Below are positions 1 through 64,000 of a DNA stretch of 64,000 nt, piece after piece. Origin of the DNA: Pareuzebyella sediminis (lineage in GTDB: Bacteria; Bacteroidota; Bacteroidia; Flavobacteriales; Flavobacteriaceae); the NCBI RefSeq assembly GCF_008367235.1, contig NZ_VTZS01000002.1:434001-498000 (forward strand), in the 5' to 3' direction. The first letter of the stretch is position 1; each line of letters opens with the position of its first letter. The notes under the pieces were generated by a model. The model did no database searches. It saw only the letters and a list, made by a program, of their open reading frames with translations, and was not told the DNA's origin. A program made the position numbers and the translations under genes.

Positions 1-1
1 T

Positions 2-712
2 TCTTCCGCGAGTGGCATGTCGGCACTTGCCCTCTGCCTCATCGACATGGAAAATGATATTGCGCCCATGGCCGACGAGGAGTTCTTTATAAAGAAAGCA
101 TCATTTTTGGCCCGATTGGGATCGGGTAGTGCCTGTCGAAGCGTTGAAGGAGATATCGTACATTGGGGTTATCATGAAAAAACGAAAGGAAGTTCTGATT
201 TATACGGTATTAAGTTCCCTTACGCCGTAGATGATATATTTAAGGAATATCAAGATACCATTCTATTGGTCGATAAAGGAAAGAAAGAGGTAAGTAGCAC
301 TTTGGGCCATAATTTAATGCATGGTCATCCTTTTGCACAGCGGCGTTTTGAGCAGGCCCATACCAATCTCGACCGTTTACATAAAGTTTTTTCCAGTGGA
401 GATCTTGACGGCTTTGTGGACATTGTAGAAAGTGAGGCGTTGACCTTGCATGCTATGATGATGTCCAGTAGGCCTTACTTCATTTTGATGAAGCCAAATA
501 CCTTGGAAATAATAAATAAAATATGGGCGTTCAGAAAAGCGACCCAAAGTAAGGTTTGCTTTACTTTAGATGCGGGTGCGAACGTACATGTGCTTTATCC
601 GAAAATGGAGAAGCAACGGGTGCTTGAGTTTATTGAAAACGATCTGGTTGCCCACTGCGAAAAAGGGCATTATATTTGCGACAGAATTGGATATGGTGCT
701 AAAAAAATGTAA
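2..712 (+). CDS. mvaD: Diphosphomevalonate decarboxylase, 3' part
   Basis: Catalyses ATP-dependent decarboxylation of mevalonate diphosphate to isopentenyl diphosphate, the last step of the cytosolic mevalonate pathway. The frame is already open at base 2 and begins inside the conserved Ser-rich motif (SSASGMSALAL), so the 5' third lies outside the window. Near the C-terminus the family motif LDAGANVHVLYP is present. The stop is at 710-712, and mevalonate kinase follows after 74 bases on the same strand, which supports a pathway operon. The family assignment is firm; only the N-terminus is missing. Confidence 0.93.
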   Translation, partial: SSASGMSALALCLIDMENDIAPMADEEFFIKKASFLARLGSGSACRSVEGDIVHWGYHEKTKGSSDLYGIKFPYAVDDIFKEYQDTILLVDKGKKEVSSTLGHNLMHGHPFAQRRFEQAHTNLDRLHKVFSSGDLDGFVDIVESEALTLHAMMMSSRPYFILMKPNTLEIINKIWAFRKATQSKVCFTLDAGANVHVLYPKMEKQRVLEFIENDLVAHCEKGHYICDRIGYGAKKM

Positions 713-786
713 CTTTTATCATAATTAAGGTATTCGACCGTTTAATGGTATTCCACTCGATACTTATTATTTAGAAATATAAATAT

Positions 787-1725
787 ATGAAGGGCCCTTT
801 GTTTTACTCCAAGATTCTCCTTTTCGGGGAATATGGGATCATTAAAGATTCCAAAGGCTTGTCTATTCCTTATAATTTTTTCAAAGGAGCCTTAAAGACC
901 GATAAAAATCCTTCGGAGACGGCTAAAGAGTCCAATCGAAATTTGAGAGAGTTCATGGGCTACCTCGAAATCGTACAGAAGAACAGTCCGGAGTTGGTTT
1001 CCTTCGATTTTCAGGCAATGAAAGAAGATATTGCAGGGGGTATGTACTTCGATAGTTCGATTCCCCAAGGATATGGGATAGGAAGTAGTGGTGCACTGGT
1101 GGCGGCTATATATGATAAGTATGCCCAAAACAAGATAACGGTGCTAGAGAACCTTACTCGGGAGAAGCTTTTGAAGTTAAAGGAGATTTTCGGTAAAATG
1201 GAATCGTTCTTTCATGGAAAGTCATCGGGTCTCGATCCTTTAAATAGTTATTTGAGTATTCCCATATTAATCAACTCGCAAGATAATATAGAGTCTACCA
1301 GTATACCTTCGCAAAATGCCGAAGGTAAAGGCGCTGTTTTTCTACTCGACAGTGGCTCTACAGGTGAGACTGCGCCCATGGTGCAACTTTTTATGGAAAA
1401 GATGAAACAAGAGGGTTTCCGAAACATGCTCAAAAATCAGTTTATAAAGCACACCGATGCTTGCGTCGAAGATTTCGTCAACGGAAATGTGAAATCTCTT
1501 TTTGGAAATCTAAAACAACTTTCACATGTGGTGCTCGACAATTTTAAGCCTATGATACCGGTTAAATTCCATGAACTTTGGAAACAGGGAATTGAAACGA
1601 ACGACTACTATCTTAAGTTATGTGGTTCTGGCGGTGGAGGATATATTCTTGGTTTTACCCAAGATTTCGAAAAGGCCAAAAAGGTGTTGAAAGACTACGA
1701 TTTAGAAGTGGTATACAACTTCTAA
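787..1725 (+). CDS. Mevalonate kinase (GHMP family)
   Basis: Phosphorylates mevalonate in the isoprenoid pathway. The 312-residue protein has the GHMP hallmarks in order: an N-terminal KILLFGEYGI strand, the ATP-binding Gly/Ser loop PQGYGIGSSGALVAA around residue 97, GKSSGLDPLNSY around residue 145, and the C-terminal Gly-rich motif KLCGSGGGGYILGF around residue 277. It lies between mvaD and a UbiA prenyltransferase, all co-directional. The chemistry and neighbours agree, but sequence alone does not fully separate mevalonate from phosphomevalonate as substrate. A second GHMP kinase of the GYDIA type lies at 49898-50815. Confidence 0.88.
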   Translation: MKGPLFYSKILLFGEYGIIKDSKGLSIPYNFFKGALKTDKNPSETAKESNRNLREFMGYLEIVQKNSPELVSFDFQAMKEDIAGGMYFDSSIPQGYGIGSSGALVAAIYDKYAQNKITVLENLTREKLLKLKEIFGKMESFFHGKSSGLDPLNSYLSIPILINSQDNIESTSIPSQNAEGKGAVFLLDSGSTGETAPMVQLFMEKMKQEGFRNMLKNQFIKHTDACVEDFVNGNVKSLFGNLKQLSHVVLDNFKPMIPVKFHELWKQGIETNDYYLKLCGSGGGGYILGFTQDFEKAKKVLKDYDLEVVYNF

Positions 1726-1735
1726 AACTCAAAAA

Positions 1736-2641
1736 ATGCTTCGTCGAAAAAATAAGCTCTTACTTTTAAAAGTATTGAGTCTATTTTCTGTAGTTCGCGG
1801 ATACAATATCCTAATAATTATTTTGGCCCAATACCTGGCTTCAATTTATATTTTGGCCCATGAATTGCCTTTACGCCGTGTAGTTTTAGATATCAATCTT
1901 TTCATTATCGTTGTTTCATCGGCCTTGGTCATTGCAAGTGGGTACATTATCAATAATTTCTATGATGCCGAAAAAGACCTTATTAATAAGCCGAGAAAAA
2001 GTATGTTAGATCGCTTGGTAAGTCAGCGTTTTAAGCTTACTACCTATTTTGTACTTAATTTTTTGGCTGTAATCGCGGCAAGTTATGTGTCGTTTAAAGC
2101 CGTATTTTTCTTCTCCGCCTACATTTTTGGTATTTGGATATACTCCCACAAATTAAAAAGAATACCCTTTGTAGGGAACTTGGTTTCGGCCCTATTGGCC
2201 ATTGCCCCATTCTTCGCGGTTTTTGTTTATTACAGAAATTTTGAGAAAGTGATTTTTGTTCATGCGACGTTCCTTTTTCTTCTGATTTTGGCCAGAGAGA
2301 TGATCAAAGACCTTGAGAATATGACGGGCGATATGGCCCAAAATTATAAGACGATTCCTATTTTGTATGGTGGAAGAACATCAAAGGTTTTCATCACTAT
2401 TTTGATTTTACTGACTTTTATTCCTTCCCTTTTATTGATTACGAAGTTTGATGTGGGCTATATGAGTTATTATTTCATAGGTTGCGTGGCCTTTTTTGTG
2501 CTTTTTTTAATCCTATTGGCAAAATCGCAAAGTAAAAAACATTATGTGTGGCTACACAACATCTTAAAATTGATTATACTTTTGGGGGTTTTCAGTATTT
2601 TGCTTATCAATGTCGATTTAGTACTTCACCGTATCTTGTGA
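1736..2641 (+). CDS. UbiA-family prenyltransferase (geranylgeranylglycerol-phosphate geranylgeranyltransferase-like)
   Basis: Integral membrane enzyme that transfers a prenyl group from a prenyl diphosphate to an acceptor. The 301-residue protein is hydrophobic, with about eight to nine membrane segments. It has both Asp-rich Mg-binding motifs: NNFYDAEKD at residues 73-81 and a second, KDLENMTGD, near residues 191-199. It starts 10 bases after mevalonate kinase, so it is probably cotranscribed with its precursor pathway. Bacteroidota homologues are often annotated after the archaeal ether-lipid enzyme. The true acceptor cannot be read from the sequence; quinone-type or glycerol-phosphate acceptors are both possible. 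Confidence 0.8.
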   Translation: MLRRKNKLLLLKVLSLFSVVRGYNILIIILAQYLASIYILAHELPLRRVVLDINLFIIVVSSALVIASGYIINNFYDAEKDLINKPRKSMLDRLVSQRFKLTTYFVLNFLAVIAASYVSFKAVFFFSAYIFGIWIYSHKLKRIPFVGNLVSALLAIAPFFAVFVYYRNFEKVIFVHATFLFLLILAREMIKDLENMTGDMAQNYKTIPILYGGRTSKVFITILILLTFIPSLLLITKFDVGYMSYYFIGCVAFFVLFLILLAKSQSKKHYVWLHNILKLIILLGVFSILLINVDLVLHRIL

Positions 2642-2704
2642 TAGTTACCCTTAAATGCCCGGTAGCACTATTCACATAAACATGCCTAATTTCTTCTTAA
2701 CATT

Positions 2705-2739
2705 TTGTACGAGTGCTCTCTAAGCATTTCCTACCTTTG
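2705..2739 (+). promoter_or_regulatory. Candidate promoter for the pseudouridine synthase gene
   Basis: A perfect Bacteroidota -7 box, TACCTTTG, lies at 2732-2739 directly upstream of the gene. The nearest TTG is at 2705-2707, with a 24-base spacer that is longer than the usual 17-23. Transcription would begin near 2745, so the second in-frame ATG at 2756 is a reasonable alternative start codon. Confidence 0.5.
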
Positions 2740-2749
2740 TGAAAAATGA

Positions 2750-3598
2750 ATGGACATGAACAGATCGAATTCAAATGGCGATAATAAAGCCTCGGGCAGA
2801 CAAGGGGGAAGATTTCGTAAAAAGAGTTATGCAAGGGGGAATGCCCCGATTAAAAAAAATCAGAAGGTACAAGCTTCGAGTAATCCGGATCTTATTCGTT
2901 TGAACAAATATGTGGCCAACTCAGGGGTTTGTTCTAGAAGGGAGGCGGACATTTATATTTCGGCCGGAAACGTTACCGTTAATGGAAAGCCAGTTACAGA
3001 AATGGGGTATAAGGTGAAGCTTACAGATGAGGTTAAATTTGATGGGCGGTTGTTGAATCCGATCAAAAGGGAATATGTGTTATTGAACAAACCCCGTGAT
3101 TTCAGTACCTCTGGGCGTAACGAAAAGGGAAAAAGAACGGCTCTCGGACTGATTTCGAGCGCCACAAAGACCACATTGGATCCTGTGGGGAAGTTACATA
3201 AAGATAGTACGGGGCTTATCCTTTTTACGAACGATGGCGAATTGACCAAAAGATTAAACAGCCCCAAAAACGGACTTCGAAAAATTTATCATATCGAGCT
3301 TGACAAAACATTACGTAGTGCGGATCTAAAAAAAATTCAAGAAGGGGTATCCGTCGATGATAAGTTGGTAAGGGTAAACGATGTAAGTTTTATTGAAAAT
3401 GCTCCTAAGAACGAGGTAGGAATGGAAATTTTCAGTACTCGTAGCAGTATTGTACGGCGTATTTTCGAGACTTTGGGCTATCAGGTAGTGAAACTCGATC
3501 GCGTGGTCTATGCCGGACTTACCAAAAAGGATTTGCCAAGAGGCCACTGGCGATACCTTACAGAACAGGAAGTAATCAATCTTGGAATGATAAAGTAG
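2750..3598 (+). CDS. RluB/RsuA-like pseudouridine synthase with altered active site
   Basis: The family isomerises uridine to pseudouridine in ribosomal RNA. Visible parts are a basic, Ser/Asn/Gly-rich tail (residues 1-45), an S4 RNA-binding domain (about 47-105, LNKYVANSGVCSRREADIYI), and a catalytic domain starting YVLLNKPRDF. The catalytic loop, usually GRLDxxTxG, here reads GKLHKDSTG, so the essential Asp is His150 and the preceding Arg is Lys. The later motif normally written GRNRIVRRMFE reads STRSSIVRRIFE. The fold and RNA-binding parts look intact, with no frameshift. The protein may be catalytically dead but still bind RNA; that is inference from family knowledge. Confidence 0.85.
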   Translation: MDMNRSNSNGDNKASGRQGGRFRKKSYARGNAPIKKNQKVQASSNPDLIRLNKYVANSGVCSRREADIYISAGNVTVNGKPVTEMGYKVKLTDEVKFDGRLLNPIKREYVLLNKPRDFSTSGRNEKGKRTALGLISSATKTTLDPVGKLHKDSTGLILFTNDGELTKRLNSPKNGLRKIYHIELDKTLRSADLKKIQEGVSVDDKLVRVNDVSFIENAPKNEVGMEIFSTRSSIVRRIFETLGYQVVKLDRVVYAGLTKKDLPRGHWRYLTEQEVINLGMIK

Positions 3599-3606
3599 GG
3601 CGATTA

Positions 3607-3660
3607 CTATCGCCAAGACATTTCCATATCATGGGAGCAGCTCACGGGCCGCTGTTCAGA
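3607..3660 (-). pseudogene. Relic of an endonuclease/exonuclease/phosphatase gene 3' end
   Basis: On the minus strand this stretch reads SEQRPVSCSHDMEMSWR and a stop. The intact EEP gene at 5411-6463 ends SDHRPVSCLIDMDML and a stop. Aligned without gaps, 3613-3661 and 5411-5459 agree at 38 of 49 positions by eye, including 16 in a row (AGCAGCTCACGGGCCG on the plus strand), and both are read in the same codon phase. Homology ends about 10 bases before the sulfatase stop codon. It looks like the leftover tail of a second or displaced EEP copy. A short hairpin (GGCGAT/ATCGCC, 3599-3614) overlaps its end. Confidence 0.65.
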
Positions 3661-3670
3661 GCGGATACAC

Positions 3671-5128
3671 TTATTTTCTTGAAGGGTGTTTACCCCATTC
3701 GTATCTTTTGTTGATATCAAAATTTGGATTCGAAACAGGTCTGGCCGCTTTAGTTTCTTTCTGCCATTTCTTTAGAATCTTCTTCATAAACATCAGTTTT
3801 TCGGGGTAGATGTATTTCAGGTCGGTCATCTCGTTTACATCGTATTTTATATTGTAAAGAAAGAACTCGTCCGTTACGAGATTTTCTATTAATTTCCAAT
3901 CTCCTTTCCGTATGGCCGACATAGGCTCTTCATGATGATATACCGGATAATGGGTAAAGATTTCCCGTTCCGGACTGTACTTATTTTCCATTAATGCAGG
4001 CAGCATGGATAACCCATCAAATTTTTGTTGATTCGGCATATTCGTTTCGGCCAATTCCAAGAATGTGGGGTAAAAATCAACACAAGAAATTGGGGCTTCT
4101 GATCTTGAGGAAGGGTTGATTTTTCCGGGCCACCTGATAATCAATGGCACACGTATGCCTCCTTCATATAGCGTACCTTTTCCTGCCCGAAGAGGGGTAT
4201 TTGTAGTTGCAATATATTGAAGAGGATGATTTTCAGGATAAGCATAATTGCTGTTACCTGCCAGTAACGGAACATTGTCGAAGCGTTTGTCCACACCACC
4301 ATTATCAGAGAAGAAAATAAAAACCGTGTTATCGGTAAGATTGTTCTTATCCAATGCATCCATTATCTCTCCTACATTTTTATCTATATGCTCTATCATA
4401 CTTGCATACACGGCATTACTTGGGTAATCCGAATCTTTCGTTTTTTTCAGATATTTATTGATCAAATCCCGGTCGGCATCCAATTGTACATGAACATCGT
4501 AGTGCGATATGAATAAAAAGAAAGGCTCTTTTTTGTGTTCTTTAATAAAATCAACTCCCATATCGGTGAGTACATCGCTCAATCGTTTGTCTTCTTTTGC
4601 TCCATATTGCGGCACGAACTTTGGGTTGTAAAAACCGCCTCCTACATAAGTATGGGCTTTGTCGTAGCCACGGGCATTAGGCAGATGCTTTTCGTCATTA
4701 CCCAAATGCCATTTACCAAAGTATGCGGTTTTATAACCGGCAGCCTGCATGGCCTCGCCAATGGTGAAAATGTTATCGGGTAGGTGTTGTGCCTTATTCA
4801 TTGGAACAGTCACTTTTTCATAGGGTCGCCAATGACCAGGTATGAAATCAAAAATCCCTATCCTGGCCGTATTTTGTCCAGACTGAATACTAGCTCTTGT
4901 GGGAGAGCAAACCGGCGCGGCATAGGCATTATTAAAAATTACCCCCTGCGAGGCCAGTTTAGCAATGTTCGGCGCTTCGTTAAACTTATTACCATACACA
5001 GGTAGATCATGTCCGCCAAGATCGTCGGCCATTATTAAAACTATATTTGGGCGATTTTGCGCCAAGGATATAAACGACAAAAAAAGGACAAAGAAAAATG
5101 CAGTTACTTTTAATTTGTTTTGTTTCAT
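3671..5128 (-). CDS. Secreted S1-family sulfatase
   Basis: Hydrolyses sulfate esters, probably on a marine polysaccharide. Residues 1-23 form a signal peptide ending SLAQ, and RPNIVLIMADDLGG supplies the metal-binding Asp pair. CSPTR at residues 74-78 is the classic motif in which Cys74 is converted to formylglycine. GKWHLG and FFSDNGG are also present. The ATG at 5128 is preferred over a TTG nine bases upstream because it starts directly at the signal peptide. The 485-residue length is normal. Upstream (5129-5410) I find no consensus promoter. The gene sits between an EEP gene and a relic of that gene's 3' end, which suggests it arrived by rearrangement. No maturation gene or SusC/D pair is nearby. 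Substrate unknown. Confidence 0.9.
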   Translation of the reverse strand: MKQNKLKVTAFFFVLFLSFISLAQNRPNIVLIMADDLGGHDLPVYGNKFNEAPNIAKLASQGVIFNNAYAAPVCSPTRASIQSGQNTARIGIFDFIPGHWRPYEKVTVPMNKAQHLPDNIFTIGEAMQAAGYKTAYFGKWHLGNDEKHLPNARGYDKAHTYVGGGFYNPKFVPQYGAKEDKRLSDVLTDMGVDFIKEHKKEPFFLFISHYDVHVQLDADRDLINKYLKKTKDSDYPSNAVYASMIEHIDKNVGEIMDALDKNNLTDNTVFIFFSDNGGVDKRFDNVPLLAGNSNYAYPENHPLQYIATTNTPLRAGKGTLYEGGIRVPLIIRWPGKINPSSRSEAPISCVDFYPTFLELAETNMPNQQKFDGLSMLPALMENKYSPEREIFTHYPVYHHEEPMSAIRKGDWKLIENLVTDEFFLYNIKYDVNEMTDLKYIYPEKLMFMKKILKKWQKETKAARPVSNPNFDINKRYEWGKHPSRK

Positions 5129-5410
5129 GTATTTCAAATTAAAATCAAGACTAGATATTTGAACCTTTACGGAAGTGCATTGTACCTACAATTTGTATCT
5201 AAATTCTTTTGCCAGCGTTTAATCTTACGAAGTCAATGCACTGCATTATGTAATCTAAAACCGTTAAAAAAGTATTGACCTTAAACTAGAAAAGTTTGTG
5301 TTACTTGTCAGTAATGTAGCCATATGTTATTAAAGATAGTAGTAAGCACCTAACTTAGCAAATACAAATCGAATAACATATCTGTTTGGGTTGTCTTAAG
5401 TTAGCTAGTG

Positions 5411-6463
5411 CTAAAGCATGTCCATATCGATTAAGCAGCTCACGGGCCGGTGATCAGAGGCCTGTGGAAACTCGCTGTAGATGGGCTTTCCATTTTTGGT
5501 GTCGTGTATGATCCGGGCATCTTTGACCCAGAGGCTTTTCCACTGGCTGTAAAGAATATGGTCTATCCAAGAGCGACGATAGGTATAATTGAAAATAGGA
5601 TCGGGAAAAGAAGCCGTATACAGACTCGAAAAATCAAGCTCACTTTTGTCTTTGTCATTTAATGAATCAAAAACGGCATTTCCTAATGTGAGATGAGGTC
5701 TCCACACCGACCCGATTAAACGTTCAACCCCACTGGCTTGTAGACGCATTTCACTCGTGTCGAACCCAGGACCATCGTTGATATCCCCACATACGATTAT
5801 AGGAATATCCCGCGTATCGGGATGGCTTAGATAGTCATCGAGAAACTGAGTGCGTAACTGAAAGCATTGGGCTACAATTTTTTTTCGAGTACCGTCGGCT
5901 TTGGCCCACCATTTTGACCATTCCAACGCATCACGAAAGCCTTTACTTTTGAGGTGAAGCCCTAAGACCCTGAACTTTTTACCGTTGGCCAAATTTATGG
6001 TGGCGTAGAGGGGCCGCCTTTCGAACTTGTGGTATTCCAATAGTTCATCATCGTCGGTATCCATTGTAAAAGGATCGGTGGCCAGTTTTAGCGCATTTGC
6101 CTCGGGGGCCGACATGACATTGTACCAGTCAAAAACTTTGTTTTCAAATTTGTTAGAATCCCTTCGTACTGCGATACCGACACTTTGAGCCCCTGAAGGT
6201 TGAACGGCACAATCCCAATCTCCGTTCACTTCGGGTTGGTCGAAGAAGAGTTGTAGTTCCGCTACTTGGTTGGGCCCTTCTACAATGACCCATATATCGG
6301 AATCGACTTCGTTGATAACCCCGGTTACATCGCGACGGCGCGCCCCAATATTTCGTTTGGTCATATAGCCTTTTTGATTGTCGGGTTTGAATACAGGAGG
6401 TTCTCCGGTGAAGAATTCGTTCATCCATTCTACGTTCCAGAGCGTAAATCTAATGTTTGTCAT
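5411..6463 (-). CDS. Endonuclease/exonuclease/phosphatase family protein
   Basis: A metal-dependent phosphoesterase of the DNase I-like fold; the substrate is unknown. The 350-residue protein carries the family signatures in order: RFTLWNVEWMN at the N-terminus, VIVEGPNQ with the metal-binding Glu, LGLHLKSKG, IIVCGDIND (catalytic Asp/Asn) and the C-terminal ASDHRPVSC with the catalytic Asp-His. No signal peptide is visible, so it is probably cytoplasmic. It is co-directional with the molybdenum hydroxylase genes upstream (gap 176 bases), and its 3' end is duplicated as a relic at 3607-3660. The 6464-6639 gap holds only a weak hairpin near 6567-6589. Confidence 0.85.
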   Translation of the reverse strand: MTNIRFTLWNVEWMNEFFTGEPPVFKPDNQKGYMTKRNIGARRRDVTGVINEVDSDIWVIVEGPNQVAELQLFFDQPEVNGDWDCAVQPSGAQSVGIAVRRDSNKFENKVFDWYNVMSAPEANALKLATDPFTMDTDDDELLEYHKFERRPLYATINLANGKKFRVLGLHLKSKGFRDALEWSKWWAKADGTRKKIVAQCFQLRTQFLDDYLSHPDTRDIPIIVCGDINDGPGFDTSEMRLQASGVERLIGSVWRPHLTLGNAVFDSLNDKDKSELDFSSLYTASFPDPIFNYTYRRSWIDHILYSQWKSLWVKDARIIHDTKNGKPIYSEFPQASDHRPVSCLIDMDML

Positions 6464-6639
6464 GCGGCCAAGTTTTTATGAAAATGGTGCTTGTAAAGAG
6501 CCATATTGATATTGGATAAAGGTGAGGGAAAATAGTTGCAGGTGTGATTCTTGTTAAAATCGGTTATGCCCATTTCTTGAATATGGGTGCAGAAATTACA
6601 GAAGGTGTGCCTCTTTCGTAGTGCATGGCCCATAATTAA

Positions 6640-8862
6640 TTAGCCAATAATTTCATTTTTAAGACTAAGCGAGTGGTTTTTGATAGGTAATTCCCTGATT
6701 CGAAGTCCGGTCGCGTCAAAAATAGCGTTCGTTAAAGCAGGGGCAATTCCTGGTGTGCTCGGTTCACCTGCTCCGCCAGGATATGCACCACTATTAATAA
6801 TATGTGTTTCGATTTTCGGGCTTTCGTTCATCCTTACCATTTGATAATCGTGGAAGTTACTTTGTTCAACGGATCCCTGTTTAATAGTAATTTCGCCATA
6901 AAGGGCAGCGGTCAGGCCATAAATGATTCCGCTTTCCATCTGGGCCTCAAAACCATCAGGATGAAATGCAAATCCAGGATCGGCGACACAAACCACCCGG
7001 TGTACTTTCAGTTTTTCGTCCAACATCTCAATTTCGACAACTTGTGCTACAATAGTACCAAAGCACTGATGTAAAGAAATGCCACGGCCCCAATTTTTAG
7101 GCAAGGGTGTGTTCCAATTTGCTTTTTCGGCGACCATTTCCAATACATCTAAAAAGCGGGGCGCATTCGAAAGCTGGCTTTTGCGAAACTCAAAAGGGTC
7201 TACATTTGCATGATGGGCAAGCTCATCGATAAAAGATTCCGTAAAGAAGGCATGCATCGAAGAATCAACACTTCGCCAGTAGCCCCAAGGAACGTGCGTT
7301 TCACTAACCGAATAATGAATCGATTGATTGGCTACGTCATAGGGAATATGGGGGGCCTCCTCCGGATCATGCTTAAACAAGAATTGGTTGTCCCAAGCTA
7401 TTATTTTTCCTTTGTTATCAAGAGAAGCTTTGAATCGACTAATATTCGCCTCTCGGTAAAAATCATGTCGTATATCTTCCTCCCGCGACCATATAAGCTT
7501 CACGGGGTAGTCAACTTCCTTGGCAATTCGTACGGCTTGTAGGGCCACATCGTCAACGAACCTACGTCCAAAACCCCCACCCAAATATTGATTATTTACC
7601 TGTACTTGTTCTATTTCCAAATCCAGTAATTCGGCAACACTCATTGCAAATCCCAATGGATTCTGACAACCTACCCATAATGTACAGCTATCTGAAGTAA
7701 CGTGAGCCGTGCAGTTCATGGGTTCCAAGGTGGCATGTGCCAAATAAGGAACCCGGTATTCGGCTTCCACCGTTTGACCAGGATTCTTGAAGGCAGATTC
7801 AACATCCCCGAGGGCTAGATCCTTTTCATCTTTTCCGGCGGACAATGAAGTATTCATATCCCTTATGTACTGATCATATATGTCGTTTTGGTCTATAGAT
7901 TCGTTACCGTTTTCCTCAAAAACGATTTTCACTTGATCAAGGGCATTTTTAGCAATCCAATAGCTATCCGCTATGACGGCCACCGCATCTTCAAGCTTTA
8001 CAATTTTCCGTACTCCGGGCATATTAGCTACCACACCATCATCGATTGATTTTAGTTTTGTTCCAAAGACCGGGGCGGCCTTTATAGTGGCATAGCGCAT
8101 ATTGGGAACAGTGACATCGATTCCAAAATTGGCGGAACCGTCTACTTTTTGAGGTACGTCGAATCTTTGCCGAGAAGTACCCATTATGGTAAATTCTTCC
8201 GGTCTTTTTAGTTTTGGTTTGGCGGGTTGGGACAAGGTAACGGCCTGCTGTGCAAAATTGATGAATGGCTCGGAACGGTTGGTAGCCGAGTGTAAGATCG
8301 AGCTATTCTTTGCCTCCAACTCTTCAAGAGGCACCCCCCACTTATCGGCAGCGGCCTGAAGCAAAACTGCCTTGGCCCCTGCACCTGCTATACGCATAGC
8401 GAGCATTCCAGTAAAGCGTACAGATGAACTTCCACCAGTCATTTGCAGACCCATCTGTTTTGTGACCGTTAAAAATGCCCCGTCGACCGTATCAATGAGA
8501 AAAGAAGGGAAATCTTTTTCTCCTAAAATAAATCCTTTGGCCAGTGCATAGTTGGCATATTCCTTATTTCCTGGGGCCTCCATCATGTGAACAAGTTTCC
8601 AATCGGCATCCATTTCATCGGCAAGCATCATGGGCAGAGTAGTATGTGTGCCCTGTCCCATTTCTGCATGTGGCACAATCACCGTAATGGTATTATCGGG
8701 GGCTATTTTTAGCCAAATGTTCATTACGGTTTCCCCTTTATCGGATATCATGGGCGCTACTTTGCCTGCCCGGTTTCCAGGACGGATCGCAACGCCCAGT
8801 ACCAGAGCACCACCCGTGAGCACGCCCGTGGTTATAAAAGCTCTTCGCGTCCACTTACCCAT
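6640..8862 (-). CDS. Molybdopterin-binding subunit of a xanthine dehydrogenase-family oxidase (IorB-like)
   Basis: Large catalytic subunit of a molybdenum hydroxylase related to isoquinoline 1-oxidoreductase and membrane-bound aldehyde dehydrogenases. The N-terminus has a twin-arginine signal (TRRAFITTGVLTGG), so the folded cofactor enzyme is exported to the periplasm. Molybdopterin motifs visible include AEMGQGTHTTLPMMLADEMD, YLGGGFGRRF, and near the C-terminus GGAGEPSTPGIAPALTNAIF with the likely catalytic Glu. Its 740 residues match the family. It overlaps the upstream 2Fe-2S subunit gene by 8 bases. No cytochrome c subunit or XdhC-like maturation gene is in the window, so the electron acceptor is unknown. 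Confidence 0.9.
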   Translation of the reverse strand: MGKWTRRAFITTGVLTGGALVLGVAIRPGNRAGKVAPMISDKGETVMNIWLKIAPDNTITVIVPHAEMGQGTHTTLPMMLADEMDADWKLVHMMEAPGNKEYANYALAKGFILGEKDFPSFLIDTVDGAFLTVTKQMGLQMTGGSSSVRFTGMLAMRIAGAGAKAVLLQAAADKWGVPLEELEAKNSSILHSATNRSEPFINFAQQAVTLSQPAKPKLKRPEEFTIMGTSRQRFDVPQKVDGSANFGIDVTVPNMRYATIKAAPVFGTKLKSIDDGVVANMPGVRKIVKLEDAVAVIADSYWIAKNALDQVKIVFEENGNESIDQNDIYDQYIRDMNTSLSAGKDEKDLALGDVESAFKNPGQTVEAEYRVPYLAHATLEPMNCTAHVTSDSCTLWVGCQNPLGFAMSVAELLDLEIEQVQVNNQYLGGGFGRRFVDDVALQAVRIAKEVDYPVKLIWSREEDIRHDFYREANISRFKASLDNKGKIIAWDNQFLFKHDPEEAPHIPYDVANQSIHYSVSETHVPWGYWRSVDSSMHAFFTESFIDELAHHANVDPFEFRKSQLSNAPRFLDVLEMVAEKANWNTPLPKNWGRGISLHQCFGTIVAQVVEIEMLDEKLKVHRVVCVADPGFAFHPDGFEAQMESGIIYGLTAALYGEITIKQGSVEQSNFHDYQMVRMNESPKIETHIINSGAYPGGAGEPSTPGIAPALTNAIFDATGLRIRELPIKNHSLSLKNEIIG

Positions 8863-9343
8863 GGTTTTCGGTTTTTAGCGTTGGTGTCGAAGCCAGTTCG
8901 ATTGCGGCTTTTTTGATTCCTTTTCTTATTCGGGAATAGGTGCCGCACCGACAGATATTTCCACTCATGGCGTTGTCAATATCATCATCATTAGGGGCAG
9001 GGTTGTCGGTTAAAAGAGCGAGGGCCGACATGAGCTGGCCCGATTGACAATACCCACACTGAGGCACTTGCTCTTCGATCCAAGCCTTTTGCAGGGCATG
9101 CATTTTCGTGCCTGAGGCAATGCCTTCGATAGTCGTAATCTCTTTGTCGATAGATGTATGGAGGGGCGTAAGACAAGAGCGAATGGCATTACCCTCCATT
9201 ATAACGGTACAGGCACCACACTGGCCTATACCACACCCAAATTTTGTTCCGGTCAAGCCACATTGTTCACGTATGACCCATAACAATGGAGTTGAAGGGT
9301 CTACATCAACTTCATGTTCTTTTCCGTTAATTGTTAAAATCAT
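8855..9343 (-). CDS. (2Fe-2S)-binding subunit of the molybdenum hydroxylase (IorA-like)
   Basis: Small electron-transfer subunit that pairs with the catalytic subunit encoded directly downstream. The first plant-type ferredoxin cluster is bound by CGLTGTKFGCGIGQCGACTV (residues about 29-48) plus a downstream Cys. The second is bound by CGYCQSG and NICRCGTYSRI in the C-terminal helical domain. The 162-residue length is standard. It lacks its own signal peptide, so it would be co-exported with the TAT-tagged large subunit, as known for the family. It is the first gene of the operon. Confidence 0.93.
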   Translation of the reverse strand: MILTINGKEHEVDVDPSTPLLWVIREQCGLTGTKFGCGIGQCGACTVIMEGNAIRSCLTPLHTSIDKEITTIEGIASGTKMHALQKAWIEEQVPQCGYCQSGQLMSALALLTDNPAPNDDDIDNAMSGNICRCGTYSRIRKGIKKAAIELASTPTLKTENHG

Positions 9344-9648
9344 CAGAGTTTATCTTTTGGCAATCGCTATAATCACTAGGCCTATTTCTACTACAATGTA
9401 CGATAAAAAGCGATGATGCTTACCTTCTAGCCATTAAAATGGAAGAGTGCGGCCTGAAAAGAAAGTTCAATACAAAGAAATTGGAGTGGTAAGCCGCCCG
9501 GCTCAATAACTTCATAGGCTTGATGAAAAGTACTCTGGATAGTTATGTAAGGTGTTGTTTTACAGTGAATTAATTATTCCTATAATGTTCGGATGAAATT
9601 TAATCGCAAGTTTAGGGCTGAATTTTTACCGGGTATGCTTTTGGTTCA
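9344..9648. other. Intergenic stretch without a recognised gene
   Basis: About 305 bases between the start of the 2Fe-2S subunit gene and the stop of the XRE regulator gene. It should hold the promoter of the molybdenum hydroxylase operon on the minus strand, but I find no TAnnTTTG box there. No protein similarity, tRNA, strong hairpin or repeat was seen on either strand. Confidence 0.5.
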
Positions 9649-9855
9649 TCAATCCCAATCCTCCGATTCCAAAGCAAAGAGTGTATCGACCGCAATATCG
9701 AATATGCTGGCTATTTTAAGAGAGAGTACCGTTGAGGGAATATACCTGCTCTTCTCGATAGAATTAATGGTCTGCCTTGAAACGCCCACTTTTTTTGCTA
9801 ATTCTGCTTGCGTTAGGTCGTTTTTGGCGCGTTCCACTTTGATGGTGTTTTTCAT
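9649..9855 (-). CDS. Small XRE-family helix-turn-helix regulator
   Basis: A 67-residue DNA-binding protein that is almost entirely one Cro/C1-type helix-turn-helix: LTQAELAKKVGVSRQTINSIEKSRYIPS, followed by the helices typical of the short YozG-like group. It lies 12 bases downstream of a four-helix membrane protein gene, so the two are probably cotranscribed. In this group the regulator often controls its own membrane-protein operon; the imperfect palindrome at 10296-10311 upstream of the pair is a candidate operator. The effector is unknown. Confidence 0.88.
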   Translation of the reverse strand: MKNTIKVERAKNDLTQAELAKKVGVSRQTINSIEKSRYIPSTVLSLKIASIFDIAVDTLFALESEDWD

Positions 9856-9867
9856 GGAAATGGCAGA

Positions 9868-10269
9868 TTAAGCTTTTACTTTGAAATAATAGTAGCATCC
9901 TAGGGCCATACCTAGGGCGATGGTCAAATATTCAAAAGCGGAAATGGAATACCAACTGTTGGTCTCTACGGAATATCCATTGAAATTGTAATAATAGTTA
10001 ATAAGCATCACGATTATAGCAGCCCCCGGGACGCCTATGGCAAGTGATTTAAATTTTAAATAAATAATCCGCTCATCAAAATCCTTGTCCTTGGAAAAAA
10101 AAATGAGCGCCAGCCCTGAGGCCACTGGTAGGCTGGCTCCTGTTAAGTCGACGATGTCGTAGGTGACTATTCTATAAAGGAATGTGATAAGGGCGAGGAT
10201 GATTAAAAGAATACCCACGAATTTGAATTGATGGGGATAAATGAAGATAGAGGACATTGATTTTTTCAT
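9868..10269 (-). CDS. Hypothetical four-helix membrane protein
   Basis: A 133-residue protein with four predicted membrane segments (about residues 15-33, 42-58, 74-92 and 108-126) and no recognisable enzymatic motif. A charged loop KDKDFDERIIYLKFKS lies between helices 2 and 3. It is followed after 12 bases by the small XRE regulator, an arrangement common to regulator and membrane-protein pairs in Bacteroidota. An alternative ATG lies at 10257. Function not recognised. Confidence 0.7.
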   Translation of the reverse strand: MKKSMSSIFIYPHQFKFVGILLIILALITFLYRIVTYDIVDLTGASLPVASGLALIFFSKDKDFDERIIYLKFKSLAIGVPGAAIIVMLINYYYNFNGYSVETNSWYSISAFEYLTIALGMALGCYYYFKVKA

Positions 10270-10295
10270 AAAAAGTCATTTATAGTTGACTAAAA

Positions 10296-10311
10296 GTAAA
10301 GTATATTTTAC
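10296..10311. promoter_or_regulatory. Candidate operator for the XRE/membrane-protein pair
   Basis: GTAAAGTATATTTTAC is a near-perfect 16-base palindrome with GTAAA/TTTAC arms, located 27 bases upstream of the membrane-protein start codon. It lies where a dimeric XRE repressor could block transcription. The region is AT-rich, so chance is not excluded. Confidence 0.35.
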
Positions 10312-10444
10312 ATTTTAGCAAGAAAAATATAGGTGATTTCCCATTTGAAGATGAAAATAAGCTATCGCGTGGCTGGTACTCTATCTGCACATTGCTTGGA
10401 TGAGAATAGGGGTAAGAGCTCAATCAAGCATCTGAGCTACGCTT

Positions 10445-11725
10445 TTAAAGCGCCCCATCCATTTTCTTTCGGATCTCATCGAGACATAAATTGCCCAAAC
10501 TGCCTTCATGGGAATGTTGAATATCACGTTTAGGGGTAAAGGTGCCCTGCTGAATTTCCTGTCCCATTTTTTTATAGGCATCCCGAAAAGGCATCCCGTT
10601 CTGTACCAGCTCGTTGAGTGTATCGACACTGAAAAGATAATCGTATTTCGGATCGTCCAAAACATTGGGATTAACGCGGATTTCCTTCAAACTAAAGGTC
10701 ATTATCTCTAAACAAGCCTTCATATCTTGAATTGCGGGAACAATAATTTCTTTTACCAGTTGCAGGTCACGATGATAGCCACTCGGTAGGTTGTTGATAA
10801 CCAACGTCAATTGTTGGGGCACGGCCTGAAGTTTATTGCATTTACCTCGTACCAGTTCAAAGACATCGGGGTTCTTTTTATGGGGCATAATGCTACTTCC
10901 CGTGGTAAGTTCATCCGGAAAGGAAACAAAATCAAAGTTTTGGCTCATGTACAAGCAGATATCCATGGCCATCTTCGATAAGGAAGCTGCAATATTAGCC
11001 AGACCGAAGGCTGCTGCTTTTTCTACTTTGCCCCTTCCCATCTGGGCTGCAACGACATTATATTTCAAGGTTTCAAAACCCATTTCCTTGGTCGTAAAGG
11101 TACGGTCTATATCGAACGAACTACCATAACCGGCGGCACTACCCAAAGGGTTTTGGTCTGCCACTTTGTAGGCCGCATTGAGAAAATAGACGTCATCGAC
11201 CAAGCTTTCCGCATAAGCCGAGAACCAAAGTCCGAACGAGGACGGCATTGCAATCTGCAAATGGGTATAGCCAGGTAAAAGAATGTCTTTGTATTTCTCG
11301 GCCTGTTGTAATAATAGGTCGAATAAAGTCTTGGTTTGTTGCTTTATTTCCGAAAGCTCGGCCTTGAGGTATAAATGCATCGCGACCAGAACTTGGTCGT
11401 TCCTGGATCGGGCCGTATGTATTTTCTTTCCGGTATCCCCTAATTTTTCGGTGAGTAAGTATTCGATTTTCGAGTGCATATCTTCGAAGGAATCTTCGAT
11501 CGTAAATTTCCCGTTCGCGATGGTCGATGCAATATGGTCCAGTTCTTTCGTCAAGGCGAGTGTTTCTTCTTTGCTCAGAAGGCCAATTCTACCAAGCATT
11601 TTGGCATGGGCCTTCGAGGCGATAACATCGTACTTGGCAAGGATGAGATCCAATTCCCTGTCGTCGCCAACTGTAAAATGGTCTATTTTCGTGTCTGTAC
11701 TGAAGCCTTTGTCCCAGAGTTTCAT
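10445..11725 (-). CDS. argH: Argininosuccinate lyase
   Basis: Cleaves argininosuccinate to arginine and fumarate, the last step of arginine synthesis. The 426-residue protein carries the fumarase/lyase superfamily signature GSSIMPHKKNPD around residues 275-286, with the flexible catalytic Ser, and HTARSRNDQV near residue 103. It is shorter than the roughly 460 residues of the E. coli enzyme, mainly at the C-terminus. It is the last gene of the twelve-gene arginine/proline operon, 59 bases after argE. The 10270-10444 region downstream holds a weak 6-bp hairpin but no clear terminator. Confidence 0.93.
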   Translation of the reverse strand: MKLWDKGFSTDTKIDHFTVGDDRELDLILAKYDVIASKAHAKMLGRIGLLSKEETLALTKELDHIASTIANGKFTIEDSFEDMHSKIEYLLTEKLGDTGKKIHTARSRNDQVLVAMHLYLKAELSEIKQQTKTLFDLLLQQAEKYKDILLPGYTHLQIAMPSSFGLWFSAYAESLVDDVYFLNAAYKVADQNPLGSAAGYGSSFDIDRTFTTKEMGFETLKYNVVAAQMGRGKVEKAAAFGLANIAASLSKMAMDICLYMSQNFDFVSFPDELTTGSSIMPHKKNPDVFELVRGKCNKLQAVPQQLTLVINNLPSGYHRDLQLVKEIIVPAIQDMKACLEIMTFSLKEIRVNPNVLDDPKYDYLFSVDTLNELVQNGMPFRDAYKKMGQEIQQGTFTPKRDIQHSHEGSLGNLCLDEIRKKMDGAL

Positions 11726-11784
11726 AGGTGTCGATTTTCTTTTTTAGGTACAAAGAAGTATGGCCACTTCGGTACCGTTAGATT

Positions 11785-12846
11785 TTATAAAAATTTTTCC
11801 AATATTTTAATATACAAGTCTATACCATCCTCTATTTCCTGTACATAAATAAACTCATCGGCCGAATGGGACCGGGTACTATCGCCAGGTCCCAATTTAA
11901 GGGATTGACATTGTAGGGCCGCTTGGTCGGAAAGTGTCGGGGAGCCATAAGTTTTTCTACCTAGGGCCACTCCCGATTTCACTAGGGGGTGGTCTTTGGC
12001 AATCGACGAAGAGTTCAGGCGTAAGGAGCGCTCTTTCAATTCACAAGGGGCTTCCCTTTTTAATATTTCTGCAATTTCGGCATTGGTATACTTGTCGGTC
12101 ACACGAACATCGATAACAAGATCTACCTGTGCAGGTACAACATTATGTTGGCTTCCGGCATTTATCTGGGTTACCGTTAATTTAACCTCGCCAAGCGCAT
12201 CGGAAACTTTGTCGAATTTGTAGTTCTTGAACCACTCTAACACTTCAATGCTGTTATAAATGGCATTGTTAAGGTTGGGATGTGCAGCATGGGAAGGTGT
12301 ACCCTTTACAACAGCATCAAAAACAATAAGTCCTTTTTCGGCAATTGCCAAATCGAGCAGAGTAGGTTCCCCTACAATGGCCACATCTATTTTAGGAAGC
12401 TTCGGAAGCAACCCCCTTAGGCTATTTGCACCCGCACTTTCCTCTTCCATGGAGGCAACCATGAGAATATTATGGCTGGGATTTTTCCGGGCATAGAAAT
12501 AGGTAAAGGCCGCGATCAACGAAACCAGGGCGCCCCCTGCATCATTACTGCCCAGACCATATAATTTACCATCTTCGATATGGGGATGAAACGGATCTTT
12601 AGTGTAGGCCGAATTCGGCTTTACGGTATCATGATGGGAATTGAGTAGGAGGGTGGGCTTGCTTTCATCAAAGTATTTGTTTACCGCATATACATTGTTG
12701 ATATGTCTTTGAAAAGGAATGTTAAAAGCTTTGAACCAATCTTCGATGGCGTCGGCGGTTTTATCTTCTTCAGACGAAAATGAGGGAATTGAAATAAGGG
12801 TTTTTAACAATTCCAAGGATTTTTCGGTAAGCTGTTCTTGATCCAT
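11785..12846 (-). CDS. argE: M20-family deacylase of arginine synthesis (ArgE-like)
   Basis: Removes the N-acyl group from N-acetyl- or N-succinyl-citrulline/ornithine. The M20 metal ligands are visible: NSHHDTV (His, Asp), GLGSNDAGG (Asp), MASMEEESAG (catalytic Glu and ligand Glu) and a late His. The ATG at 12846 (MDQEQLTEKSL) is chosen because earlier in-frame codons overlap argB and encode no family sequence; it gives 353 residues and a 2-base gap to argB. Because the operon uses an ArgF'-type transcarbamylase, the natural substrate is probably N-acyl-citrulline rather than ornithine. Confidence 0.88.
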   Translation of the reverse strand: MDQEQLTEKSLELLKTLISIPSFSSEEDKTADAIEDWFKAFNIPFQRHINNVYAVNKYFDESKPTLLLNSHHDTVKPNSAYTKDPFHPHIEDGKLYGLGSNDAGGALVSLIAAFTYFYARKNPSHNILMVASMEEESAGANSLRGLLPKLPKIDVAIVGEPTLLDLAIAEKGLIVFDAVVKGTPSHAAHPNLNNAIYNSIEVLEWFKNYKFDKVSDALGEVKLTVTQINAGSQHNVVPAQVDLVIDVRVTDKYTNAEIAEILKREAPCELKERSLRLNSSSIAKDHPLVKSGVALGRKTYGSPTLSDQAALQCQSLKLGPGDSTRSHSADEFIYVQEIEDGIDLYIKILEKFL

Positions 12847-12848
12847 TC

Positions 12849-13640
12849 TTATAAGGTTATAGTAGTGTAGGGGGATGCATTTTCTTCGAGCATGGAAATA
12901 TGTCCTATGCAAACTTTGGTCACGCGGTGACGTAGGGCATGAAAGCAGTTTGTTAGTTTTGGAAGCATACCATCGGCAATGATACCTTGGTTCAAAAGAT
13001 CAGTATAAATTTTACTATCAATGTATTCGATGACCGAATCTTCATCGGTAACATCCATCAAAACTCCCTTTTTTTCAAAACAGAAATAGAGAGTAGTATC
13101 GTAAAGTTCACTCAGGCCAATCGCTACTTCAGAAGCAATGGTGTCGGCATTGGTATTTAACAACTGCCCTTTACCATCATGGGTGAGCGCACAAAAAACA
13201 GGAACCAACCCAAGAGTCAATAAATGGGAGAGCAAACCTTCATTGATGCCGTCAACATCACCTGCAAAACCGTAATCGATCTCATTGACCGGTCTTTTAT
13301 GGGCTTGTATGGTATCTCCATCGGCTCCACTCAAACCTATGGCGTTGCAGCCATTGGCTTGAAGCCGAGCCACTATGTTCTTATTCGTTAGGCCGCCATA
13401 AACCATGGTAATTACATCGAGGCTTTCGGCATCTGTGATGCGCCTTCCTCCGACCATTTTCGGTTCGATTCCGAGCCGTTGCAGTACCTGGGTCGCAAGT
13501 TTTCCTCCGCCATGGACCAAGATTTTTGGGTCTTCTACTTTTGAGAAATAGTGTAAGAACCTTTCGAGCTCTGTTTCGTTCTCGATTACATTACCTCCAA
13601 TTTTTACTATGGATAAGGATCGCTTCATTCGTTTATGCAT
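12849..13640 (-). CDS. argB: Acetylglutamate kinase
   Basis: Phosphorylates N-acylglutamate, the second step of arginine synthesis. Amino-acid kinase motifs are clear: SIVKIGGNVI with the catalytic Lys, ILVHGGGKLATQV, and GLSGADGDTI for substrate binding. An in-frame ATG at 13628 (MKRSLSIVKIGG) is an equally good start that avoids overlap with the SDR gene upstream. The length of about 260 residues is typical. In Bacteroidota the pathway may run on succinylated rather than acetylated intermediates; this cannot be decided here. Confidence 0.92.
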   Translation of the reverse strand: MHKRMKRSLSIVKIGGNVIENETELERFLHYFSKVEDPKILVHGGGKLATQVLQRLGIEPKMVGGRRITDAESLDVITMVYGGLTNKNIVARLQANGCNAIGLSGADGDTIQAHKRPVNEIDYGFAGDVDGINEGLLSHLLTLGLVPVFCALTHDGKGQLLNTNADTIASEVAIGLSELYDTTLYFCFEKKGVLMDVTDEDSVIEYIDSKIYTDLLNQGIIADGMLPKLTNCFHALRHRVTKVCIGHISMLEENASPYTTITL

Positions 13641-14382
13641 TTATAATTCCACCATCAATGGTCACCGCGGTACCCGTCATCCAACTAGCTTCTTCCGAGA
13701 CCAGGAATAGCGCTAGTTTAGCAATATCCAATGGAGTTCCCAAGCGTTTCATAAGCGTAGCGTCGCTGGCATCTTGAAGCGCGGATTCTGGATTTTTAAA
13801 GGCTTTTGCCGAACGCTGTAATAAGGGAGTGTCGACAGGCCCCGGGCAGATGGCGTTCACCCTTATTTTTGGCCCGTACTCCACAGCCATTTGTTTCATA
13901 AGGGCCAACGAAGCGGATTTTGATGCGCAGTAGGCCGGATGGTTCGGAAAACTTTTAAAAGCTGCAATTGATGCATTGATGAGCATATTGCCTTCACTCT
14001 TTTGAAGATAAGGAATTGCATATTTCGAGATATAGAAAATAGCACTAAGATTTGTGTCCAACGTTTTGTGCCATTTTTCAATAGGTAGTGAAATTACATT
14101 ACCTAGCCCTAAAATACCCGCGTTCAAGGACAGGATATCGATACCGCCGAAGGATCGAATCGCCTCTTCGACCAATAATTCATTATATTGTGGCGTGCTC
14201 ACATCACCTGGTAGGAATATGGCTTCACCAAATTGGTCAGTCAAGGCTTTGCCTCGATCCCTATTCCTTCCGGACAAGACCAATTTTGCACCCTCCTTCG
14301 AAAAAATTTCAGCAATGGCCTTTCCCATTCCACTGGTAGCCCCGGTAACAATGCAAACTTTGTTCTCTAGTTTTCCAGCCAT
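13633..14382 (-). CDS. SDR-family oxidoreductase within the arginine operon
   Basis: Classical short-chain dehydrogenase/reductase of 249 residues. It has the NAD(P) motif VTGATSGMGKAIA at residues about 12-24, NAGILG, the catalytic Ser (NASIAAF), and YCASK with the Tyr-Lys pair at about residues 151-155. The C-terminal SWMTGTAVTIDGG is typical. The gene sits tightly between argF' (4-base gap) and argB (about 8-base overlap), so it is cotranscribed with arginine genes although no arginine step needs an SDR. The substrate is unknown; it may be a passenger or act on an acylated intermediate. Confidence 0.88.
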   Translation of the reverse strand: MAGKLENKVCIVTGATSGMGKAIAEIFSKEGAKLVLSGRNRDRGKALTDQFGEAIFLPGDVSTPQYNELLVEEAIRSFGGIDILSLNAGILGLGNVISLPIEKWHKTLDTNLSAIFYISKYAIPYLQKSEGNMLINASIAAFKSFPNHPAYCASKSASLALMKQMAVEYGPKIRVNAICPGPVDTPLLQRSAKAFKNPESALQDASDATLMKRLGTPLDIAKLALFLVSEEASWMTGTAVTIDGGIINA

Positions 14383-14386
14383 GCTC

Positions 14387-15325
14387 TTATAGGGTTTCCA
14401 ATATCTTTTTTAATACAATCTGTGCAGAATACGTTCTATTGTTGGCCTGTTCTATTACCAGTGACTGCCCACCATCAAGTATGGCATCTTCGACCACCAC
14501 ATTTCTTCGCACGGGAAGGCAATGCATAAACTTGGCATTTCCCAATTTTTCTTCGGTCATCATCCAATGGCTATCTTGAGTTGTGACTTTTCCGTAATCC
14601 GTATAGTTACTCCAATTTTTGACATACACGAAATCGGCATCTTTGCATGCTTTTGTTTGATCGTATTCTATCTTAGAATCCCTGGTAATTTTTGGATTCA
14701 GTTCATACCCTTTGGGATGGGTGATCACAAAATCGACTTCTTGTCGGTGCATCATCTCAACGAAAGAGTTCGCCACTGCATGTGGCAAAGCTTTGGGGTG
14801 TGGAGCCCAAGACAACACCACTTTGGGTTTCGTTTTTTTATTGTTTTCAGCAAGGGTAATAGCGTCGGCCAAGGCCTGTAACGGGTGGCCGGTTGAGCTT
14901 TCCATATTTACGATCGGTACGGTAGCGTACTTTCTAAACCCCTGCAGGACCAGTTCGGCCTCATCTTTTTCTCTATCTTCTAATTCGGCGAACGCACGAA
15001 TGGCGACGATATCACAATATTGCGAGACGACCTGGGCCGCTTCTTTGATATGTTCCGATGTGCCTTGGTTCATGATAGTGCCATCTCCGAATTCAATGGC
15101 CCAGCCCTCACTGCCAAAGTTCATGACCATGATGTCCATACCTAAATTCATGGCGGCTTTTTGGGTGCTTAAACGGGTGCGAAGGCTGTTGTTGAAAAAC
15201 AACAGTCCTAAAGTTTTATTTTTTCCTAATGATTTGTGCTGTAGTGGATTTTTCTTTATTTCCTTGGCTTCTTCCACCCAAGTGGAAAGAGAGTCGATGT
15301 CTTGTATGGAAAGATATTGTTTCAT
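14387..15325 (-). CDS. argF': N-acyl-L-ornithine transcarbamylase (ArgF' type)
   Basis: Transfers a carbamoyl group to N-acetyl- or N-succinyl-ornithine rather than to free ornithine. The 312-residue protein has the carbamoyl-phosphate loop as FNNSLRTRLS (STRT-like position), HPLQALADA, and the C-terminal HCLPVRRNVVVEDAILD. Its family is the knotted Bacteroides/Xanthomonas type: EFGDGTIMNQGTSEHIKEAAQV follows the pattern of the succinyl/acetyl loop. Which acyl group is used depends on a few loop residues that I cannot assign with confidence. It fits a linear N-acyl pathway with ArgE-like deacylation later in the same operon. Confidence 0.9.
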   Translation of the reverse strand: MKQYLSIQDIDSLSTWVEEAKEIKKNPLQHKSLGKNKTLGLLFFNNSLRTRLSTQKAAMNLGMDIMVMNFGSEGWAIEFGDGTIMNQGTSEHIKEAAQVVSQYCDIVAIRAFAELEDREKDEAELVLQGFRKYATVPIVNMESSTGHPLQALADAITLAENNKKTKPKVVLSWAPHPKALPHAVANSFVEMMHRQEVDFVITHPKGYELNPKITRDSKIEYDQTKACKDADFVYVKNWSNYTDYGKVTTQDSHWMMTEEKLGNAKFMHCLPVRRNVVVEDAILDGGQSLVIEQANNRTYSAQIVLKKILETL

Positions 15326-15377
15326 TTTAAGGATTTCAAGTTAATTCTTTTGGTTATAAAAGTTTAGCGGGTCGTTT

Positions 15378-16160
15378 TTACATTTTTTTGGGATCCAAAA
15401 GTGATGTAATCTTAGTCTTCTGACTTTTATTTTCTAAGGCATCAATAATAAAGTTATCGGAAAGCCCATTGACGATCCAAGTTTCGATCTGCGCTTTTTG
15501 TGCAATAAGGGCCGCTTCAATTTTTGATTGCATGCCTCCCGTACCATGCGATGATTTAGAAATGCTTATTTCTTTTTGTAAACTATGTATGCCGATTACT
15601 TCTGGTATGGTTTCGGGGTGTCCACTTTCTAAGGAGGCCTTCGTGTAGATACCGTTGGTATTGGTAGCGATAATTAGAAGGTCGACCTTTAGTAGGCAGG
15701 CGGTCAATGCAGCGAGCTTGTCATTATCTCCGAACTGTATCTCGTCGGCAGCTACCGTATCATTTTCATTAATAATCGGAATTACGTTGTTCGAGACCAG
15801 TATGTCAATAGTGTTTTTGATGTTGGACTTGGCTTTTGGATTTTCAAAATCTGAATAAGACAAAAGACATTGGGCCGTAAAGAGACCTAATTCCCTAAAA
15901 TTTTCCTGAATGATTCGCATTAAGTGGGGTTGACCTATTGCTGCTAAGGCTTGTTTAACATTGATTTCACCTCCATTATGTTCAAGTTTAACAAACTGCT
16001 TGGCCGCGGCGATCGCACCGGAACTCACAATGATAAACTCATATTCATTTCCGAGTTTAGCAATCTGTCGCGCAATGTCCTCTATTTTCCCCCTGGAAAT
16101 TTGATCCGTTTCCTTGGTCAGGGTATTGGAACCTATTTTTAACAACACACGTTTTTTCAT
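15378..16160 (-). CDS. proB: Glutamate 5-kinase without PUA domain
   Basis: Phosphorylates glutamate, the first step of proline synthesis. Amino-acid-kinase motifs are present: VLLKIGSNTLTK, IIVSSGAIAAAKQ, PIINENDTVAADEIQFGDNDKLAA and SHGTGGMQSKIEAALIAQ. The protein stops after the kinase domain at 260 residues; many family members, such as that of E. coli (367 residues), add a C-terminal PUA domain. It is followed by argF' after 52 bases and preceded by proA. Proline feedback inhibition maps to the kinase domain in known enzymes, so regulation could be retained. Confidence 0.92.
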   Translation of the reverse strand: MKKRVLLKIGSNTLTKETDQISRGKIEDIARQIAKLGNEYEFIIVSSGAIAAAKQFVKLEHNGGEINVKQALAAIGQPHLMRIIQENFRELGLFTAQCLLSYSDFENPKAKSNIKNTIDILVSNNVIPIINENDTVAADEIQFGDNDKLAALTACLLKVDLLIIATNTNGIYTKASLESGHPETIPEVIGIHSLQKEISISKSSHGTGGMQSKIEAALIAQKAQIETWIVNGLSDNFIIDALENKSQKTKITSLLDPKKM

Positions 16161-16231
16161 AATTCTCTTTCAAGTTATTGCTAGGTCAGAGCAATAAGAT
16201 ATTCCTTTCATCACTTTCCAGTGCCCTACAA

Positions 16232-17431
16232 TTAAGGCCGAATTTGCCCCGTACCTTCAACATACCATTTATTGGTGACTAAATGCTGCAAACCGATGGG
16301 ACCTCTTTGGTGCAGCTTATCCGTACTAATAGCTAGTTCACCGCCCAATCCGAATTGGCCCCCATCGGTAAATCGTGTCGATACATTATGATAAACCGCC
16401 GCACAATCTACGCCATTCATAAAGTAGGATGCGGTTTTTGAATTTTTGGTCACAATCGATGCGGAATGTCCTCCACTGTATTTATTGATTTTGGCAATCG
16501 CTGCTTCAACACCGTCAACTAGGCCGAGTACAATTTTATAATCTAAAAATTCCTCGTACCAAATTTCTTCGTTTGCAATAGGTGTTGTCCCTTCGAGCCC
16601 CTTTATATGATCATCGACGAAAATTTTGACTCCGTACTTCTTCAATTCTTGGGTCAATTGCCGGATAAACTGTTGCTTTTCAGGTAAGTCCGACGCTATA
16701 ATAACTTTATCCAAGGCGTTACAAGCCGAAATTTTCGTAGTCTTGGCATTCTTGATGATATCCATGGCTATTTGCAGATCGGCCTCATGGTCAACGTATA
16801 CAAAATTATTACCGCGACCACTCACAATAACGGGGCAGGTCGCATGCTCTTTTACAAAAGCAATCAGTCGCTCCCCGCCCCTTGGTACGATCAAGTCTAT
16901 TTTTTCTGTAGGATGCTCCAAAAAGGCCTGGGTCTCTTTGCGATTGAATTGTAAGTAGGTGACCCAGTCAAAAGATGCTCCGTGTTCGCCTAAAGCATCA
17001 TGCCATAATTTCAGTAACACTAGGTTGGAGTTGAGCGATTCCTTACCTCCCTTCAGCAATATTTTGTTACCTGATTTAAAAGCGATGCCTGCGGCCTCGA
17101 TGGTGACATCGGGCCTTGACTCATAAATAATCATTACAGTGCCGAAAGGTGCGGTTTTATTGCTTACCCGCATACCGTTTTCGTGGGTGAATTTAAACCG
17201 TTCTTTCCCTAAAGGATCTTCTTGGCTGGCCAGTTCTTGAAGGGATCGTACCATGCCGGCTATTTTATCGTCGTCAACTTTCAGACGGTCTCTCATGGCG
17301 ATGTCTTCTCCTACGTAGGTTTCGATATCAATTGCATTCGCATCCGAAATGGCCTTACGTTCCTTTTGTAGTAGACGGGCCATAGTCTTAAGAACGGCAT
17401 TTCGTTTTTGTATGTCTAAAAATGCCTTCAT
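16232..17431 (-). CDS. proA: Gamma-glutamyl phosphate reductase
   Basis: Reduces glutamyl-5-phosphate to glutamate semialdehyde with NADPH, the second proline step. The 399-residue aldehyde-dehydrogenase-fold protein has PFGTVMIIYESRPDVT, ILLKGGKES, and ISACNALDKVIIA with the catalytic Cys. FTDGGQFGLGGELAISTDKLHQRGPIGL is the family C-terminal signature. The start codon overlaps the argD stop by 4 bases, indicating translational coupling. It makes a natural pair with proB downstream. Confidence 0.95.
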   Translation of the reverse strand: MKAFLDIQKRNAVLKTMARLLQKERKAISDANAIDIETYVGEDIAMRDRLKVDDDKIAGMVRSLQELASQEDPLGKERFKFTHENGMRVSNKTAPFGTVMIIYESRPDVTIEAAGIAFKSGNKILLKGGKESLNSNLVLLKLWHDALGEHGASFDWVTYLQFNRKETQAFLEHPTEKIDLIVPRGGERLIAFVKEHATCPVIVSGRGNNFVYVDHEADLQIAMDIIKNAKTTKISACNALDKVIIASDLPEKQQFIRQLTQELKKYGVKIFVDDHIKGLEGTTPIANEEIWYEEFLDYKIVLGLVDGVEAAIAKINKYSGGHSASIVTKNSKTASYFMNGVDCAAVYHNVSTRFTDGGQFGLGGELAISTDKLHQRGPIGLQHLVTNKWYVEGTGQIRP

Positions 17432-18555
17432 TGGAGCTCTTTTTTTAAGGCTGAGAAAAAAGTATCCAGATCATTTTCCGTGATATTCAAGGCGGGGAGC
17501 ACTCGCAATACAAAGGGGTCTTTAGCCCCGCCGGTAAATAAATGTTGATTGTAGATCAGGCGCTTCCGTAAATCCGCTACTTCAAAATCAAATACTAGGC
17601 CGAGCATAAGACCTCGACCTTTCACTTTTTTAACTTGGGAAATTTCTGCGGCAAGGCCCCTAACATAGCCTTCTAAGCGCGCCGCATTGGCCAGTAGTCG
17701 TTCTTCTTCCAATACTTCCAAAACCGCAAGAGTAGCTACACAGGCTAAATGATTGCCACCAAATGTGGTGCCTAAAAGGCCATAAGAAGCTTTGATATCG
17801 CTATGTATTAGCACTCCTCCCACGGGAAACCCATTGCCCATACCCTTGGCCATCGTAATAATGTCGGGTTGTATCCGGTGATGCTGAAAACCGAAAAACT
17901 TGCCCGTTCTACCGAAGCCGGACTGTACTTCGTCTGCAATGAGCACTACCCCGTACTCTTTACAAAGAGAGGCTATTTTTTGATAAAATGTTGTAGAAGG
18001 CTCGTCTAGACCGCCAACACCTTGGATGGCTTCTAGAATTACGCAGCATACGTCGTTCTTCTCGATTTCTTCCTGAAAAGCTTCTACGTCGTTGAAGGGT
18101 ACGAAGGTCACCTTCTGTTGCTGATTGATAGGAGCATTAATTTTAGGGTTATCTGTGGCAGCAACGGCAGCGGAGGTCCGCCCGTGAAAACTATTCTTAA
18201 AAGCGATGACTCTCGCCTTTCCTGTATGGAAAGAAGCCATTTTAAGGGCATTTTCATTGGCTTCCGCACCGGAATTGCACATAAATAGATTGTAGTTATC
18301 GCAATCCGATATCTTTCCGAGTTTGGACGCCAGTTCTTCTTGTAAAGGATTTTTGACCGAATTGCTATAGAATCCGATACGATCCAATTGATCTTTTAAT
18401 CGTTTGACATAATACGGATGTGAGTGTCCAATGGAAATCACAGCGTGACCTCCATAAAAATCTAGGTAATTTTGTCCTTGGTCATCAGTTACCACAATCC
18501 CTTTTGCGGAAACTGGGGTTACATTGTACAGTGGATATACATCAAATAATTCCAT
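17428..18555 (-). CDS. argD: Acylornithine aminotransferase
   Basis: Pyridoxal-phosphate aminotransferase that converts N-acylglutamate semialdehyde to N-acylornithine. Visible motifs are GGHAVISIGHSHPYYV, MCNSGAEANENALKMA, NSFHGRT, LIADEVQSGFGRTG and ITMAKGMGNGFPVGG with the Schiff-base Lys. It is 375 residues, slightly short for the family. Lying between proC and proA, it could also act on glutamate semialdehyde, but operon context favours arginine synthesis. Confidence 0.92.
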   Translation of the reverse strand: MELFDVYPLYNVTPVSAKGIVVTDDQGQNYLDFYGGHAVISIGHSHPYYVKRLKDQLDRIGFYSNSVKNPLQEELASKLGKISDCDNYNLFMCNSGAEANENALKMASFHTGKARVIAFKNSFHGRTSAAVAATDNPKINAPINQQQKVTFVPFNDVEAFQEEIEKNDVCCVILEAIQGVGGLDEPSTTFYQKIASLCKEYGVVLIADEVQSGFGRTGKFFGFQHHRIQPDIITMAKGMGNGFPVGGVLIHSDIKASYGLLGTTFGGNHLACVATLAVLEVLEEERLLANAARLEGYVRGLAAEISQVKKVKGRGLMLGLVFDFEVADLRKRLIYNQHLFTGGAKDPFVLRVLPALNITENDLDTFFSALKKELQ

Positions 18556-18678
18556 TCGATATTCTTTTAATTTCGTGGTAAGGAATACATTCCTTTGGTT
18601 TTAGCGGTTGTTCCATTTTATAAATGGGCCTTTGCTTGCTTTTTACAGAATGAACCGATTAACATTTAGTACGTATGG

Positions 18679-19479
18679 CTATAATTGGCCCTCCTTAATT
18701 TGACTTATCTTCTCATAAGAGGCTACGATACCTTGAATCAGTGAAGAACTTAAGCCTTGGTGCTCCATTTCGTTAAGGCCTTGAATGGTACAACCTTTTG
18801 GGGTCGTTACCTTATCGATTTCAGCTTCTGGATGACTTCCTGATTCAATAAGCAAATTTGCGGCGCCATTGCATGTGTGCATGGCCAATTCCTGTGCTTC
18901 CTTAGCATCAAATCCAAGCTGGATGGCCCCTTGCGTGGTGGCACGTATCAAACGCATCCAAAAGGCAACTCCACTGGCACAAATGACCGTGGCCGCCTGC
19001 ATTTGTTGTTCAGGTATCTCCATAGAATGGCCCATACGGTTGAAAATTGCCTTGGCCAAGGCAATCTTTTTTTTGCCTTTATCATTACTACAAATACAGG
19101 TCATCGATTGCCCCACTGAAATGGCAGTATTCGGCATGCTTCGAATAATATTCCGTTCAGGCCCTATCAAAGCCTCCATTTTGGCAATACTAAAACCGGT
19201 AATTGTCGAAATGATCACGTGATTGTCCGTGAGCAAATCTTTAATATCCCTCAAAATGTCGTGAAGCTGGCTCGGTTGTACCGCAAAAATCAGTATATCC
19301 GAATTTTTTACCGCTTCGCGGTTATCGGAGGTTATGGTAACATTGCCGTATTTTTCAAATTGCTCAATGTCCGAGGTGTTACGCTTGGTCAAATACATGG
19401 AGGTGGCTCCATTGGAGTTCAAAATACCTTTGGCAATGGAGACTCCTAAATTTCCTGCACCGATAATCGCTATTTTCAT
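18679..19479 (-). CDS. proC: Pyrroline-5-carboxylate reductase
   Basis: Reduces pyrroline-5-carboxylate to proline, completing the proline branch. The Rossmann motif IAIIGAGNLGVSIAKG opens the 266-residue protein. IIRSMPNTAISVGQSMTCI and the C-terminal KVTTPKGCTIQGLNEME match the P5CR signatures. It stands between argC (71-base gap) and argD (123-base gap), the widest gap inside the operon. I see no promoter box or terminator in that gap. Confidence 0.94.
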   Translation of the reverse strand: MKIAIIGAGNLGVSIAKGILNSNGATSMYLTKRNTSDIEQFEKYGNVTITSDNREAVKNSDILIFAVQPSQLHDILRDIKDLLTDNHVIISTITGFSIAKMEALIGPERNIIRSMPNTAISVGQSMTCICSNDKGKKKIALAKAIFNRMGHSMEIPEQQMQAATVICASGVAFWMRLIRATTQGAIQLGFDAKEAQELAMHTCNGAANLLIESGSHPEAEIDKVTTPKGCTIQGLNEMEHQGLSSSLIQGIVASYEKISQIKEGQL

Positions 19480-19550
19480 TCTCTTCTATTTATGTCTTTT
19501 TCCTGGGTTTGGAAATCATAACAAGTAAGGTCGACGCCTTATTTCAAATT

Positions 19551-20525
19551 TTAAAAAACTCCTGCCTTTAGCAAGAGGCCTAGGCTTTCATTCATTCCAA
19601 ACATCAAATTCATGTTTTGTACGGCTTGTCCGGATGCTCCTTTCAACAAATTGTCAATAGCTGAAGTTACCAATAGGGTCTCTTCATGTTTGTACAAATG
19701 AATATGGCATTGATTGGTATTAACTACTTGTTTAAGGTGAATAGGTTCTTGGGATATCTGGGTGAAAGGCGCATTGGCATAAAAACTTTGATACAAATCA
19801 ACAGCCTCGTTCAGGCCGCCTTCGAAAGCCGTATAGGCAGTGGCAAAGATACCCCGTGTAAAATTACCGCGATTTGGAAGAAAATGTAAGGTTCCCGAAT
19901 CGGTTTGTAACGATTTTAGACTTTCATTGATTTCACCCAAATGTTGGTGCGTAAACGGCTTGTACCAACTCACGTTATTGTTTCGCCAGCTAAAATGAGA
20001 GGTCGCCGATAAGCTGACCCCGGCACCCGTACTTCCGGTAACGGCGTTCACATGAACATCGTTTGCTAGAAGTTTGGCAGCGGCCAAGGGAAGTAGGGCC
20101 AATTGAATGGCCGTTGCGAAACAGCCCGGATTCGCCACATAATTTGCTTTGGTAATTTTCGTTTTGTTCAGTTCAGGCAATCCGTAGACGAACTCCTTAT
20201 GTTCAAAAACTGAATCTTTTTTTAATCGAAAGTCGTTGCTTAGGTCGATGATTTTCGTGTTCTTCGAAAACCGATTTTCCTGTAAAAATTTGGAGGAATT
20301 ACCATGACCTAGACAAAGAAAAACGACGTCAACCTCAGGATTTGACTTTCCTGTAAAGGCGATATCTGTAACACCCATCAGATCGGCATGGGCAGTACTC
20401 ACTTTTTTGCCAGCCTTTGTCGTGCTGTACACAAAGTCGATGGCGGTCTGCGGATGCTGTAGTAAGATTCGAATAAGCTCGCCTCCTGTATAACCCGAAC
20501 CCCCTATGATGCCCGCCTTAACCAT
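19551..20525 (-). CDS. argC: N-acetyl-gamma-glutamyl-phosphate reductase
   Basis: NADPH-dependent reduction of N-acylglutamyl phosphate to the semialdehyde. The 324-residue protein starts KAGIIGGSGYTGGELIRIL, has VVFLCLGHG, and the catalytic Cys in YVANPGCFATAIQLAL at about residue 134. TGSTGAGVSLSATSHFS and PNRGNFTRGI follow as expected for the family. The start overlaps the argG stop by 8 bases, consistent with coupled translation. Confidence 0.94.
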   Translation of the reverse strand: MVKAGIIGGSGYTGGELIRILLQHPQTAIDFVYSTTKAGKKVSTAHADLMGVTDIAFTGKSNPEVDVVFLCLGHGNSSKFLQENRFSKNTKIIDLSNDFRLKKDSVFEHKEFVYGLPELNKTKITKANYVANPGCFATAIQLALLPLAAAKLLANDVHVNAVTGSTGAGVSLSATSHFSWRNNNVSWYKPFTHQHLGEINESLKSLQTDSGTLHFLPNRGNFTRGIFATAYTAFEGGLNEAVDLYQSFYANAPFTQISQEPIHLKQVVNTNQCHIHLYKHEETLLVTSAIDNLLKGASGQAVQNMNLMFGMNESLGLLLKAGVF

Positions 20526-21708
20526 GTTTTTTGTTTACGTGGTTATAAATTTTACCTGGGTTGGATAGTATTTTGATAAAACCTTTGGCATCATCAGCAG
20601 TCCAACCCTTGTTCATTTCGCCGTAGCTTCCAAAAGAAGCGTTCATTAGATCATGTTCTGAAGAAATTCCGTCCAAGGTAAATTGAAATGGGTTCAAACT
20701 GACGAAAACCTCGCCCGAAACGTTTTTCTGGGTATCTGTTAAAAAAGCTTCGATATTGCGCATAACTTCATCGAGATAATTGCCTTCATGTAAAAGCATG
20801 CCATAAAAATTGCCCAGCTGTTCTTTTTGAAACTGTTGCCACTTGCTAAGGGTATGTTTTTCGAGGAGGTGATGTGCCTTTATAATTATTAAAGATGCCG
20901 GGGCCTCGAAACCTACTCGACCTTTGATGCCAATAATGGTGTCACCCACATGAATGTCTCGGCCAATGGCGTATTTTGAAGCTAGTGCATCCAGCTTGAT
21001 TATATTATTAACAGGCGAATCTTTTGCGCCGTTTATGGCAACGATTTCTCCTTGCTCAAAGGTCAAACTCACTTTTGAGGGCTCTTTTTTTTGTAGTTGA
21101 CTGGGATATGCCGAATCGGGTAAAGCCTTTTCGGATGTCAAGGTTTCTTCCCCTCCTACAGAAGTTCCCCATAGACCGCGATTGATAGAATATTTGGCCT
21201 TTTCCCAAGAATAATCTACTCCGTTTTGTTTTAGATACTCGATTTCGGCTTCTCGCGACAGTTTGTTGTCCCTAATGGGGGTGATAATTTCGATTTCTGG
21301 TGCAATGATCTGAAATATCATATCGAACCTTACCTGATCGTTACCAGCTCCAGTGCTACCATGAGCAATACTCTCCGCTCCGATTTTTTTGGCATATTCG
21401 ATGATTTCCAAGGCCTGTACTATTCGTTCCGCACTTACCGAGAGCGGATAGGTGTTATTTTTCAGCACATTCCCAAAAATTAGGTATTTTACTACCTTGT
21501 CGTAGAAGGTCTGCACGGCATCGATCGAGGTATACGAGCTAGCCCCCAATTGCAAGGCTTTTTCCTTTATGGTGGCAATTTCTTCCTTTGAAAAACCGCC
21601 TGTATTCACACTTACGGCATGGACCTCAAAACCTTTTTCCTTTGATAAATATTTGGCGCAATACGAGGTGTCTAGACCACCACTATAAGCTAGTACTAAT
21701 TTTTTCAT
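20518..21708 (-). CDS. argG: Argininosuccinate synthase
   Basis: Joins citrulline and aspartate using ATP. The 396-residue protein begins KLVLAYSGGLDTSYCAKYL, the PP-loop ATP pyrophosphatase motif. IAHGSTGAGNDQVRFDMIF is the citrulline/aspartate-binding family signature, and EYLKQNGVDYSWEKAKYSINRGLWG follows. It is the second gene of the operon, 65 bases after the GNAT gene, and overlaps argC. Its pathway step is late, so its position near the front is not in reaction order. Confidence 0.95.
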   Translation of the reverse strand: MKKLVLAYSGGLDTSYCAKYLSKEKGFEVHAVSVNTGGFSKEEIATIKEKALQLGASSYTSIDAVQTFYDKVVKYLIFGNVLKNNTYPLSVSAERIVQALEIIEYAKKIGAESIAHGSTGAGNDQVRFDMIFQIIAPEIEIITPIRDNKLSREAEIEYLKQNGVDYSWEKAKYSINRGLWGTSVGGEETLTSEKALPDSAYPSQLQKKEPSKVSLTFEQGEIVAINGAKDSPVNNIIKLDALASKYAIGRDIHVGDTIIGIKGRVGFEAPASLIIIKAHHLLEKHTLSKWQQFQKEQLGNFYGMLLHEGNYLDEVMRNIEAFLTDTQKNVSGEVFVSLNPFQFTLDGISSEHDLMNASFGSYGEMNKGWTADDAKGFIKILSNPGKIYNHVNKKHG

Positions 21709-21773
21709 TGTATTAAGTTTACTCAGGTTATATGGATGTCGCTGGGCAATTGAATGCCCGAACGATTGGGTTC

Positions 21774-22400
21774 TTATTTATCCTTTTTTTTGAGAAATAG
21801 ACTCTCTTTAATGCTTTTCAGACGTTTAAAGGCGGTACTGTTGACTTCATGTTTTGCTTTCTTTGCATTTTTCTCTTTCGCTTCCGGGTCGTACAGCATA
21901 CCCGTGCACAAACACATTTTTTGTTCGGTACGCGTGAGAATATCAAAGTTCTTGCAGGTTTGGCAGCCTTTCCAAAATTCAGGATCGTTGGTGAGTTCTG
22001 AAAACGTCACTGGTTTGTAACCGAGCTCATAGTTCATTTTCATTACGGCCAATCCTGTGGTAATACCGAATATCTTGGCATCGGGAAATTTTTCCCGTGA
22101 AAGCTCGAAAATTCTTTTTTTGATTTGTTTGGCAAGCCCTTGGTTCCGATAGTCAGGATGTACAATAAGTCCTGAATTGGCCACAAAATCTTTGTTGCCC
22201 CATACCTCGATATAGCAGAACCCTGCAAACTTATCTCCGTCTAAGGCAATTACAGCGTTACCGTTCTGCAATCTTTTTTGAATATACTCCGGAGTACGCT
22301 TAGCGATTCCCGTTCCCCGAATTTTTGCTGATTCCGATATGGTTTCGGCAATTATTGGGGCATATTTAAAATGTGATTCGTTAGCAATTAATATTTTCAT
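21774..22400 (-). CDS. GNAT-family acyltransferase, candidate N-acylglutamate synthase
   Basis: First gene of the arginine/proline operon. The GNAT acyl-CoA loop is clear: SGLIVHPDYRNQGLAKQIKK around residues 76-95. After it comes a Cys-rich segment with C146, C149, C163 and C165 (CX2C, 13 residues, CXC), which could bind a metal, then a Lys-rich tail. The ATG at 22400 is preferred over a TTG six bases earlier, giving 208 residues. No argA or argJ is in the operon, and something must acylate glutamate first, so this is the obvious candidate. Whether it uses acetyl- or succinyl-CoA, or does this step at all, is inference. Confidence 0.85.
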   Translation of the reverse strand: MKILIANESHFKYAPIIAETISESAKIRGTGIAKRTPEYIQKRLQNGNAVIALDGDKFAGFCYIEVWGNKDFVANSGLIVHPDYRNQGLAKQIKKRIFELSREKFPDAKIFGITTGLAVMKMNYELGYKPVTFSELTNDPEFWKGCQTCKNFDILTRTEQKMCLCTGMLYDPEAKEKNAKKAKHEVNSTAFKRLKSIKESLFLKKKDK

Positions 22401-22580
22401 TGCCAATGTTGATTGAATTTAAATGGTAAAAAATTAAGGGTTGTTCTTTAAGAAGGGAAATGGACTCACCTATTTCCATGAAATATGCATCACCCTTACG
22501 GGCGGCGAGAAGAAAACGGACGAGCCGGGGCGATTACGCCCAATGTTACTAATATGTGCTTTTGTCCTTTCATGGAAAAT
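22401..22580 (-). ncRNA. Structured 5' leader of the arginine/proline operon (candidate riboregulator)
   Basis: From the predicted transcription start near 22575-22579 to the GNAT start codon runs a leader of about 175 nt. Its first bases (22568-22578) and an internal segment (22473-22483) form a perfect 11-bp inverted repeat, TTTCCATGAAA with TTTCATGGAAA, 84 bases apart. Between them lie two compact hairpins in RNA sense: GGGCG-UAAU-CGCCC and CCC-GUAA-GGG. A competing hairpin (arms 22456-22463 and 22469-22477, one bulge) uses the same bases as the 3' side of the long-range stem. Mutually exclusive stems of this kind are typical of riboswitches and attenuators. No U-tract follows, so control of translation is more likely than termination. 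I do not recognise a known RNA family. Confidence 0.5.
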
Positions 22581-22610
22581 CAAATGTACAAGATTACATC
22601 GAAATTACAA
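22581..22610 (-). promoter_or_regulatory. Promoter of the arginine/proline operon
   Basis: On the minus strand TTG (22608-22610) and TACATTTG (22581-22588) are separated by exactly 19 bases, matching the Bacteroidota housekeeping consensus TTG-N19-TAnnTTTG. The -33 element is only about 10 bases from the stop codon of the upstream glycosyltransferase gene. Confidence 0.8.
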
Positions 22611-22620
22611 CACAACAGGT

Positions 22621-23982
22621 CTAATTTTTTCGAAAAATTGGTTTTTGCTTCATTTGATTAAAAATTTCATACGCGATAAACCCATATACGCAGATATATT
22701 CAAAGGCCAAGAGCATTAGGTTTTCCTTGAAATCCACTTTAGAATACGCGTAGTAGCTTAATACCACTGCAGCCGACCATACAATAGCAAATCGATACTC
22801 CGTAAATATGGTAAGGATAACCAAGAAAATAATGTACCAAGGGTGAACGGTTGCCGATAGCATATAATATGTGGTCAGAATAAGGAGCATCGAAGAAATT
22901 AATACAGAAAGTTTCTGGTTTTCGCGAAAAATAGTAGTTATCAGAATAATGAGAACAATAACAATCTGGGTAATCGTACCATGGGTTTTGATTAGCTTCC
23001 AGGGTTTGACATCGAATTGTATTGCAATATGTTTTATGCCATTGTAAAGCCCCGCATTAAATTCAAAATTAGAAAACCAGAGTCCGACCGTTTTAGTATA
23101 GTTTGTCAAAAATTCCGGAGAATAGAATGGTAAAAAGAGCAAGAGGCAGCTTATCCCTACAATTAAATAAAAAATCAGACTTTTTTTAAGACCAAAATAT
23201 TTGAAAAAGAGGGGCAGAAATAAGAGTGGTACTAACTTTACTGCTATGGAAAGGGCGTAGGGCAGTGCAGCAAGAGCCCATTTCTTAATAGAAAGTAAAT
23301 AAAGCGACCACACAAAAAAGAAGAGCATGACCCCTTCAAAATGAAGGTTTCCAGTAAGCTCTATTATTACCAAAGGGTTCAGGAAGTACCAAAAAATAAG
23401 ATGCGGCGAACGGTTCAGGTTTTTCAGCAACTTGCGTCCGAAATAGACGATACCTAAATCGCAAAGAATGATGATACTTCGCATAACGACTACTTGTGCT
23501 AGAATACTCTTGCCTCCCAATAGAGCGGCAAAGGCAAAAAGAAATTGATGTAGGGGCGGGTAATTACTGAAGTGTTTCGCACTGAGACTTCCCATGCCTT
23601 GGTAGAGCTCTTGGGCGTTAGGTATAAAAAGGTCTTCTTGAGCTATTAGTTCATTTGGCGTAGCCAAATAAGGGTTGACAAAATGGCTCACCAACTGCCC
23701 GTCCCAAATAAAACGATAGAAGTCTTGTGAAAGATTGGGTTCGGTCAATAAGAAGATTATCCGAAAAAGTAGCCCAACAACAACTAAAAATTTTAGGTTC
23801 CATTTTTCAAACTGAATCAGTTTAAAGCACAGAAAAAACAATCCTGCGAAAAGGGTCAAGAGCTTGATAAAGTCCTTCCGCTCTAAGTGATGGGAAAAGG
23901 TATAGTACAAGATTAGACAAAGTATGGTCAATATAATGGGTACTTTGTGCAGCTTCCAGTACGTACTGAGTTGGTTGGACAT
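22621..23982 (-). CDS. Polytopic GT-C-type glycosyltransferase
   Basis: Hydrophobic protein with about eleven to twelve membrane segments, resembling polyprenyl-phosphate-sugar-dependent mannosyltransferases (GT87-like). The first periplasmic loop holds NLSQDFYRFIWDGQLVSHFVNPYL, the usual place for the catalytic Asp in this fold. The ATG at 23982 (MSNQLSTYWKL, 453 residues) is preferred over an upstream TTG, because the membrane domain starts shortly after it. It is the last gene of a three-glycosyltransferase run, 90 bases after the processive GT2 gene. Donor and acceptor are unknown. Confidence 0.8.
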   Translation of the reverse strand: MSNQLSTYWKLHKVPIILTILCLILYYTFSHHLERKDFIKLLTLFAGLFFLCFKLIQFEKWNLKFLVVVGLLFRIIFLLTEPNLSQDFYRFIWDGQLVSHFVNPYLATPNELIAQEDLFIPNAQELYQGMGSLSAKHFSNYPPLHQFLFAFAALLGGKSILAQVVVMRSIIILCDLGIVYFGRKLLKNLNRSPHLIFWYFLNPLVIIELTGNLHFEGVMLFFFVWSLYLLSIKKWALAALPYALSIAVKLVPLLFLPLFFKYFGLKKSLIFYLIVGISCLLLFLPFYSPEFLTNYTKTVGLWFSNFEFNAGLYNGIKHIAIQFDVKPWKLIKTHGTITQIVIVLIILITTIFRENQKLSVLISSMLLILTTYYMLSATVHPWYIIFLVILTIFTEYRFAIVWSAAVVLSYYAYSKVDFKENLMLLAFEYICVYGFIAYEIFNQMKQKPIFRKN

Positions 23983-24072
23983 TGGTTTTTTCAGAGGCTT
24001 AGAACCGAAAAAGTAGTAAAATTTAATCAAATGCCCTGTTAAAAGATTCAACAGAATACGATTAAGATACTT

Positions 24073-25557
24073 TTAAGCTCTGGCCGTCAATGACTTGGTA
24101 AATACAAAACCAAATCCTATGAAAAGCATCAAGTGAAAGGGAAACAAACCGAAATCGTCCAAAGGAATTGCGCTATACATGCCGAAAAGAAAATAAAGCA
24201 TTAGTACCGCTTCTAGAATCATGTTCGGAGAAAGTTTTTTAGTGAGATACTTATTGCCCTTCCATGAATCGGTAATATTATTCAGATTAAACTTGGGCGT
24301 ACGTACAAATTCGCTGCGTTTTCCCATATGCCCTTCTAGAACTGCAATGGAGTTATGTAAGGAGAAACCCAATGCGACCGAGAAGAAAGTAAAAAACAGT
24401 TTAATATAGTCTACGAAATTATCAAAACTACTTCCTTGTATGCTCTTATAGGTGAACCAATAGCAAACGAAAAGTATAATAGTGCTCAACACGAATATTT
24501 TCAGTACTTCAAAAACGATATCGAACTGTGGGTATATCGCTTTTATGTACATTGCAGGTATACTCAGAAGCGAAACTAGGAAAACACATAGGAACATGGA
24601 GCTGTTCAGCAGGTGCATGACGCCATGAAATTTGGTCTTAAAAGATATATTCTTAGCGATAATAACGTTCCACACGCTCTTTCTGAAGTTCTCGGCTCCA
24701 CCTTTGTTCCAGCGAAATTGTTGTGATCTGGCCGCACTGATAACCACCGGTAATTCTGCCGGCGTCTCTACATCTTCCAAATATTTAAACTTCCAATTCT
24801 TTAATTGGGCGCGGTAGCTCAAATCAAGATCTTCGGTAAGGGTATCTCCTTCCCAGTTACCGGCGTCGAGAATACATTTTTTTCTCCATATACCTGCCGT
24901 TCCGTTAAAATTGATGAAATGACCTTTTGCATTGCGACCCACTTGTTCTAAGGTAAAATGGGCATCGAGGGCAAAGGCCTGAATTCTGGTCAAGGTCGAA
25001 TATTCGCGGTTGATATGACCCCAACGGGTTTGTACCACGCCAATTTCTGGATCTTTGAAATAAATAACGGTCTTTTTTAACCAATCGCCGGAGGGCATAA
25101 AGTCCGCGTCAAAGATGGCGATCAATTCTCCTTTGGCAATTTTAAGCCCTTCCTTCAAGGCTCCAGCCTTAAACCCTTGCCGATTTTTTCGTCGAATGTG
25201 TTCAATATCCAGTCCTGTAGCTTTCAGTGCTTTTATGCGCTCGGCAGTGGCCAAAACGGAATCGTCGGTGGAATCGTCAAGTACTTGTATTTCGAGCTTA
25301 CTCTTAGGATACTCGATTTTGGCAATATTCGCCAAAAGACGTTCCATCACATATTCCTCGTTGTAGACTGGTAGTTGAATAGTCACAAATGGAATCTCCT
25401 TTGGGTCTAGAAGGTTGAATTTCGGCGCCTCTTGGTTCCGTTTTTTATAACCCAAGTAATTCACCAAAAGGTTGAGTTGGGCCAAGCTGTAAAAGAATAT
25501 CAACAACAGAGCAATACTGTATATGATTAGGATAATATAAGCAATGAGTACTCCCAT
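24073..25557 (-). CDS. Cellulose-synthase-like processive family 2 glycosyltransferase
   Basis: Membrane glycosyltransferase of 494 residues. An N-terminal helix is followed by a GT2 catalytic domain with the D, D, D, QxxRW series: QVLDDSTDDS, IAIFDADFMP, LTEDLDLSYRAQ and QQFRWNKG. Four to five C-terminal membrane helices follow. It starts 1 base from the dolichol-phosphate-mannose-synthase-like gene, so the two are translationally linked. The family makes beta-linked polysaccharides or lipid-linked sugars; the product here is not known. Confidence 0.87.
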   Translation of the reverse strand: MGVLIAYIILIIYSIALLLIFFYSLAQLNLLVNYLGYKKRNQEAPKFNLLDPKEIPFVTIQLPVYNEEYVMERLLANIAKIEYPKSKLEIQVLDDSTDDSVLATAERIKALKATGLDIEHIRRKNRQGFKAGALKEGLKIAKGELIAIFDADFMPSGDWLKKTVIYFKDPEIGVVQTRWGHINREYSTLTRIQAFALDAHFTLEQVGRNAKGHFINFNGTAGIWRKKCILDAGNWEGDTLTEDLDLSYRAQLKNWKFKYLEDVETPAELPVVISAARSQQFRWNKGGAENFRKSVWNVIIAKNISFKTKFHGVMHLLNSSMFLCVFLVSLLSIPAMYIKAIYPQFDIVFEVLKIFVLSTIILFVCYWFTYKSIQGSSFDNFVDYIKLFFTFFSVALGFSLHNSIAVLEGHMGKRSEFVRTPKFNLNNITDSWKGNKYLTKKLSPNMILEAVLMLYFLFGMYSAIPLDDFGLFPFHLMLFIGFGFVFTKSLTARA

Positions 25558-25558
25558 A

Positions 25559-26248
25559 TTATTTAAAGCTGTATTTAAAAATCCAACCTAATATTTTTAT
25601 GCCTGCAAATATACTACCTTTTACGGTCCCCGACACTTTTGAAAGGCCAATTCTTTTTTTATAACGCACTGGTACTTCGGTATATGCCAATTTATTTTTT
25701 AGGGCTTTTAATTGCATTTCAACAGTCCACCCATACGTCTTATCCTCCATCTCCAGAGTTAATAACTTGTCATACTTTATAGCTCTAAACGGTCCTAGGT
25801 CCGTAAATGTTGCCCCAAAAAGTACACGCATTAAAGCGGTGGCCAACCAATTGCCGAAAACCTGCTGCGGTGTCATACTGCCCTTCTCCCTTAGTTGCTC
25901 TACCCTAGCCCCGATTACAAGATCTTTATCATCCTCTAAAATAGGGGCCACAACTTTGTTAAGTTCTTGGGGAAAATCGGAGTAGTCCCCATCGATAAAT
26001 ACGATGATCTGAGGTGGTTTGGATTGCTTTGCGATATATTCCATTCCTTTTAGACAGGCATAGCCATAACCTTTTCGATTTTCGATAAGTACCGTTGCCC
26101 CGGCCGCTCTTGCATTTTCCTCCGTGCGGTCTGATGAATTATTGTTGACCACGATAATTTCAGAGACCGAATCGGGAATGTCTTTGATGACTTCAGCTAT
26201 TGATTCGGCTTCATTGTATGCGGGAATGATTACCTTGATGTCTGTCAT
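25559..26248 (-). CDS. Family 2 glycosyltransferase (dolichyl-phosphate mannose synthase-like)
   Basis: Soluble GT-A fold enzyme of 229 residues starting KVIIPAYNEAESIAEVIKDIP. NNNSSDRTEE and VFIDGDYSDFPQEL supply the nucleotide- and metal-binding Asp residues. It resembles enzymes that charge a polyprenyl phosphate with a hexose. Together with the GT-C protein downstream, a polyprenyl-phosphate-sugar donor and user pair is plausible. The 192-base region upstream (26249-26440) holds a TAGTTTTG box at 26280-26287 without a well-placed TTG. Confidence 0.87.
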   Translation of the reverse strand: MTDIKVIIPAYNEAESIAEVIKDIPDSVSEIIVVNNNSSDRTEENARAAGATVLIENRKGYGYACLKGMEYIAKQSKPPQIIVFIDGDYSDFPQELNKVVAPILEDDKDLVIGARVEQLREKGSMTPQQVFGNWLATALMRVLFGATFTDLGPFRAIKYDKLLTLEMEDKTYGWTVEMQLKALKNKLAYTEVPVRYKKRIGLSKVSGTVKGSIFAGIKILGWIFKYSFK

Positions 26249-26440
26249 TACTTCAAATCGAGAGCTAACTTTTCGCGGCCAAAACTACTTAAAGAAAACC
26301 ATACCTTCTCATTATTTGTGGTGCTTAATTTGGCCTTTGGTAAGCTTTTTAGATAGAAAAGTACATGTGTCGAAGGTATGTGGGTGATACATACGTCTTT
26401 GCTTTTTTAGAACAGCTGAGTACGTAGTTCCATTGGAATG

Positions 26441-28033
26441 CTATTTTTTGTTGTGATTATGTACCAACTCCATCAAATCAACGTCGTTGCCCAGTAAAAC
26501 CTGCCTGCTTTCAATGCGCCCTTGTGTGGGGCCGTTTTCTAATTTGAGCACTCCCCTTGGGCAAACCGCGGAGCATATACCACAGCCCACGCAGCTTGAG
26601 CGAACGATATTTTCACCTTTCTGCGCGTACGCGCGAACATCAATGCCCATTTCACAGTAAGTAGAGCAATTACCGCATGAAATGCACTGTCCACCATTGG
26701 TGGTAATCCTGAATTTAGAAAAGAGCCTTTGCTGAAAACCCAGTATAGCGGCCATCGGGCACCCAAAACGACACCATACCCGGTTGCCGAAAATAGGATA
26801 AAAACCAGTGCCGATTACGCCTGAGAAAATACTTCCTATAAGTACGCCATACCATTGCCTTAAGGTCGCGGTCTTGAAAATGAATATATTTTGATCACCA
26901 CTGAAGAAATGAAAACCGATCATGGCCATTAGTATGACAAAATAGCCTATGGCCCCATATTTTGCGTCTTTCTGTAATTGGTCACGTTTATAGATCATCG
27001 CCCAAGCAAATACTGCGGTCAAAATCACCGCTGAGCCTATTAAAAAGGTGGTTTTGGTCAACCAATATTTACTTGTATCGTTTCCCAGGTATGAATGTAC
27101 CACTGCGATGGTCATTACGGTAACGAATACTACCACACTATGTACTACCCATCGTTCTATTTTCCAAGCTATCATCGATTTATCGCTAAGCTGTCGGAAG
27201 GAATCTCCCGCGGTCTCTGCGAGACCGCCGCAGCCACAAACCCAAGAACAGTACCACCTTTTTCCAAATTTATAGGTGAGAATCGGGGTAATCACAAAAA
27301 TCGAAAGTACCCCAAAAATCAATAGGGCGAGCCCAATATCACCAGCATCAATGAAGCCGTTCACTCGATAACGTTCGAAATTATAATAATTCAAGGGCCA
27401 AATGTTCTTCAAATCATAATACGGTAGATCTCCATTAAGCCTTGCCATAATTTCAGGAATTATAAAGGCGAAAGCCGTCTGAAAGAACATCACGCTTACC
27501 GTTCTGATTATTTCGTAGTTGTTATGCCGATATTTCCAAATGAACTTGATGCCAAAGGCTAGTATGGCGATGGTGTATAGGGTGCCATAAACGAACCATT
27601 GACTGGCGGGATTGCCGCTGAGAAATTTACTCAAAGGGTCGAAAAGTGCTATAATACCTGTGTTCTCCCCTTCCTTGACGAGCCCGAGATATTCGGGATA
27701 AAAATAAAGCACGATATAAAAACCGGTCAGGACAATGCCGGCGACCCAGCCCCACAGTCCACGGCTGGATATCGATTTGAACCAGACCCCATCATTTTTT
27801 ATTCCTTTGGAAGTATTTCCATATTGCGCAATAGTGAACCATACCACACCTGCGACGATGGCCAGTAGTGCCAGAGTGAGCCAAAAGGCCTTGTTCGGAA
27901 ATTCAATATTAAAAAGGCTCAAAACCAATACACCCAAGCCAGACATGCCCAAAAGGGTGGCAAGCTTTTGAGGTGTATTTAGGGCCTTTGGCGGTTGGCC
28001 GGTAAGAGCCATACTTCGGGAAGCGTTTTTCAT
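26441..28033 (-). CDS. NapH/NosR-like polyferredoxin membrane protein
   Basis: Predicted electron-transfer protein of 530 residues. About ten membrane segments are interrupted by cysteine motifs: WYCSWVCGCGG near residue 262 and VWCRFGCPMA near residue 424, as in NapH/CcoG-type proteins. A C-terminal double ferredoxin domain then has CISCGNCSTYCEMG and CVGCGICSAVCPRG for two 4Fe-4S clusters. The FAD oxidoreductase gene lies 69 bases upstream on the same strand. No nitrate, nitrous oxide or cytochrome oxidase genes are nearby, so the physiological partner is unknown. Confidence 0.83.
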   Translation of the reverse strand: MKNASRSMALTGQPPKALNTPQKLATLLGMSGLGVLVLSLFNIEFPNKAFWLTLALLAIVAGVVWFTIAQYGNTSKGIKNDGVWFKSISSRGLWGWVAGIVLTGFYIVLYFYPEYLGLVKEGENTGIIALFDPLSKFLSGNPASQWFVYGTLYTIAILAFGIKFIWKYRHNNYEIIRTVSVMFFQTAFAFIIPEIMARLNGDLPYYDLKNIWPLNYYNFERYRVNGFIDAGDIGLALLIFGVLSIFVITPILTYKFGKRWYCSWVCGCGGLAETAGDSFRQLSDKSMIAWKIERWVVHSVVVFVTVMTIAVVHSYLGNDTSKYWLTKTTFLIGSAVILTAVFAWAMIYKRDQLQKDAKYGAIGYFVILMAMIGFHFFSGDQNIFIFKTATLRQWYGVLIGSIFSGVIGTGFYPIFGNRVWCRFGCPMAAILGFQQRLFSKFRITTNGGQCISCGNCSTYCEMGIDVRAYAQKGENIVRSSCVGCGICSAVCPRGVLKLENGPTQGRIESRQVLLGNDVDLMELVHNHNKK

Positions 28034-28102
28034 TTTAAATGGGTATTCGTTATGCCTATAGCGTATTTTCTGCGCACCGTAAAAAGAACGTAATTCTCTC
28101 TT

Positions 28103-29464
28103 TTAAGACCTCAATTGTAAAATTCGTTTCCAACTCTTTTTTTTCGGGCGTATGTCCGTCCCAAATTCCATATTGTATTTTTCGATAATATCCGATTCAT
28201 AATGCCCGTAGAACTCTGGATCAAAATTGGCATCCTTTAAATGTGCTATGACGTAGTCGATTGTGCGATTTTCGGTCAGCCAAAGGTCAAATAGTTCATG
28301 TCGTAAACGAATTCCTAAGGAATTGATGCCCAAAAATTGACGGGTTTCTTTATCACAGGCAATCGTCATGCAAATTTTTTCATTGTTGTGACGCCAATGA
28401 AAATGTTGTTCCTCTTCATTTTTATGGCGTTCATTGAATACCCAACCATAGGTTTGGTATTCGATATCGAGAAACTTGGCCGAGTTGAACCAATGGCCTG
28501 GATTGTATTTCGTTTTATTTCCGCATATGGTCTGAGCCACGGTTTCGCCCATCATTCGGCCAGTATACCATACCGCTTCGACAGGCCTTCGGTGACCTAT
28601 GGGCTTATGTTGTTCGGCACAGTCTCCAATGGCGTAAACGTTGGCAATATTGGTTTCGAGATAGCGATTCACTTTGACCCCCTTTCCCATGTCAATGCCA
28701 GAACCTTTTAAAAAATCGATATTTGGGGTTACGCCTGCTGTAAGTCCGACAAAGTTGCACGGTATTTCCTCTCCAGTTTCTTTGATGGTAACAGCTCTCA
28801 CTTGGCCGTTTTTGTCTTCAAGTATCTCTCCAAGATTAACACCCAAACGCAAATCAATGTGATGCTCTTGTATATGCTCGTTGATCATTGCGGAATCTCC
28901 CGAAGGGAGCACTCCATTCCAGAAACTATCTTCCCTTACTAAAAAAGTTACAGGTATCTCACGGCTTCTTAGCATTTCACAGAGTTCGATACCAATGAGT
29001 CCTCCTCCTACAATTACTGCGCGTTTGCAAGTGTTGTTGTTCGGTGCATAAAGTTCTAGATTATCGAGATCTTGTTTTGAGACTAGGCCTTGAACGCCTT
29101 TAAGTTCTTGACCGGGCCAACCGAACATATTTGGCTTAGATCCGGTGGCTAATATTAGGGTATCGTAGTCAATATCATCACCTTTTTCTAAAAGTAACTT
29201 CTTTTTTTTGGGGTCTACCTTTGTTACATGGTCCTTTATGAGATTGATTTTGTTTTTTTCCCAGAAAGAATTTTCGTAGGGCTTCAGGTGATCAAATTTC
29301 ATGTGCCCCAAGTAAACATACATCAAAGCGGTACGAGAGAAGAAATACTCGGTTTCAGATGAAACGATGGTGATTTTTTTGGCCTGGGCCTTTGCAAGCT
29401 TTCTAATATGTCTGGCCGCCGTTACACCCGCGATGCCATTTCCGATAATAACAATGCTTTCCAT
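28103..29464 (-). CDS. FAD-dependent NAD(P) oxidoreductase
   Basis: Pyridine-nucleotide-disulfide-type flavoprotein of 453 residues. It has the FAD motif IVIIGNGIAGVTAARHIRK, LILATGSKPNMFG, the NAD(P) motif AVIVGGGLIGIELCEML, and the second FAD motif VYAIGDCAEQ near residue 289. No CxxxxC redox disulfide is seen, so it is not a typical disulfide reductase; rubredoxin- or nitrite-reductase-like flavoproteins are closer. A C-terminal extension of about 150 residues follows the usual domain. It likely passes electrons to the polyferredoxin encoded downstream; that is inference from adjacency. Confidence 0.85.
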   Translation of the reverse strand: MESIVIIGNGIAGVTAARHIRKLAKAQAKKITIVSSETEYFFSRTALMYVYLGHMKFDHLKPYENSFWEKNKINLIKDHVTKVDPKKKKLLLEKGDDIDYDTLILATGSKPNMFGWPGQELKGVQGLVSKQDLDNLELYAPNNNTCKRAVIVGGGLIGIELCEMLRSREIPVTFLVREDSFWNGVLPSGDSAMINEHIQEHHIDLRLGVNLGEILEDKNGQVRAVTIKETGEEIPCNFVGLTAGVTPNIDFLKGSGIDMGKGVKVNRYLETNIANVYAIGDCAEQHKPIGHRRPVEAVWYTGRMMGETVAQTICGNKTKYNPGHWFNSAKFLDIEYQTYGWVFNERHKNEEEQHFHWRHNNEKICMTIACDKETRQFLGINSLGIRLRHELFDLWLTENRTIDYVIAHLKDANFDPEFYGHYESDIIEKYNMEFGTDIRPKKKSWKRILQLRS

Positions 29465-29593
29465 TCAGAGATTAATATACGATTAAGTCGTGAACTTTAA
29501 AAAGTCTTACTTTCGAAACGTCATTATTATTAAGAGCATAACAAAAGATTCAAGTTAATGACTTCAATCTGGACATTGAAAAAATGGGCCATA

Positions 29594-29614
29594 CTTTAGC
29601 GAAGGTCGCTAAAG
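29594..29614. promoter_or_regulatory. Perfect palindrome in a divergent intergenic region, candidate operator
   Basis: Arms CTTTAGCGA and TCGCTAAAG are perfect inverted repeats with a 3-base spacer, lying midway between the divergently transcribed FAD oxidoreductase and GH113 genes. Just beyond it CGTTTA occurs three times (29625-29643). The rest of the 277-base region shows no TAnnTTTG box in either direction. A dimeric regulator site is the simplest reading. Confidence 0.45.
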
Positions 29615-29741
29615 GCAGTGCATACGTTTACGTTTATCGTTTAATGGACTATCATGGCAGGCTATGCTATAGCACATTTTTGAAGGACGTCTATTTAAGG
29701 TCTCTGGAATTAGCTTATTTTAGAAGTCAAATACCATGTAA

Positions 29742-30746
29742 ATGCTAAGGTGGGCGCTCTTTTTAATTATCTTTCTTCAATTTTCCTGTTCAGGGCAAAA
29801 ACAGCCAAAAATAAACGGTGTGAGCTTGGTCGCTTCACGAGAAGAAATCGTACAGGAACATATCACCGAGGTGGCACAGATATTTGCCAATCATGCTGCG
29901 GTAATGCCATTCGGCTTTATTCGGGATACGCTCTCGCCTGAAATAATTTTTGATACGGACCGTCAATGGTATGGGGAAACCAAAAGAGGAGCGATGCAGT
30001 ACATCGGACTCTTACATGACAATGGAATCGAGACCATGGTCAAGCCGCATATTTGGATCTGGAGGGGTGAATTTACGGGTCATTTGAAAATGGAAACTGA
30101 AAAGGAATGGCAAGTACTGGAGTCATCCTACGAACAATTTATTATCACCTATGCCAAAATGGCCCAAGAAACCGGGTCCGAATTATTTTGTATAGGCACT
30201 GAATTGGAACAATTTGTGAACCATCGACCCGAATATTGGAACAGATTGATCAAAAAGATACGAACGGTGTACAAAGGTAAATTAACTTATGCGGCCAACT
30301 GGGACGAGTTTACACGGGTGCCTTTTTGGAATCAATTGGATTATATAGGAATAGACGCCTACTTTCCATTGTCGGAGGCAAGAACCCCGACCATTGCCCA
30401 ATTGCGTGCCGGTTGGCAAAAACATAAAAGCAAAATTCAAGAGCTTTCGGAATGGCACGGTAAACCCGTTTTGTTTACCGAATGGGGGTACCGAAGTACC
30501 GATCAGACCGCCTGGAAGCCCTGGTTGGTCGACCGTCATGAAAATGCGCCTAATATGAATGGACAGGTTAATGCTACACAGGCCATTTTTGATGAATTTT
30601 GGGATGAGCCGTGGTTCGCCGGTGGTTATGTCTGGAAATGGTTTGTTCAGCACGGGCAGGCAGGCGGAGCAGTTGATAATCGATTTACCCCCCAAAACAA
30701 ACCTGCTCAGGAGGTAATCGCTCGAGTTTATAAAATGTACAAGTAG
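29742..30746 (+). CDS. GH113-like glycoside hydrolase lipoprotein
   Basis: Predicted endo-acting glycosidase (beta-mannanase-like clan GH-A barrel), surface or periplasmic. Residues 1-16 form a lipoprotein signal ending LQFSC. WRGEF, FCIGTELEQF with the likely acid/base Glu, IDAYFPL, and VLFTEWGYRS with the likely nucleophile Glu fit family GH113. The length of 334 residues is normal. The only close partner is the amidohydrolase gene 48 bases downstream; no transporter or regulator is present, so the glycan is not indicated by context. Confidence 0.82.
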   Translation: MLRWALFLIIFLQFSCSGQKQPKINGVSLVASREEIVQEHITEVAQIFANHAAVMPFGFIRDTLSPEIIFDTDRQWYGETKRGAMQYIGLLHDNGIETMVKPHIWIWRGEFTGHLKMETEKEWQVLESSYEQFIITYAKMAQETGSELFCIGTELEQFVNHRPEYWNRLIKKIRTVYKGKLTYAANWDEFTRVPFWNQLDYIGIDAYFPLSEARTPTIAQLRAGWQKHKSKIQELSEWHGKPVLFTEWGYRSTDQTAWKPWLVDRHENAPNMNGQVNATQAIFDEFWDEPWFAGGYVWKWFVQHGQAGGAVDNRFTPQNKPAQEVIARVYKMYK

Positions 30747-30794
30747 CATTTGCCTCGGGTAAAACAGTTGTGTAACTTTTATTTAGGTTTTATT

Positions 30795-31784
30795 ATGAAA
30801 TCTTTTGAAGAGATTGAAAAAATAGATGCACATGTGCATTTTAATACGGTTCGAGACCCTCTTTTTAAGTATGGGCAAGAAAATAATTTCCGTTTTCTTT
30901 CGATCAATACCGATATGCCCCTTTTTTCTTCCTTGGAAATGCAAAAAGCAACAAATTTGAGCTTGATAGAAAAACACCATAAACGACTTCATTTTGTAAC
31001 TTCTTTTTCATGTGCCGAATGGCAATATGAAGGATGGCAAGAAAAGGTAATCCATAAAATCAAGAGTGATTTACAAGAGGGTGCGATAGGGGTCAAAGTC
31101 TGGAAAAATATCGGAATGGCTCTAAAAGATGGCGAGACCTATGTGTCGATAGACCATGAGCGCTTTGATCCTATTTTTAATTTTTTGGAAGAAAATGACA
31201 TTGTACTATTGGGCCATATAGGCGAACCCAAGAATTGTTGGTTACCTCTTGACCAAATGACAGTTCGGTCTGATCGTGACTATTTTTCAAAGAATGAGGA
31301 GTATCATATGTATTTGCATCCCGAATGCTTGGGATACGATGAACATTTAAAGGCCCGGGACCGAATGCTTGAAAAGCACCCAAAGCTTCGGTATGTAGGC
31401 CTCCATTTGGCCAGTCAAGAATGGGATACCGATGAAGTGGCCGGTTTTTTGGATAAGTTTCCGACCGCCATGGTCGATTTGGCCGAAAGGATCTGTCATT
31501 TGCAGCACCAAGCCATTACCGATTGGAAGAAAGTACGTGCTTTTCTAATGGATTACCAAGATCGTATTATCTATGGCACTGACTGTGTGGATGAAAATAC
31601 ACTGACGGATAAGGAACTTGTCGAATTTATGGATGGTAGGTATCGTTCGCATTGGGAATTTTTTACAGGGCACCATACGATGACGGTTCCAAAGGTGACC
31701 GGCCAATTTAGGGCAATGAACCTGCCTCATGATGTAGTGGAAAAAATATATAGTAAGAATGCGATCAATACGTACGGTATTTGA
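30795..31784 (+). CDS. Amidohydrolase family protein
   Basis: Metal-dependent hydrolase of the amidohydrolase-2 (TIM-barrel) type, 330 residues. Metal-site motifs are visible: IDAHVHF (HxH) at residues 10-16, GHIGEP, GLHLAS and IIYGTDCV with the late Asp. The ATG at 30795 is chosen since the metal motif follows at the expected distance; an earlier in-frame start would add 15 unrelated residues overlapping the intergenic region. It probably forms an operon with the GH113-like gene. Substrate unknown; decarboxylases and lactonases also belong to this family. Confidence 0.8.
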   Translation: MKSFEEIEKIDAHVHFNTVRDPLFKYGQENNFRFLSINTDMPLFSSLEMQKATNLSLIEKHHKRLHFVTSFSCAEWQYEGWQEKVIHKIKSDLQEGAIGVKVWKNIGMALKDGETYVSIDHERFDPIFNFLEENDIVLLGHIGEPKNCWLPLDQMTVRSDRDYFSKNEEYHMYLHPECLGYDEHLKARDRMLEKHPKLRYVGLHLASQEWDTDEVAGFLDKFPTAMVDLAERICHLQHQAITDWKKVRAFLMDYQDRIIYGTDCVDENTLTDKELVEFMDGRYRSHWEFFTGHHTMTVPKVTGQFRAMNLPHDVVEKIYSKNAINTYGI

Positions 31785-31799
31785 ATAGGATGTTGGTAC

Positions 31800-32330
31800 T
31801 TAGATAGTCCAATACTTTTCAAATTCTTCTCTAAAGGCCAAGGTTTCCATCGACTCCATTCGATCGATAAACAGGATTCCGTTGAGATGATCCAATTCAT
31901 GTTGCGCCACAATGGCTGAAAACCCGTCCAGTTCTATTTCAAAAGTAGTACCAGTTCTATCAAGGCCTTTCAAGGTAATGCTTCTGTGCCGTTCCAATCT
32001 GCCGCGAAGCCCCGGAATCGATAGGCAACCTTCCCAACTTTCTGTTTTTTCAGGAGATCTCTTTATGATTTCTGGATTAACAACAACATACAGAGGAAAG
32101 TTCGCTTTGTTGGGATATCTCGGATTTTCTTTCATTTCCATGGCGAAAACACGGTCTAGAATTGCTACTTGTGGGGCGGCAATACCGGCCCCCTCTTCAT
32201 GTCTCATAGTGGCTATCAAGTCGTCTATAAAACATTGAAATTCTTTGGAGTGCAGCCGTTCCTTCGATACGGTGTCGGATTTATTGCGCAATAGGGGGTG
32301 CCCCAGTTTTATAACCTCAAGAACTGCCAT
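31800..32330 (-). CDS. def: Peptide deformylase
   Basis: Removes the formyl group from nascent protein N-termini. The 176-residue protein has all three motifs: GAGIAAPQV, EGCLSIPG (metal-binding Cys) and QHELDHLNG (two His ligands and the catalytic Glu). Ile replaces the more usual Leu in the first motif. It is the last gene of a minus-strand run, 30 bases after the DUF6503-like gene. It converges on the amidohydrolase with only 15 bases between stops. Confidence 0.95.
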   Translation of the reverse strand: MAVLEVIKLGHPLLRNKSDTVSKERLHSKEFQCFIDDLIATMRHEEGAGIAAPQVAILDRVFAMEMKENPRYPNKANFPLYVVVNPEIIKRSPEKTESWEGCLSIPGLRGRLERHRSITLKGLDRTGTTFEIELDGFSAIVAQHELDHLNGILFIDRMESMETLAFREEFEKYWTI

Positions 32331-32360
32331 TTTTCATCATGCTTTTTGGGTTTAAGGGCC

Positions 32361-33167
32361 TTAGTTTTCTAAGCTCACTATGTTTTCTGTCTCTATTCGA
32401 GATAACTCCTTGAGCTTTCCGTTTTCAAAAAGTTCGGATAGTTCATGTAAGGGGGTGCCTAAAGAAGCTTCGTAGTTGATATAATCCTGAAACCGAATAC
32501 CGTCAATAGTTCTTGGTTTGTAGGCACTTCGAAAACGTACTCCTCCACCATTCGTTTCGTAACTGTAGGCCAAATAGTCCATTGTATGGGTTTCCGTATT
32601 GAACCAATAGAGAAACTCGTCATTATGGTCATTTCCACCACCGATTCGGTCAAAGTTTACGCCTACCATATCATAGTTTTCACCTTTTATCGATGTTTTT
32701 CCAATATAGGTTTTATTAACGGCCTTATCGTTTAATTTATAAGGTAAAAGTGCAAAATAAATGACTGAATTTAGTGCTTCGCTGTATTTAGTCACATCTT
32801 TTTTGGAGAGGGCTACTTCGGTATCGTTAACAAAGCGTTTGAAGGTGCCGCTATTTAGAATATCGGTAATTTGAGTTCCACGCTCTGAAGATGTGACCGT
32901 ATATTTAAAATTACCATTGTTGTTGCGAAATGTATATTTTTTCTTTCGGAATTCAAACGAATAAAACGCATTATGATAACGTTCACCACCATGAGCCTCG
33001 ATGGCCTCATTGACCACTGAATCAGCTTTTTTCATTTTGCTTGATTGGGTCGACTGCTCCGACTTCTCTTCCATATCGGTATTCGTCTTGGTTTTTTTAC
33101 TCTCACTAAGGCATGAGGTTAGCAAGAACAATGTCATCAAGAATAAATAGTAGATGCTTTTTTTCAT
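32361..33167 (-). CDS. DUF6503-like lipoprotein of unknown function
   Basis: A 268-residue protein with a lipoprotein signal (MKKSIYYLFLMTLFLLTSC), then a Lys/Ser/Thr-rich linker to about residue 50, then a folded domain starting VVNEAIEAHGGERYHNAFYSFEFRKKKYTF. The HGG element and beta-rich composition resemble DUF6503, a family common in Bacteroidota. The ATG at 33167 is chosen because the signal peptide starts there; another ATG lies two codons earlier. Probably attached to the outer membrane. No function can be assigned. Confidence 0.7.
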   Translation of the reverse strand: MKKSIYYLFLMTLFLLTSCLSESKKTKTNTDMEEKSEQSTQSSKMKKADSVVNEAIEAHGGERYHNAFYSFEFRKKKYTFRNNNGNFKYTVTSSERGTQITDILNSGTFKRFVNDTEVALSKKDVTKYSEALNSVIYFALLPYKLNDKAVNKTYIGKTSIKGENYDMVGVNFDRIGGGNDHNDEFLYWFNTETHTMDYLAYSYETNGGGVRFRSAYKPRTIDGIRFQDYINYEASLGTPLHELSELFENGKLKELSRIETENIVSLEN

Positions 33168-33259
33168 CTGCATAATTTTATCGTTTTGTAGTGAGCGCAT
33201 GTATTTGGTTTCCAAAATCCTTTTAAGTCGATCTATTTTTAACCCCTCAATATATAAAT

Positions 33260-33889
33260 TTAGATTTCGAAGATACCCCGAGGAGTTTTTAGAGTGGCCT
33301 TTAAACTTATTTCTTTTGATTTTATTAGCTGTAATTCCAATCCGAGCGCTTCAAAGAGTTCAACAAATTGGTCGGGGTTGGGATGCGTTCCATACAGTTC
33401 GATTAGTTCACAACCCATTTCTGGCATTACATCACAAGGATGTGTTGCAGAACTGCTCCAATCGATTGCGAAAGGAATCAATTCAACCTCAGGTACAGCA
33501 AGAGGTACCAATAATTGCCATGTGAGCTCCGAACCGTTCGCAGTGACCCGACTCCCTTCCGCTATCGTGCCCATATGCTCGTGATGCCGCAATATGATTT
33601 TACGATCTTCTTGCAACTTTTGGGAGCGTATAGCCCAACGTGTTATTTGATTTCTGGACAGAATGTCTACCCCCATCCACCTGGGCGGCAGAATATCTTG
33701 ATTGTGATGGTCTGAAGCAAGTAATTCGAGATATGTTCGGTCATTTAGTTTGACCAATGCGTTTTTCGTACCTTGGGTTCGGTGATAACCACCAAAAATA
33801 GGGCAAACGCCAAATTTTTCTTGAAAATTTGAGACAGCCTTGTCCAAATGCTGCACCGCAAATACAATATGGTCTATTGGTCTCTTAAT
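33260..33889 (-). CDS. Glyoxalase-like (VOC) protein with apparent ATT start
   Basis: Vicinal-oxygen-chelate fold protein of the Glyoxalase_3 type. From an ATT at 33889 it reads (M)KRPIDHIVFAVQHLDKA, exactly the first strand and helix expected, then FGGYHRTQGTKNALVKLNDRTYLELL. The only standard start, GTG at 33856, would delete that first strand, and the frame closes at a stop (TGA) further upstream with no ATG, GTG or TTG between. A consensus promoter ends about 25 bases before the ATT. So either ATT serves as start, or an ATG has mutated recently. The metal-binding His and Glu appear present. Substrate unknown. Confidence 0.7.
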   Translation of the reverse strand: MKRPIDHIVFAVQHLDKAVSNFQEKFGVCPIFGGYHRTQGTKNALVKLNDRTYLELLASDHHNQDILPPRWMGVDILSRNQITRWAIRSQKLQEDRKIILRHHEHMGTIAEGSRVTANGSELTWQLLVPLAVPEVELIPFAIDWSSSATHPCDVMPEMGCELIELYGTHPNPDQFVELFEALGLELQLIKSKEISLKATLKTPRGIFEI

Positions 33890-33914
33890 ACCTATTAATT
33901 TACATCTCCGTTGA

Positions 33915-33945
33915 CAAAGGTATTTGAATGTTTTATAGCATACAA
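33915..33945 (-). promoter_or_regulatory. Promoter of the glyoxalase-like gene
   Basis: On the minus strand TTG (33943-33945) is followed after 20 bases by TACCTTTG (33915-33922). The predicted transcription start lies about 20 bases before the ATT codon at 33889, supporting that codon, and not the internal GTG, as the real beginning of the gene. Confidence 0.7.
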
Positions 33946-34005
33946 TTCATGCGTATATTTTGCACATAAACTGTTGACTAAATCGTTAACTAAATTTTCT
34001 GAGCC

Positions 34006-34038
34006 CTGGTATTATTCATTAGGTGTTTTTTATTTTTG
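34006..34038 (+). promoter_or_regulatory. Candidate promoter of the amidase gene
   Basis: A -7 box TATTTTTG lies at 34031-34038, with CTG instead of TTG 22 bases upstream. A direct repeat (GTTGACTAAAT and GTTAACTAAAT, 33973-33995) sits just before it and could be a regulator site. The spacing is acceptable, the -33 element weak. Confidence 0.4.
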
Positions 34039-34108
34039 TAACAATGATCTGCCGATTAGGCATTGTTTTTGATTTAAGGATTAGAGTTAGTTTATAGTTT
34101 TGTTTCAC

Positions 34109-35173
34109 ATGTTTTTACATCGGTTTCGCGTACTACTTCTGAGTGGATTCATTATGGGAATGGCATTTTCCTCATATGGTCAAGACTCTGTCCAAGTCGT
34201 GGTCGCCGAAAGGGGAGACGGTATTCTCTCATTATTGAGGAAGCAAGGCGTCAACCCGTATAAGCACTATGACGACTTTATTGCGATGAACATGGATAAT
34301 CTTCGTGATAGTATTCATCTATATGAGGGTCGCAAGTATCGTATTCCGACCGCGCCTCTCGATACTGTCGATGTCGTTGATTCCCTTCATAAAAAATCGA
34401 AGGAAATCAAAACAGTGGAAGGAAAGCAATACGCTATTTTCGGTAAAGAACATGCCACGGTTATTCCTAAGAGTGAAAACCTTAAAGGAGCTGTGTACTA
34501 TTTGGTTTCAGGCCATGGAGGACCAGACCCCGGGGCTATGGCAAATTACGCTGGAAAAATGATTACGGAAGATGAATATGCCTATGATATTACCTTACGT
34601 CTGGCCAAAGAACTTATAGCCCATGGGGCCTTGGTATATATAATTATTCGCGATGAGAATGATGGAATACGAGATGGTCGAATTTTAGAAATCGATCATG
34701 ATGAGGTTGCCTATCCAAACGAGGTGATACCTTTAAATCAAGTGGCCCGTTTAAAACAGCGTGTCGATATCGTAAACGACTTATACCGAAAAAACAAGGG
34801 GCGCTATCAGCGGCTGATCGTTACCCATGTTGACAGTAGAAGCCAAGGTCAGAACATCGACGTGTTCTTTTATCACCATAAAAAGAGCAAAAATGGTAAA
34901 AAATTGGCCGAGAGCATTCATAGGACCTTTGAAAAAAACTATAAAAAGTATCAGCCCAATCGCAATTATTCGGGTACTTTCGAAGACCGTACTTCGTTGT
35001 ACCTTGTAAAGAAGACCCACCCCGCCATGACCTTTATTGAGGTGGGTAACATTCGCAACAAGAAAGACCAACGCCGTATCTTGGATGCCGATAATCGTCA
35101 AGCATTGGCAAAATGGATTTCAGAGGGCATACTCCTTGATCACGAAAGTGGTGAAATAGGGCCGCTGCGTTAA
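34109..35173 (+). CDS. N-acetylmuramoyl-L-alanine amidase (amidase_3)
   Basis: Zinc enzyme that cleaves the amide bond between muramic acid and the peptide stem of peptidoglycan. A signal peptide ends FSSYGQ near residue 25, and a LysM-like segment (VVAERGDGILSLLRKQGVNPYKHYDDF) follows. The amidase domain has SGHGGPDPGA (first His), TEDEYAYD (Glu), VTHVDSR (second His) and TFIEVGNIRN (catalytic Glu). The ATG at 34109 is preferred over a TTG nine bases earlier. The stop codon overlaps the stop of the convergent glycosyltransferase gene. Confidence 0.9.
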   Translation: MFLHRFRVLLLSGFIMGMAFSSYGQDSVQVVVAERGDGILSLLRKQGVNPYKHYDDFIAMNMDNLRDSIHLYEGRKYRIPTAPLDTVDVVDSLHKKSKEIKTVEGKQYAIFGKEHATVIPKSENLKGAVYYLVSGHGGPDPGAMANYAGKMITEDEYAYDITLRLAKELIAHGALVYIIIRDENDGIRDGRILEIDHDEVAYPNEVIPLNQVARLKQRVDIVNDLYRKNKGRYQRLIVTHVDSRSQGQNIDVFFYHHKKSKNGKKLAESIHRTFEKNYKKYQPNRNYSGTFEDRTSLYLVKKTHPAMTFIEVGNIRNKKDQRRILDADNRQALAKWISEGILLDHESGEIGPLR

Positions 35174-35877
35174 GTGCTGATATTACGCTTGTAATAGTCG
35201 TATAACTGATCAGGGCCTTCACCCCTGAAGTTTTTTAGATGTATCATCCCGAAATGATATTGTAGTTTAACTATGCCCGTTTTCTTATATCTCCTTGCGG
35301 AAGTTCGAACGCGCCAGGGCAATACCTTGAAAGTAGTGATTTTATATAATCTTCCTATAAATTCTACATCTTCATAGATTGTATAGGCTTCGTTAAAGCC
35401 TTTGGCATCCCTGAAAATTCGGGTCGTGACGAATAGCGATTGATCCCCGCCGCGACAAAGAAGATAGTTCAGGCGCGTAAACCAAGCGAAGAATTTCAAG
35501 AACGGACTGGCACTTTCAAATTGCATTCGAAAACAACCAGCTTGTGTATTTGGCTTTATAGCTTCTACGATATGCGCCCCGAATTTCTTTGGCGGTAAGG
35601 TATCAGCATGTAAAAAATAAAGAATATCTCCCGAGGCATAACGCGCACCATAGTTCATTTGTCGGGCACGACCCTTATCGCTATGTAGCATGACTACATC
35701 GAATTCGCTCGCGATCTGGGGTGTGCGGTCATGGCTTCCCCCGTCGACCACAATAATTTCTTGAAGATTATCACGGTCTGCCTCCTGTTGCAAATAACGA
35801 AGTAACGATCCTAGTTTTTTCTCTTCGTTGAAGACCGGAATGATAACGCTTATTTTTAATGAAGATCGATTTGCCAT
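35170..35877 (-). CDS. TIGR04283-type glycosyltransferase of an arsenosugar-like cluster
   Basis: GT2-fold transferase of 235 residues: ISVIIPVFNEEKKLGSLLRYL, VVDGGSHDRT, ILYFLHADTLPP and FNEAYTIYEDVEFIGRLYK. It belongs to the group once called rSAM/selenodomain-associated transferase 2 and now tied to arsenosugar synthesis. The ATG at 35877 is preferred over a GTG nine bases upstream. It follows arsM with a gap of only 8 bases. The sugar donor and acceptor are not known from sequence. Confidence 0.82.
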   Translation of the reverse strand: MANRSSLKISVIIPVFNEEKKLGSLLRYLQQEADRDNLQEIIVVDGGSHDRTPQIASEFDVVMLHSDKGRARQMNYGARYASGDILYFLHADTLPPKKFGAHIVEAIKPNTQAGCFRMQFESASPFLKFFAWFTRLNYLLCRGGDQSLFVTTRIFRDAKGFNEAYTIYEDVEFIGRLYKITTFKVLPWRVRTSARRYKKTGIVKLQYHFGMIHLKNFRGEGPDQLYDYYKRNIST

Positions 35878-35885
35878 ATAAAACA

Positions 35886-36851
35886 CTAACAGCAGCCTCC
35901 ACCGTTATAGTGCCAAGTGCTTTCACTAATATGTATTTCAGGATTGGATTTTGCGAGTGCGGCCGCCGTTTTATCACAAACGGCCAAAGGTTGGTTTTGC
36001 ATCAAAACGTGCCCTAGGCCATCGTCAAAATAGGGCTCGTCGCCGTAGTAAATCGCTGTTTTTCCAGTAAAAACACAGGGGCCATCACTAGGCATAGGGT
36101 CTTTTATGGCGGCAATTTCGATAGATTCAATAAAAATAAGCTTATCGGTCGGATAATGGTTCGGTGAGAGTACCCGATATGACTTTCGAGCCCTAATTTC
36201 TATCGTTCCGAAACCAGCATCGGTCAAAACCTTAATATAATCTTTTAGAGGTATGCTTCCGCTAAGGCATTGGGCCCTTAATCTATCATCGTTCCTTAGG
36301 GTATCGTTCATAGGTTGTTCACAAATGGGGTCGCTCATCACTAAACGTCCATGAGGTTTTAAAACACGGTACATTTCGCCGACCGCTTTTTTGAGATCGT
36401 CAATTTTGAAGATATTGAAGAGGCAGTTCTGGGCTGCAACATCGATACTTTCATCCTTTACTGGAAGGTGCAAAGCATCCCCTTTGACGAGGTCTACAAA
36501 CTCACTATTGAACCAATCGTTTTCTTCTTCTGCAATACGGAAGTTTTTTCGTGAGGCTTCGAGCATCTCATCGACGACATCGATACCAATGACCCCATGC
36601 TTTTGCCTTGAAAAATACGCAAACTGCAAGAGTTCCATTCCCCCTCCGACCCCGACATACAAAACTTTCGGGTTGTTGACCAAATCTTGGGCAGACACTG
36701 TGCTGCCACAACCATAGTTCATTTCTTGCATTATTTTCGGAACGGAAAGGCCAGGAAATTGCCAAATGGGGTTGGTCGTACAGCATAACCCCACATCAGG
36801 GGTCAGGGCAGCTTCTTTATAAAGGTCGTTCGTGGCTTCTAAATAACTCAT
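35886..36851 (-). CDS. arsM: Arsenite methyltransferase ArsM, arsenosugar type
   Basis: SAM-dependent methylation of As(III). The 321-residue protein has a Rossmann methyltransferase core with VLYVGVGGGMELLQFAYF (motif I), GVIGIDVVDEML, and LKPHGRLVMSDP. Cys residues stand at the positions that bind arsenic in known ArsM enzymes: the LCCTT pair near residue 23, AAQNCLFNIF, and RAQCLSGSI. The C-terminal third is an ArsM extension ending GGGCC. Tight spacing with the phosphorylase (6 bases) and the glycosyltransferase marks one operon. The cluster lacks the usual radical SAM enzyme ArsS. Confidence 0.87.
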   Translation of the reverse strand: MSYLEATNDLYKEAALTPDVGLCCTTNPIWQFPGLSVPKIMQEMNYGCGSTVSAQDLVNNPKVLYVGVGGGMELLQFAYFSRQKHGVIGIDVVDEMLEASRKNFRIAEEENDWFNSEFVDLVKGDALHLPVKDESIDVAAQNCLFNIFKIDDLKKAVGEMYRVLKPHGRLVMSDPICEQPMNDTLRNDDRLRAQCLSGSIPLKDYIKVLTDAGFGTIEIRARKSYRVLSPNHYPTDKLIFIESIEIAAIKDPMPSDGPCVFTGKTAIYYGDEPYFDDGLGHVLMQNQPLAVCDKTAAALAKSNPEIHISESTWHYNGGGCC

Positions 36852-36857
36852 GGGTTT

Positions 36858-37673
36858 TTATATTTTTTTAATCAATTCTTTGAACAATTTCACCATTTTG
36901 GGTTCTGTCTTGGAGGCAATTTCTATTATTTCTTGAATATTTACCGGATCGAGGTGGTCGGGGTCACATTCATCCGTTAAAACGGATACGGCTACGATGG
37001 GTAGTCGTAAATGATTCGCAACAATTACTTCGGGTACCGTGCTCATTCCCACTGCATCGGCGCCAATAATTTTGAGCATTCGGTATTCGGCTTTGGTCTC
37101 AAGCTGCGGACCTACCACGGAAGCATAGACACCTCGATGCAGCTTGATATTTTCACTTTTGGCTATATCAATTAATTTTCCACGTAGGTTAGGGTCATAA
37201 GGTTCGGCCATATCGGTAAAACGGTCCCCGAATTTACCTACCCCCTTAAAGGCCAGAGGTGAGCCGCCCTGAAGGTTTATATGATCTTCGATCAACATCA
37301 TGTCGCCCTTTTTAAAGCTGAGGTTTACGGCACCGGCAGCATTGGAAATAAATAGCTTTTGTATGCCCAATTGATGCATCACCCGAATGGGGTATGTGAC
37401 ATCGATAAAATCATAGCCCTCATAGAGGTGAAAGCGCCCTTGCATTACGACCACTTTTTTGTTTTCAAGCGTACCGTAGAGAAGTTTTCCAGAATGGAAC
37501 TCAACGGTAGCCAATGGGAAAAATGGGATATGATTATAATGGGCTTCGATGGAATTTTCGATTTCATCGGCTAATTTGCCCAAACCGGTACCCAATACAA
37601 TGCCGATTTCGGGTTTGTCGAACCCTTTGCTTTGTAGATATGCGGTAGACTCATCAAGTTGTTTCTGCGTCAT
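36858..37673 (-). CDS. Purine nucleoside phosphorylase
   Basis: Phosphorolysis of purine nucleosides, class I trimeric type, 271 residues. Motifs are IVLGTGLGKLADEI, MQGRFHLYEGY, FISNAAGAVN, and the signature GPQLETKAEYRMLKIIGADAVGMSTVPEVIVA. In VSVLTDECDPDH an Asp stands where mammalian enzymes have the purine-selecting Asn; this change is known to favour adenosine in human PNP. In this operon it may remove adenine from a deoxyadenosyl-arsenical or from 5'-deoxyadenosine. Its start overlaps the upstream transferase gene by 20 bases. Confidence 0.9.
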   Translation of the reverse strand: MTQKQLDESTAYLQSKGFDKPEIGIVLGTGLGKLADEIENSIEAHYNHIPFFPLATVEFHSGKLLYGTLENKKVVVMQGRFHLYEGYDFIDVTYPIRVMHQLGIQKLFISNAAGAVNLSFKKGDMMLIEDHINLQGGSPLAFKGVGKFGDRFTDMAEPYDPNLRGKLIDIAKSENIKLHRGVYASVVGPQLETKAEYRMLKIIGADAVGMSTVPEVIVANHLRLPIVAVSVLTDECDPDHLDPVNIQEIIEIASKTEPKMVKLFKELIKKI

Positions 37674-38292
37674 TCTTGTTAGTATTTAAAAATGGTTTAA
37701 AAGCGTCATTATTTTTAATGTCTTCGAACCGGTCCACATCGTTTCGTAGTGCTAAAATAGCATGCTTTTCGTGCTGTAGGTCGCCAAGGGTGTCCTTAAG
37801 AACGGTAGGTGAGCCCCACGATTTGTGATGAAACAGGTCGGGTTTTAAAAACTTCATTCCTAAGAGGTAGTAGCCCCCGTCTTCGGCAGGTCCCACAACA
37901 AAATCATGGTCTTCTAGTCTTGCAAATGCTTCCTCGATATCGGCTTGACTCAAGTCGTAAAGGTCGCTTCCGATTACAATGATTTTATCGAATCCTGATG
38001 AAAAACCCTCTTCGAAGGCATGGGCCATTCGAAGGCCCAAATGAGCTCCGACCTGAAGTCTTTTATCATAAAATTGCGGGCTCCATATATCGTTTTCCCA
38101 TATTTCCTCCGAATACCAGACTTGTTTAGCTACATTTAGATTTTTGGTGATGGAGACGGTATGTTCGAGAAGAAATTTGTAAATGTTCAAAGCCGTTTTA
38201 TCACCAACTGTATTGGCTAACCGGGTTTTGCATTTGCCCAATTGTGGATTTCGGGTAAAGATGAGTAATAAGTTCTTTGAAACCAGGTTCAT
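37654..38292 (-). CDS. TIGR04282/DUF2064-type glycosyltransferase of the arsenosugar-like cluster
   Basis: GT-A-like transferase of 212 residues with LLLIFTRNPQLGKCKTRLANTVG, VIGSDLYDLSQADIEEAF and VVGPAEDGGYYLLGM. This is the group once called rSAM/selenodomain-associated transferase 1. The ATG at 38292 (MNLVSKN) is preferred over a TTG 54 bases upstream, since the catalytic fold begins immediately after it. The 147 bases up to the rhodanese gene hold no recognised promoter box. Its presence together with the TIGR04283 enzyme and ArsM identifies the cluster type. Confidence 0.85.
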   Translation of the reverse strand: MNLVSKNLLLIFTRNPQLGKCKTRLANTVGDKTALNIYKFLLEHTVSITKNLNVAKQVWYSEEIWENDIWSPQFYDKRLQVGAHLGLRMAHAFEEGFSSGFDKIIVIGSDLYDLSQADIEEAFARLEDHDFVVGPAEDGGYYLLGMKFLKPDLFHHKSWGSPTVLKDTLGDLQHEKHAILALRNDVDRFEDIKNNDAFKPFLNTNKNDAETT

Positions 38293-38439
38293 ATAATTTA
38301 CCGAAGCGGCTTCTTTATAGTTACTTTTGGAAAGAATAATGCTCAAGAAACAGGGGGTTAAAAGGTTATTTGAACGAATTTGCTATTAGTCAAAGGTTGG
38401 AGGGACAAAACCAATGAGGCATATGTGGTTCTTCTGTTT

Positions 38440-38958
38440 TTAGGATTGGTCGGTAATTTCTGACATATCATACACTTTGTTCCCTTTTTTCAGGAGTCTG
38501 CCCCAACGTTTGTTGTATGCATGTATATTTTCTGTTTCATTTCCTTCGGAATCATAGACAGGATATCCCCTATTTTTCCATTCAAAAATACCGCCATATA
38601 AATTCCTTACCTTGGTAAAACCCAATTTGATCAGTTTTTTCCCGATATTTTCAGAGCGTATGCCAATCGAACAATACACGACGATTTCCTTTGATTTATC
38701 CTTGATCTGTTCCGTTAAGGCCTCAGGATTGAAATCTTCGTAACCTACCCAAAGGGCGTGTTTAAGATGGCTTACCAGATACTCTTCCTTTTTACGCGTA
38801 TCCAAGACCAGTAAATTTTTCCTTTTTTGCAGTTCTTCAACTTGTATGTAGGGTACATTTCCCCTATTAAGCCTATCTAGGGTACGATCGAGGTTGTTTT
38901 GCGCTTGGGTAACCGATAAAAAACCTACGATTAGTACCACGCTGAAAAAAAATTGCAT
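38440..38958 (-). CDS. Exported rhodanese-like protein
   Basis: Single-domain rhodanese of 172 residues with an N-terminal signal peptide (MQFFFSVVLIVGFLSVTQAQ), so it acts in the periplasm. LLVLDTRKKEEYLVSHLKHALWV is the first conserved block, and VVYCSIGIRSENIGKKL holds the catalytic Cys in a CSIGIRS active-site loop. The C-terminal part carries a charged tail of about 45 residues. It is the first gene on the minus strand before the arsenosugar-type genes and may belong to the same transcript. Possible role: persulfide handling or sulfur transfer to thio-arsenicals; not shown. Confidence 0.82.
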   Translation of the reverse strand: MQFFFSVVLIVGFLSVTQAQNNLDRTLDRLNRGNVPYIQVEELQKRKNLLVLDTRKKEEYLVSHLKHALWVGYEDFNPEALTEQIKDKSKEIVVYCSIGIRSENIGKKLIKLGFTKVRNLYGGIFEWKNRGYPVYDSEGNETENIHAYNKRWGRLLKKGNKVYDMSEITDQS

Positions 38959-39037
38959 GAGCTTGCTTATTATATGTGATAAAGATACTATTTTAAGGAA
39001 TCATTGTCCGGTTTGATGAATCGACCATAAAATTTTT

Positions 39038-40599
39038 ATGATGGATTTTAATAAAAACTATCACCTACTACTTTTGGTTTTTACGGTTCTTATATCCTGT
39101 AAAAATATTCAAGAAAAACAACTATCTGTGAAACAGGGAACAACTACTGCCGATTCTATGGAGAAGTATAGGCCCCAATACCATTTTTCGCCTAAAAAAA
39201 TGTGGATGAACGACCCCAATGGTATGGTCTATCATGAAGGGGTGTACCATCTTTTCTATCAATACTATCCAGAAGACAACGTATGGGGTCCGATGCATTG
39301 GGGGCATGCCGTTAGCAAAGACTTATTACGTTGGGAGCCTAAGCCAATAGCCCTGTACCCTGACGGGCATGGCTATATCTTTTCGGGCAGTGCCGTGGTA
39401 GACAAAGACAACACCTCGGGTTTCGGCACTAGTGAAAACCCGCCATTGGTGGCCATTTTCACCTATCACAATGCGCAAGCCGAAAAAGAAGGAAGAAGCG
39501 ATTACCAGACCCAAGGTATCGCCTATAGTACCGATAATGGGGAAACATGGACGAAATATGTAGCTAACCCTGTTATCCGGAATGCGGAAGAAAAAGATTT
39601 TAGGGATCCGAAAGTGATGTGGCATGAGGCCTCGGGAAAATGGATTTTGACATTGGTCGCCGGCGACCATGCCCAATTTTATGGTTCGGATAATCTGAAG
39701 GATTGGGAGTTGCTCGGCAAATTCGGTGAGAACCAAGGTGCCCATGGAGGCGTTTGGGAGTGCCCCGATCTATTTCAGTTGAACGTTCAAGGCACGGAAG
39801 AAAAGAAATGGGTTCTATTGATAAGCATCAATCCTGGAGCCCGAACGGAGGAAGCGGCACCCAATATTTCATCGGTGATTTTGATGGAAAAAAATTCAGT
39901 TCCGACCAAAAGGAAACCCGTTGGTTAGATTGGGGAACGGATAATTATGCCGGGGTTACATGGAACAACCATCCGAGCAAAGAAACTATTTTCATAGGGT
40001 GGATGAATAATTGGATGTACGCCAATCAAACACCGACATCCAACTGGTGCGGTGCAATGACCTTGCCTCGAAAATTGAGTCTGCGCAAAGCGAACGGTCG
40101 ATACCAGTTGGTCAATTATCCTCTTGCTACGTTGGAGGACCTCACTGTATCTAAAATTAAATCTAATATTTCTCTTGAAGGGGGAGCCCTTGAAACAAGG
40201 GTAATCGACGGTTTGAACCAATCTGAAATTCGTTTCGAAACCTCTGCGAGGGCTTTTCGTTTGTCTTTGGGCAATAGCCAAAAAGAAGAGGTCATACTTA
40301 CCATGTCTTTGGATGACGAATAGTTTTCCCTTGATCGTAGCCGTTCGGGGCAGGTCGATTTCCATACAGCTTTTGGCACTGTTCAAAAAATGGAAGTTTC
40401 TCATCTGCTTGGAGCTTATGAAGTTCGCATTTTGGTGGATAGCTCTTCCATAGAAATTTTCGTAAATAAGGGGGAATATGTAATGACGGCCCAACTTTTT
40501 CCAAATGCACCCTATACCGATTTGACGTTTGAAAACTTAGGCCGGGAAGCTATTCAGCTTAAGGATTTTGAAATAAGCGGAGTAGAAGGAATTTGGTAA
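39038..40599 (+). pseudogene. Broken GH32 fructan hydrolase (levanase/fructosidase) lipoprotein gene
   Basis: The three pieces form one GH32 enzyme. Piece 1 has a lipoprotein signal (VLISC), WMNDPNGM with the nucleophile Asp, FRDPKV, and WECPDLF with the acid/base Glu. Near 39840 the frame changes by one base: adding one C to a CCC run (39840-39842) restores LISINPGAPNGGSGTQYF and continues in the second frame. A TAG at 40321-40323 then stops that frame, after which the C-terminal beta-sandwich (FSLDRSRSG, LVDSSSIEIFVNKGEYVMTA) continues in phase to 40599. Two independent lesions make a sequencing artefact unlikely for both. Catalytic motifs are otherwise intact, so decay looks recent. Confidence 0.88.
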
Positions 40600-40652
40600 G
40601 CTTTATTCTCGATTAAGTCCGATTCTCTGTGATAGCTTTATTCTTTATCCCA

Positions 40653-41642
40653 TCAAGACAAAATCATCTTACGGGCTTTTTTCATGAGACGCTCCTTTTC
40701 TTTAAGGCTTCGCTCCAAAGGTAATTGTGCCAAACCGATCATACGCCGCATAATTTCGATTCCTGCTACCTGAGACATCAATTGCAGATCGGCCTTCCCT
40801 TGATATGCGGCGTAAATACGCCCTAAATGACCTTTTTTTCCAGTGGCCATGATGATATGTGCAGCCAAAACGCCAAGGTCGAATTCCGGAAAACCTAAAA
40901 AGGCAAATTCAGGATCGATAACATACAGGTTTTCGTTCTCGGTCATCCAACTTCCAGGGTAGTAATCACCTTGTATTAAAACATTACCCGGCGAAAGATA
41001 TTTCTGGCCAACTTTTTCAACAATGCCTCTTATGGCCTTGTCGTTTACAAAATGGGTGGCAAGTTCTTGAAGCCCAGGTTGAATATCGTTTAACGAAAGA
41101 TCATTTTCCCTTAAAAAAGGTTGTACGAAGATATGGTCATGGTTTAAAAGCCTCATTTCCATATTATCGGGAAAATCACCATGCGTTTTTCTTCGGTGTA
41201 TGACGCCGAGAATGAATATCAACCGATCGAGATGTGGCGCCGTAATGTCCTTGTTTTTATAAATAAGGGTCATGTCATCGCAGTGACCCAGATCTTCGAG
41301 TAGCAATAGATATTCGTTGGCGTCGTACCCTAATATTTTTGGAATATGGGCGCTTACCGCATTATCTCGTACCGTTTGATAAAATTTTTTCTCTACGGCA
41401 ATACGATCTAAAGGTGCTTTGATATGAGGGTATTTTCGAACGAAGGGGCGTGATTGTTTGAGTATAAAGGAACGTTCGTTGGTAACGATGCGCAATACCA
41501 CATTCATATTACCTTCGCCGGCTTTTTCAACAGTGAGTACTTTTTCCAAGGGGTTAATCCATTCCCGACCCCGAAGATGATTTTGGATTTGTAGGGGAGT
41601 TGTCGTAGTATCGATTGCGGTCAAAACAACGTTTTTGCGCAA
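40653..41642 (-). CDS. 5-methylthioribose kinase-like phosphotransferase (APH fold)
   Basis: Predicted small-molecule kinase of 329 residues. GEGNMNVVLRIV and FILKQSRPFVRKY give the ATP lobe with the Lys; VLIQGDYYPGSWM holds the catalytic Asp, and YVIDPEFAFLGFPEFDLG the metal-binding DPE. This pattern matches methylthioribose kinase (MtnK) better than aminoglycoside kinases, though MtnK is usually near 400 residues. The start is a TTG at 41642; the frame is closed three codons upstream and no ATG occurs before the domain. It is near, but not part of, the arsenosugar-like cluster. No other methionine-salvage gene is visible. Confidence 0.7.
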   Translation of the reverse strand: MRKNVVLTAIDTTTTPLQIQNHLRGREWINPLEKVLTVEKAGEGNMNVVLRIVTNERSFILKQSRPFVRKYPHIKAPLDRIAVEKKFYQTVRDNAVSAHIPKILGYDANEYLLLLEDLGHCDDMTLIYKNKDITAPHLDRLIFILGVIHRRKTHGDFPDNMEMRLLNHDHIFVQPFLRENDLSLNDIQPGLQELATHFVNDKAIRGIVEKVGQKYLSPGNVLIQGDYYPGSWMTENENLYVIDPEFAFLGFPEFDLGVLAAHIIMATGKKGHLGRIYAAYQGKADLQLMSQVAGIEIMRRMIGLAQLPLERSLKEKERLMKKARKMILS

Positions 41643-41838
41643 TATAATTCACAAACAGTTAAAATTCCTTATGACATGATGATTTTTTCTGATCCTGTAT
41701 GAGTACTATTACAGGGGTTGGGTATTTTACGGACTGTGGGTAAATAAACTGGGGTTCTCATATGACTTTTGTGAACTAAATTAGCTCGATGATGACACGG
41801 CGGTAATAGTGTTGGAGGAGAAGCCGTATGGTAGAGAC

Positions 41839-41867
41839 AAAAAAACCCGCGAAAAGCGGGTTTTTTT
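41839..41867. terminator. Bidirectional intrinsic terminator
   Basis: A CCCGC/GCGGG stem with a GAAAA loop (41846-41860) is flanked by seven A on one side and seven T on the other, so it can stop transcription in both directions. It lies immediately after the 3' end of tRNA-Phe, for which it is the terminator. Confidence 0.92.
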
Positions 41868-41868
41868 G

Positions 41869-41941
41869 TGGTGCCTCCAGGAATCGAACCAGGGACACAT
41901 GGATTTTCAGTCCATTGCTCTACCAACTGAGCTAAGGCACC
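41869..41941 (-). tRNA. tRNA-Phe (anticodon GAA)
   Basis: A 73-base tRNA folds perfectly: acceptor GGTGCCT/AGGCACC, T8, D stem GCTC/GAGC, anticodon stem ATGGA/TCCAT with loop CTGAAAA, T loop TTCGATT and discriminator A. The anticodon is GAA. The T stem (CCTGG/CCTGG) contains one T-T mismatch. The full CCA is not encoded. A consensus promoter lies upstream and a strong terminator directly downstream. Confidence 0.96.
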
Positions 41942-41958
41942 ATCCCTTTAAGGGGCTG

Positions 41959-41988
41959 CAAATATAATTTCAAATTTGCGATATCCAA
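41959..41988 (-). promoter_or_regulatory. Promoter of tRNA-Phe
   Basis: On the minus strand TTG (41986-41988) and TATATTTG (41959-41966) are spaced by 19 bases, an exact match to the Bacteroidota consensus. The predicted start of transcription lies about 10 bases before the tRNA 5' end. Confidence 0.82.
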
Positions 41989-42042
41989 ACAAAACCTTGA
42001 AAAAAAGATGTTTGTTTTTTAGTATTTTTTAATCTTTGCTCT

Positions 42043-42771
42043 ATGAATCTGATAATAGACGCGGGAAATACATTGGTCAAGCTGGCCGTGTTCGACAAGA
42101 ATAAGCTTGTTTTTTTGCAACAGGCCAAAACGAAACATGTATCAAGGCAGGTGAAGGAAATATGTGACCATTATCCCGGAATTGGTCATAGTATCATTTC
42201 ATCGGTCGGTAACCTTGATCGCAAGGTGCTGGCCGTACTTGCCATATTTTCGGAGGTTCACGAATTGACGCCCCATTCTTCGGTACCTTACAAAAATTCC
42301 TATGCCACTTCGAATACATTAGGTGTAGACCGAATGGCGTTGGCCACTTCGGCGTTTTACCATAATCCCAAAGGCAATACCCTAGTAATCGATGCGGGTA
42401 CTTGTGTTACCTATGACATGGTCAATGATATTGGCGAGTATCTCGGAGGTGCTATTTCACCGGGTCTTAATATGCGCTACAGGGCGTTGCACGAACAAAC
42501 GCAAAACCTGCCCCAGCTTACACCGGACTACCCCATCGATATGATCGGGAATACCACAGACCGTTGCATTCATAGTGGGGTGGTCAACGGTATTTGCTAC
42601 GAAATTGATCGTACAATTGATCTCTACAATACGCGTTTCACAGATTTAACAGTTATTTTAACAGGGGGTGACGCCCAATTTTTGTCTAAACGGCTAAAAA
42701 ATACCATATTTGCGGATTCCAAATTTCTCCTTGTAGGATTAAATTATCTGTTGGAATACAACAAGCACTAA
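42043..42771 (+). CDS. coaX: Type III pantothenate kinase
   Basis: Phosphorylates pantothenate, the first step of coenzyme A synthesis. The 242-residue protein opens with NLIIDAGNTLVKLAVF (phosphate-binding loop). NTLGVDRMALATSAF and LVIDAGTCVTYDMV are the family motifs, and LGGAISPGLNMRYRAL follows. It starts a plus-strand series of seven genes, with the next start codon directly after its stop. A TTTG element just before the start codon is a poor promoter match. Confidence 0.94.
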   Translation: MNLIIDAGNTLVKLAVFDKNKLVFLQQAKTKHVSRQVKEICDHYPGIGHSIISSVGNLDRKVLAVLAIFSEVHELTPHSSVPYKNSYATSNTLGVDRMALATSAFYHNPKGNTLVIDAGTCVTYDMVNDIGEYLGGAISPGLNMRYRALHEQTQNLPQLTPDYPIDMIGNTTDRCIHSGVVNGICYEIDRTIDLYNTRFTDLTVILTGGDAQFLSKRLKNTIFADSKFLLVGLNYLLEYNKH

Positions 42772-44052
42772 ATGATCAGAAAAATAGGTTTTGTAATAGC
42801 GTGTCTTACCACCTTTGGTTCGTACGCTCAAGACGGTACGATTTCTCCATATTCTTATTTTGGCTTAGGTGATATAAGGGCCTCTGGTACGGTCGAAAAC
42901 CAGATGATGGGAGGTATAGGTATGTATGCCGACAGTATACATGTGAATCTGCAAAACCCGGCCGCCTATAGTCAATTGGGAGTGCAGTTCGGAGAGGATT
43001 TTGGAATTACTACCTATACGGCGGCAATCTCACACAAAGAATCTCGCCTAAAAAGCTATACCGAACAACAAAGCAGCGCTGTCACGAATTTGGAATATCT
43101 GGCCATTGGCTTTAGTCTAAAAAAAGGTTTGGGCCTTGGTTTTGGCATAGCACCCTATACTTCAGTAGGATATAATTTTGTAGATCAAACCTCCGACGGT
43201 CGCATCACTACATTGTACACGGGTGAAGGGGGACTCAATAAACTCTATCTTTCCTTAGGCTATGAATTCGCCAAAAATTTGAGTGTGGGTGTGACGGCCA
43301 ATTATAACTTTGGTACTATTGAAAGTTTACGTATACAAAGTGTCGAGAATGTGCAGTTTGGGGCAAAGGATGAAAGGTCTTCGACAATTAATGGTATCGA
43401 CCTTAATTATGCTTTGAGTTATTCGCCCGCCCTAAATAAAGATCATACGCTTTTTACTTCCCTGCGCATAAATACACAGGCCAACTTGTCCGCTAGAAAT
43501 ACCAAACGCATAGGTTCATATGATGTGAACACCGCTCAAGACATAGAGGTTATTGATGTAAATCTTGCTGCGGTGGGGCTCTACGAGACGGGGGTTAAGA
43601 TTCCAACAACGACGACTTTAGGCGTCGGTTATGGCAAAAATATGAAATGGTTCTTAGGTGTTGAATATAGTTTTCAAAATCTTGGCGACTATACCAACGA
43701 CTTTCTAAAGATTGAAGGCGTGCAATATCAAAACGCCAGTTCATATGCCTTAGGTGGTTTTTATACGCCTGATCGCAATTCATTCAGCAGCTATTTCAAA
43801 AAGATAACGTATCGAGCCGGTCTGCGCCTTCATCAGACGGGCATGGTCGTCAACGAGAAAGATATTAATGACTTTGGCATAACTTTTGGACTAGGCCTAC
43901 CTCTAGGTAACGGACTTTCAAATCTCAACTTAGGTTTTGAGTTGGGGAAAAAGGGTACCACTGCCGCCGATTTGGTCGAAGAGAGTTACTTCAAAGTCAA
44001 TGTAGGTCTGTCTTTGAACGACCAATGGTTCAGAAAGAGAAAAATTAATTAA
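42772..44052 (+). CDS. Outer membrane beta-barrel protein of unknown function
   Basis: A 426-residue exported protein: signal peptide ending FGSYAQ, then alternating hydrophobic and polar strands, with many Gly/Tyr/Asn turns and C-terminal KVNVGLSLNDQWFRKRKIN. SPYSYFGLGDIRASGTVENQMMGGIGMYADS resembles the start of FadL-like and other flavobacterial outer membrane proteins. It abuts coaX with no gap and precedes a TPR protein and lptC, suggesting a role in envelope biogenesis. Ligand or function unknown. Confidence 0.7.
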   Translation: MIRKIGFVIACLTTFGSYAQDGTISPYSYFGLGDIRASGTVENQMMGGIGMYADSIHVNLQNPAAYSQLGVQFGEDFGITTYTAAISHKESRLKSYTEQQSSAVTNLEYLAIGFSLKKGLGLGFGIAPYTSVGYNFVDQTSDGRITTLYTGEGGLNKLYLSLGYEFAKNLSVGVTANYNFGTIESLRIQSVENVQFGAKDERSSTINGIDLNYALSYSPALNKDHTLFTSLRINTQANLSARNTKRIGSYDVNTAQDIEVIDVNLAAVGLYETGVKIPTTTTLGVGYGKNMKWFLGVEYSFQNLGDYTNDFLKIEGVQYQNASSYALGGFYTPDRNSFSSYFKKITYRAGLRLHQTGMVVNEKDINDFGITFGLGLPLGNGLSNLNLGFELGKKGTTAADLVEESYFKVNVGLSLNDQWFRKRKIN

Positions 44053-44093
44053 TAAAAATTTAGTACATTAACCGCTTTAAACCATAAAATGAA

Positions 44094-45464
44094 ATGAAAA
44101 CGAAAATTTACTTCACGGCGATGATGCTTTTAGGGTACATGGGAGTAAGTAATGCCCAGGCCCAAAACCCGGAATGTATGACCAATTTATCAATCTATGT
44201 CGAACATGCAAAGGTGAAAAATTACGAGGCCGCATATACCCCATGGAAAATGGTGTATGAGACTTGTCCTGAAATTAACCGTGCCAATATCATATATGGT
44301 GAACGAATTTTGGCCGATAAGATAGAAAAGTCTTCGGGGGCGGAAAAGGAGGCTCTGATAAAAGATATGCTGACACTATATGATAATAGTGCCAAATATT
44401 TCCCTAAAAAATACTCACCGGCTACAGTAGCTATCGACAAGGCCCTGTTTATGTATGAGAATAAAATGGGTTCCGATCAAGAGCTTTATGAAATGTTGGA
44501 TAAGGCCTTTCAGGAAGATCCGGGCAATTTTAAAAATCCAAGAGCACTATATCTATATTTTTCAAGTTTGGTAGACCTTCATGGCGCAGGTAGCAAAGAT
44601 TTGCAAGAAGTCTTCGATGTATACGATAATGTAACTGAAAAAATCGAGGAAGAGAACCAACAATTGACCGATATAATTACGCAATTGTTGCCAAAAGATT
44701 CAACGGGTACCATCACAGCAAAAGAAAAGAGAAAGTTGAAGGTAGCGACAACTAATTCAGAGTCTTATGGTAAAATTGCAGGAAGTGTCGATTCGAAATT
44801 AGGAGCCTTGGCCGATTGTGATAATCTTATCCCTTTGTATGAAAAAAGCTTTGAAGAGAAAAAAGGTGATATTACTTGGGTAAAGCGTGCGGTCGGTAGA
44901 ATGTTCAACAAAGAGTGCACCGACGACCCTTTGTTCAGAAAGCTTTTTGAGGCCCAATTGGCTTTGGAGCCCTCAGCAAGTGCTTATCTCTACGGAGGCA
45001 CATTGAAACAAAAATCGGGTGATAGTAAGGGTGCTATTGATGACTTTAACAAAGCCGTGGAATTGGAAACAGATCCTTATAAGAAGTCTGACATCCTATA
45101 CAAAATCGCTACCATTGTCAGAAGAACCAGCAAGTCTCAAGCGAGAAGTTATGCCCAAAAGGCTATTAACGCCAACAAGGCGAATGGCAAAGCCTATCTT
45201 TTGATTGCCAACCTATATGGTAATAGTGCCAACGATTGTGGTAGTACGCCTTTTGAAAAGCGAGCTATTTATTGGAAAGCAGCTGACATGGCGCGTCAGG
45301 CGAGTCGAGTAGACCCGGCGCTTAGCGGGCGTGCCAATCAAGCGGCGCAAAGCTATGCCGAAAGAGCACCCTCGAAAACCGATATCTTTAACGCGGGTAT
45401 GGCGGGTAAGAAGGTATCTTTCAGCTGTTGGGTTGGCGGTAGCGTAACGGTTCCTAACCTGTAG
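44094..45464 (+). CDS. Exported tetratricopeptide-repeat protein
   Basis: A 456-residue protein with a signal peptide ending SNAQAQ and helical repeats throughout. Clear TPR units include LYGGTLKQKSGDSKGAIDDFNKAVELE near residue 301 and AKAYLLIANLYG-like segments further on. TPR modules mediate protein contacts; a periplasmic scaffold is likely. It follows the outer membrane protein by 41 bases and precedes lptC by 7, so it is probably cotranscribed with both. No enzymatic motif is seen. Confidence 0.75.
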   Translation: MKTKIYFTAMMLLGYMGVSNAQAQNPECMTNLSIYVEHAKVKNYEAAYTPWKMVYETCPEINRANIIYGERILADKIEKSSGAEKEALIKDMLTLYDNSAKYFPKKYSPATVAIDKALFMYENKMGSDQELYEMLDKAFQEDPGNFKNPRALYLYFSSLVDLHGAGSKDLQEVFDVYDNVTEKIEEENQQLTDIITQLLPKDSTGTITAKEKRKLKVATTNSESYGKIAGSVDSKLGALADCDNLIPLYEKSFEEKKGDITWVKRAVGRMFNKECTDDPLFRKLFEAQLALEPSASAYLYGGTLKQKSGDSKGAIDDFNKAVELETDPYKKSDILYKIATIVRRTSKSQARSYAQKAINANKANGKAYLLIANLYGNSANDCGSTPFEKRAIYWKAADMARQASRVDPALSGRANQAAQSYAERAPSKTDIFNAGMAGKKVSFSCWVGGSVTVPNL

Positions 45465-45471
45465 CATAACA

Positions 45472-46083
45472 ATGCCTTACGGAAATCATTACAGGAGTAT
45501 AGCCATGATGTTAGTCATGGCTATACTTTTTTTTTCTTGTACCGATACCTATAAAAGGTCTGGCCAAGAGAAGATTCCTTTGGTATTTCCTGGTGGCATT
45601 GCCGAAAACTTCACGTTGACCTTTACCAAGGCCAAAAAGAATGTCGAAACTCAGGATTCGGCCGCTACAAGGGTTGTCGCCGTACTCAAGAGTCCTTTAC
45701 ATCATATTTATGACAATTTAGAATTTCCGTATCGCACTTTTCCTGAAGGTTTGGTTGTTGACTATTTCAACGATAATGGTGAAAAAAGTATCATTAAGGC
45801 CGATTACGCAATACTGTATTCTGCTACAAATATTATCGACTTACAGGGCCACGTAGTTATTGAAGGTCATGACGGTAAAAAATTGGAAGCCCCTCAAATG
45901 TTCTGGGATCAAGAGGACGATTGGATTTTTACACAAGAAAAGTTTAAGTTTACCAATCCGGAAGACGGTACCATAATGGACGGGGAGGGCATGGACTTCA
46001 ATAAAAACCTAAGTTTTTTTAATGCCCATAAGACGTATGGTTTAATGACAATAAGGGAAACGAACAATGATAAAGATTCTTAG
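45472..46083 (+). CDS. lptC: LPS export protein LptC-like
   Basis: Periplasmic bridge component that passes lipopolysaccharide from the inner-membrane ABC exporter. The 203-residue protein has a short N-terminal anchor ending LFFSC, which could be a lipoprotein site, then a beta-jellyroll: FPEGLVVDYFNDNGEKSIIKADYAI, LQGHVVIEGHDGKKLEAPQMFWDQ and IMDGEGMDFN are typical of the LptC/OstA fold. An internal ATG pair near 45505 is an alternative start. Its 3' end overlaps the next gene by 17 bases. Confidence 0.85.
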   Translation: MPYGNHYRSIAMMLVMAILFFSCTDTYKRSGQEKIPLVFPGGIAENFTLTFTKAKKNVETQDSAATRVVAVLKSPLHHIYDNLEFPYRTFPEGLVVDYFNDNGEKSIIKADYAILYSATNIIDLQGHVVIEGHDGKKLEAPQMFWDQEDDWIFTQEKFKFTNPEDGTIMDGEGMDFNKNLSFFNAHKTYGLMTIRETNNDKDS

Positions 46084-46270
46084 ATATACCGAATATCTCT
46101 ATTTAGCCGTATTTTTTTTCTCGATGTATCGTGTATACACCGATTGGAACATCGACCGCCAAGGAACCTATCTTTTCATATTCTTTGCCCTGGTATCGAT
46201 AGGAATGTTTTTTTTCCGTAGAAACTATCGCAAGAAGTTCGAGCAGCGAAGGCGCGAAGACGAAAAGTAA
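46067..46270 (+). CDS. Small two-helix membrane protein, unknown function
   Basis: A 67-residue protein with two membrane helices (about residues 9-22 and 35-50) and a strongly basic C-terminal tail FFRRNYRKKFEQRRREDEK. It overlaps lptC by 17 bases and ends 10 bases before the CorC-like gene, so it is embedded in a translationally coupled series. No family recognised. The overlap and hydrophobic pattern argue that it is a real gene. Confidence 0.7.
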   Translation: MIKILRYTEYLYLAVFFFSMYRVYTDWNIDRQGTYLFIFFALVSIGMFFFRRNYRKKFEQRRREDEK

Positions 46271-46280
46271 TTAGTGTATT

Positions 46281-47570
46281 TTGGAAGCCTCGATAATCAT
46301 TATTGTTCTGTCCCTATTGTTTTCCGCCTTTTTCTCGGGCATGGAAATTGCCTTTATTTCAGCCAACAAAATTCATATTGAAATCGAGAAAAAACAAGAG
46401 GGCTTTTTGGCGAAGGTATTGACACGGCTTACGAAAAGGCCTTCAAAGTTTATTGCCACCATGCTGATTGGCAATAATATTGCGCTTGTGATTTACGGGC
46501 TTTTTATGGGGGAGCTTCTTATGTATTGGTTTCAAGGAATGCTGCCTGTATCCAATGGGTTCCTACAGATCTTATTGACCGATTTTAGTCTACTCACACA
46601 AACCGTAATATCGACCTTGGTAATTTTACTCACTGCCGAATTTTTACCTAAAGTACTGTTTCAGATTTATTCCAATACCTTACTAAAAGTATTAGCCATA
46701 CCGGCCTATTTTTTTTATCTCGTATTTTCCTTTATATCCGGTTTTGTGATATGGGTCTCAGATTTTATTTTACGTACCTTTTTTAAAACAAACGGGGATG
46801 AAGTGCAGCTTTCTTTTAGTAAAATAGAACTTGGCGATTATATTACCGAACAGATGGAAACCGTTGAAGAGGAAGATGAGGTGGACTCGGAAATTCAGAT
46901 TTTTCAGAATGCACTTGAATTTGCAGCTGTGAAGGCTCGGGAAGTCATGGTGCCCCGAACAGAAATCGTGGCCGTTGAACTGCACGAAACACCCAAGAAT
47001 CTTGCTAAACTGTTTACCGAAACAGGTCTTTCGAAGATTTTGATCTACAAAGATACCATTGACAACATTATAGGCTACGTGCACTCGTATGAGCTTTTTA
47101 AAAAGCCTAAAACGATTAAGAGCATTCTATTGCCCGTGGAGTTCGTACCGGAGACCATGCTTATACAGGAAATATTGAACGTGCTTACCAAAAAAAGAAA
47201 AAGTATCGCCGTAGTCCTTGACGAATATGGAGGTACATCGGGCCTGATGACCGTTGAAGATATTGTGGAAGAACTTTTTGGTGAAATAGAGGACGAACAT
47301 GACACTACAGATTTAATCGAGGAACAGATCGATGAGACCACCTATAAGTTTTCGGCCCGACTTGAAGTCGACTACCTGAATGAAACCTACAAGCTAGAAT
47401 TACCCGACAGTGAGGAATATGAAACACTTGGAGGGCTTATCGTTAATGAAATGGGGGAAATACCCGAACAAGATTCCGAAGTGCAGATTGAAAGCTTTCG
47501 ATTTAAAATATTAGAGGTTTCCAACACTAAAATCGATTTGATACTTCTACAGCTACTTGAAAAGTATTAA
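46281..47570 (+). CDS. CNNM/CorC-type membrane protein with CBS domains (hemolysin family)
   Basis: Likely ion transport or homeostasis protein of 429 residues. The N-terminal CNNM transmembrane domain (three to four helices) opens EASIIIIVLSLLFSAFFSGMEIAFISANKIH. Two CBS motifs follow (VMVPRTEIVAVEL and IAVVLDEYGGTSGLMTVEDIVEELFGEI), then a C-terminal CorC_HlyC domain (YKFSARLEVDYLNETYKLELP...YETLGGLIVNEMG). The start is a TTG at 46281, chosen because the membrane domain begins there. Some relatives export Mg or Co. Its place between lptC and a foldase gene is conserved-looking but unexplained. Confidence 0.88.
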   Translation: MEASIIIIVLSLLFSAFFSGMEIAFISANKIHIEIEKKQEGFLAKVLTRLTKRPSKFIATMLIGNNIALVIYGLFMGELLMYWFQGMLPVSNGFLQILLTDFSLLTQTVISTLVILLTAEFLPKVLFQIYSNTLLKVLAIPAYFFYLVFSFISGFVIWVSDFILRTFFKTNGDEVQLSFSKIELGDYITEQMETVEEEDEVDSEIQIFQNALEFAAVKAREVMVPRTEIVAVELHETPKNLAKLFTETGLSKILIYKDTIDNIIGYVHSYELFKKPKTIKSILLPVEFVPETMLIQEILNVLTKKRKSIAVVLDEYGGTSGLMTVEDIVEELFGEIEDEHDTTDLIEEQIDETTYKFSARLEVDYLNETYKLELPDSEEYETLGGLIVNEMGEIPEQDSEVQIESFRFKILEVSNTKIDLILLQLLEKY

Positions 47571-47671
47571 ATGAAGTCGATAGGTTTCGTTCTACGGTCA
47601 GCTGATTGTAGTTTGATTCTGAGCAAAAGAACCACTTACTTATAATTCACCTAGTACTTGTGTTTTACCCT

Positions 47672-47700
47672 TTGTTTTTCAAAAGAAAGTGGTAATTTTG
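47672..47700 (+). promoter_or_regulatory. Promoter of the PpiD-like foldase gene
   Basis: TTG (47672-47674) and TAATTTTG (47693-47700) are spaced by 18 bases, within the Bacteroidota range. The predicted transcription start near 47707 leaves a leader of about 17 bases before the ATG at 47724. Confidence 0.72.
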
Positions 47701-47723
47701 CAAACTGATTTAAAAACCCGAAC

Positions 47724-49844
47724 ATGGCAATTTTAGAGAATATTAGAAAACGAACTACGGTACTTATACTCATTATAGGTTTGGCCCTCTTTGCATTCGT
47801 AATTTCAGGGGTGTTCACCAATGGTGGTCTTAGTGGCGGAAAGGTGGGTTCAAGTATCGCTGAAATCAATGGAGAAGAAATTCCAATCAACGATTTTAGA
47901 CAGAAAGTGGATATAGCCACAAGAAGATCCGGTCCGACCAGCACAACGATGCAGACCGTGAACCAGGTGTACGAGCAAGAAGTTCGAAATGCCATTTTGG
48001 GCCAGCAGTTTGAAGATTTAGGGGTCGATATTGAGCAAGATCAAATACTGAACTATATCGGTTCTATCCCTGGGTATTCCCAGAGTCCCCAATTTTTAAA
48101 TGAAAACGGTGTTTTCGATCAAAATAAATTCAGAAACTTTATTGCCGATTTGAAGGCCAATAATCCTGCGCAATATGATTTGTGGCTGCAAGATGAGCAG
48201 TCGATCATTCAGACGGCAAAACAACAAACTTATTTCAATTTGATTAAGGCCGGGGTAGGGGCGACCTTGAAAGAGGGGGAGTTTGACTACCGTTTGGCAA
48301 ACGATAAAATGGATATCAAATACGTGAGGGTGCCCTATACTTCTATTCCCGATTCTACGATAACCGTATCGAAAAACGATATAGAGACCTATATCAAAAA
48401 TCATAGGGAAGAGTTTAAACAAGATCCAGCCCGAGATATCCAATTCGTTTATTTTGAAGAAAAGCCCTCTGCCGGGGATGAGAAGGCCGTCGAAGATGAG
48501 CTGCTGAATCTATTGAACAATAATGTCGAGTATAATGCACAGACCGACAAAAACGATACCGTTTTAGGATTTAGGGAGACCAAAAACATGGAGGCTTTTC
48601 TAGACCGTAATTCCGATATTAAGTTTGATACGATCTACAAATCGAAGAGGGAACTTCCGGCCAAGTTCGCCGATACCCTAGCAACGTTGGAAGTAGGAGA
48701 GGTTTTTGGTCCTTACAGGGATGGTGATATGTTCAAGGTTTCCAAAATGATGGACAGAAAATCAAATGGTTCTGTGAAGGCCAGCCATATTCTCATCGGG
48801 TATGAAGGGGCCGAAAGACCAAACCCTAATGTAACCAGAACCAAAGAAGAGGCCGAGGCAGAGGCAAAGCGGTTATTGGCCGAAGCGCGTAAGGATGAGA
48901 CAAAATTCGTGGAGTTGGCCAGGGACAACTCAGATGGTCCTTCAGCTCAGAACGGAGGAGATTTAGGTTATTTTCAAGAGGGTAGAATGGTTCCTGAATT
49001 TAACGATTTCGCTTTTCAGAATTCTGTCGGTACCATCGGTATGGTAGAGACCGATTTTGGTTTTCACATTGTTAAGATAGACGACAAGGAGGATGTTTTT
49101 CAAATCGCCACCTTGGCACGTGCCATTGAGCCGTCGGAAGAAACGATCAACACCTTGTTTACCGAGGCAACTAAATTTGAGATGGAATCTGTCTCTTCCG
49201 ATAAGGCCTTTTCTGATTTGGCAAAGGAAAATGATTATGTGGCCCGTCCCGTGAATCAAATAAAGGCGACCGATGAAAACTTGCCTGGTCTAGGTCCACA
49301 ACGCCCTATTGTGCAATGGGCGTTCAATGCCGATACCGAAATCGGGGATATTAGGCGTTTTGATTTAGTAGGCGGCTATGCGGTGGTACAACTGACCAAA
49401 AAATATGAAGCAGGGTTAATGTCGGTAGAAGATGCCTCTGCAACCGTGCTCCCCGAACTTAGAAAGGAGCATAAGGCAGAACAGATTATGGCATCCAACC
49501 AAGGAAAATCGCTTGATGAAATGGCAAAAGATAACAATGTTACCGTGTCCACGGCAACCGCTTTGACCGTTAAATCGCCGACCATACCGGGCTCTGGCCA
49601 AGAACCGGCGGTAGTGGGTACAGCCTACGCAATGAACGAAGGCGATACTTCTAGTTTGATAAAGGGTAATACGGGCGTTTTCAAGATAGAGCTCACGAAA
49701 AAGACAGAAGCTCCTAAATTGGATAACTATAGTACCTATGCCAGTTCCTTAAAGTCCACTAGAGAGGCGAAAGTGAATTCAGAGGTCTATAATGCGCTTA
49801 AAGATGCTTCGGAAATTGAAGATAAAAGAGCGACCTTTTACTAG
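47724..49844 (+). CDS. PpiD-like periplasmic peptidyl-prolyl isomerase/chaperone
   Basis: Membrane-anchored folding factor of 706 residues for exported and outer membrane proteins. One N-terminal membrane helix (residues 12-31) is followed by a SurA-type chaperone region, then a parvulin domain near residues 350-455 (VKASHILIGYEGAE, FVELARDNSDGPSAQNGGDLGYFQEGRMVPEFNDFAF, VETDFGFHIVKI). A second, degenerate parvulin-like region covers the C-terminal third. The length matches the flavobacterial PpiD/SurA-like group. It has its own promoter and terminator. Confidence 0.9.
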   Translation: MAILENIRKRTTVLILIIGLALFAFVISGVFTNGGLSGGKVGSSIAEINGEEIPINDFRQKVDIATRRSGPTSTTMQTVNQVYEQEVRNAILGQQFEDLGVDIEQDQILNYIGSIPGYSQSPQFLNENGVFDQNKFRNFIADLKANNPAQYDLWLQDEQSIIQTAKQQTYFNLIKAGVGATLKEGEFDYRLANDKMDIKYVRVPYTSIPDSTITVSKNDIETYIKNHREEFKQDPARDIQFVYFEEKPSAGDEKAVEDELLNLLNNNVEYNAQTDKNDTVLGFRETKNMEAFLDRNSDIKFDTIYKSKRELPAKFADTLATLEVGEVFGPYRDGDMFKVSKMMDRKSNGSVKASHILIGYEGAERPNPNVTRTKEEAEAEAKRLLAEARKDETKFVELARDNSDGPSAQNGGDLGYFQEGRMVPEFNDFAFQNSVGTIGMVETDFGFHIVKIDDKEDVFQIATLARAIEPSEETINTLFTEATKFEMESVSSDKAFSDLAKENDYVARPVNQIKATDENLPGLGPQRPIVQWAFNADTEIGDIRRFDLVGGYAVVQLTKKYEAGLMSVEDASATVLPELRKEHKAEQIMASNQGKSLDEMAKDNNVTVSTATALTVKSPTIPGSGQEPAVVGTAYAMNEGDTSSLIKGNTGVFKIELTKKTEAPKLDNYSTYASSLKSTREAKVNSEVYNALKDASEIEDKRATFY

Positions 49845-49868
49845 AAAATGCATTGAAGATAGATTATT

Positions 49869-49899
49869 CCTCCCGACCGTAAGGCCGGGAGGTTTTTTT
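49869..49899 (+). terminator. Intrinsic terminator after the PpiD-like gene
   Basis: CCTCCCG (49869-49875) pairs with CGGGAGG (49886-49892) and is followed by seven T. It ends at the stop codon of the convergent GHMP kinase gene. On the minus strand no matching T-run is present, so it works mainly for the plus-strand transcript. Confidence 0.88.
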
Positions 49900-50815
49900 A
49901 TAATACCATTTCATCAAATGGAACGATGGTGTGATATCCCTTGTTCTTAAAATAATCCCGGATAAACTCTCCATTTCCCGTAACCATAACAAAATCTCCT
50001 CCCCAGGCACCGAGACTCTTTACCAGGCCGTTATAATCTGGGAACAATGTTTCCCTTACTGTAGGAAGGTGTAATGTTTTCGATAGTATGTGCTCATGCT
50101 CCTCAAGCAATATTTCAAAATTGGAAAGCGTCGTACACTGTAGGATCTGCTTTGTTATTCGGGTAATTTCGGAAACCAATTTTCGAACGTCGAAATCCAT
50201 ATTTCGATAATGGGAGATACCTTCTCTACTATTTTGCTTCTTACCAAGATGGACGAAATAGACCTGTTTACTGAAAGGAGGGCGGAAATCTATTTCCTTG
50301 ACCACAGGTCGGGGCTTTTTTAACTCGTAAAGAATGGGCTTTGTATGGCGGGCACAGGCGATATCGTAGCCGCTGCCTCCGAAAGAATTCCATAATAGCT
50401 TATAGGGGTCTACATCCGCCCATAGGGCAATATTATTAATGAGGGTCGATGAGGAACCAAGGCCCCAACTCGGTGGAAATTCCAACGTTGTTTCTACCGA
50501 ATATCCACTTGTAGTAGCTAAAAACCTCGGGTTGTATTTTCTTGCATCCCGAAGTATTTTCAACAAGCTGTCTTCTACAGGATTCTTTCTTACAGGTTTT
50601 TTTCTTGACGACAATTCTTCAAAAGTGAGAATCGACTCGAACCAAAGATTTCCTTTTTCATCGTAGCTTTTCCATGTCAAGTGACCAGAATTGATTTTCG
50701 TTACCGATAGTGATTGGCCATAGGTCGTAGGAATCGCAAGGCTTAAGGCGCTATCGAGCACGGCATATTCACCGGTAATCAAAAGTTTTCCGTGACTGTA
50801 GAATCGTTGGGTCAT
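49898..50815 (-). CDS. GYDIA-family GHMP kinase
   Basis: Isoprenoid-pathway kinase of 305 residues, named for its conserved SGYDIACA motif near residue 150. The GHMP ATP loop PPSWGLGSSSTLINNIALW is at about residues 114-132, and the N-terminus reads FYSHGKLLITGEYAVLD. The start overlaps the HMG-CoA reductase stop by 4 bases, so the two are translationally coupled. Since mevalonate kinase and mvaD are elsewhere in the window and a standard phosphomevalonate kinase is absent, it is a candidate for that step. This is inference; it may also phosphorylate mevalonate. Confidence 0.85.
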   Translation of the reverse strand: MTQRFYSHGKLLITGEYAVLDSALSLAIPTTYGQSLSVTKINSGHLTWKSYDEKGNLWFESILTFEELSSRKKPVRKNPVEDSLLKILRDARKYNPRFLATTSGYSVETTLEFPPSWGLGSSSTLINNIALWADVDPYKLLWNSFGGSGYDIACARHTKPILYELKKPRPVVKEIDFRPPFSKQVYFVHLGKKQNSREGISHYRNMDFDVRKLVSEITRITKQILQCTTLSNFEILLEEHEHILSKTLHLPTVRETLFPDYNGLVKSLGAWGGDFVMVTGNGEFIRDYFKNKGYHTIVPFDEMVL

Positions 50816-52134
50816 TGGGAGTTTCTTAACGCCTCAAAAGCATCCACTACGGCATTGTGCGTTGCCGATTTTTTCTTGAAATGCTGAACGAGCACTTGCT
50901 TTTCAGCCTCGGTGGCCCCTAGTTGATTCAAAATATTCATTAGGTGCATTTTCATATGCCCTTCTTGAATGCCTGTAGTTATCAAAGAGCTAAGAGCGGC
51001 AAAGTTTTGGGCTAGCCCCGCAACCGCGACAATTTTCATTAGGTCCTTGGCAGAAGGGTTATCTAATATTTCGAGCGCAAGTTTGACCAATGGGTGTAAG
51101 CTTGTCAGTCCGCCTACAGTTCCAAGAGCGAGCGGAATTTCAATCCAAAAATGAAATTGATCGCCCTTTACCTCCGCATGGGTAAGGCTTGTATAGCGAC
51201 CATCTTTTGAGGCATAGGCATGTACGCCGGCTTCGACTGCCCTAAAATCGTTTCCTGTGGCAATAACAACGGCATCGACACCATTCATAATGCCCTTATT
51301 GTGGGTTACTGCCCTATGAGGTTCGACCCTTGCAATCTCAACAGCTTGAACCATTTTTTGAACACATAGGTTTGCCGGCATAGAATCATTAAGATTGAAA
51401 TCTTCTACCGGGCAACAGACTTCAGCGCGTACCAGACAATCGGGGACATAATTCGAAAGTATACTCATGATAATTTCGATGTGTCGTTCATTTTGCGCTA
51501 AAAGGGTCGACGTTTCTGCCTTTGATTTAAGGGTTTTGGCAAATTGTTCTAGGCACGAGTTGATGAAATTCGCACCCATGGCGTCCAGTGTCTCGAAAGT
51601 ACAATGAAGTTGATAGTAGCCTTCGAGAAGATCGGTTTTATCCTTTAAGATAATATCGGTAATGCCGCCCCCTCTTTTTGACATATTCTTTGTAATGGAA
51701 GCCGCACTTTGTATTAAGTTAGGTTTGATTTCATCAAAAAACAATTGTAGCTTTTTGGGAGTACCCTTATAAATTAAGTGAACCTGACCAATTTTAACGG
51801 TTCCCAGTACGGTGGCGCTGAACCCTCCTCGCTTCAACCAAAACTTGGCGGCTTTACTGGCCGCTGCCACTACTGAACTCTCTTCTATTGCCATTGGAAT
51901 GGCGTATAATTTGTCGTTTATGAGAAAGTTTGGAGCAATGCCCAGCGGTACATAATAATTGGTAACCGTATTTTCTATGAATTCATCATGAAGCCGCTGT
52001 ACATCACTATCAGTGTTCCAGTAACTTTTTAATAATTTTTGGGTGGTCTCTGGCGTACGGGTGTAGTTGACTGAAAGCCAATCTATCTTTTCTTCTTTGC
52101 TAAGTTTCGAGAAACCCTCAACAGGTTTTGTCAT
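50812..52134 (-). CDS. Hydroxymethylglutaryl-CoA reductase, class II
   Basis: Reduces HMG-CoA to mevalonate or, in degradative members, the reverse. Class II motifs are visible: AIPMAIEESSVVAAASKAAKFW with the catalytic Glu near residue 85, DAVVIATGNDFRAVEAGVHAYAS with the catalytic Asp, and LGTVGGLTSLHPLVKLALEIL. The ATG at 52134 (MTKPVEGFSKL, 440 residues) is preferred; the 23 codons before it have no family similarity. Coupled to a GHMP kinase, so a biosynthetic role is the better reading. The promoter lies in the 154-base divergent region with DPP4, where I find no consensus box. Confidence 0.9.
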   Translation of the reverse strand: MTKPVEGFSKLSKEEKIDWLSVNYTRTPETTQKLLKSYWNTDSDVQRLHDEFIENTVTNYYVPLGIAPNFLINDKLYAIPMAIEESSVVAAASKAAKFWLKRGGFSATVLGTVKIGQVHLIYKGTPKKLQLFFDEIKPNLIQSAASITKNMSKRGGGITDIILKDKTDLLEGYYQLHCTFETLDAMGANFINSCLEQFAKTLKSKAETSTLLAQNERHIEIIMSILSNYVPDCLVRAEVCCPVEDFNLNDSMPANLCVQKMVQAVEIARVEPHRAVTHNKGIMNGVDAVVIATGNDFRAVEAGVHAYASKDGRYTSLTHAEVKGDQFHFWIEIPLALGTVGGLTSLHPLVKLALEILDNPSAKDLMKIVAVAGLAQNFAALSSLITTGIQEGHMKMHLMNILNQLGATEAEKQVLVQHFKKKSATHNAVVDAFEALRNSQ

Positions 52135-52288
52135 AAAGTTCGGTTTCGATGGGTAAAGATAACGATAAACCCAAAAAAACGTGACGTTTGGTTTGAAGCC
52201 CAAAAGGGTCGCCCTTTTTACTGGTAAAGTTTATTTATTCGTAAAATAATCACTAAACTTGAATGATTTAAACCATTTATAACATCGT

Positions 52289-54526
52289 ATGCGAAAATAT
52301 TTGACGCTAGCTATTCTATATTTAGGAGTAGTTCCGATCATATTTGCACAAAAAAAGCCAATAACAGTAGAAGAGGTATATGCCGAAACCTTTGAGCCAG
52401 AAGGTCTCGATGAATTGAATTCAATGAACAATGGCCGGCAATATACTATTCTGAACACGAACAAACGAGATAGCGCCACGACGATAGATAAGTATGACTA
52501 CGCCACCTTAGAGAAGGTCGAAACCATTGTAGATTCCAAAAATTTACCTCAAATAAAACGATTTTCTTCCTATGAATTTAGTGATGACGAATCAAAATTA
52601 CTATTGGCTACTGAAGTAGAGCCTCTTTTTAGGCGTTCCACTTTGGGCATATATTATGTATATGATTTGAAAAGTAAAAAATTGACCAAGGTATCGGAGT
52701 CGAAGATTCAGGAGCCGGCTTTATCTCCGAACGGTGGGCAAGTAGCTTACGTGAAAGGGAATAATCTTTATCTTCTTGACATGGCATCGAACAGTACCCA
52801 TCAAATTACCACTGATGGCGAAAAGAATAAGATTATAAATGGAGTGACCGATTGGGTGTACGAAGAGGAATTTGCCTTTGTACGCGCCTTTGCATGGAAT
52901 ACCGACGGTACCAAAATAGCTTTTTTACGTTTCGATGAAACAGAAGTTCCTTCATTTTCAATGGATATCTACGGCAAGACGCTGTATCCCAATCAAGATA
53001 CGTTCAAGTATCCGAAAGCTGGTCAAAACAATTCGGTCGTTACCCTTCATTTGTTCGATATGGAATCGGGCAATATTTCAAAAGTCAATCTAAGGGATGC
53101 CTACTACATTCCTCGGATCAAATGGATGAACAACCCGAACCGGTTAAGTGTCATAACCCTTAATCGCCATCAGAACGATTTGAAGTTATGGTCAGTGAAC
53201 GTGACAGATAGCTCGGTTTCGCTTCTATTGGAAGAAAAAGACGATGCTTATGTCGATATTACCGATGATCTTACATTTTTGGCAGATGATAGTTTTATTT
53301 GGACTAGTGAGAAGGACGGCTACAACCACCTATACCTGTATGGTCAAGACGGAAATTTGATGAACCAAATTACACAGGGTCCATGGGAAGTCACCAAATA
53401 TTATGGATATGACCAAAATGAAGATAAGATTTATTACCAATCTACTGAAAATGGATCGATCAATCGGGGGGTCTACAGCGTGGAGAGTAACGGGAAAAAT
53501 AAAAAGGCATTGGCCGATAGGGAAGGCACAAACAGCGCCGATTTCAGCGCCGATTTCACTTATTTTATTTGTACCTATTCAAGTGCGGTGTCACCTCCCG
53601 AATATTCATTATATAAAGCGTTGACCGGAAAAAAAATTAAGGAAATTAAGAATAATGCGGACTTGATCGAAAAACTGAAAACCTATGAATTAAGTCCAAA
53701 GGAGTTTTCCACCATCGCTATAAACGGTAATGAACTCAATATGTACATGGTCAAACCGACAGATTTTGACCCCTCCAAGAAATATCCATTGCTCATGTAC
53801 CAATACAGTGGGCCCGGATCTCAGCAAGTATCCAACAGTTGGTTGAACGAACGGGATTACTGGCATCAGCAACTCGCTGCACAAGGTTATGTGATTGCCT
53901 GCGTCGATGGAAGGGGGACCGGCTTTAAGGGGCGCGACTTTAAGAAATCGACTTATTTAAATTTGATAAAATATGAGACCGAAGATCAGATAAGTGCTGC
54001 GAAAAAGTTAAGCGCTTTACCATATATCGATGAAGATAAAACTGGAATCTGGGGCTGGAGCTTCGGGGGGCATATGGCCACCAATAGTCTTCTAAAGGGA
54101 AACGATGTTTTTGAAATGGCCATCGCCGTGGCCCCCGTAACTTCATGGCGTTTTTACGATACGATTTATACCGAACGCTTTTTGCGTACCCCAGAAGAGA
54201 ACCCTGAGGGCTATGACGAGAATTCACCGCTCAATTATCCCGAGTTATTGGAAGGAGACTTTTTGTTGATACATGGCTCAGGTGACGATAACGTACATGT
54301 TCAGCATTCGATGCGAATGGTCGAAGCATTGGTACAGGCCAACAAGCAATTCGACTGGGGTATATATACTGACAAGGCACACAGCATCAAAGGAGGCAAT
54401 GTCAGGGTGCACCTTTTTAATAAGATGACCAATTTTGTAAACGAAAATTTGAGGGATAGGAAAGAGAGTAAAGAATTGGGAAAAAAGGAGCAAGATAGTA
54501 TCTATACATCTAAAATAAAGGGTTAA
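52289..54526 (+). CDS. Dipeptidyl peptidase IV-like S9 serine peptidase
   Basis: Exported peptidase that removes N-terminal dipeptides, preferably after Pro or Ala. A signal peptide (to about residue 20, VPIIFAQ) precedes a beta-propeller domain including WVYEEEFAF, the Glu pair that binds the substrate amino terminus. The alpha/beta-hydrolase domain has GWSFGG with Ser591, GSGDDNVH (Asp) and DKAHSI (His). The length of 745 residues is typical. The peptide transporter gene follows on the same strand after 77 bases, making a sensible dipeptide release and uptake pair. Confidence 0.92.
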   Translation: MRKYLTLAILYLGVVPIIFAQKKPITVEEVYAETFEPEGLDELNSMNNGRQYTILNTNKRDSATTIDKYDYATLEKVETIVDSKNLPQIKRFSSYEFSDDESKLLLATEVEPLFRRSTLGIYYVYDLKSKKLTKVSESKIQEPALSPNGGQVAYVKGNNLYLLDMASNSTHQITTDGEKNKIINGVTDWVYEEEFAFVRAFAWNTDGTKIAFLRFDETEVPSFSMDIYGKTLYPNQDTFKYPKAGQNNSVVTLHLFDMESGNISKVNLRDAYYIPRIKWMNNPNRLSVITLNRHQNDLKLWSVNVTDSSVSLLLEEKDDAYVDITDDLTFLADDSFIWTSEKDGYNHLYLYGQDGNLMNQITQGPWEVTKYYGYDQNEDKIYYQSTENGSINRGVYSVESNGKNKKALADREGTNSADFSADFTYFICTYSSAVSPPEYSLYKALTGKKIKEIKNNADLIEKLKTYELSPKEFSTIAINGNELNMYMVKPTDFDPSKKYPLLMYQYSGPGSQQVSNSWLNERDYWHQQLAAQGYVIACVDGRGTGFKGRDFKKSTYLNLIKYETEDQISAAKKLSALPYIDEDKTGIWGWSFGGHMATNSLLKGNDVFEMAIAVAPVTSWRFYDTIYTERFLRTPEENPEGYDENSPLNYPELLEGDFLLIHGSGDDNVHVQHSMRMVEALVQANKQFDWGIYTDKAHSIKGGNVRVHLFNKMTNFVNENLRDRKESKELGKKEQDSIYTSKIKG

Positions 54527-54603
54527 GAAGTAAAACGAAAGATAACTCACTTAGGTGTGAAAAATATGAATAATAGTTTTTAAAAGACCAAACCCTAAAA
54601 TTT

Positions 54604-56136
54604 ATGGCAACCAAAAACGAGTTCATGGAGCAGCAGCAAATGTTCGGACACCCAAAGGGTCTTTTCTATCTGTTCTTTGCCGAATTATGGGAACGTTTCA
54701 GCTTCTATGGCATGCGGGCATTGCTAACTCTCTACATGGTAGAAGTGATTTTTGAGGCTTTGACAGAGCGTGATTTTGCCACTGCAGCTGTTTATGCCTC
54801 TTATGGTTCGTTGGTATATGCTTCCACTGTAATCGGGGGACGAATTTCCGATCAGATTTTGGGAATGCGCAATTCTATTTTTCTAGGAGGCATCCTTATG
54901 GCCATAGGGCATTTCGTTTTGGCCATTGAAAATAATACCGCCTTTTTTTTGGCTCTGTCTTTGATAATCGTTGGCAACGGATTTTTTAAGCCTAACATCT
55001 CGACTTTCGTTGGCACATTATATCCTGATGGTGACCCGAAAAAAGATTCTGGTTTTACCATCTTTTATATGGGCATTAATATAGGAGGATGGATTGCCCC
55101 TTTGCTGTGCGGTTGGTTGGCCTATGAATATGGATGGCATTATGGTTTTGGCCTCGCTGGTGTAGGCATGTTGACTGGACTTCTTTTTTTTTGGAGCGGT
55201 ATCCGTAAGAACGTGTTTGGAAATAGAGGCTTACCCCCGAATGAACACGTTATGGCTAAAAAGGTTTTCGGTGTCAAACAAGGAGTTCTTGTTCCAATAA
55301 TGGCCTTTCTCTCCGCACCTTTAATTGCTTACTTGTTATCGGCCTATAAATCTCTAGGAGCAGAGGGTACTTTTTTAGGCGACCAAAATATCGTGAATAT
55401 AATTTTTAAACTCATAGGGGTTTCAATTTTGGTCTATCTAGCCTATATCATGTTCAAAGCTACCTTAGAAGAGCGGAAAAAATTGTTTGTTGCGGTTTTG
55501 ATAACCTTTTTTATGACTATTTTTTGGGGTTTTCATGAACTTTCAGGAAGCGTAATTACCCTTTTTGCTGCCAGAAATGTTGATTTGACTATCATGTCTG
55601 CGGCACAGACAAATTCTTTGAACTCTATGTTCATCATTATTTTAGCCATTCCTGTTTCTTTAATGTGGACCTTTCTCAGCAAAAAAAACTCAAACCCAAG
55701 AACACCCTATAAATTTGGTCTGGGCCTAGTTTTTGCGGGTATAAGCTTTTATGTGCTGGCATTAAGTGGAAATAGTGCCAATGAAGACGGCCTAGTACCC
55801 TTTACATATCTTTTACTCATGTATTTTCTGATTTCTATCGGTGAATTGTTCATGTCTCCAGTGGGGCTCTCGAAAATTACGGATTTGTCTCCCAAGCGTA
55901 TTGTTGCCTTTATGATGGGCGTCTGGTTTCTTTCTTCCGCATTTGCGTTTCAGGTGGTAGGCTTCATCGGAAAGCAATTGGCCATTGAAAGTACCGATAA
56001 AAATGTGGGCGGTTTCGAGACTTTGGCAGTCTATACCAATGGATTTGAATTGATTGCAAAGTATGCACTGGGAGCAGGTATTATTGTGCTCTTGGCATCG
56101 CCACTTATTAAAAGGTTAATGGGCAAGGTACATTGA
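54604..56136 (+). CDS. Proton-dependent oligopeptide transporter (POT/PTR family)
   Basis: Inner-membrane symporter for di- and tripeptides, 510 residues with about twelve to fourteen helices. The family motif ELWERFSFYGMRALLTLYM holds the ExxERFxYY-like proton site, and FYMGINIGGWIAPLLCGWLA is the PTR2 signature; PNISTFVGTLYPDGDPKKDSGF is also typical. It probably imports dipeptides released by the DPP4 homologue upstream. Its TGA stop directly abuts the stop codon of the convergent comEC gene with no spacer. Confidence 0.92.
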   Translation: MATKNEFMEQQQMFGHPKGLFYLFFAELWERFSFYGMRALLTLYMVEVIFEALTERDFATAAVYASYGSLVYASTVIGGRISDQILGMRNSIFLGGILMAIGHFVLAIENNTAFFLALSLIIVGNGFFKPNISTFVGTLYPDGDPKKDSGFTIFYMGINIGGWIAPLLCGWLAYEYGWHYGFGLAGVGMLTGLLFFWSGIRKNVFGNRGLPPNEHVMAKKVFGVKQGVLVPIMAFLSAPLIAYLLSAYKSLGAEGTFLGDQNIVNIIFKLIGVSILVYLAYIMFKATLEERKKLFVAVLITFFMTIFWGFHELSGSVITLFAARNVDLTIMSAAQTNSLNSMFIIILAIPVSLMWTFLSKKNSNPRTPYKFGLGLVFAGISFYVLALSGNSANEDGLVPFTYLLLMYFLISIGELFMSPVGLSKITDLSPKRIVAFMMGVWFLSSAFAFQVVGFIGKQLAIESTDKNVGGFETLAVYTNGFELIAKYALGAGIIVLLASPLIKRLMGKVH

Positions 56137-58179
56137 TTACTCGCTAAGAAATAAATAGCTTCCCTTTTTTCCTGTGAAGTGAAACGGAATTTGTCTTTTT
56201 GAACAGGTTTCTTGCCATCTGTTGACATAGGTTCTAAAATTACTTCCATCGGCAAGAATAATCTTGGGGTTTAATATATCTATTACGCGTTCCAGATTGA
56301 CTTTGGGCGATTGGGTGAGGACCAAATAATCAATTCTTTTTTCTACCGGAGCCACTATCCCGGGACTATCTAGAATCAAAATTTGCCTGTCTTTCCATTG
56401 ATAGCTATTTTCAAGAGGGCTATAGTTGGTAGTCGAGATACCTTCGGCAATACTGTAATCGGTGATAATGCGCTTGCTTTTTATCTTGTTTTCGACCTTG
56501 GCGTCAAGGCTGCTACCGTTTTGATACACCAAAATGGAGTTGTTAACTTGATGCGCTAAAAAGAGAACCTTTTTTTGATGTATCTGATATTGAATGAAGA
56601 GACCCCAAGACTGAAATAGTACAATGAAAGATAAGGTCGCTAAAAATTTCCGATAGTTCGGTTGAAACAGAAAATTGACGAGACAAACTAGTATACCATA
56701 AAGCAGTACCAGTTCAACGATATCAAAGGAAATGTTATTGAAAATGAATGTCTCTTGGTTGGCAATCCATCGAACAACGGTGTTCATCCATCGGATAAAG
56801 GTATCATACATCGTTACGAAGGAGGTAGGCAATACATTTGTCAGGGCAAGTACGATTATCAAAATTCCGAAGCCCAAAAGTATCCCTAAAAATGGGACAA
56901 CGATTAAATTGGAAATAAAGAATAGCCCCGGAAATTGGTGAAAGTAAAAAAGACTAATCGGTAATACGCCCAATTGAGCGGCAACACTGACGCAAAGCAA
57001 TCGCCATGGGTAACGAAGCAATCTATATTTAGGAGTCCAATATCTCTGCAGAAGAGGATAGACCCAGACAATAGCAAAAACGGCCGCATAGCTCATCTGA
57101 AAACCGACTTGGAATAACAATTGGGGATCTATGACAAGTAAAATAAAAAGTATGGATAGGGCTAAAATATTAAAGGTATTGTTCGGTCGATTGAGGTAGA
57201 GGGAATAGGCCACAAAGGAAAACATGCTGACCGCACGAACAATAGAAGCCGAAAATCCTGCAATTAGGGCAAAACACCAAAGGAGCACAACAATTATACA
57301 AAGTTTTATGATATTGCCTTTAGGCAAGCGTTCCAGTGGCTTGAGCAGGTATTGAAGCAGTAATAGAAGAATTCCAATGTGCAGGCCTGAAACGGCTAAA
57401 ATATGAACTGCGCCGGCATCTTTATAGGCATTGAAGGTGTCCGGAGAAATGTCGTTGCGTTGACCTAACAATAAAGCCTGTATGATGGCCAATTCTTCAT
57501 TTCCAAAGTCTGCTTCTTTCAACTTCGATATTATTTTGTACCGAATGTTTGCGGCCAATCCCAATAGGGTAATATCCTTATTTTGAAGCGCTGAATAATT
57601 GGTCTTTTGTAAGCGGAATTGATGGTGTATTCCCAATCCATTCAAATACTTTTTGTAATCGAATTGATGTGGATTCAATGGCTCTTGTATCTTTACTAAT
57701 TGGCCGTAGACAACCAGTTCATCGTCTACCCCGAACTTGTTGGAAGAGGAATCGGCCGTATAGGTAACCAAAATTTTCCCGGTAACATTTTTCTTCCCTA
57801 CTTGTAGCACAGTGGCCGTATATCTATCAGAAAAAGATGTAGGTTTTAAGACTTCCCTGATTTTCAAATGCCAAATACGGTTTCCTTCAAATTCACTATT
57901 GGAGTAATGTGATGAACTATTTGTAGGATCGGCCATAGATATGCTCAAAACACCAATAGTGATGGTAACGAGCATTACTATGGTTCCGAATACGATGGAA
58001 TCGGAAATTTTACGTGCGGCTTGGGACTGTTGTCTAAAGAAAATATATGCGAGTAAGGCGAAAAAAACGAGGGTAAAAACCCATACGATTATAGGATCGG
58101 GTTCGAGATATTTACCTAAAACAATACCCGAAATTAGTGCCAAGGTAAGTTTAATCGGAATGAAGCGCAGTAACCTCAT
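56137..58179 (-). CDS. comEC: ComEC/Rec2-family membrane protein
   Basis: Channel for DNA entry in naturally competent bacteria. The ATG at 58179 (MRLLRFIPIKLTLALISG) gives 680 residues; the upstream in-frame codons overlap the region before the next gene and look non-coding. An N-terminal pair of helices, an OB-like soluble part (DRYTATVLQVGKKNVTGKILVTY) and the competence domain (LLLGQRNDISPDTFNAYKDAGAVHILAVSGLHIGIL) are followed by many helices. The C-terminal part resembles a metallo-beta-lactamase domain (YLVLTQSPKVNLERVIDILNPKIILADGSN) but lacks the HxHxDH metal motif. Whether the cell is competent is unknown. Confidence 0.88.
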   Translation of the reverse strand: MRLLRFIPIKLTLALISGIVLGKYLEPDPIIVWVFTLVFFALLAYIFFRQQSQAARKISDSIVFGTIVMLVTITIGVLSISMADPTNSSSHYSNSEFEGNRIWHLKIREVLKPTSFSDRYTATVLQVGKKNVTGKILVTYTADSSSNKFGVDDELVVYGQLVKIQEPLNPHQFDYKKYLNGLGIHHQFRLQKTNYSALQNKDITLLGLAANIRYKIISKLKEADFGNEELAIIQALLLGQRNDISPDTFNAYKDAGAVHILAVSGLHIGILLLLLQYLLKPLERLPKGNIIKLCIIVVLLWCFALIAGFSASIVRAVSMFSFVAYSLYLNRPNNTFNILALSILFILLVIDPQLLFQVGFQMSYAAVFAIVWVYPLLQRYWTPKYRLLRYPWRLLCVSVAAQLGVLPISLFYFHQFPGLFFISNLIVVPFLGILLGFGILIIVLALTNVLPTSFVTMYDTFIRWMNTVVRWIANQETFIFNNISFDIVELVLLYGILVCLVNFLFQPNYRKFLATLSFIVLFQSWGLFIQYQIHQKKVLFLAHQVNNSILVYQNGSSLDAKVENKIKSKRIITDYSIAEGISTTNYSPLENSYQWKDRQILILDSPGIVAPVEKRIDYLVLTQSPKVNLERVIDILNPKIILADGSNFRTYVNRWQETCSKRQIPFHFTGKKGSYLFLSE

Positions 58180-58225
58180 GTTGATTGCTTTAGCGTAGGA
58201 ATTGGGGCTACGCGTACTATGTCTT

Positions 58226-58780
58226 CTATAAAAGCACTCTGGTCGCCCTAACAAAAGCACGGCTCCAATATCCTTCTCGCAAAGAGGATACAATTACTCC
58301 TCTAGAAGTCGACGCGTGTATGAATTTAATTTCATCATCGTCTACATCTACCACCATACCCACATGATTGATGCGTTTACTCCCCTTACGTGTCCTGAAA
58401 AAGAGCAGATCTCCTTTCACCACCTCGTTGATACGCACTCTTTTTCCTTCTTCGGCCATGTGGTATGATGTCCGAGGTAATTGAATGTCATTTTCGCCGA
58501 AAGCTACATAAAGCAGGCCCGAACAATCCATACCTTTTTTGGTGGTTCCGCCATATCGGTAGCGAACCCCTGAGAATTTCAATGCTGTATTGATAACATG
58601 GTCCGCTTTTGAATGTTTGGTAGCGGGTGAATCTTCGTAGGAGGCTCGCTTTTTTGTTTCGGTAGGCGGGCGAGTGGCCGCAACCGATACTTTTCGTGTC
58701 CTATCTTGGGATGCTTTTTTTTTGGAAACGCCGCAACCTACAAGAGACAACAGCCATATGACAATAAAGGTTTTACGCAT
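58226..58780 (-). CDS. NlpC/P60 (C40) peptidase lipoprotein
   Basis: Envelope cysteine peptidase that probably cleaves peptidoglycan stem peptides. The ATG at 58780 starts a lipoprotein signal (MRKTFIVIWLLSLVGC); an earlier ATG six codons upstream is less likely. A basic, Ser/Thr-rich linker precedes the catalytic domain: YRYGGTTKKGMDCSGLLY (Cys), RINHVGMVVDV (His) and KFIHASTSRGV (third residue). A TAATTTTG box at 58812-58819 lies 32 bases upstream without a clear TTG. The protein is 184 residues long. Confidence 0.9.
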   Translation of the reverse strand: MRKTFIVIWLLSLVGCGVSKKKASQDRTRKVSVAATRPPTETKKRASYEDSPATKHSKADHVINTALKFSGVRYRYGGTTKKGMDCSGLLYVAFGENDIQLPRTSYHMAEEGKRVRINEVVKGDLLFFRTRKGSKRINHVGMVVDVDDDEIKFIHASTSRGVIVSSLREGYWSRAFVRATRVLL

Positions 58781-58916
58781 GTGCCAAGCAATTTTCACTT
58801 CACTTGGATATCAAAATTAAAGAATTTATTTGATACATAGGGTTCTGCCTTCATCGTGCGTAAGGAATTGCTGGCGACTATCGGATATTTTGAAAAATGA
58901 AATAGGCCTGTAAAAT

Positions 58917-60032
58917 TTAGGCGAGTGCATCGACTATAAGGGTGGCGGTCGTTGAACTGGCTCCTTTTCCTCCAAGTTTTTTTTCGAGTTCGAAGTAGGC
59001 CTCAAATTGTGCTTTTCGCCCTGGGCCCTGAAGTATTTTAGAAAGTTCCGATATAAGGTTTTTAGACGTAAGCTCATTTTGAATAAGCTCCTTAACTACC
59101 TCTTTACCCATGATGAGGTTGACCAAGGAAATATAGTCGAGCGTAACGATTCGTTTTGCAATTTGATACGATAGCCAATTGGCCTTATAACAGACGACCT
59201 GAGGCACCTTAAAGATGGCCGTTTCTAAAGTCGCCGTTCCGCTAGTGACCAAGGCGGCGTAGGAGATGCTTAGAAGATCGTAGGTTTTATTGGAAACGAA
59301 TCCGACATTCGGATTTTTTAAGTAAGGTTCATAAAAACTATCCTCTAAGCTCGGTGCTCCTGCAATTACAAACTCATATTCGGGAAATTTTTTTATGGTA
59401 GAGAGCATTACGGCCAACATCTTTTGTACCTCTTGCTTGCGGCTGCCCGGTAACAGGGCTATAATTGGTTTTTTGGGCTTAAGATGGTTTTCTTTCCGAA
59501 ACTTTTCAGGTGCAATGGGTCTTCTATTGCCGACGGCATCAAGTAATGGATGCCCCACAAAATGGACAGGGAAATTGTGTTTTTTCTCATAAAACTCCTT
59601 TTCGAAAGGAAGAATAACGTACATGGCATCGATATCGCGTTTGATATCCTTAATTCTCCCTTCTCGCGATGCCCATATTTGTGGCGAGATATAGTAATTT
59701 GTTCTAAAGCCTTCTCTTTTGGCCCATCGGGCAATGCGCAGATTAAACCCTGAAAAGTCGATAAAGACGAGTACGTCAGGGCTGAACTTTTTGATGTCCT
59801 TTTTACAGAAAGCGATGTTGTTAGAAATGGTTCGTAAGTTTATTAGCACTTCCCAAAAACCCATAAAGGCCATTTCCTTATAGTGCTTTGCCAAAGTACC
59901 CCCAGCCTGCTTCATGAGGTTGCCTCCCCAGCATCTGATTTCGCATTGGGGGTCTTGGATCTTTAGGGCCTTTATTAAATTTGAACCGTGAAGATCACCA
60001 GATGCCTCGCCTGCAATGATATAGTACTTCAT
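58917..60032 (-). CDS. lpxB: Lipid-A-disaccharide synthase
   Basis: Joins two acylated glucosamine precursors to form the lipid A disaccharide at the inner membrane. GT19 signatures in the 371-residue protein: YIIAGEASGDLHGSNLIKAL at the N-terminus, MGFWEVL, YISPQIWASREGRIKDI, FVGHPLLD, ALLPGSRKQEVQKML, and SGTATLETAIFKVPQVVCYK for nucleotide-sugar binding. It is preceded by a small membrane-protein gene (15-base gap) and surE, an arrangement common in this phylum. Confidence 0.95.
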   Translation of the reverse strand: MKYYIIAGEASGDLHGSNLIKALKIQDPQCEIRCWGGNLMKQAGGTLAKHYKEMAFMGFWEVLINLRTISNNIAFCKKDIKKFSPDVLVFIDFSGFNLRIARWAKREGFRTNYYISPQIWASREGRIKDIKRDIDAMYVILPFEKEFYEKKHNFPVHFVGHPLLDAVGNRRPIAPEKFRKENHLKPKKPIIALLPGSRKQEVQKMLAVMLSTIKKFPEYEFVIAGAPSLEDSFYEPYLKNPNVGFVSNKTYDLLSISYAALVTSGTATLETAIFKVPQVVCYKANWLSYQIAKRIVTLDYISLVNLIMGKEVVKELIQNELTSKNLISELSKILQGPGRKAQFEAYFELEKKLGGKGASSTTATLIVDALA

Positions 60033-60047
60033 GCCTAGAATCCCGAA

Positions 60048-60332
60048 TTAGGATATTTTGTAATACAAGATAATCAATGCCGTTAAAAGGGTGGCTATCA
60101 GAACACCTTTTGCCCTTTGGTCTCGTCGAATCCTTAAAAAAAGAAAGAAGGCCAAAAGGTTAAGTAGAGCGCCCAGAGCCAACAGGCTTCCCAGGTAGCC
60201 CTGATCAGCGGCAACTTGAAAAGTCTCCACAATACCGTATTCAGAGAAGAGTAGAATATACAAAAGAGTGCCCAAGACGTTGGCGATAACACCGACTATG
60301 AATCCGATAAGAAGTTCTTTTTTATTGTTCAT
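60048..60332 (-). CDS. Small three-helix membrane protein, unknown function
   Basis: A 94-residue hydrophobic protein (ATG at 60332, MNNKKELLIGFIVGVIANVLG) with three membrane segments: about residues 8-28, 43-64 and 74-91. RIRRDQRAKG forms a basic loop before the last helix. It lies between surE (62-base gap) and lpxB (15-base gap). No family recognised; conserved position would support a role in lipid A or envelope work. Confidence 0.68.
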   Translation of the reverse strand: MNNKKELLIGFIVGVIANVLGTLLYILLFSEYGIVETFQVAADQGYLGSLLALGALLNLLAFFLFLRIRRDQRAKGVLIATLLTALIILYYKIS

Positions 60333-60394
60333 GCGCCGTGATTTCTGGTACAAGTTCGTTTTTTAAAAGCAAAATATTCAAAGCCAAAGAAACT

Positions 60395-61168
60395 TTAAAG
60401 CCCCCAGCCGTTCAATTGTTGTATGGTATGATGTGCCGTAAGGTCAAATTGTGTAGGCACCACTGATACGTAACCATTCGCTAGGGCCCATTCATCTGTA
60501 TCCTCGCCACTATCGAGAAGCTCGAATTCTCCGGTGAGCCAATAATAGTCTTTCCCGGCCGGGCTCGTTCGTTTGTCGAATTTTTCCTTCCAATTGGCAC
60601 GGGCTTGACGGCATACTTTAATACCTTTGATTTTCTTCCCCTCGACCTTGGGAATGTTCACATTGAGAACAACACCCTTCGGAATGCCTTGGTCCAGAGA
60701 TTTTCTAACAATCTTTTTTATAATTTCTTCGGAAGGTTTAAAATCGGCTTCCCAAGCATAGTCACATAATGAAAAACCAATGGCAGGGATACCCTCGATA
60801 CCCGCTTCAATGGCAGCGCTCATCGTACCTGAATAAATAACGTTGATCGAAGAATTCGATCCGTGGTTTATACCACTGACACAAATATCGGGTTTACGAT
60901 TCAAAAGCTCTTGCAGGGCTAACTTGACACAATCGGCAGGTGTACCGCTACAGCTATATTCTTCACTGGCCCCATGCTCTTTATCCACAGTAATATTGGC
61001 CGAAAACAAGGTGTTGTCGATGGTTATGGCATGGCCTTTTCCTGATTGGGGGCTATCAGGCGCCACTACAACTACCTTCCCGATTTCCTTCATGTAACGA
61101 ATTAGGGCACGAAGCCCAGGTGCAGTTATGCCATCATCGTTCGTAACTAAAATCAAAGGTTTCTTCAT
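60395..61168 (-). CDS. surE: 5'/3'-nucleotidase SurE
   Basis: Metal-dependent phosphatase of nucleoside monophosphates, 257 residues, cytoplasmic. LVTNDDGITAPGLRALI carries the Asp pair; VVAPDSPQSGKGHAITI, CSGTPADCVKLAL and CVSGINHGSNSSINVIYSGTMSAAIEA are the family motifs in order. It is followed by a small membrane protein and lpxB on the same strand and is divergent from the protease gene at 61350. No consensus promoter box was found in the 181 bases between. Confidence 0.95.
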   Translation of the reverse strand: MKKPLILVTNDDGITAPGLRALIRYMKEIGKVVVVAPDSPQSGKGHAITIDNTLFSANITVDKEHGASEEYSCSGTPADCVKLALQELLNRKPDICVSGINHGSNSSINVIYSGTMSAAIEAGIEGIPAIGFSLCDYAWEADFKPSEEIIKKIVRKSLDQGIPKGVVLNVNIPKVEGKKIKGIKVCRQARANWKEKFDKRTSPAGKDYYWLTGEFELLDSGEDTDEWALANGYVSVVPTQFDLTAHHTIQQLNGWGL

Positions 61169-61349
61169 TGCGGATACTTTATGCCGTAAAAATACGTTTT
61201 ACAAAGCATATTGGCCCCTTGTTCGTTTAACAAAAAATTAATGGGTTGGCTCAAGACTGGCACGGTTTTTTCAGTATCTTAGGGAATTCATTATCTTAAA
61301 AATGGAAACGTCGATAGGGCTAAATCGACACTTAAAACTTCAAATATAT

Positions 61350-63518
61350 ATGAAACGGAATTTCGCCTACGTACTTTTGGTCATGCTTATCTCCGTGGCT
61401 TCATGCGGCTTTACAAATAAGTCTTTTGAGAACGACGACAAAGACAAATTACTATTGGATTTGATTACTTATGTCCTTGAAAAGGGACATTATGAGCCAA
61501 AAAATATCGATGATGATTTTTCGGTAAGTGTTTTTGAAGATTTCATTGACGTACTAGATCCTACTAAGCGTTATTTCTTACAGGAAGATATTGCTGAATT
61601 TGAACAGTACAAGTTTCAATTGGATGATCAAATAAAAAGTACGGACATTTCATTTTTTAACTTGGTTTACGAACGGTTGATGAAGCGAATGTTGGAGGCT
61701 AAAGTTATTTATCGGGATGTTCTCGAACAACCATTTGACTATTCTAAAAAGGAGAACATAAATATTGACTACGAAGAGGAACCCTTTGTTGGTTCGCCAA
61801 AAGAACTCAAAGAACGTTGGAGAAAGCAATTGAAATACGCCACTTTGAGTACCTATGATTCAAAAATGAGAAGGGTAAAGAAAGACCCGAATGTTGAAAA
61901 AGAACTAAAAAGAGGTGATTTTGAGGTTTCCAACGATGATGTTTCTGAGACTCCGTTGACACCTGAAGAAGCGGAAAAATCTGCAAGGGCTGCCACCAGA
62001 AAGACGTTGGATGAGTTTTTTGATTTTGTCGATGACCTTGAACGTAAAGATTGGTTCGTACAATATATCAATACCATCGTCGATGAATTCGACCCACACA
62101 CTTTCTATTTTGCTCCAGACGATAAGGAGAAGTTCGATATGAGTATGTCGGGTAAATTCGAGGGTATCGGTGCTAGGCTTCAGAAAAAGCCCGAGGGAGC
62201 AAAGATTGTCGAGATTATTTCCGGTGGTCCGGTGTGGAGAGACGCACGATTAGAGGTCGGAGACCAGATCTTAAAAGTCGGGCAAGAGGGAGAAGAGCCT
62301 ATTAACATTGTAGGTATGCGTTTAGATGATGCCATAAAACTCATTAAAGGTCCTAAAGGAACCGTGGTAGAACTAACAGTTCGTAAAATTGACGGATCGC
62401 TAGAAATTGTTTCCTTGACCCGTGATGTGGTAGAGCTGGAAGAATCTTTTGCAAAGTCTGCCAATATCATAAAGGACAACCAAAAGTTCGGAATTATAGA
62501 TTTGCCTAAGTTCTATGTAGACTTTGACGACTATACGGAACGAAATGCGGCTACCGATGTTGCCAAAGAGATAGAACGTCTAAAGCAGGAAGGGGCCGAA
62601 GGCCTTATTCTTGATTTGAGGGATAATGGCGGTGGATCTTTGAAAACGGTGGTTGAGATGGCCGGATTATTTATTAAGGAGGGCCCCATTGTTCAGGTGC
62701 GTTCTTCTGGAAAAGGCAAAGACGTGTACGACGATAAAGATGAACGCATCCAATGGGATAAGCCTTTAGTAATTTTGGTTAACGAACTTTCGGCCTCGGC
62801 CTCTGAGATTTTAGCGGCGGCGATGCAGGATTATAAACGGGCGGTAGTGATCGGTAGCAAGCAGACTTTTGGAAAAGGTACCGTACAGAATGTAATTCCT
62901 TTAGACAATATTGTGCGAAGTAATGATTATGGTGATCTAGGGGCTATAAAATTGACCACACAAAAGTTTTACCGGATAAACGGAGGTTCGACACAACTTG
63001 AAGGGGTGAAGAGTGATGTTGTCGTACCGGATAGGTATAGTTATGTGGATTTAGGCGAAAGGGATCAATCCAACCCGCTGGGATGGGATAAAATTTCCCC
63101 GGCGGATTATAAACCGTGGGAGGGTTATATCGACTACAAACAAACCATCGCTAATAGTACACGTCGAATGTCGAACAATCCACAGATAAAATTGATCGAA
63201 GACAATGCTAAATGGCTAAAAGCCCAGCAAGATAAGACCACGATTTCCCTCAATTATAACGATTATAAAAAGGAGGAAGAAAAAGATCGTAAGGAATCAG
63301 AATATTTCAAGGCCATTTCCGATTACGATTCAAAATTATCTTTTGAATCCCTGAAATATGAAGAGGAGCTCTTTACCAAAGATTCGGTGCTCAGGGAGAA
63401 GCGTGATAGATGGCATAAGAATTTGGCCAAAGATGTGTATGTCGAAGAGGCGGTCAATGTACTGCAAGACTTGAAGATGAATAATATTAAAAACGGAAAG
63501 TTGGCGGTCAAAGGTTGA
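61350..63518 (+). CDS. C-terminal processing peptidase (Tsp/Prc, S41)
   Basis: Periplasmic serine protease of 722 residues that degrades or trims exported proteins. The ATG at 61350 gives a lipoprotein signal with Cys19 (VMLISVASCGF). Order of parts: an N-terminal helical region, a PDZ domain near residues 250-330 (GKFEGIGARLQKKPEGAKIVEIISGGPVWRDARLEVGDQIL), then the catalytic domain with GLILDLRDNGGGSL, ELSASASEILAAAMQDY (Ser) and GSKQTFGKGTVQ (Lys of the Ser-Lys dyad). A Lys/Glu-rich DUF3340-like tail completes it. Confidence 0.93.
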   Translation: MKRNFAYVLLVMLISVASCGFTNKSFENDDKDKLLLDLITYVLEKGHYEPKNIDDDFSVSVFEDFIDVLDPTKRYFLQEDIAEFEQYKFQLDDQIKSTDISFFNLVYERLMKRMLEAKVIYRDVLEQPFDYSKKENINIDYEEEPFVGSPKELKERWRKQLKYATLSTYDSKMRRVKKDPNVEKELKRGDFEVSNDDVSETPLTPEEAEKSARAATRKTLDEFFDFVDDLERKDWFVQYINTIVDEFDPHTFYFAPDDKEKFDMSMSGKFEGIGARLQKKPEGAKIVEIISGGPVWRDARLEVGDQILKVGQEGEEPINIVGMRLDDAIKLIKGPKGTVVELTVRKIDGSLEIVSLTRDVVELEESFAKSANIIKDNQKFGIIDLPKFYVDFDDYTERNAATDVAKEIERLKQEGAEGLILDLRDNGGGSLKTVVEMAGLFIKEGPIVQVRSSGKGKDVYDDKDERIQWDKPLVILVNELSASASEILAAAMQDYKRAVVIGSKQTFGKGTVQNVIPLDNIVRSNDYGDLGAIKLTTQKFYRINGGSTQLEGVKSDVVVPDRYSYVDLGERDQSNPLGWDKISPADYKPWEGYIDYKQTIANSTRRMSNNPQIKLIEDNAKWLKAQQDKTTISLNYNDYKKEEEKDRKESEYFKAISDYDSKLSFESLKYEEELFTKDSVLREKRDRWHKNLAKDVYVEEAVNVLQDLKMNNIKNGKLAVKG

Positions 63519-63537
63519 AACAATACATACTTTTGAG

Positions 63538-63567
63538 AAACCCTGATGAATAATCGGGGTTTTTTTA
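63538..63567 (+). terminator. Intrinsic terminator after the processing protease
   Basis: A stem of nine pairs including one G-T (AACCCTGAT with ATCGGGGTT) has a five-base loop and ends in a run of eight T. It lies 20 bases after the protease stop codon. Confidence 0.85.
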
Positions 63568-63601
63568 TTCCTCATTTTCAATGTTCGATTATTTTTAAAG
63601 C

Positions 63602-64000
63602 ATGGTAAGGGCCAAAACAACATCGAGAAATCGAAGAATTTATCTGGTTCTTATGGGTATCTGTATCATAGGATTTTGGTTGTTCGATAATTTTTATACT
63701 CCGGATACCTACTCGGATTCTGGGAGTGAGGAGATGCACATACATATTCCTTTGAATTTTTATCCGAACTCAACCACTGGTGTTATAGTCGAGCACAGTT
63801 ATTTTGTCTTGTCGTATAATGACCCTTACGAACAGGCCGAATGGGTTGCCTATACCTTGAACAAAAAGCATATAACGAACGATCAGCGAAACCGTCCCTA
63901 TTTTATTGAAGACCCTAAAGTTCCCAGTAAATCGGCAGATTGGAGAAATTATAGGAGTTCTGGCTATGATCGGGGGCATCTTTGTCCTGCTGGGGACCGC
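63602..64000 (+). CDS. DNA/RNA non-specific endonuclease, 5' part
   Basis: Start of a NUC1-type nuclease that runs off the window end (133 codons present). After one N-terminal membrane helix or signal segment (about residues 14-27, LVLMGICIIGFWLF), the domain begins with HSYFVLSYNDPYEQAEWVAYTLNK. YDRGHLCPAGDR at the very end holds the catalytic DRGH motif with the general-base His. Probably exported or membrane-anchored. Members of this family often degrade external nucleic acid for nutrition. Completeness downstream cannot be judged. Confidence 0.85.
   Translation, partial: MVRAKTTSRNRRIYLVLMGICIIGFWLFDNFYTPDTYSDSGSEEMHIHIPLNFYPNSTTGVIVEHSYFVLSYNDPYEQAEWVAYTLNKKHITNDQRNRPYFIEDPKVPSKSADWRNYRSSGYDRGHLCPAGDR

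Follow-up and report, generated by a model that had tools for sequence, protein, structure and literature searches.

The window, i.e., the whole analyzed stretch of 64,000 nucleotides from Pareuzebyella sediminis, contains on its minus strand an operon that, judged by its gene content, makes arginine and proline; a leader precedes the first gene, which encodes a GNAT N-acetyltransferase (Table 1). Operon genes from argG to position 14387 were named by NCBIfam, and the other coordinates come from open reading frames (ORFs); the SDR gene, argB, argE, and argH were named from ORF translations and used as tblastn queries.

Table 1. Features of the leader and the operon in the window (hp, hairpin).
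Feature	Position	Strand	Remarks
Promoter, Bacteroidota type	22581–22610	-	TTG 22610–22608, N19, TACATTTG 22588–22581 (-7 box); sequence
Predicted transcription start	~22578–22576	-	Inferred from promoter
Leader ORF, 25 codons	22496–22573	-	MKGQKHILVTLGVIAPARPFSSRRP, then stop; start codon ~4 nt from predicted RNA 5' end
Outer stem, 5' arm GGAC	22564–22567	-	Pairs with GUCC 22521–22518, encloses hp0; minimum free energy and U1–U5 window covariation
hp0, GGGCG-UAAU-CGCCC	22528–22541	-	Within leader ORF; covariation
Candidate sensor codons CGC CGC CCG (Arg-Arg-Pro)	22499–22507	-	Immediately 5' of stop; sequence
Further Arg-Pro, CGT CCG	22522–22517	-	Leader ORF; sequence
hp1, CGCCC-GUAA-GGGUG	22491–22504	-	UAA is the leader ORF stop codon
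Linker hp1–hp2, 13 nt	22478–22490	-	
hp2, GGAAAU-A-GG-UGAGU-CC-AUUUCC	22456–22477	-	8-bp stem, bulged A, tip GGUGNGUCC
G-poor spacer, hp2 to first gene	22401–22455	-	No U-run after hp2 here
GNAT N-acetyltransferase, first gene	21774–22400	-	Start ATG 22400; Pfam Acetyltransf_1
Remaining operon	10445–21708	-	argG, argC, proC, argD, proA, proB, argF (N-acetylornithine carbamoyltransferase type), SDR, argB, argE, argH

An earlier note on this DNA had described a promoter TTG-N19-TACATTTG with a start near 22577; the promoter is present, and the start agrees with the predicted one. The two inner hairpins of that note (hp0 and the inner part of hp1) and its competing hairpin (hp2) are likewise found in the sequence and are conserved in relatives. 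The 105-nt domain folds at −34.3 kcal/mol, the mean for its shuffles being −24.15 kcal/mol (z −2.89; equaled by 2 of 200 shuffles), and folding of the whole 174-nt leader is weakly above chance (z −1.85; 11 of 200). The RNA 5' end (22578–22568) is, as had been noticed, exactly complementary to TTTCATGGAAA (22473–22483), making a stem of 11 bp for a start at 22578, or of 10 bp for a start at 22577. No described RNA family had been recognized at the locus, and none of the 4227 models of Rfam release 15 reaches its gathering cut-off on the leader or on 20 relative loci. What had been overlooked is the leader ORF, which occupies most of the supposed aptamer and whose UAA stop codon forms part of the GUAA loop that joins CCC to GGG in the window sequence.

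The core of the element comprises Arg codons, the stop-codon hairpin hp1, a short linker, and hp2 tipped with GGUGNGUCC. A DNA search of 99 genomes yielded 19 matching genomes, the genome of the window included, and 18 of them carry the core motif (a low-complexity match, L019, was dropped). The covariance model built from these 18 cores (R1) matches 237 of 397 Flavobacteriaceae genomes at E ≤ 0.1, at least one of which (G292) is a chance match. In a sample of the phylum, R1 matches 20 of 395 genomes, 15 in the family and five outside it at E 0.02–0.1; the latter have neither the GNAT gene nor the tip and were taken as chance. A broader model (R2, 100 loci) matches 45 of 395 genomes in a sample of the order: 34 belong to the family, with E of at most 4.4e-9, and 11 to other families, with best E from 0.0013 to 0.05, again taken as chance. 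The element is confined to Flavobacteriaceae, as far as sampled, and there is no match in the phages collection. Weak second matches in eight genomes were considered as possible elements before other operons and rejected; the six that were fetched (L212–L217) have neither the GNAT gene nor the tip. The absence of the GNAT gene was assessed in a non-random set of 30 genomes (20 listed R1 non-matches in the family and ten from the phylum-sample list); among the 20, it is absent (E 1e-10) in 17. By eye, two of the other three have diverged copies of the element (L218, L222), and the third a more distant look-alike (L229). Another copy judged by eye as diverged (L220, in G213) was later matched by R2.

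Downstream of the element, a GNAT homologue is found in 177 of 191 loci (L027–L217). The 14 loci without it are L071–L075, L212–L217, L209, L035, and L128; L035 and L128 are genuine leaders preceding argG, GNAT being missing there, and L209 is a chance match without the arg operon, yet counted among the 237. Setting aside L144 (a match of 28.8% at a distance of 286 nt) and L210 (tip not found) leaves 175 loci, of which 172 have CGCCC; removal of duplicates gives 171, 169, or 166, depending on the analysis. For L099 and L117, at contig ends, match positions were set by hand. The distance from the hp2 tip to the first-gene start has a median of 64 nt and is 54–79 nt in 162 of 175 loci. To check the operon, stretches of about 12 kb were fetched from 12 genomes, 11 of them R1 matches. 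The arg operon is present in ten of these 11 relatives, and the genes found keep the same order; GNAT, proC, proA/B, or SDR are absent from some of the ten, and in two of them, L254 and L255, which lack GNAT, the leader stands before argG. The eleventh (L256, the same locus as L209) is the chance match in G292. The twelfth stretch (L261, genus g152) has another leader, with the operon present.

The leader ORF ends at its own stop before the first gene (175 loci). Its last ten codons contain on average 3.93 Arg codons in the peptide frame, vs. 0.50 and 0.18 in the other two frames (175 loci), and in 159 of 172 loci the last CGC is preceded by another Arg codon. The stop directly follows CGC CCN in 156 of 175 loci and lies up to 27 nt further downstream in 19. 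A mutual-information scan of 169 loci finds a period-3 coupling between the first and second positions of codons. Arg makes up 28.8% and Pro 17.2% of residues in the last 14 codons, one Arg and one Pro per locus being fixed by the CGCCC anchor (Arg at position 0, Pro at +1) and hence not independent evidence. The usual peptide end is RRP-stop, and the peptide body is variable, the shortest peptide by first ATG being MRRKFPRRP. Strong preference is seen for CGU and CGC, which account for 91% of 519 Arg codons in leader tails (172 loci), vs. 24% of 1310 Arg codons in the GNAT genes of 168 of the same loci, where AGA is the commonest (41%). The bias suggests sensing of one tRNA-Arg species, or else a constraint of RNA structure. 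Because Arg codons are concentrated in one frame, the coupling has period 3, and 91% of the Arg codons are CGU/CGC, the conservation in the supposed aptamer is codon-like; on this pattern of codon use, the leader ORF is selected for CGU/CGC Arg codons just before a Pro codon and the stop in hp1. A programmed frameshift at CCG UAA was rejected, because the length of the linker, and hence the downstream frame, varies.

By their upstream layout, the 172 loci fall into three classes. In class A (52 loci), TAnnTTTG is followed within 2–12 nt by the in-frame start codon of the same ORF, at exactly 7 nt in 35 loci, as in the window. In class B (57 loci), a second Arg-rich ORF lies upstream, with its stop 128–149 nt before the CGCCC anchor; the class B scan on the reverse strand gives four matches in 172 loci. 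The remaining 63 loci (class "other") match neither scan. The upstream ORF of the class B tandems (e.g., L028, L043, L061) is of the MKNLKNKIRC..RRRF type and keeps a nearly fixed distance, and its first codons pair with a downstream U-rich strand (0 of 2000 permutations as good; 59 loci, including at least one of class A, L059).

Both downstream hairpins were assessed on an alignment of 100 loci, chosen from the 191 with divergent ones favored and five extra matches left out. Changes on both sides occur in nine of 12 pairs (two in hp1, seven in hp2), amounting to 97 such cells; none of 500 shuffles reaches the observed values on all five measures, and slid controls are far lower, although the alignment came from fitting the loci to the model, and relatedness is not preserved by the shuffles. 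In hp2, the eight pairs are formed in 90–100% of cells and seven of them show changes on both sides; U–G is seen in 28 and 29 of 100 sequences at two pairs, and G–U in ten at another. The hp2 tip is GGTGNGTCC in 170 of 175 loci, and the base after its last C is A in 111, G in 59, and T in five, i.e., mostly GUCCR. In hp1, 99.5% of cells are paired, with a change on both sides at two of four pairs, in one sequence each; apart from these few changes, on which the case for its pairing depends, hp1 hardly varies, and covariation cannot reveal other partners of its bases. The linker (counted after GGGY to 9 nt before the tip GG) measures 10–14 nt throughout the 166 distinct loci retained; the count admitted only 8–20 nt and dropped duplicates and loci without GGGY. 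A pseudoknot of CGCC with the GGUG tip was considered; both sides are near-invariant, and by eye the divergent copies L101 and L229 lose one of them.

A counterpart of hp0 is observed 18–62 nt upstream of the CGCCC anchor, with a native energy of −5.82 kcal/mol vs. −3.56 kcal/mol for permuted partners (matched by 0 of 5000 permutations, both over the 171 loci together and within each class); controls with shifted windows give z +3.3, −2.9 (14 of 5000), and +2.4. In the narrower windows U3–U4, z is −10.8 in class B, −5.8 in class "other", and, more weakly, −2.0 in class A (49 of 2000). The outer stem GGAC/GUCC falls in windows U1–U5, which covary in two of the three classes: three of 2000 permutations are as good in class A and none of 2000 in class "other" (z −3.2 and −4.0), vs. 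519 of 2000 in class B (z −0.6). A covariation of H1b with K (z −6.0) was disregarded, as these windows overlap.

The Arg codons at the end of the ORF, the stop codon in a hairpin loop, and the further hairpin downstream point to ribosome-mediated attenuation: with a probability that we put at about 0.85, translation of the leader ORF controls the operon by arginine supply. The signal would be charged tRNA-Arg and, perhaps, tRNA-Pro. When charged tRNA-Arg that reads CGU/CGC is scarce, the ribosome would stall on the Arg codons, keep hp1 open, and shield the leader, and the operon would be expressed; when arginine is plentiful, the ribosome would reach the stop and leave, hp0, hp1, and hp2 would form on naked RNA, and these hairpins on the ribosome-free leader would reduce operon expression. 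The Pro codon at the end may make the leader responsive to proline as well, or may delay release at the stop. The proposal of the earlier note that the arginine/proline operon has a structured leader acting in cis as a regulator is supported, and arginine (possibly proline) is borne out as the likely signal. If the proposal is right, the whole operon would be under arginine-sensing control in a large bacterial family in which ArgR (PF01316, E 0.001) was detected in none of the 20 genomes examined (one of them of genus g152).

A reading in which hp2 acts on its own, as a palindromic DNA operator or as the site of a dedicated RNA-binding protein, with the leader ORF incidental, would account for the conservation of the tip GGUGNGUCC, which goes far beyond the needs of pairing; hairpins with a bulged A, such as hp2, often bind proteins. 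We nevertheless consider it quite unlikely: the common G–U pairs fit RNA rather than a DNA palindrome, the leader ORF is clearly under selection, and AGGTGNGTCC occurs at seven places of the genome, only one of which is the leader, with no sign of a regulon.

How the position of the ribosome would be read is a separate question, and here the arg leader departs from the textbook attenuator, in that the terminator is mostly missing. In the 20-nt window at the hp2 end, no T run exceeds 4 in 162 of 175 loci, and 13 loci have one of 5–7; a stretch 24–37 nt past the tip is T-rich (about 45–63% T, 175 loci), and G makes up 6.4% of the spacer region of relatives. In contrast, the his leaders of the sampled genomes have a hairpin and T-run terminator in 19 of 19 cases, 18 of these genomes carrying the arg element as well, and this contrast within the same genomes makes the question of what reads ribosome position directly testable. 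The 19 hisG leaders (L232–L250) encode peptides like MRNQNTHHHFYYCAQAR, behind which lies a CCCGTTTGAG...CAAACGGG-T-run terminator; near the stop, CUCAAGCG is, by eye, complementary to CGUUUGAG of the terminator, as in a textbook antiterminator. The his leaders were considered as copies of the arg element and are of another type.

Leaders of the trp and his type carry the stop codon in the penultimate hairpin, and a variant of the leader-peptide model in which hp2 is a weak intrinsic terminator, with hp1 and the linker, or hp0, as antiterminator, would agree with the classical leader ORF, with the same placement of its stop codon, with the 13 loci that have a T run of 5–7, and with the windows of the hp0 arm and the hp2 arm that score in class "other". 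The short T runs in the other 162 loci, set against the his terminators, make this variant improbable, as does the lack of a family-wide alternative pairing. The hairpin formed by the linker and an hp2 arm is convincing by eye in many sequences, yet 1227 of 5000 permutations do as well as the native pairing and thus give it no support. The mutual-information scan, which spans the columns from 27 nt before the anchor to 34 nt beyond the tip, places in hp2 those high-scoring pairs of distant columns that are complementary. No mutually exclusive pairing is seen family-wide by the linker permutation and mutual information, nor by windows in classes A and B. Class "other" differs, windows of the hp0 arm and the hp2 arm scoring there (U3–H2a, 0 of 2000 permutations; U4–H2a, 2 of 2000); U3–H2a has z −4.5 over the pooled loci and is absent within classes A and B. 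An alternative pairing of the hp0 arm with the hp2 arm may thus exist in class "other".

As a U-run rarely follows hp2, the likeliest outputs of the proposed ribosome-mediated control are Rho-dependent termination or mRNA decay. Rho (PF07497) is present in all 20 genomes examined, one of them of genus g152, and 166 of 172 leader ORF bodies contain more C than G (C/G 1.66, vs. 1.09 in his leader ORFs); this bias is only suggestive of a Rho site and may be caused by codon content. Rho-dependent termination in the ribosome-free, C-over-G leader, similar to that of tna, is the output we favor, at somewhat less than even odds. Decay of the mRNA, by analogy with Salmonella speF, comes next but is rather unlikely, to the same degree as a protein or a polymerase pause acting at hp2, and an output of some other kind would be surprising. 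We also propose, with more doubt than confidence, that hp1 and hp2 at their near-fixed spacing may form a two-hairpin module that reads ribosome position without a terminator/antiterminator swap, via a factor or a polymerase pause recognizing the near-invariant CGCCCGUAAGGGU and GGUGNGUCC.

The leader of the E. coli tna operon, with its Rho-based output and the Pro-stop end of TnaC, resembles the arg leader in the peptide end and in the output proposed here. TnaC stalls the ribosome with tryptophan via the nascent chain, and SpeFL does so with ornithine. Another variant of the leader-peptide model, with a nascent Arg-Arg-Pro at the stop stalling the ribosome on free arginine or ornithine, would fit the usual RRP-stop end, its Pro before the stop recalling TnaC. 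It appears no more probable than the classical terminator variant: TnaC senses free tryptophan by its nascent chain, whereas the arg leader has a variable chain and conserved Arg codons, the body of the peptide shrinks down to MRRKFPRRP, probably too short for an exit-tunnel sensor, and the CGU/CGC bias points to the codon, not the residue.

The earlier note had interpreted the 5'-end complementarity as the closing stem of a ligand-controlled switch, mutually exclusive with hp2, and had named compensatory changes in the stem and hairpins as a test. For the hairpins such changes are found, hp0 and hp2 covarying; for the 11-bp stem there are none. Among 52 loci with the same promoter layout, native pairing of the 5' end with the linker/arm region (−5.38) is hardly distinct from the permuted one (−5.37; 2360 of 5000 permutations as good), a strong stem of this type (−12.0 to −14.4 kcal/mol) being seen in six loci, the window included; as a conserved switch helix, the stem was rejected, and its exclusive relation to hp2 is not conserved. 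A riboswitch that binds arginine, ornithine, proline, or another metabolite and alternates between the 11-bp closed domain and hp2 would explain the good folding of the 105-nt domain, the several conserved hairpins, and the almost invariant core of CGCCCGUAAGGGU with GGUGNGUCC, but it is highly improbable, as no conserved aptamer beyond coding is found: the domain is mostly an ORF, with one frame rich in Arg codons and with period-3 coupling, the peptide body is variable, and the closing stem is not kept.

Several described systems resemble the arg leader. In passages on Salmonella speF, pausing at two consecutive Arg codons of an upstream ORF is described as setting mRNA decay, and translation of this ORF as interfering with Rho (PMC6386406). 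On that description, the speF leader (orf34; RF00518) shares with the arg leader a short upstream ORF with consecutive Arg codons, and pausing there alters RNA fate, with Rho and an RNase involved (PMC6386406); it differs in the controlled gene (ornithine decarboxylase) and in its conserved DUF2618 peptide, as opposed to the variable peptide body of the arg leader. The RF00518 model scores 11 bits (gathering 37) on the window, at 22579–22660, upstream of the leader ORF. The Corynebacterium ilvB-II motif, according to passages of PMC11109978, was a riboswitch candidate at first and was later shown to be a regulatory upstream ORF; this history of a conserved leader is similar, but ilvB-II has terminator and antiterminator sequences (PMC11109978), which are not seen family-wide in the arg leader. 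The GUCCY-hairpin, listed for Bacteroidetes and Proteobacteria (Weinberg 2010, PMC2864571), was compared by name alone, the hp2 tip being mostly GUCCR.

Leader-peptide attenuation in Flavobacteriaceae is known in outline: passages of PMC9723704 speak of "strong clues" for it in front of amino-acid operons and list the hisG and pheA 5' elements as conserved in the family, and the arg operon is not named in these passages. The his leaders resemble the arg leader in having a His-rich leader peptide before the his operon, and differ in their intrinsic terminators, in place of which the arg leader carries hp1/hp2, seldom with a U-run. Among titles and opening lines of abstracts in the literature within reach, no description of the arg leader was found, and the element has no Rfam match.

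Genus g152 has no match to R2 among the 19 genomes listed, and a different conserved short ORF precedes GNAT in seven of the eight g152 genomes examined. The arg leader of this genus (L219, L221, L223–L227) has a conserved peptide MNKISLHITSLSRTNSPITSPEVRTLSL and its variants, two CGG codons, and other hairpins, and apparently is an independent solution. Upstream of GNAT in L229 lies a diverged leader with MSFRFDFRRRLLA and with CGCC-UUUU-GGCG in the manner of hp1; its downstream hairpin lacks the GGUGNGUCC tip, and this leader could show which parts of the element are dispensable.
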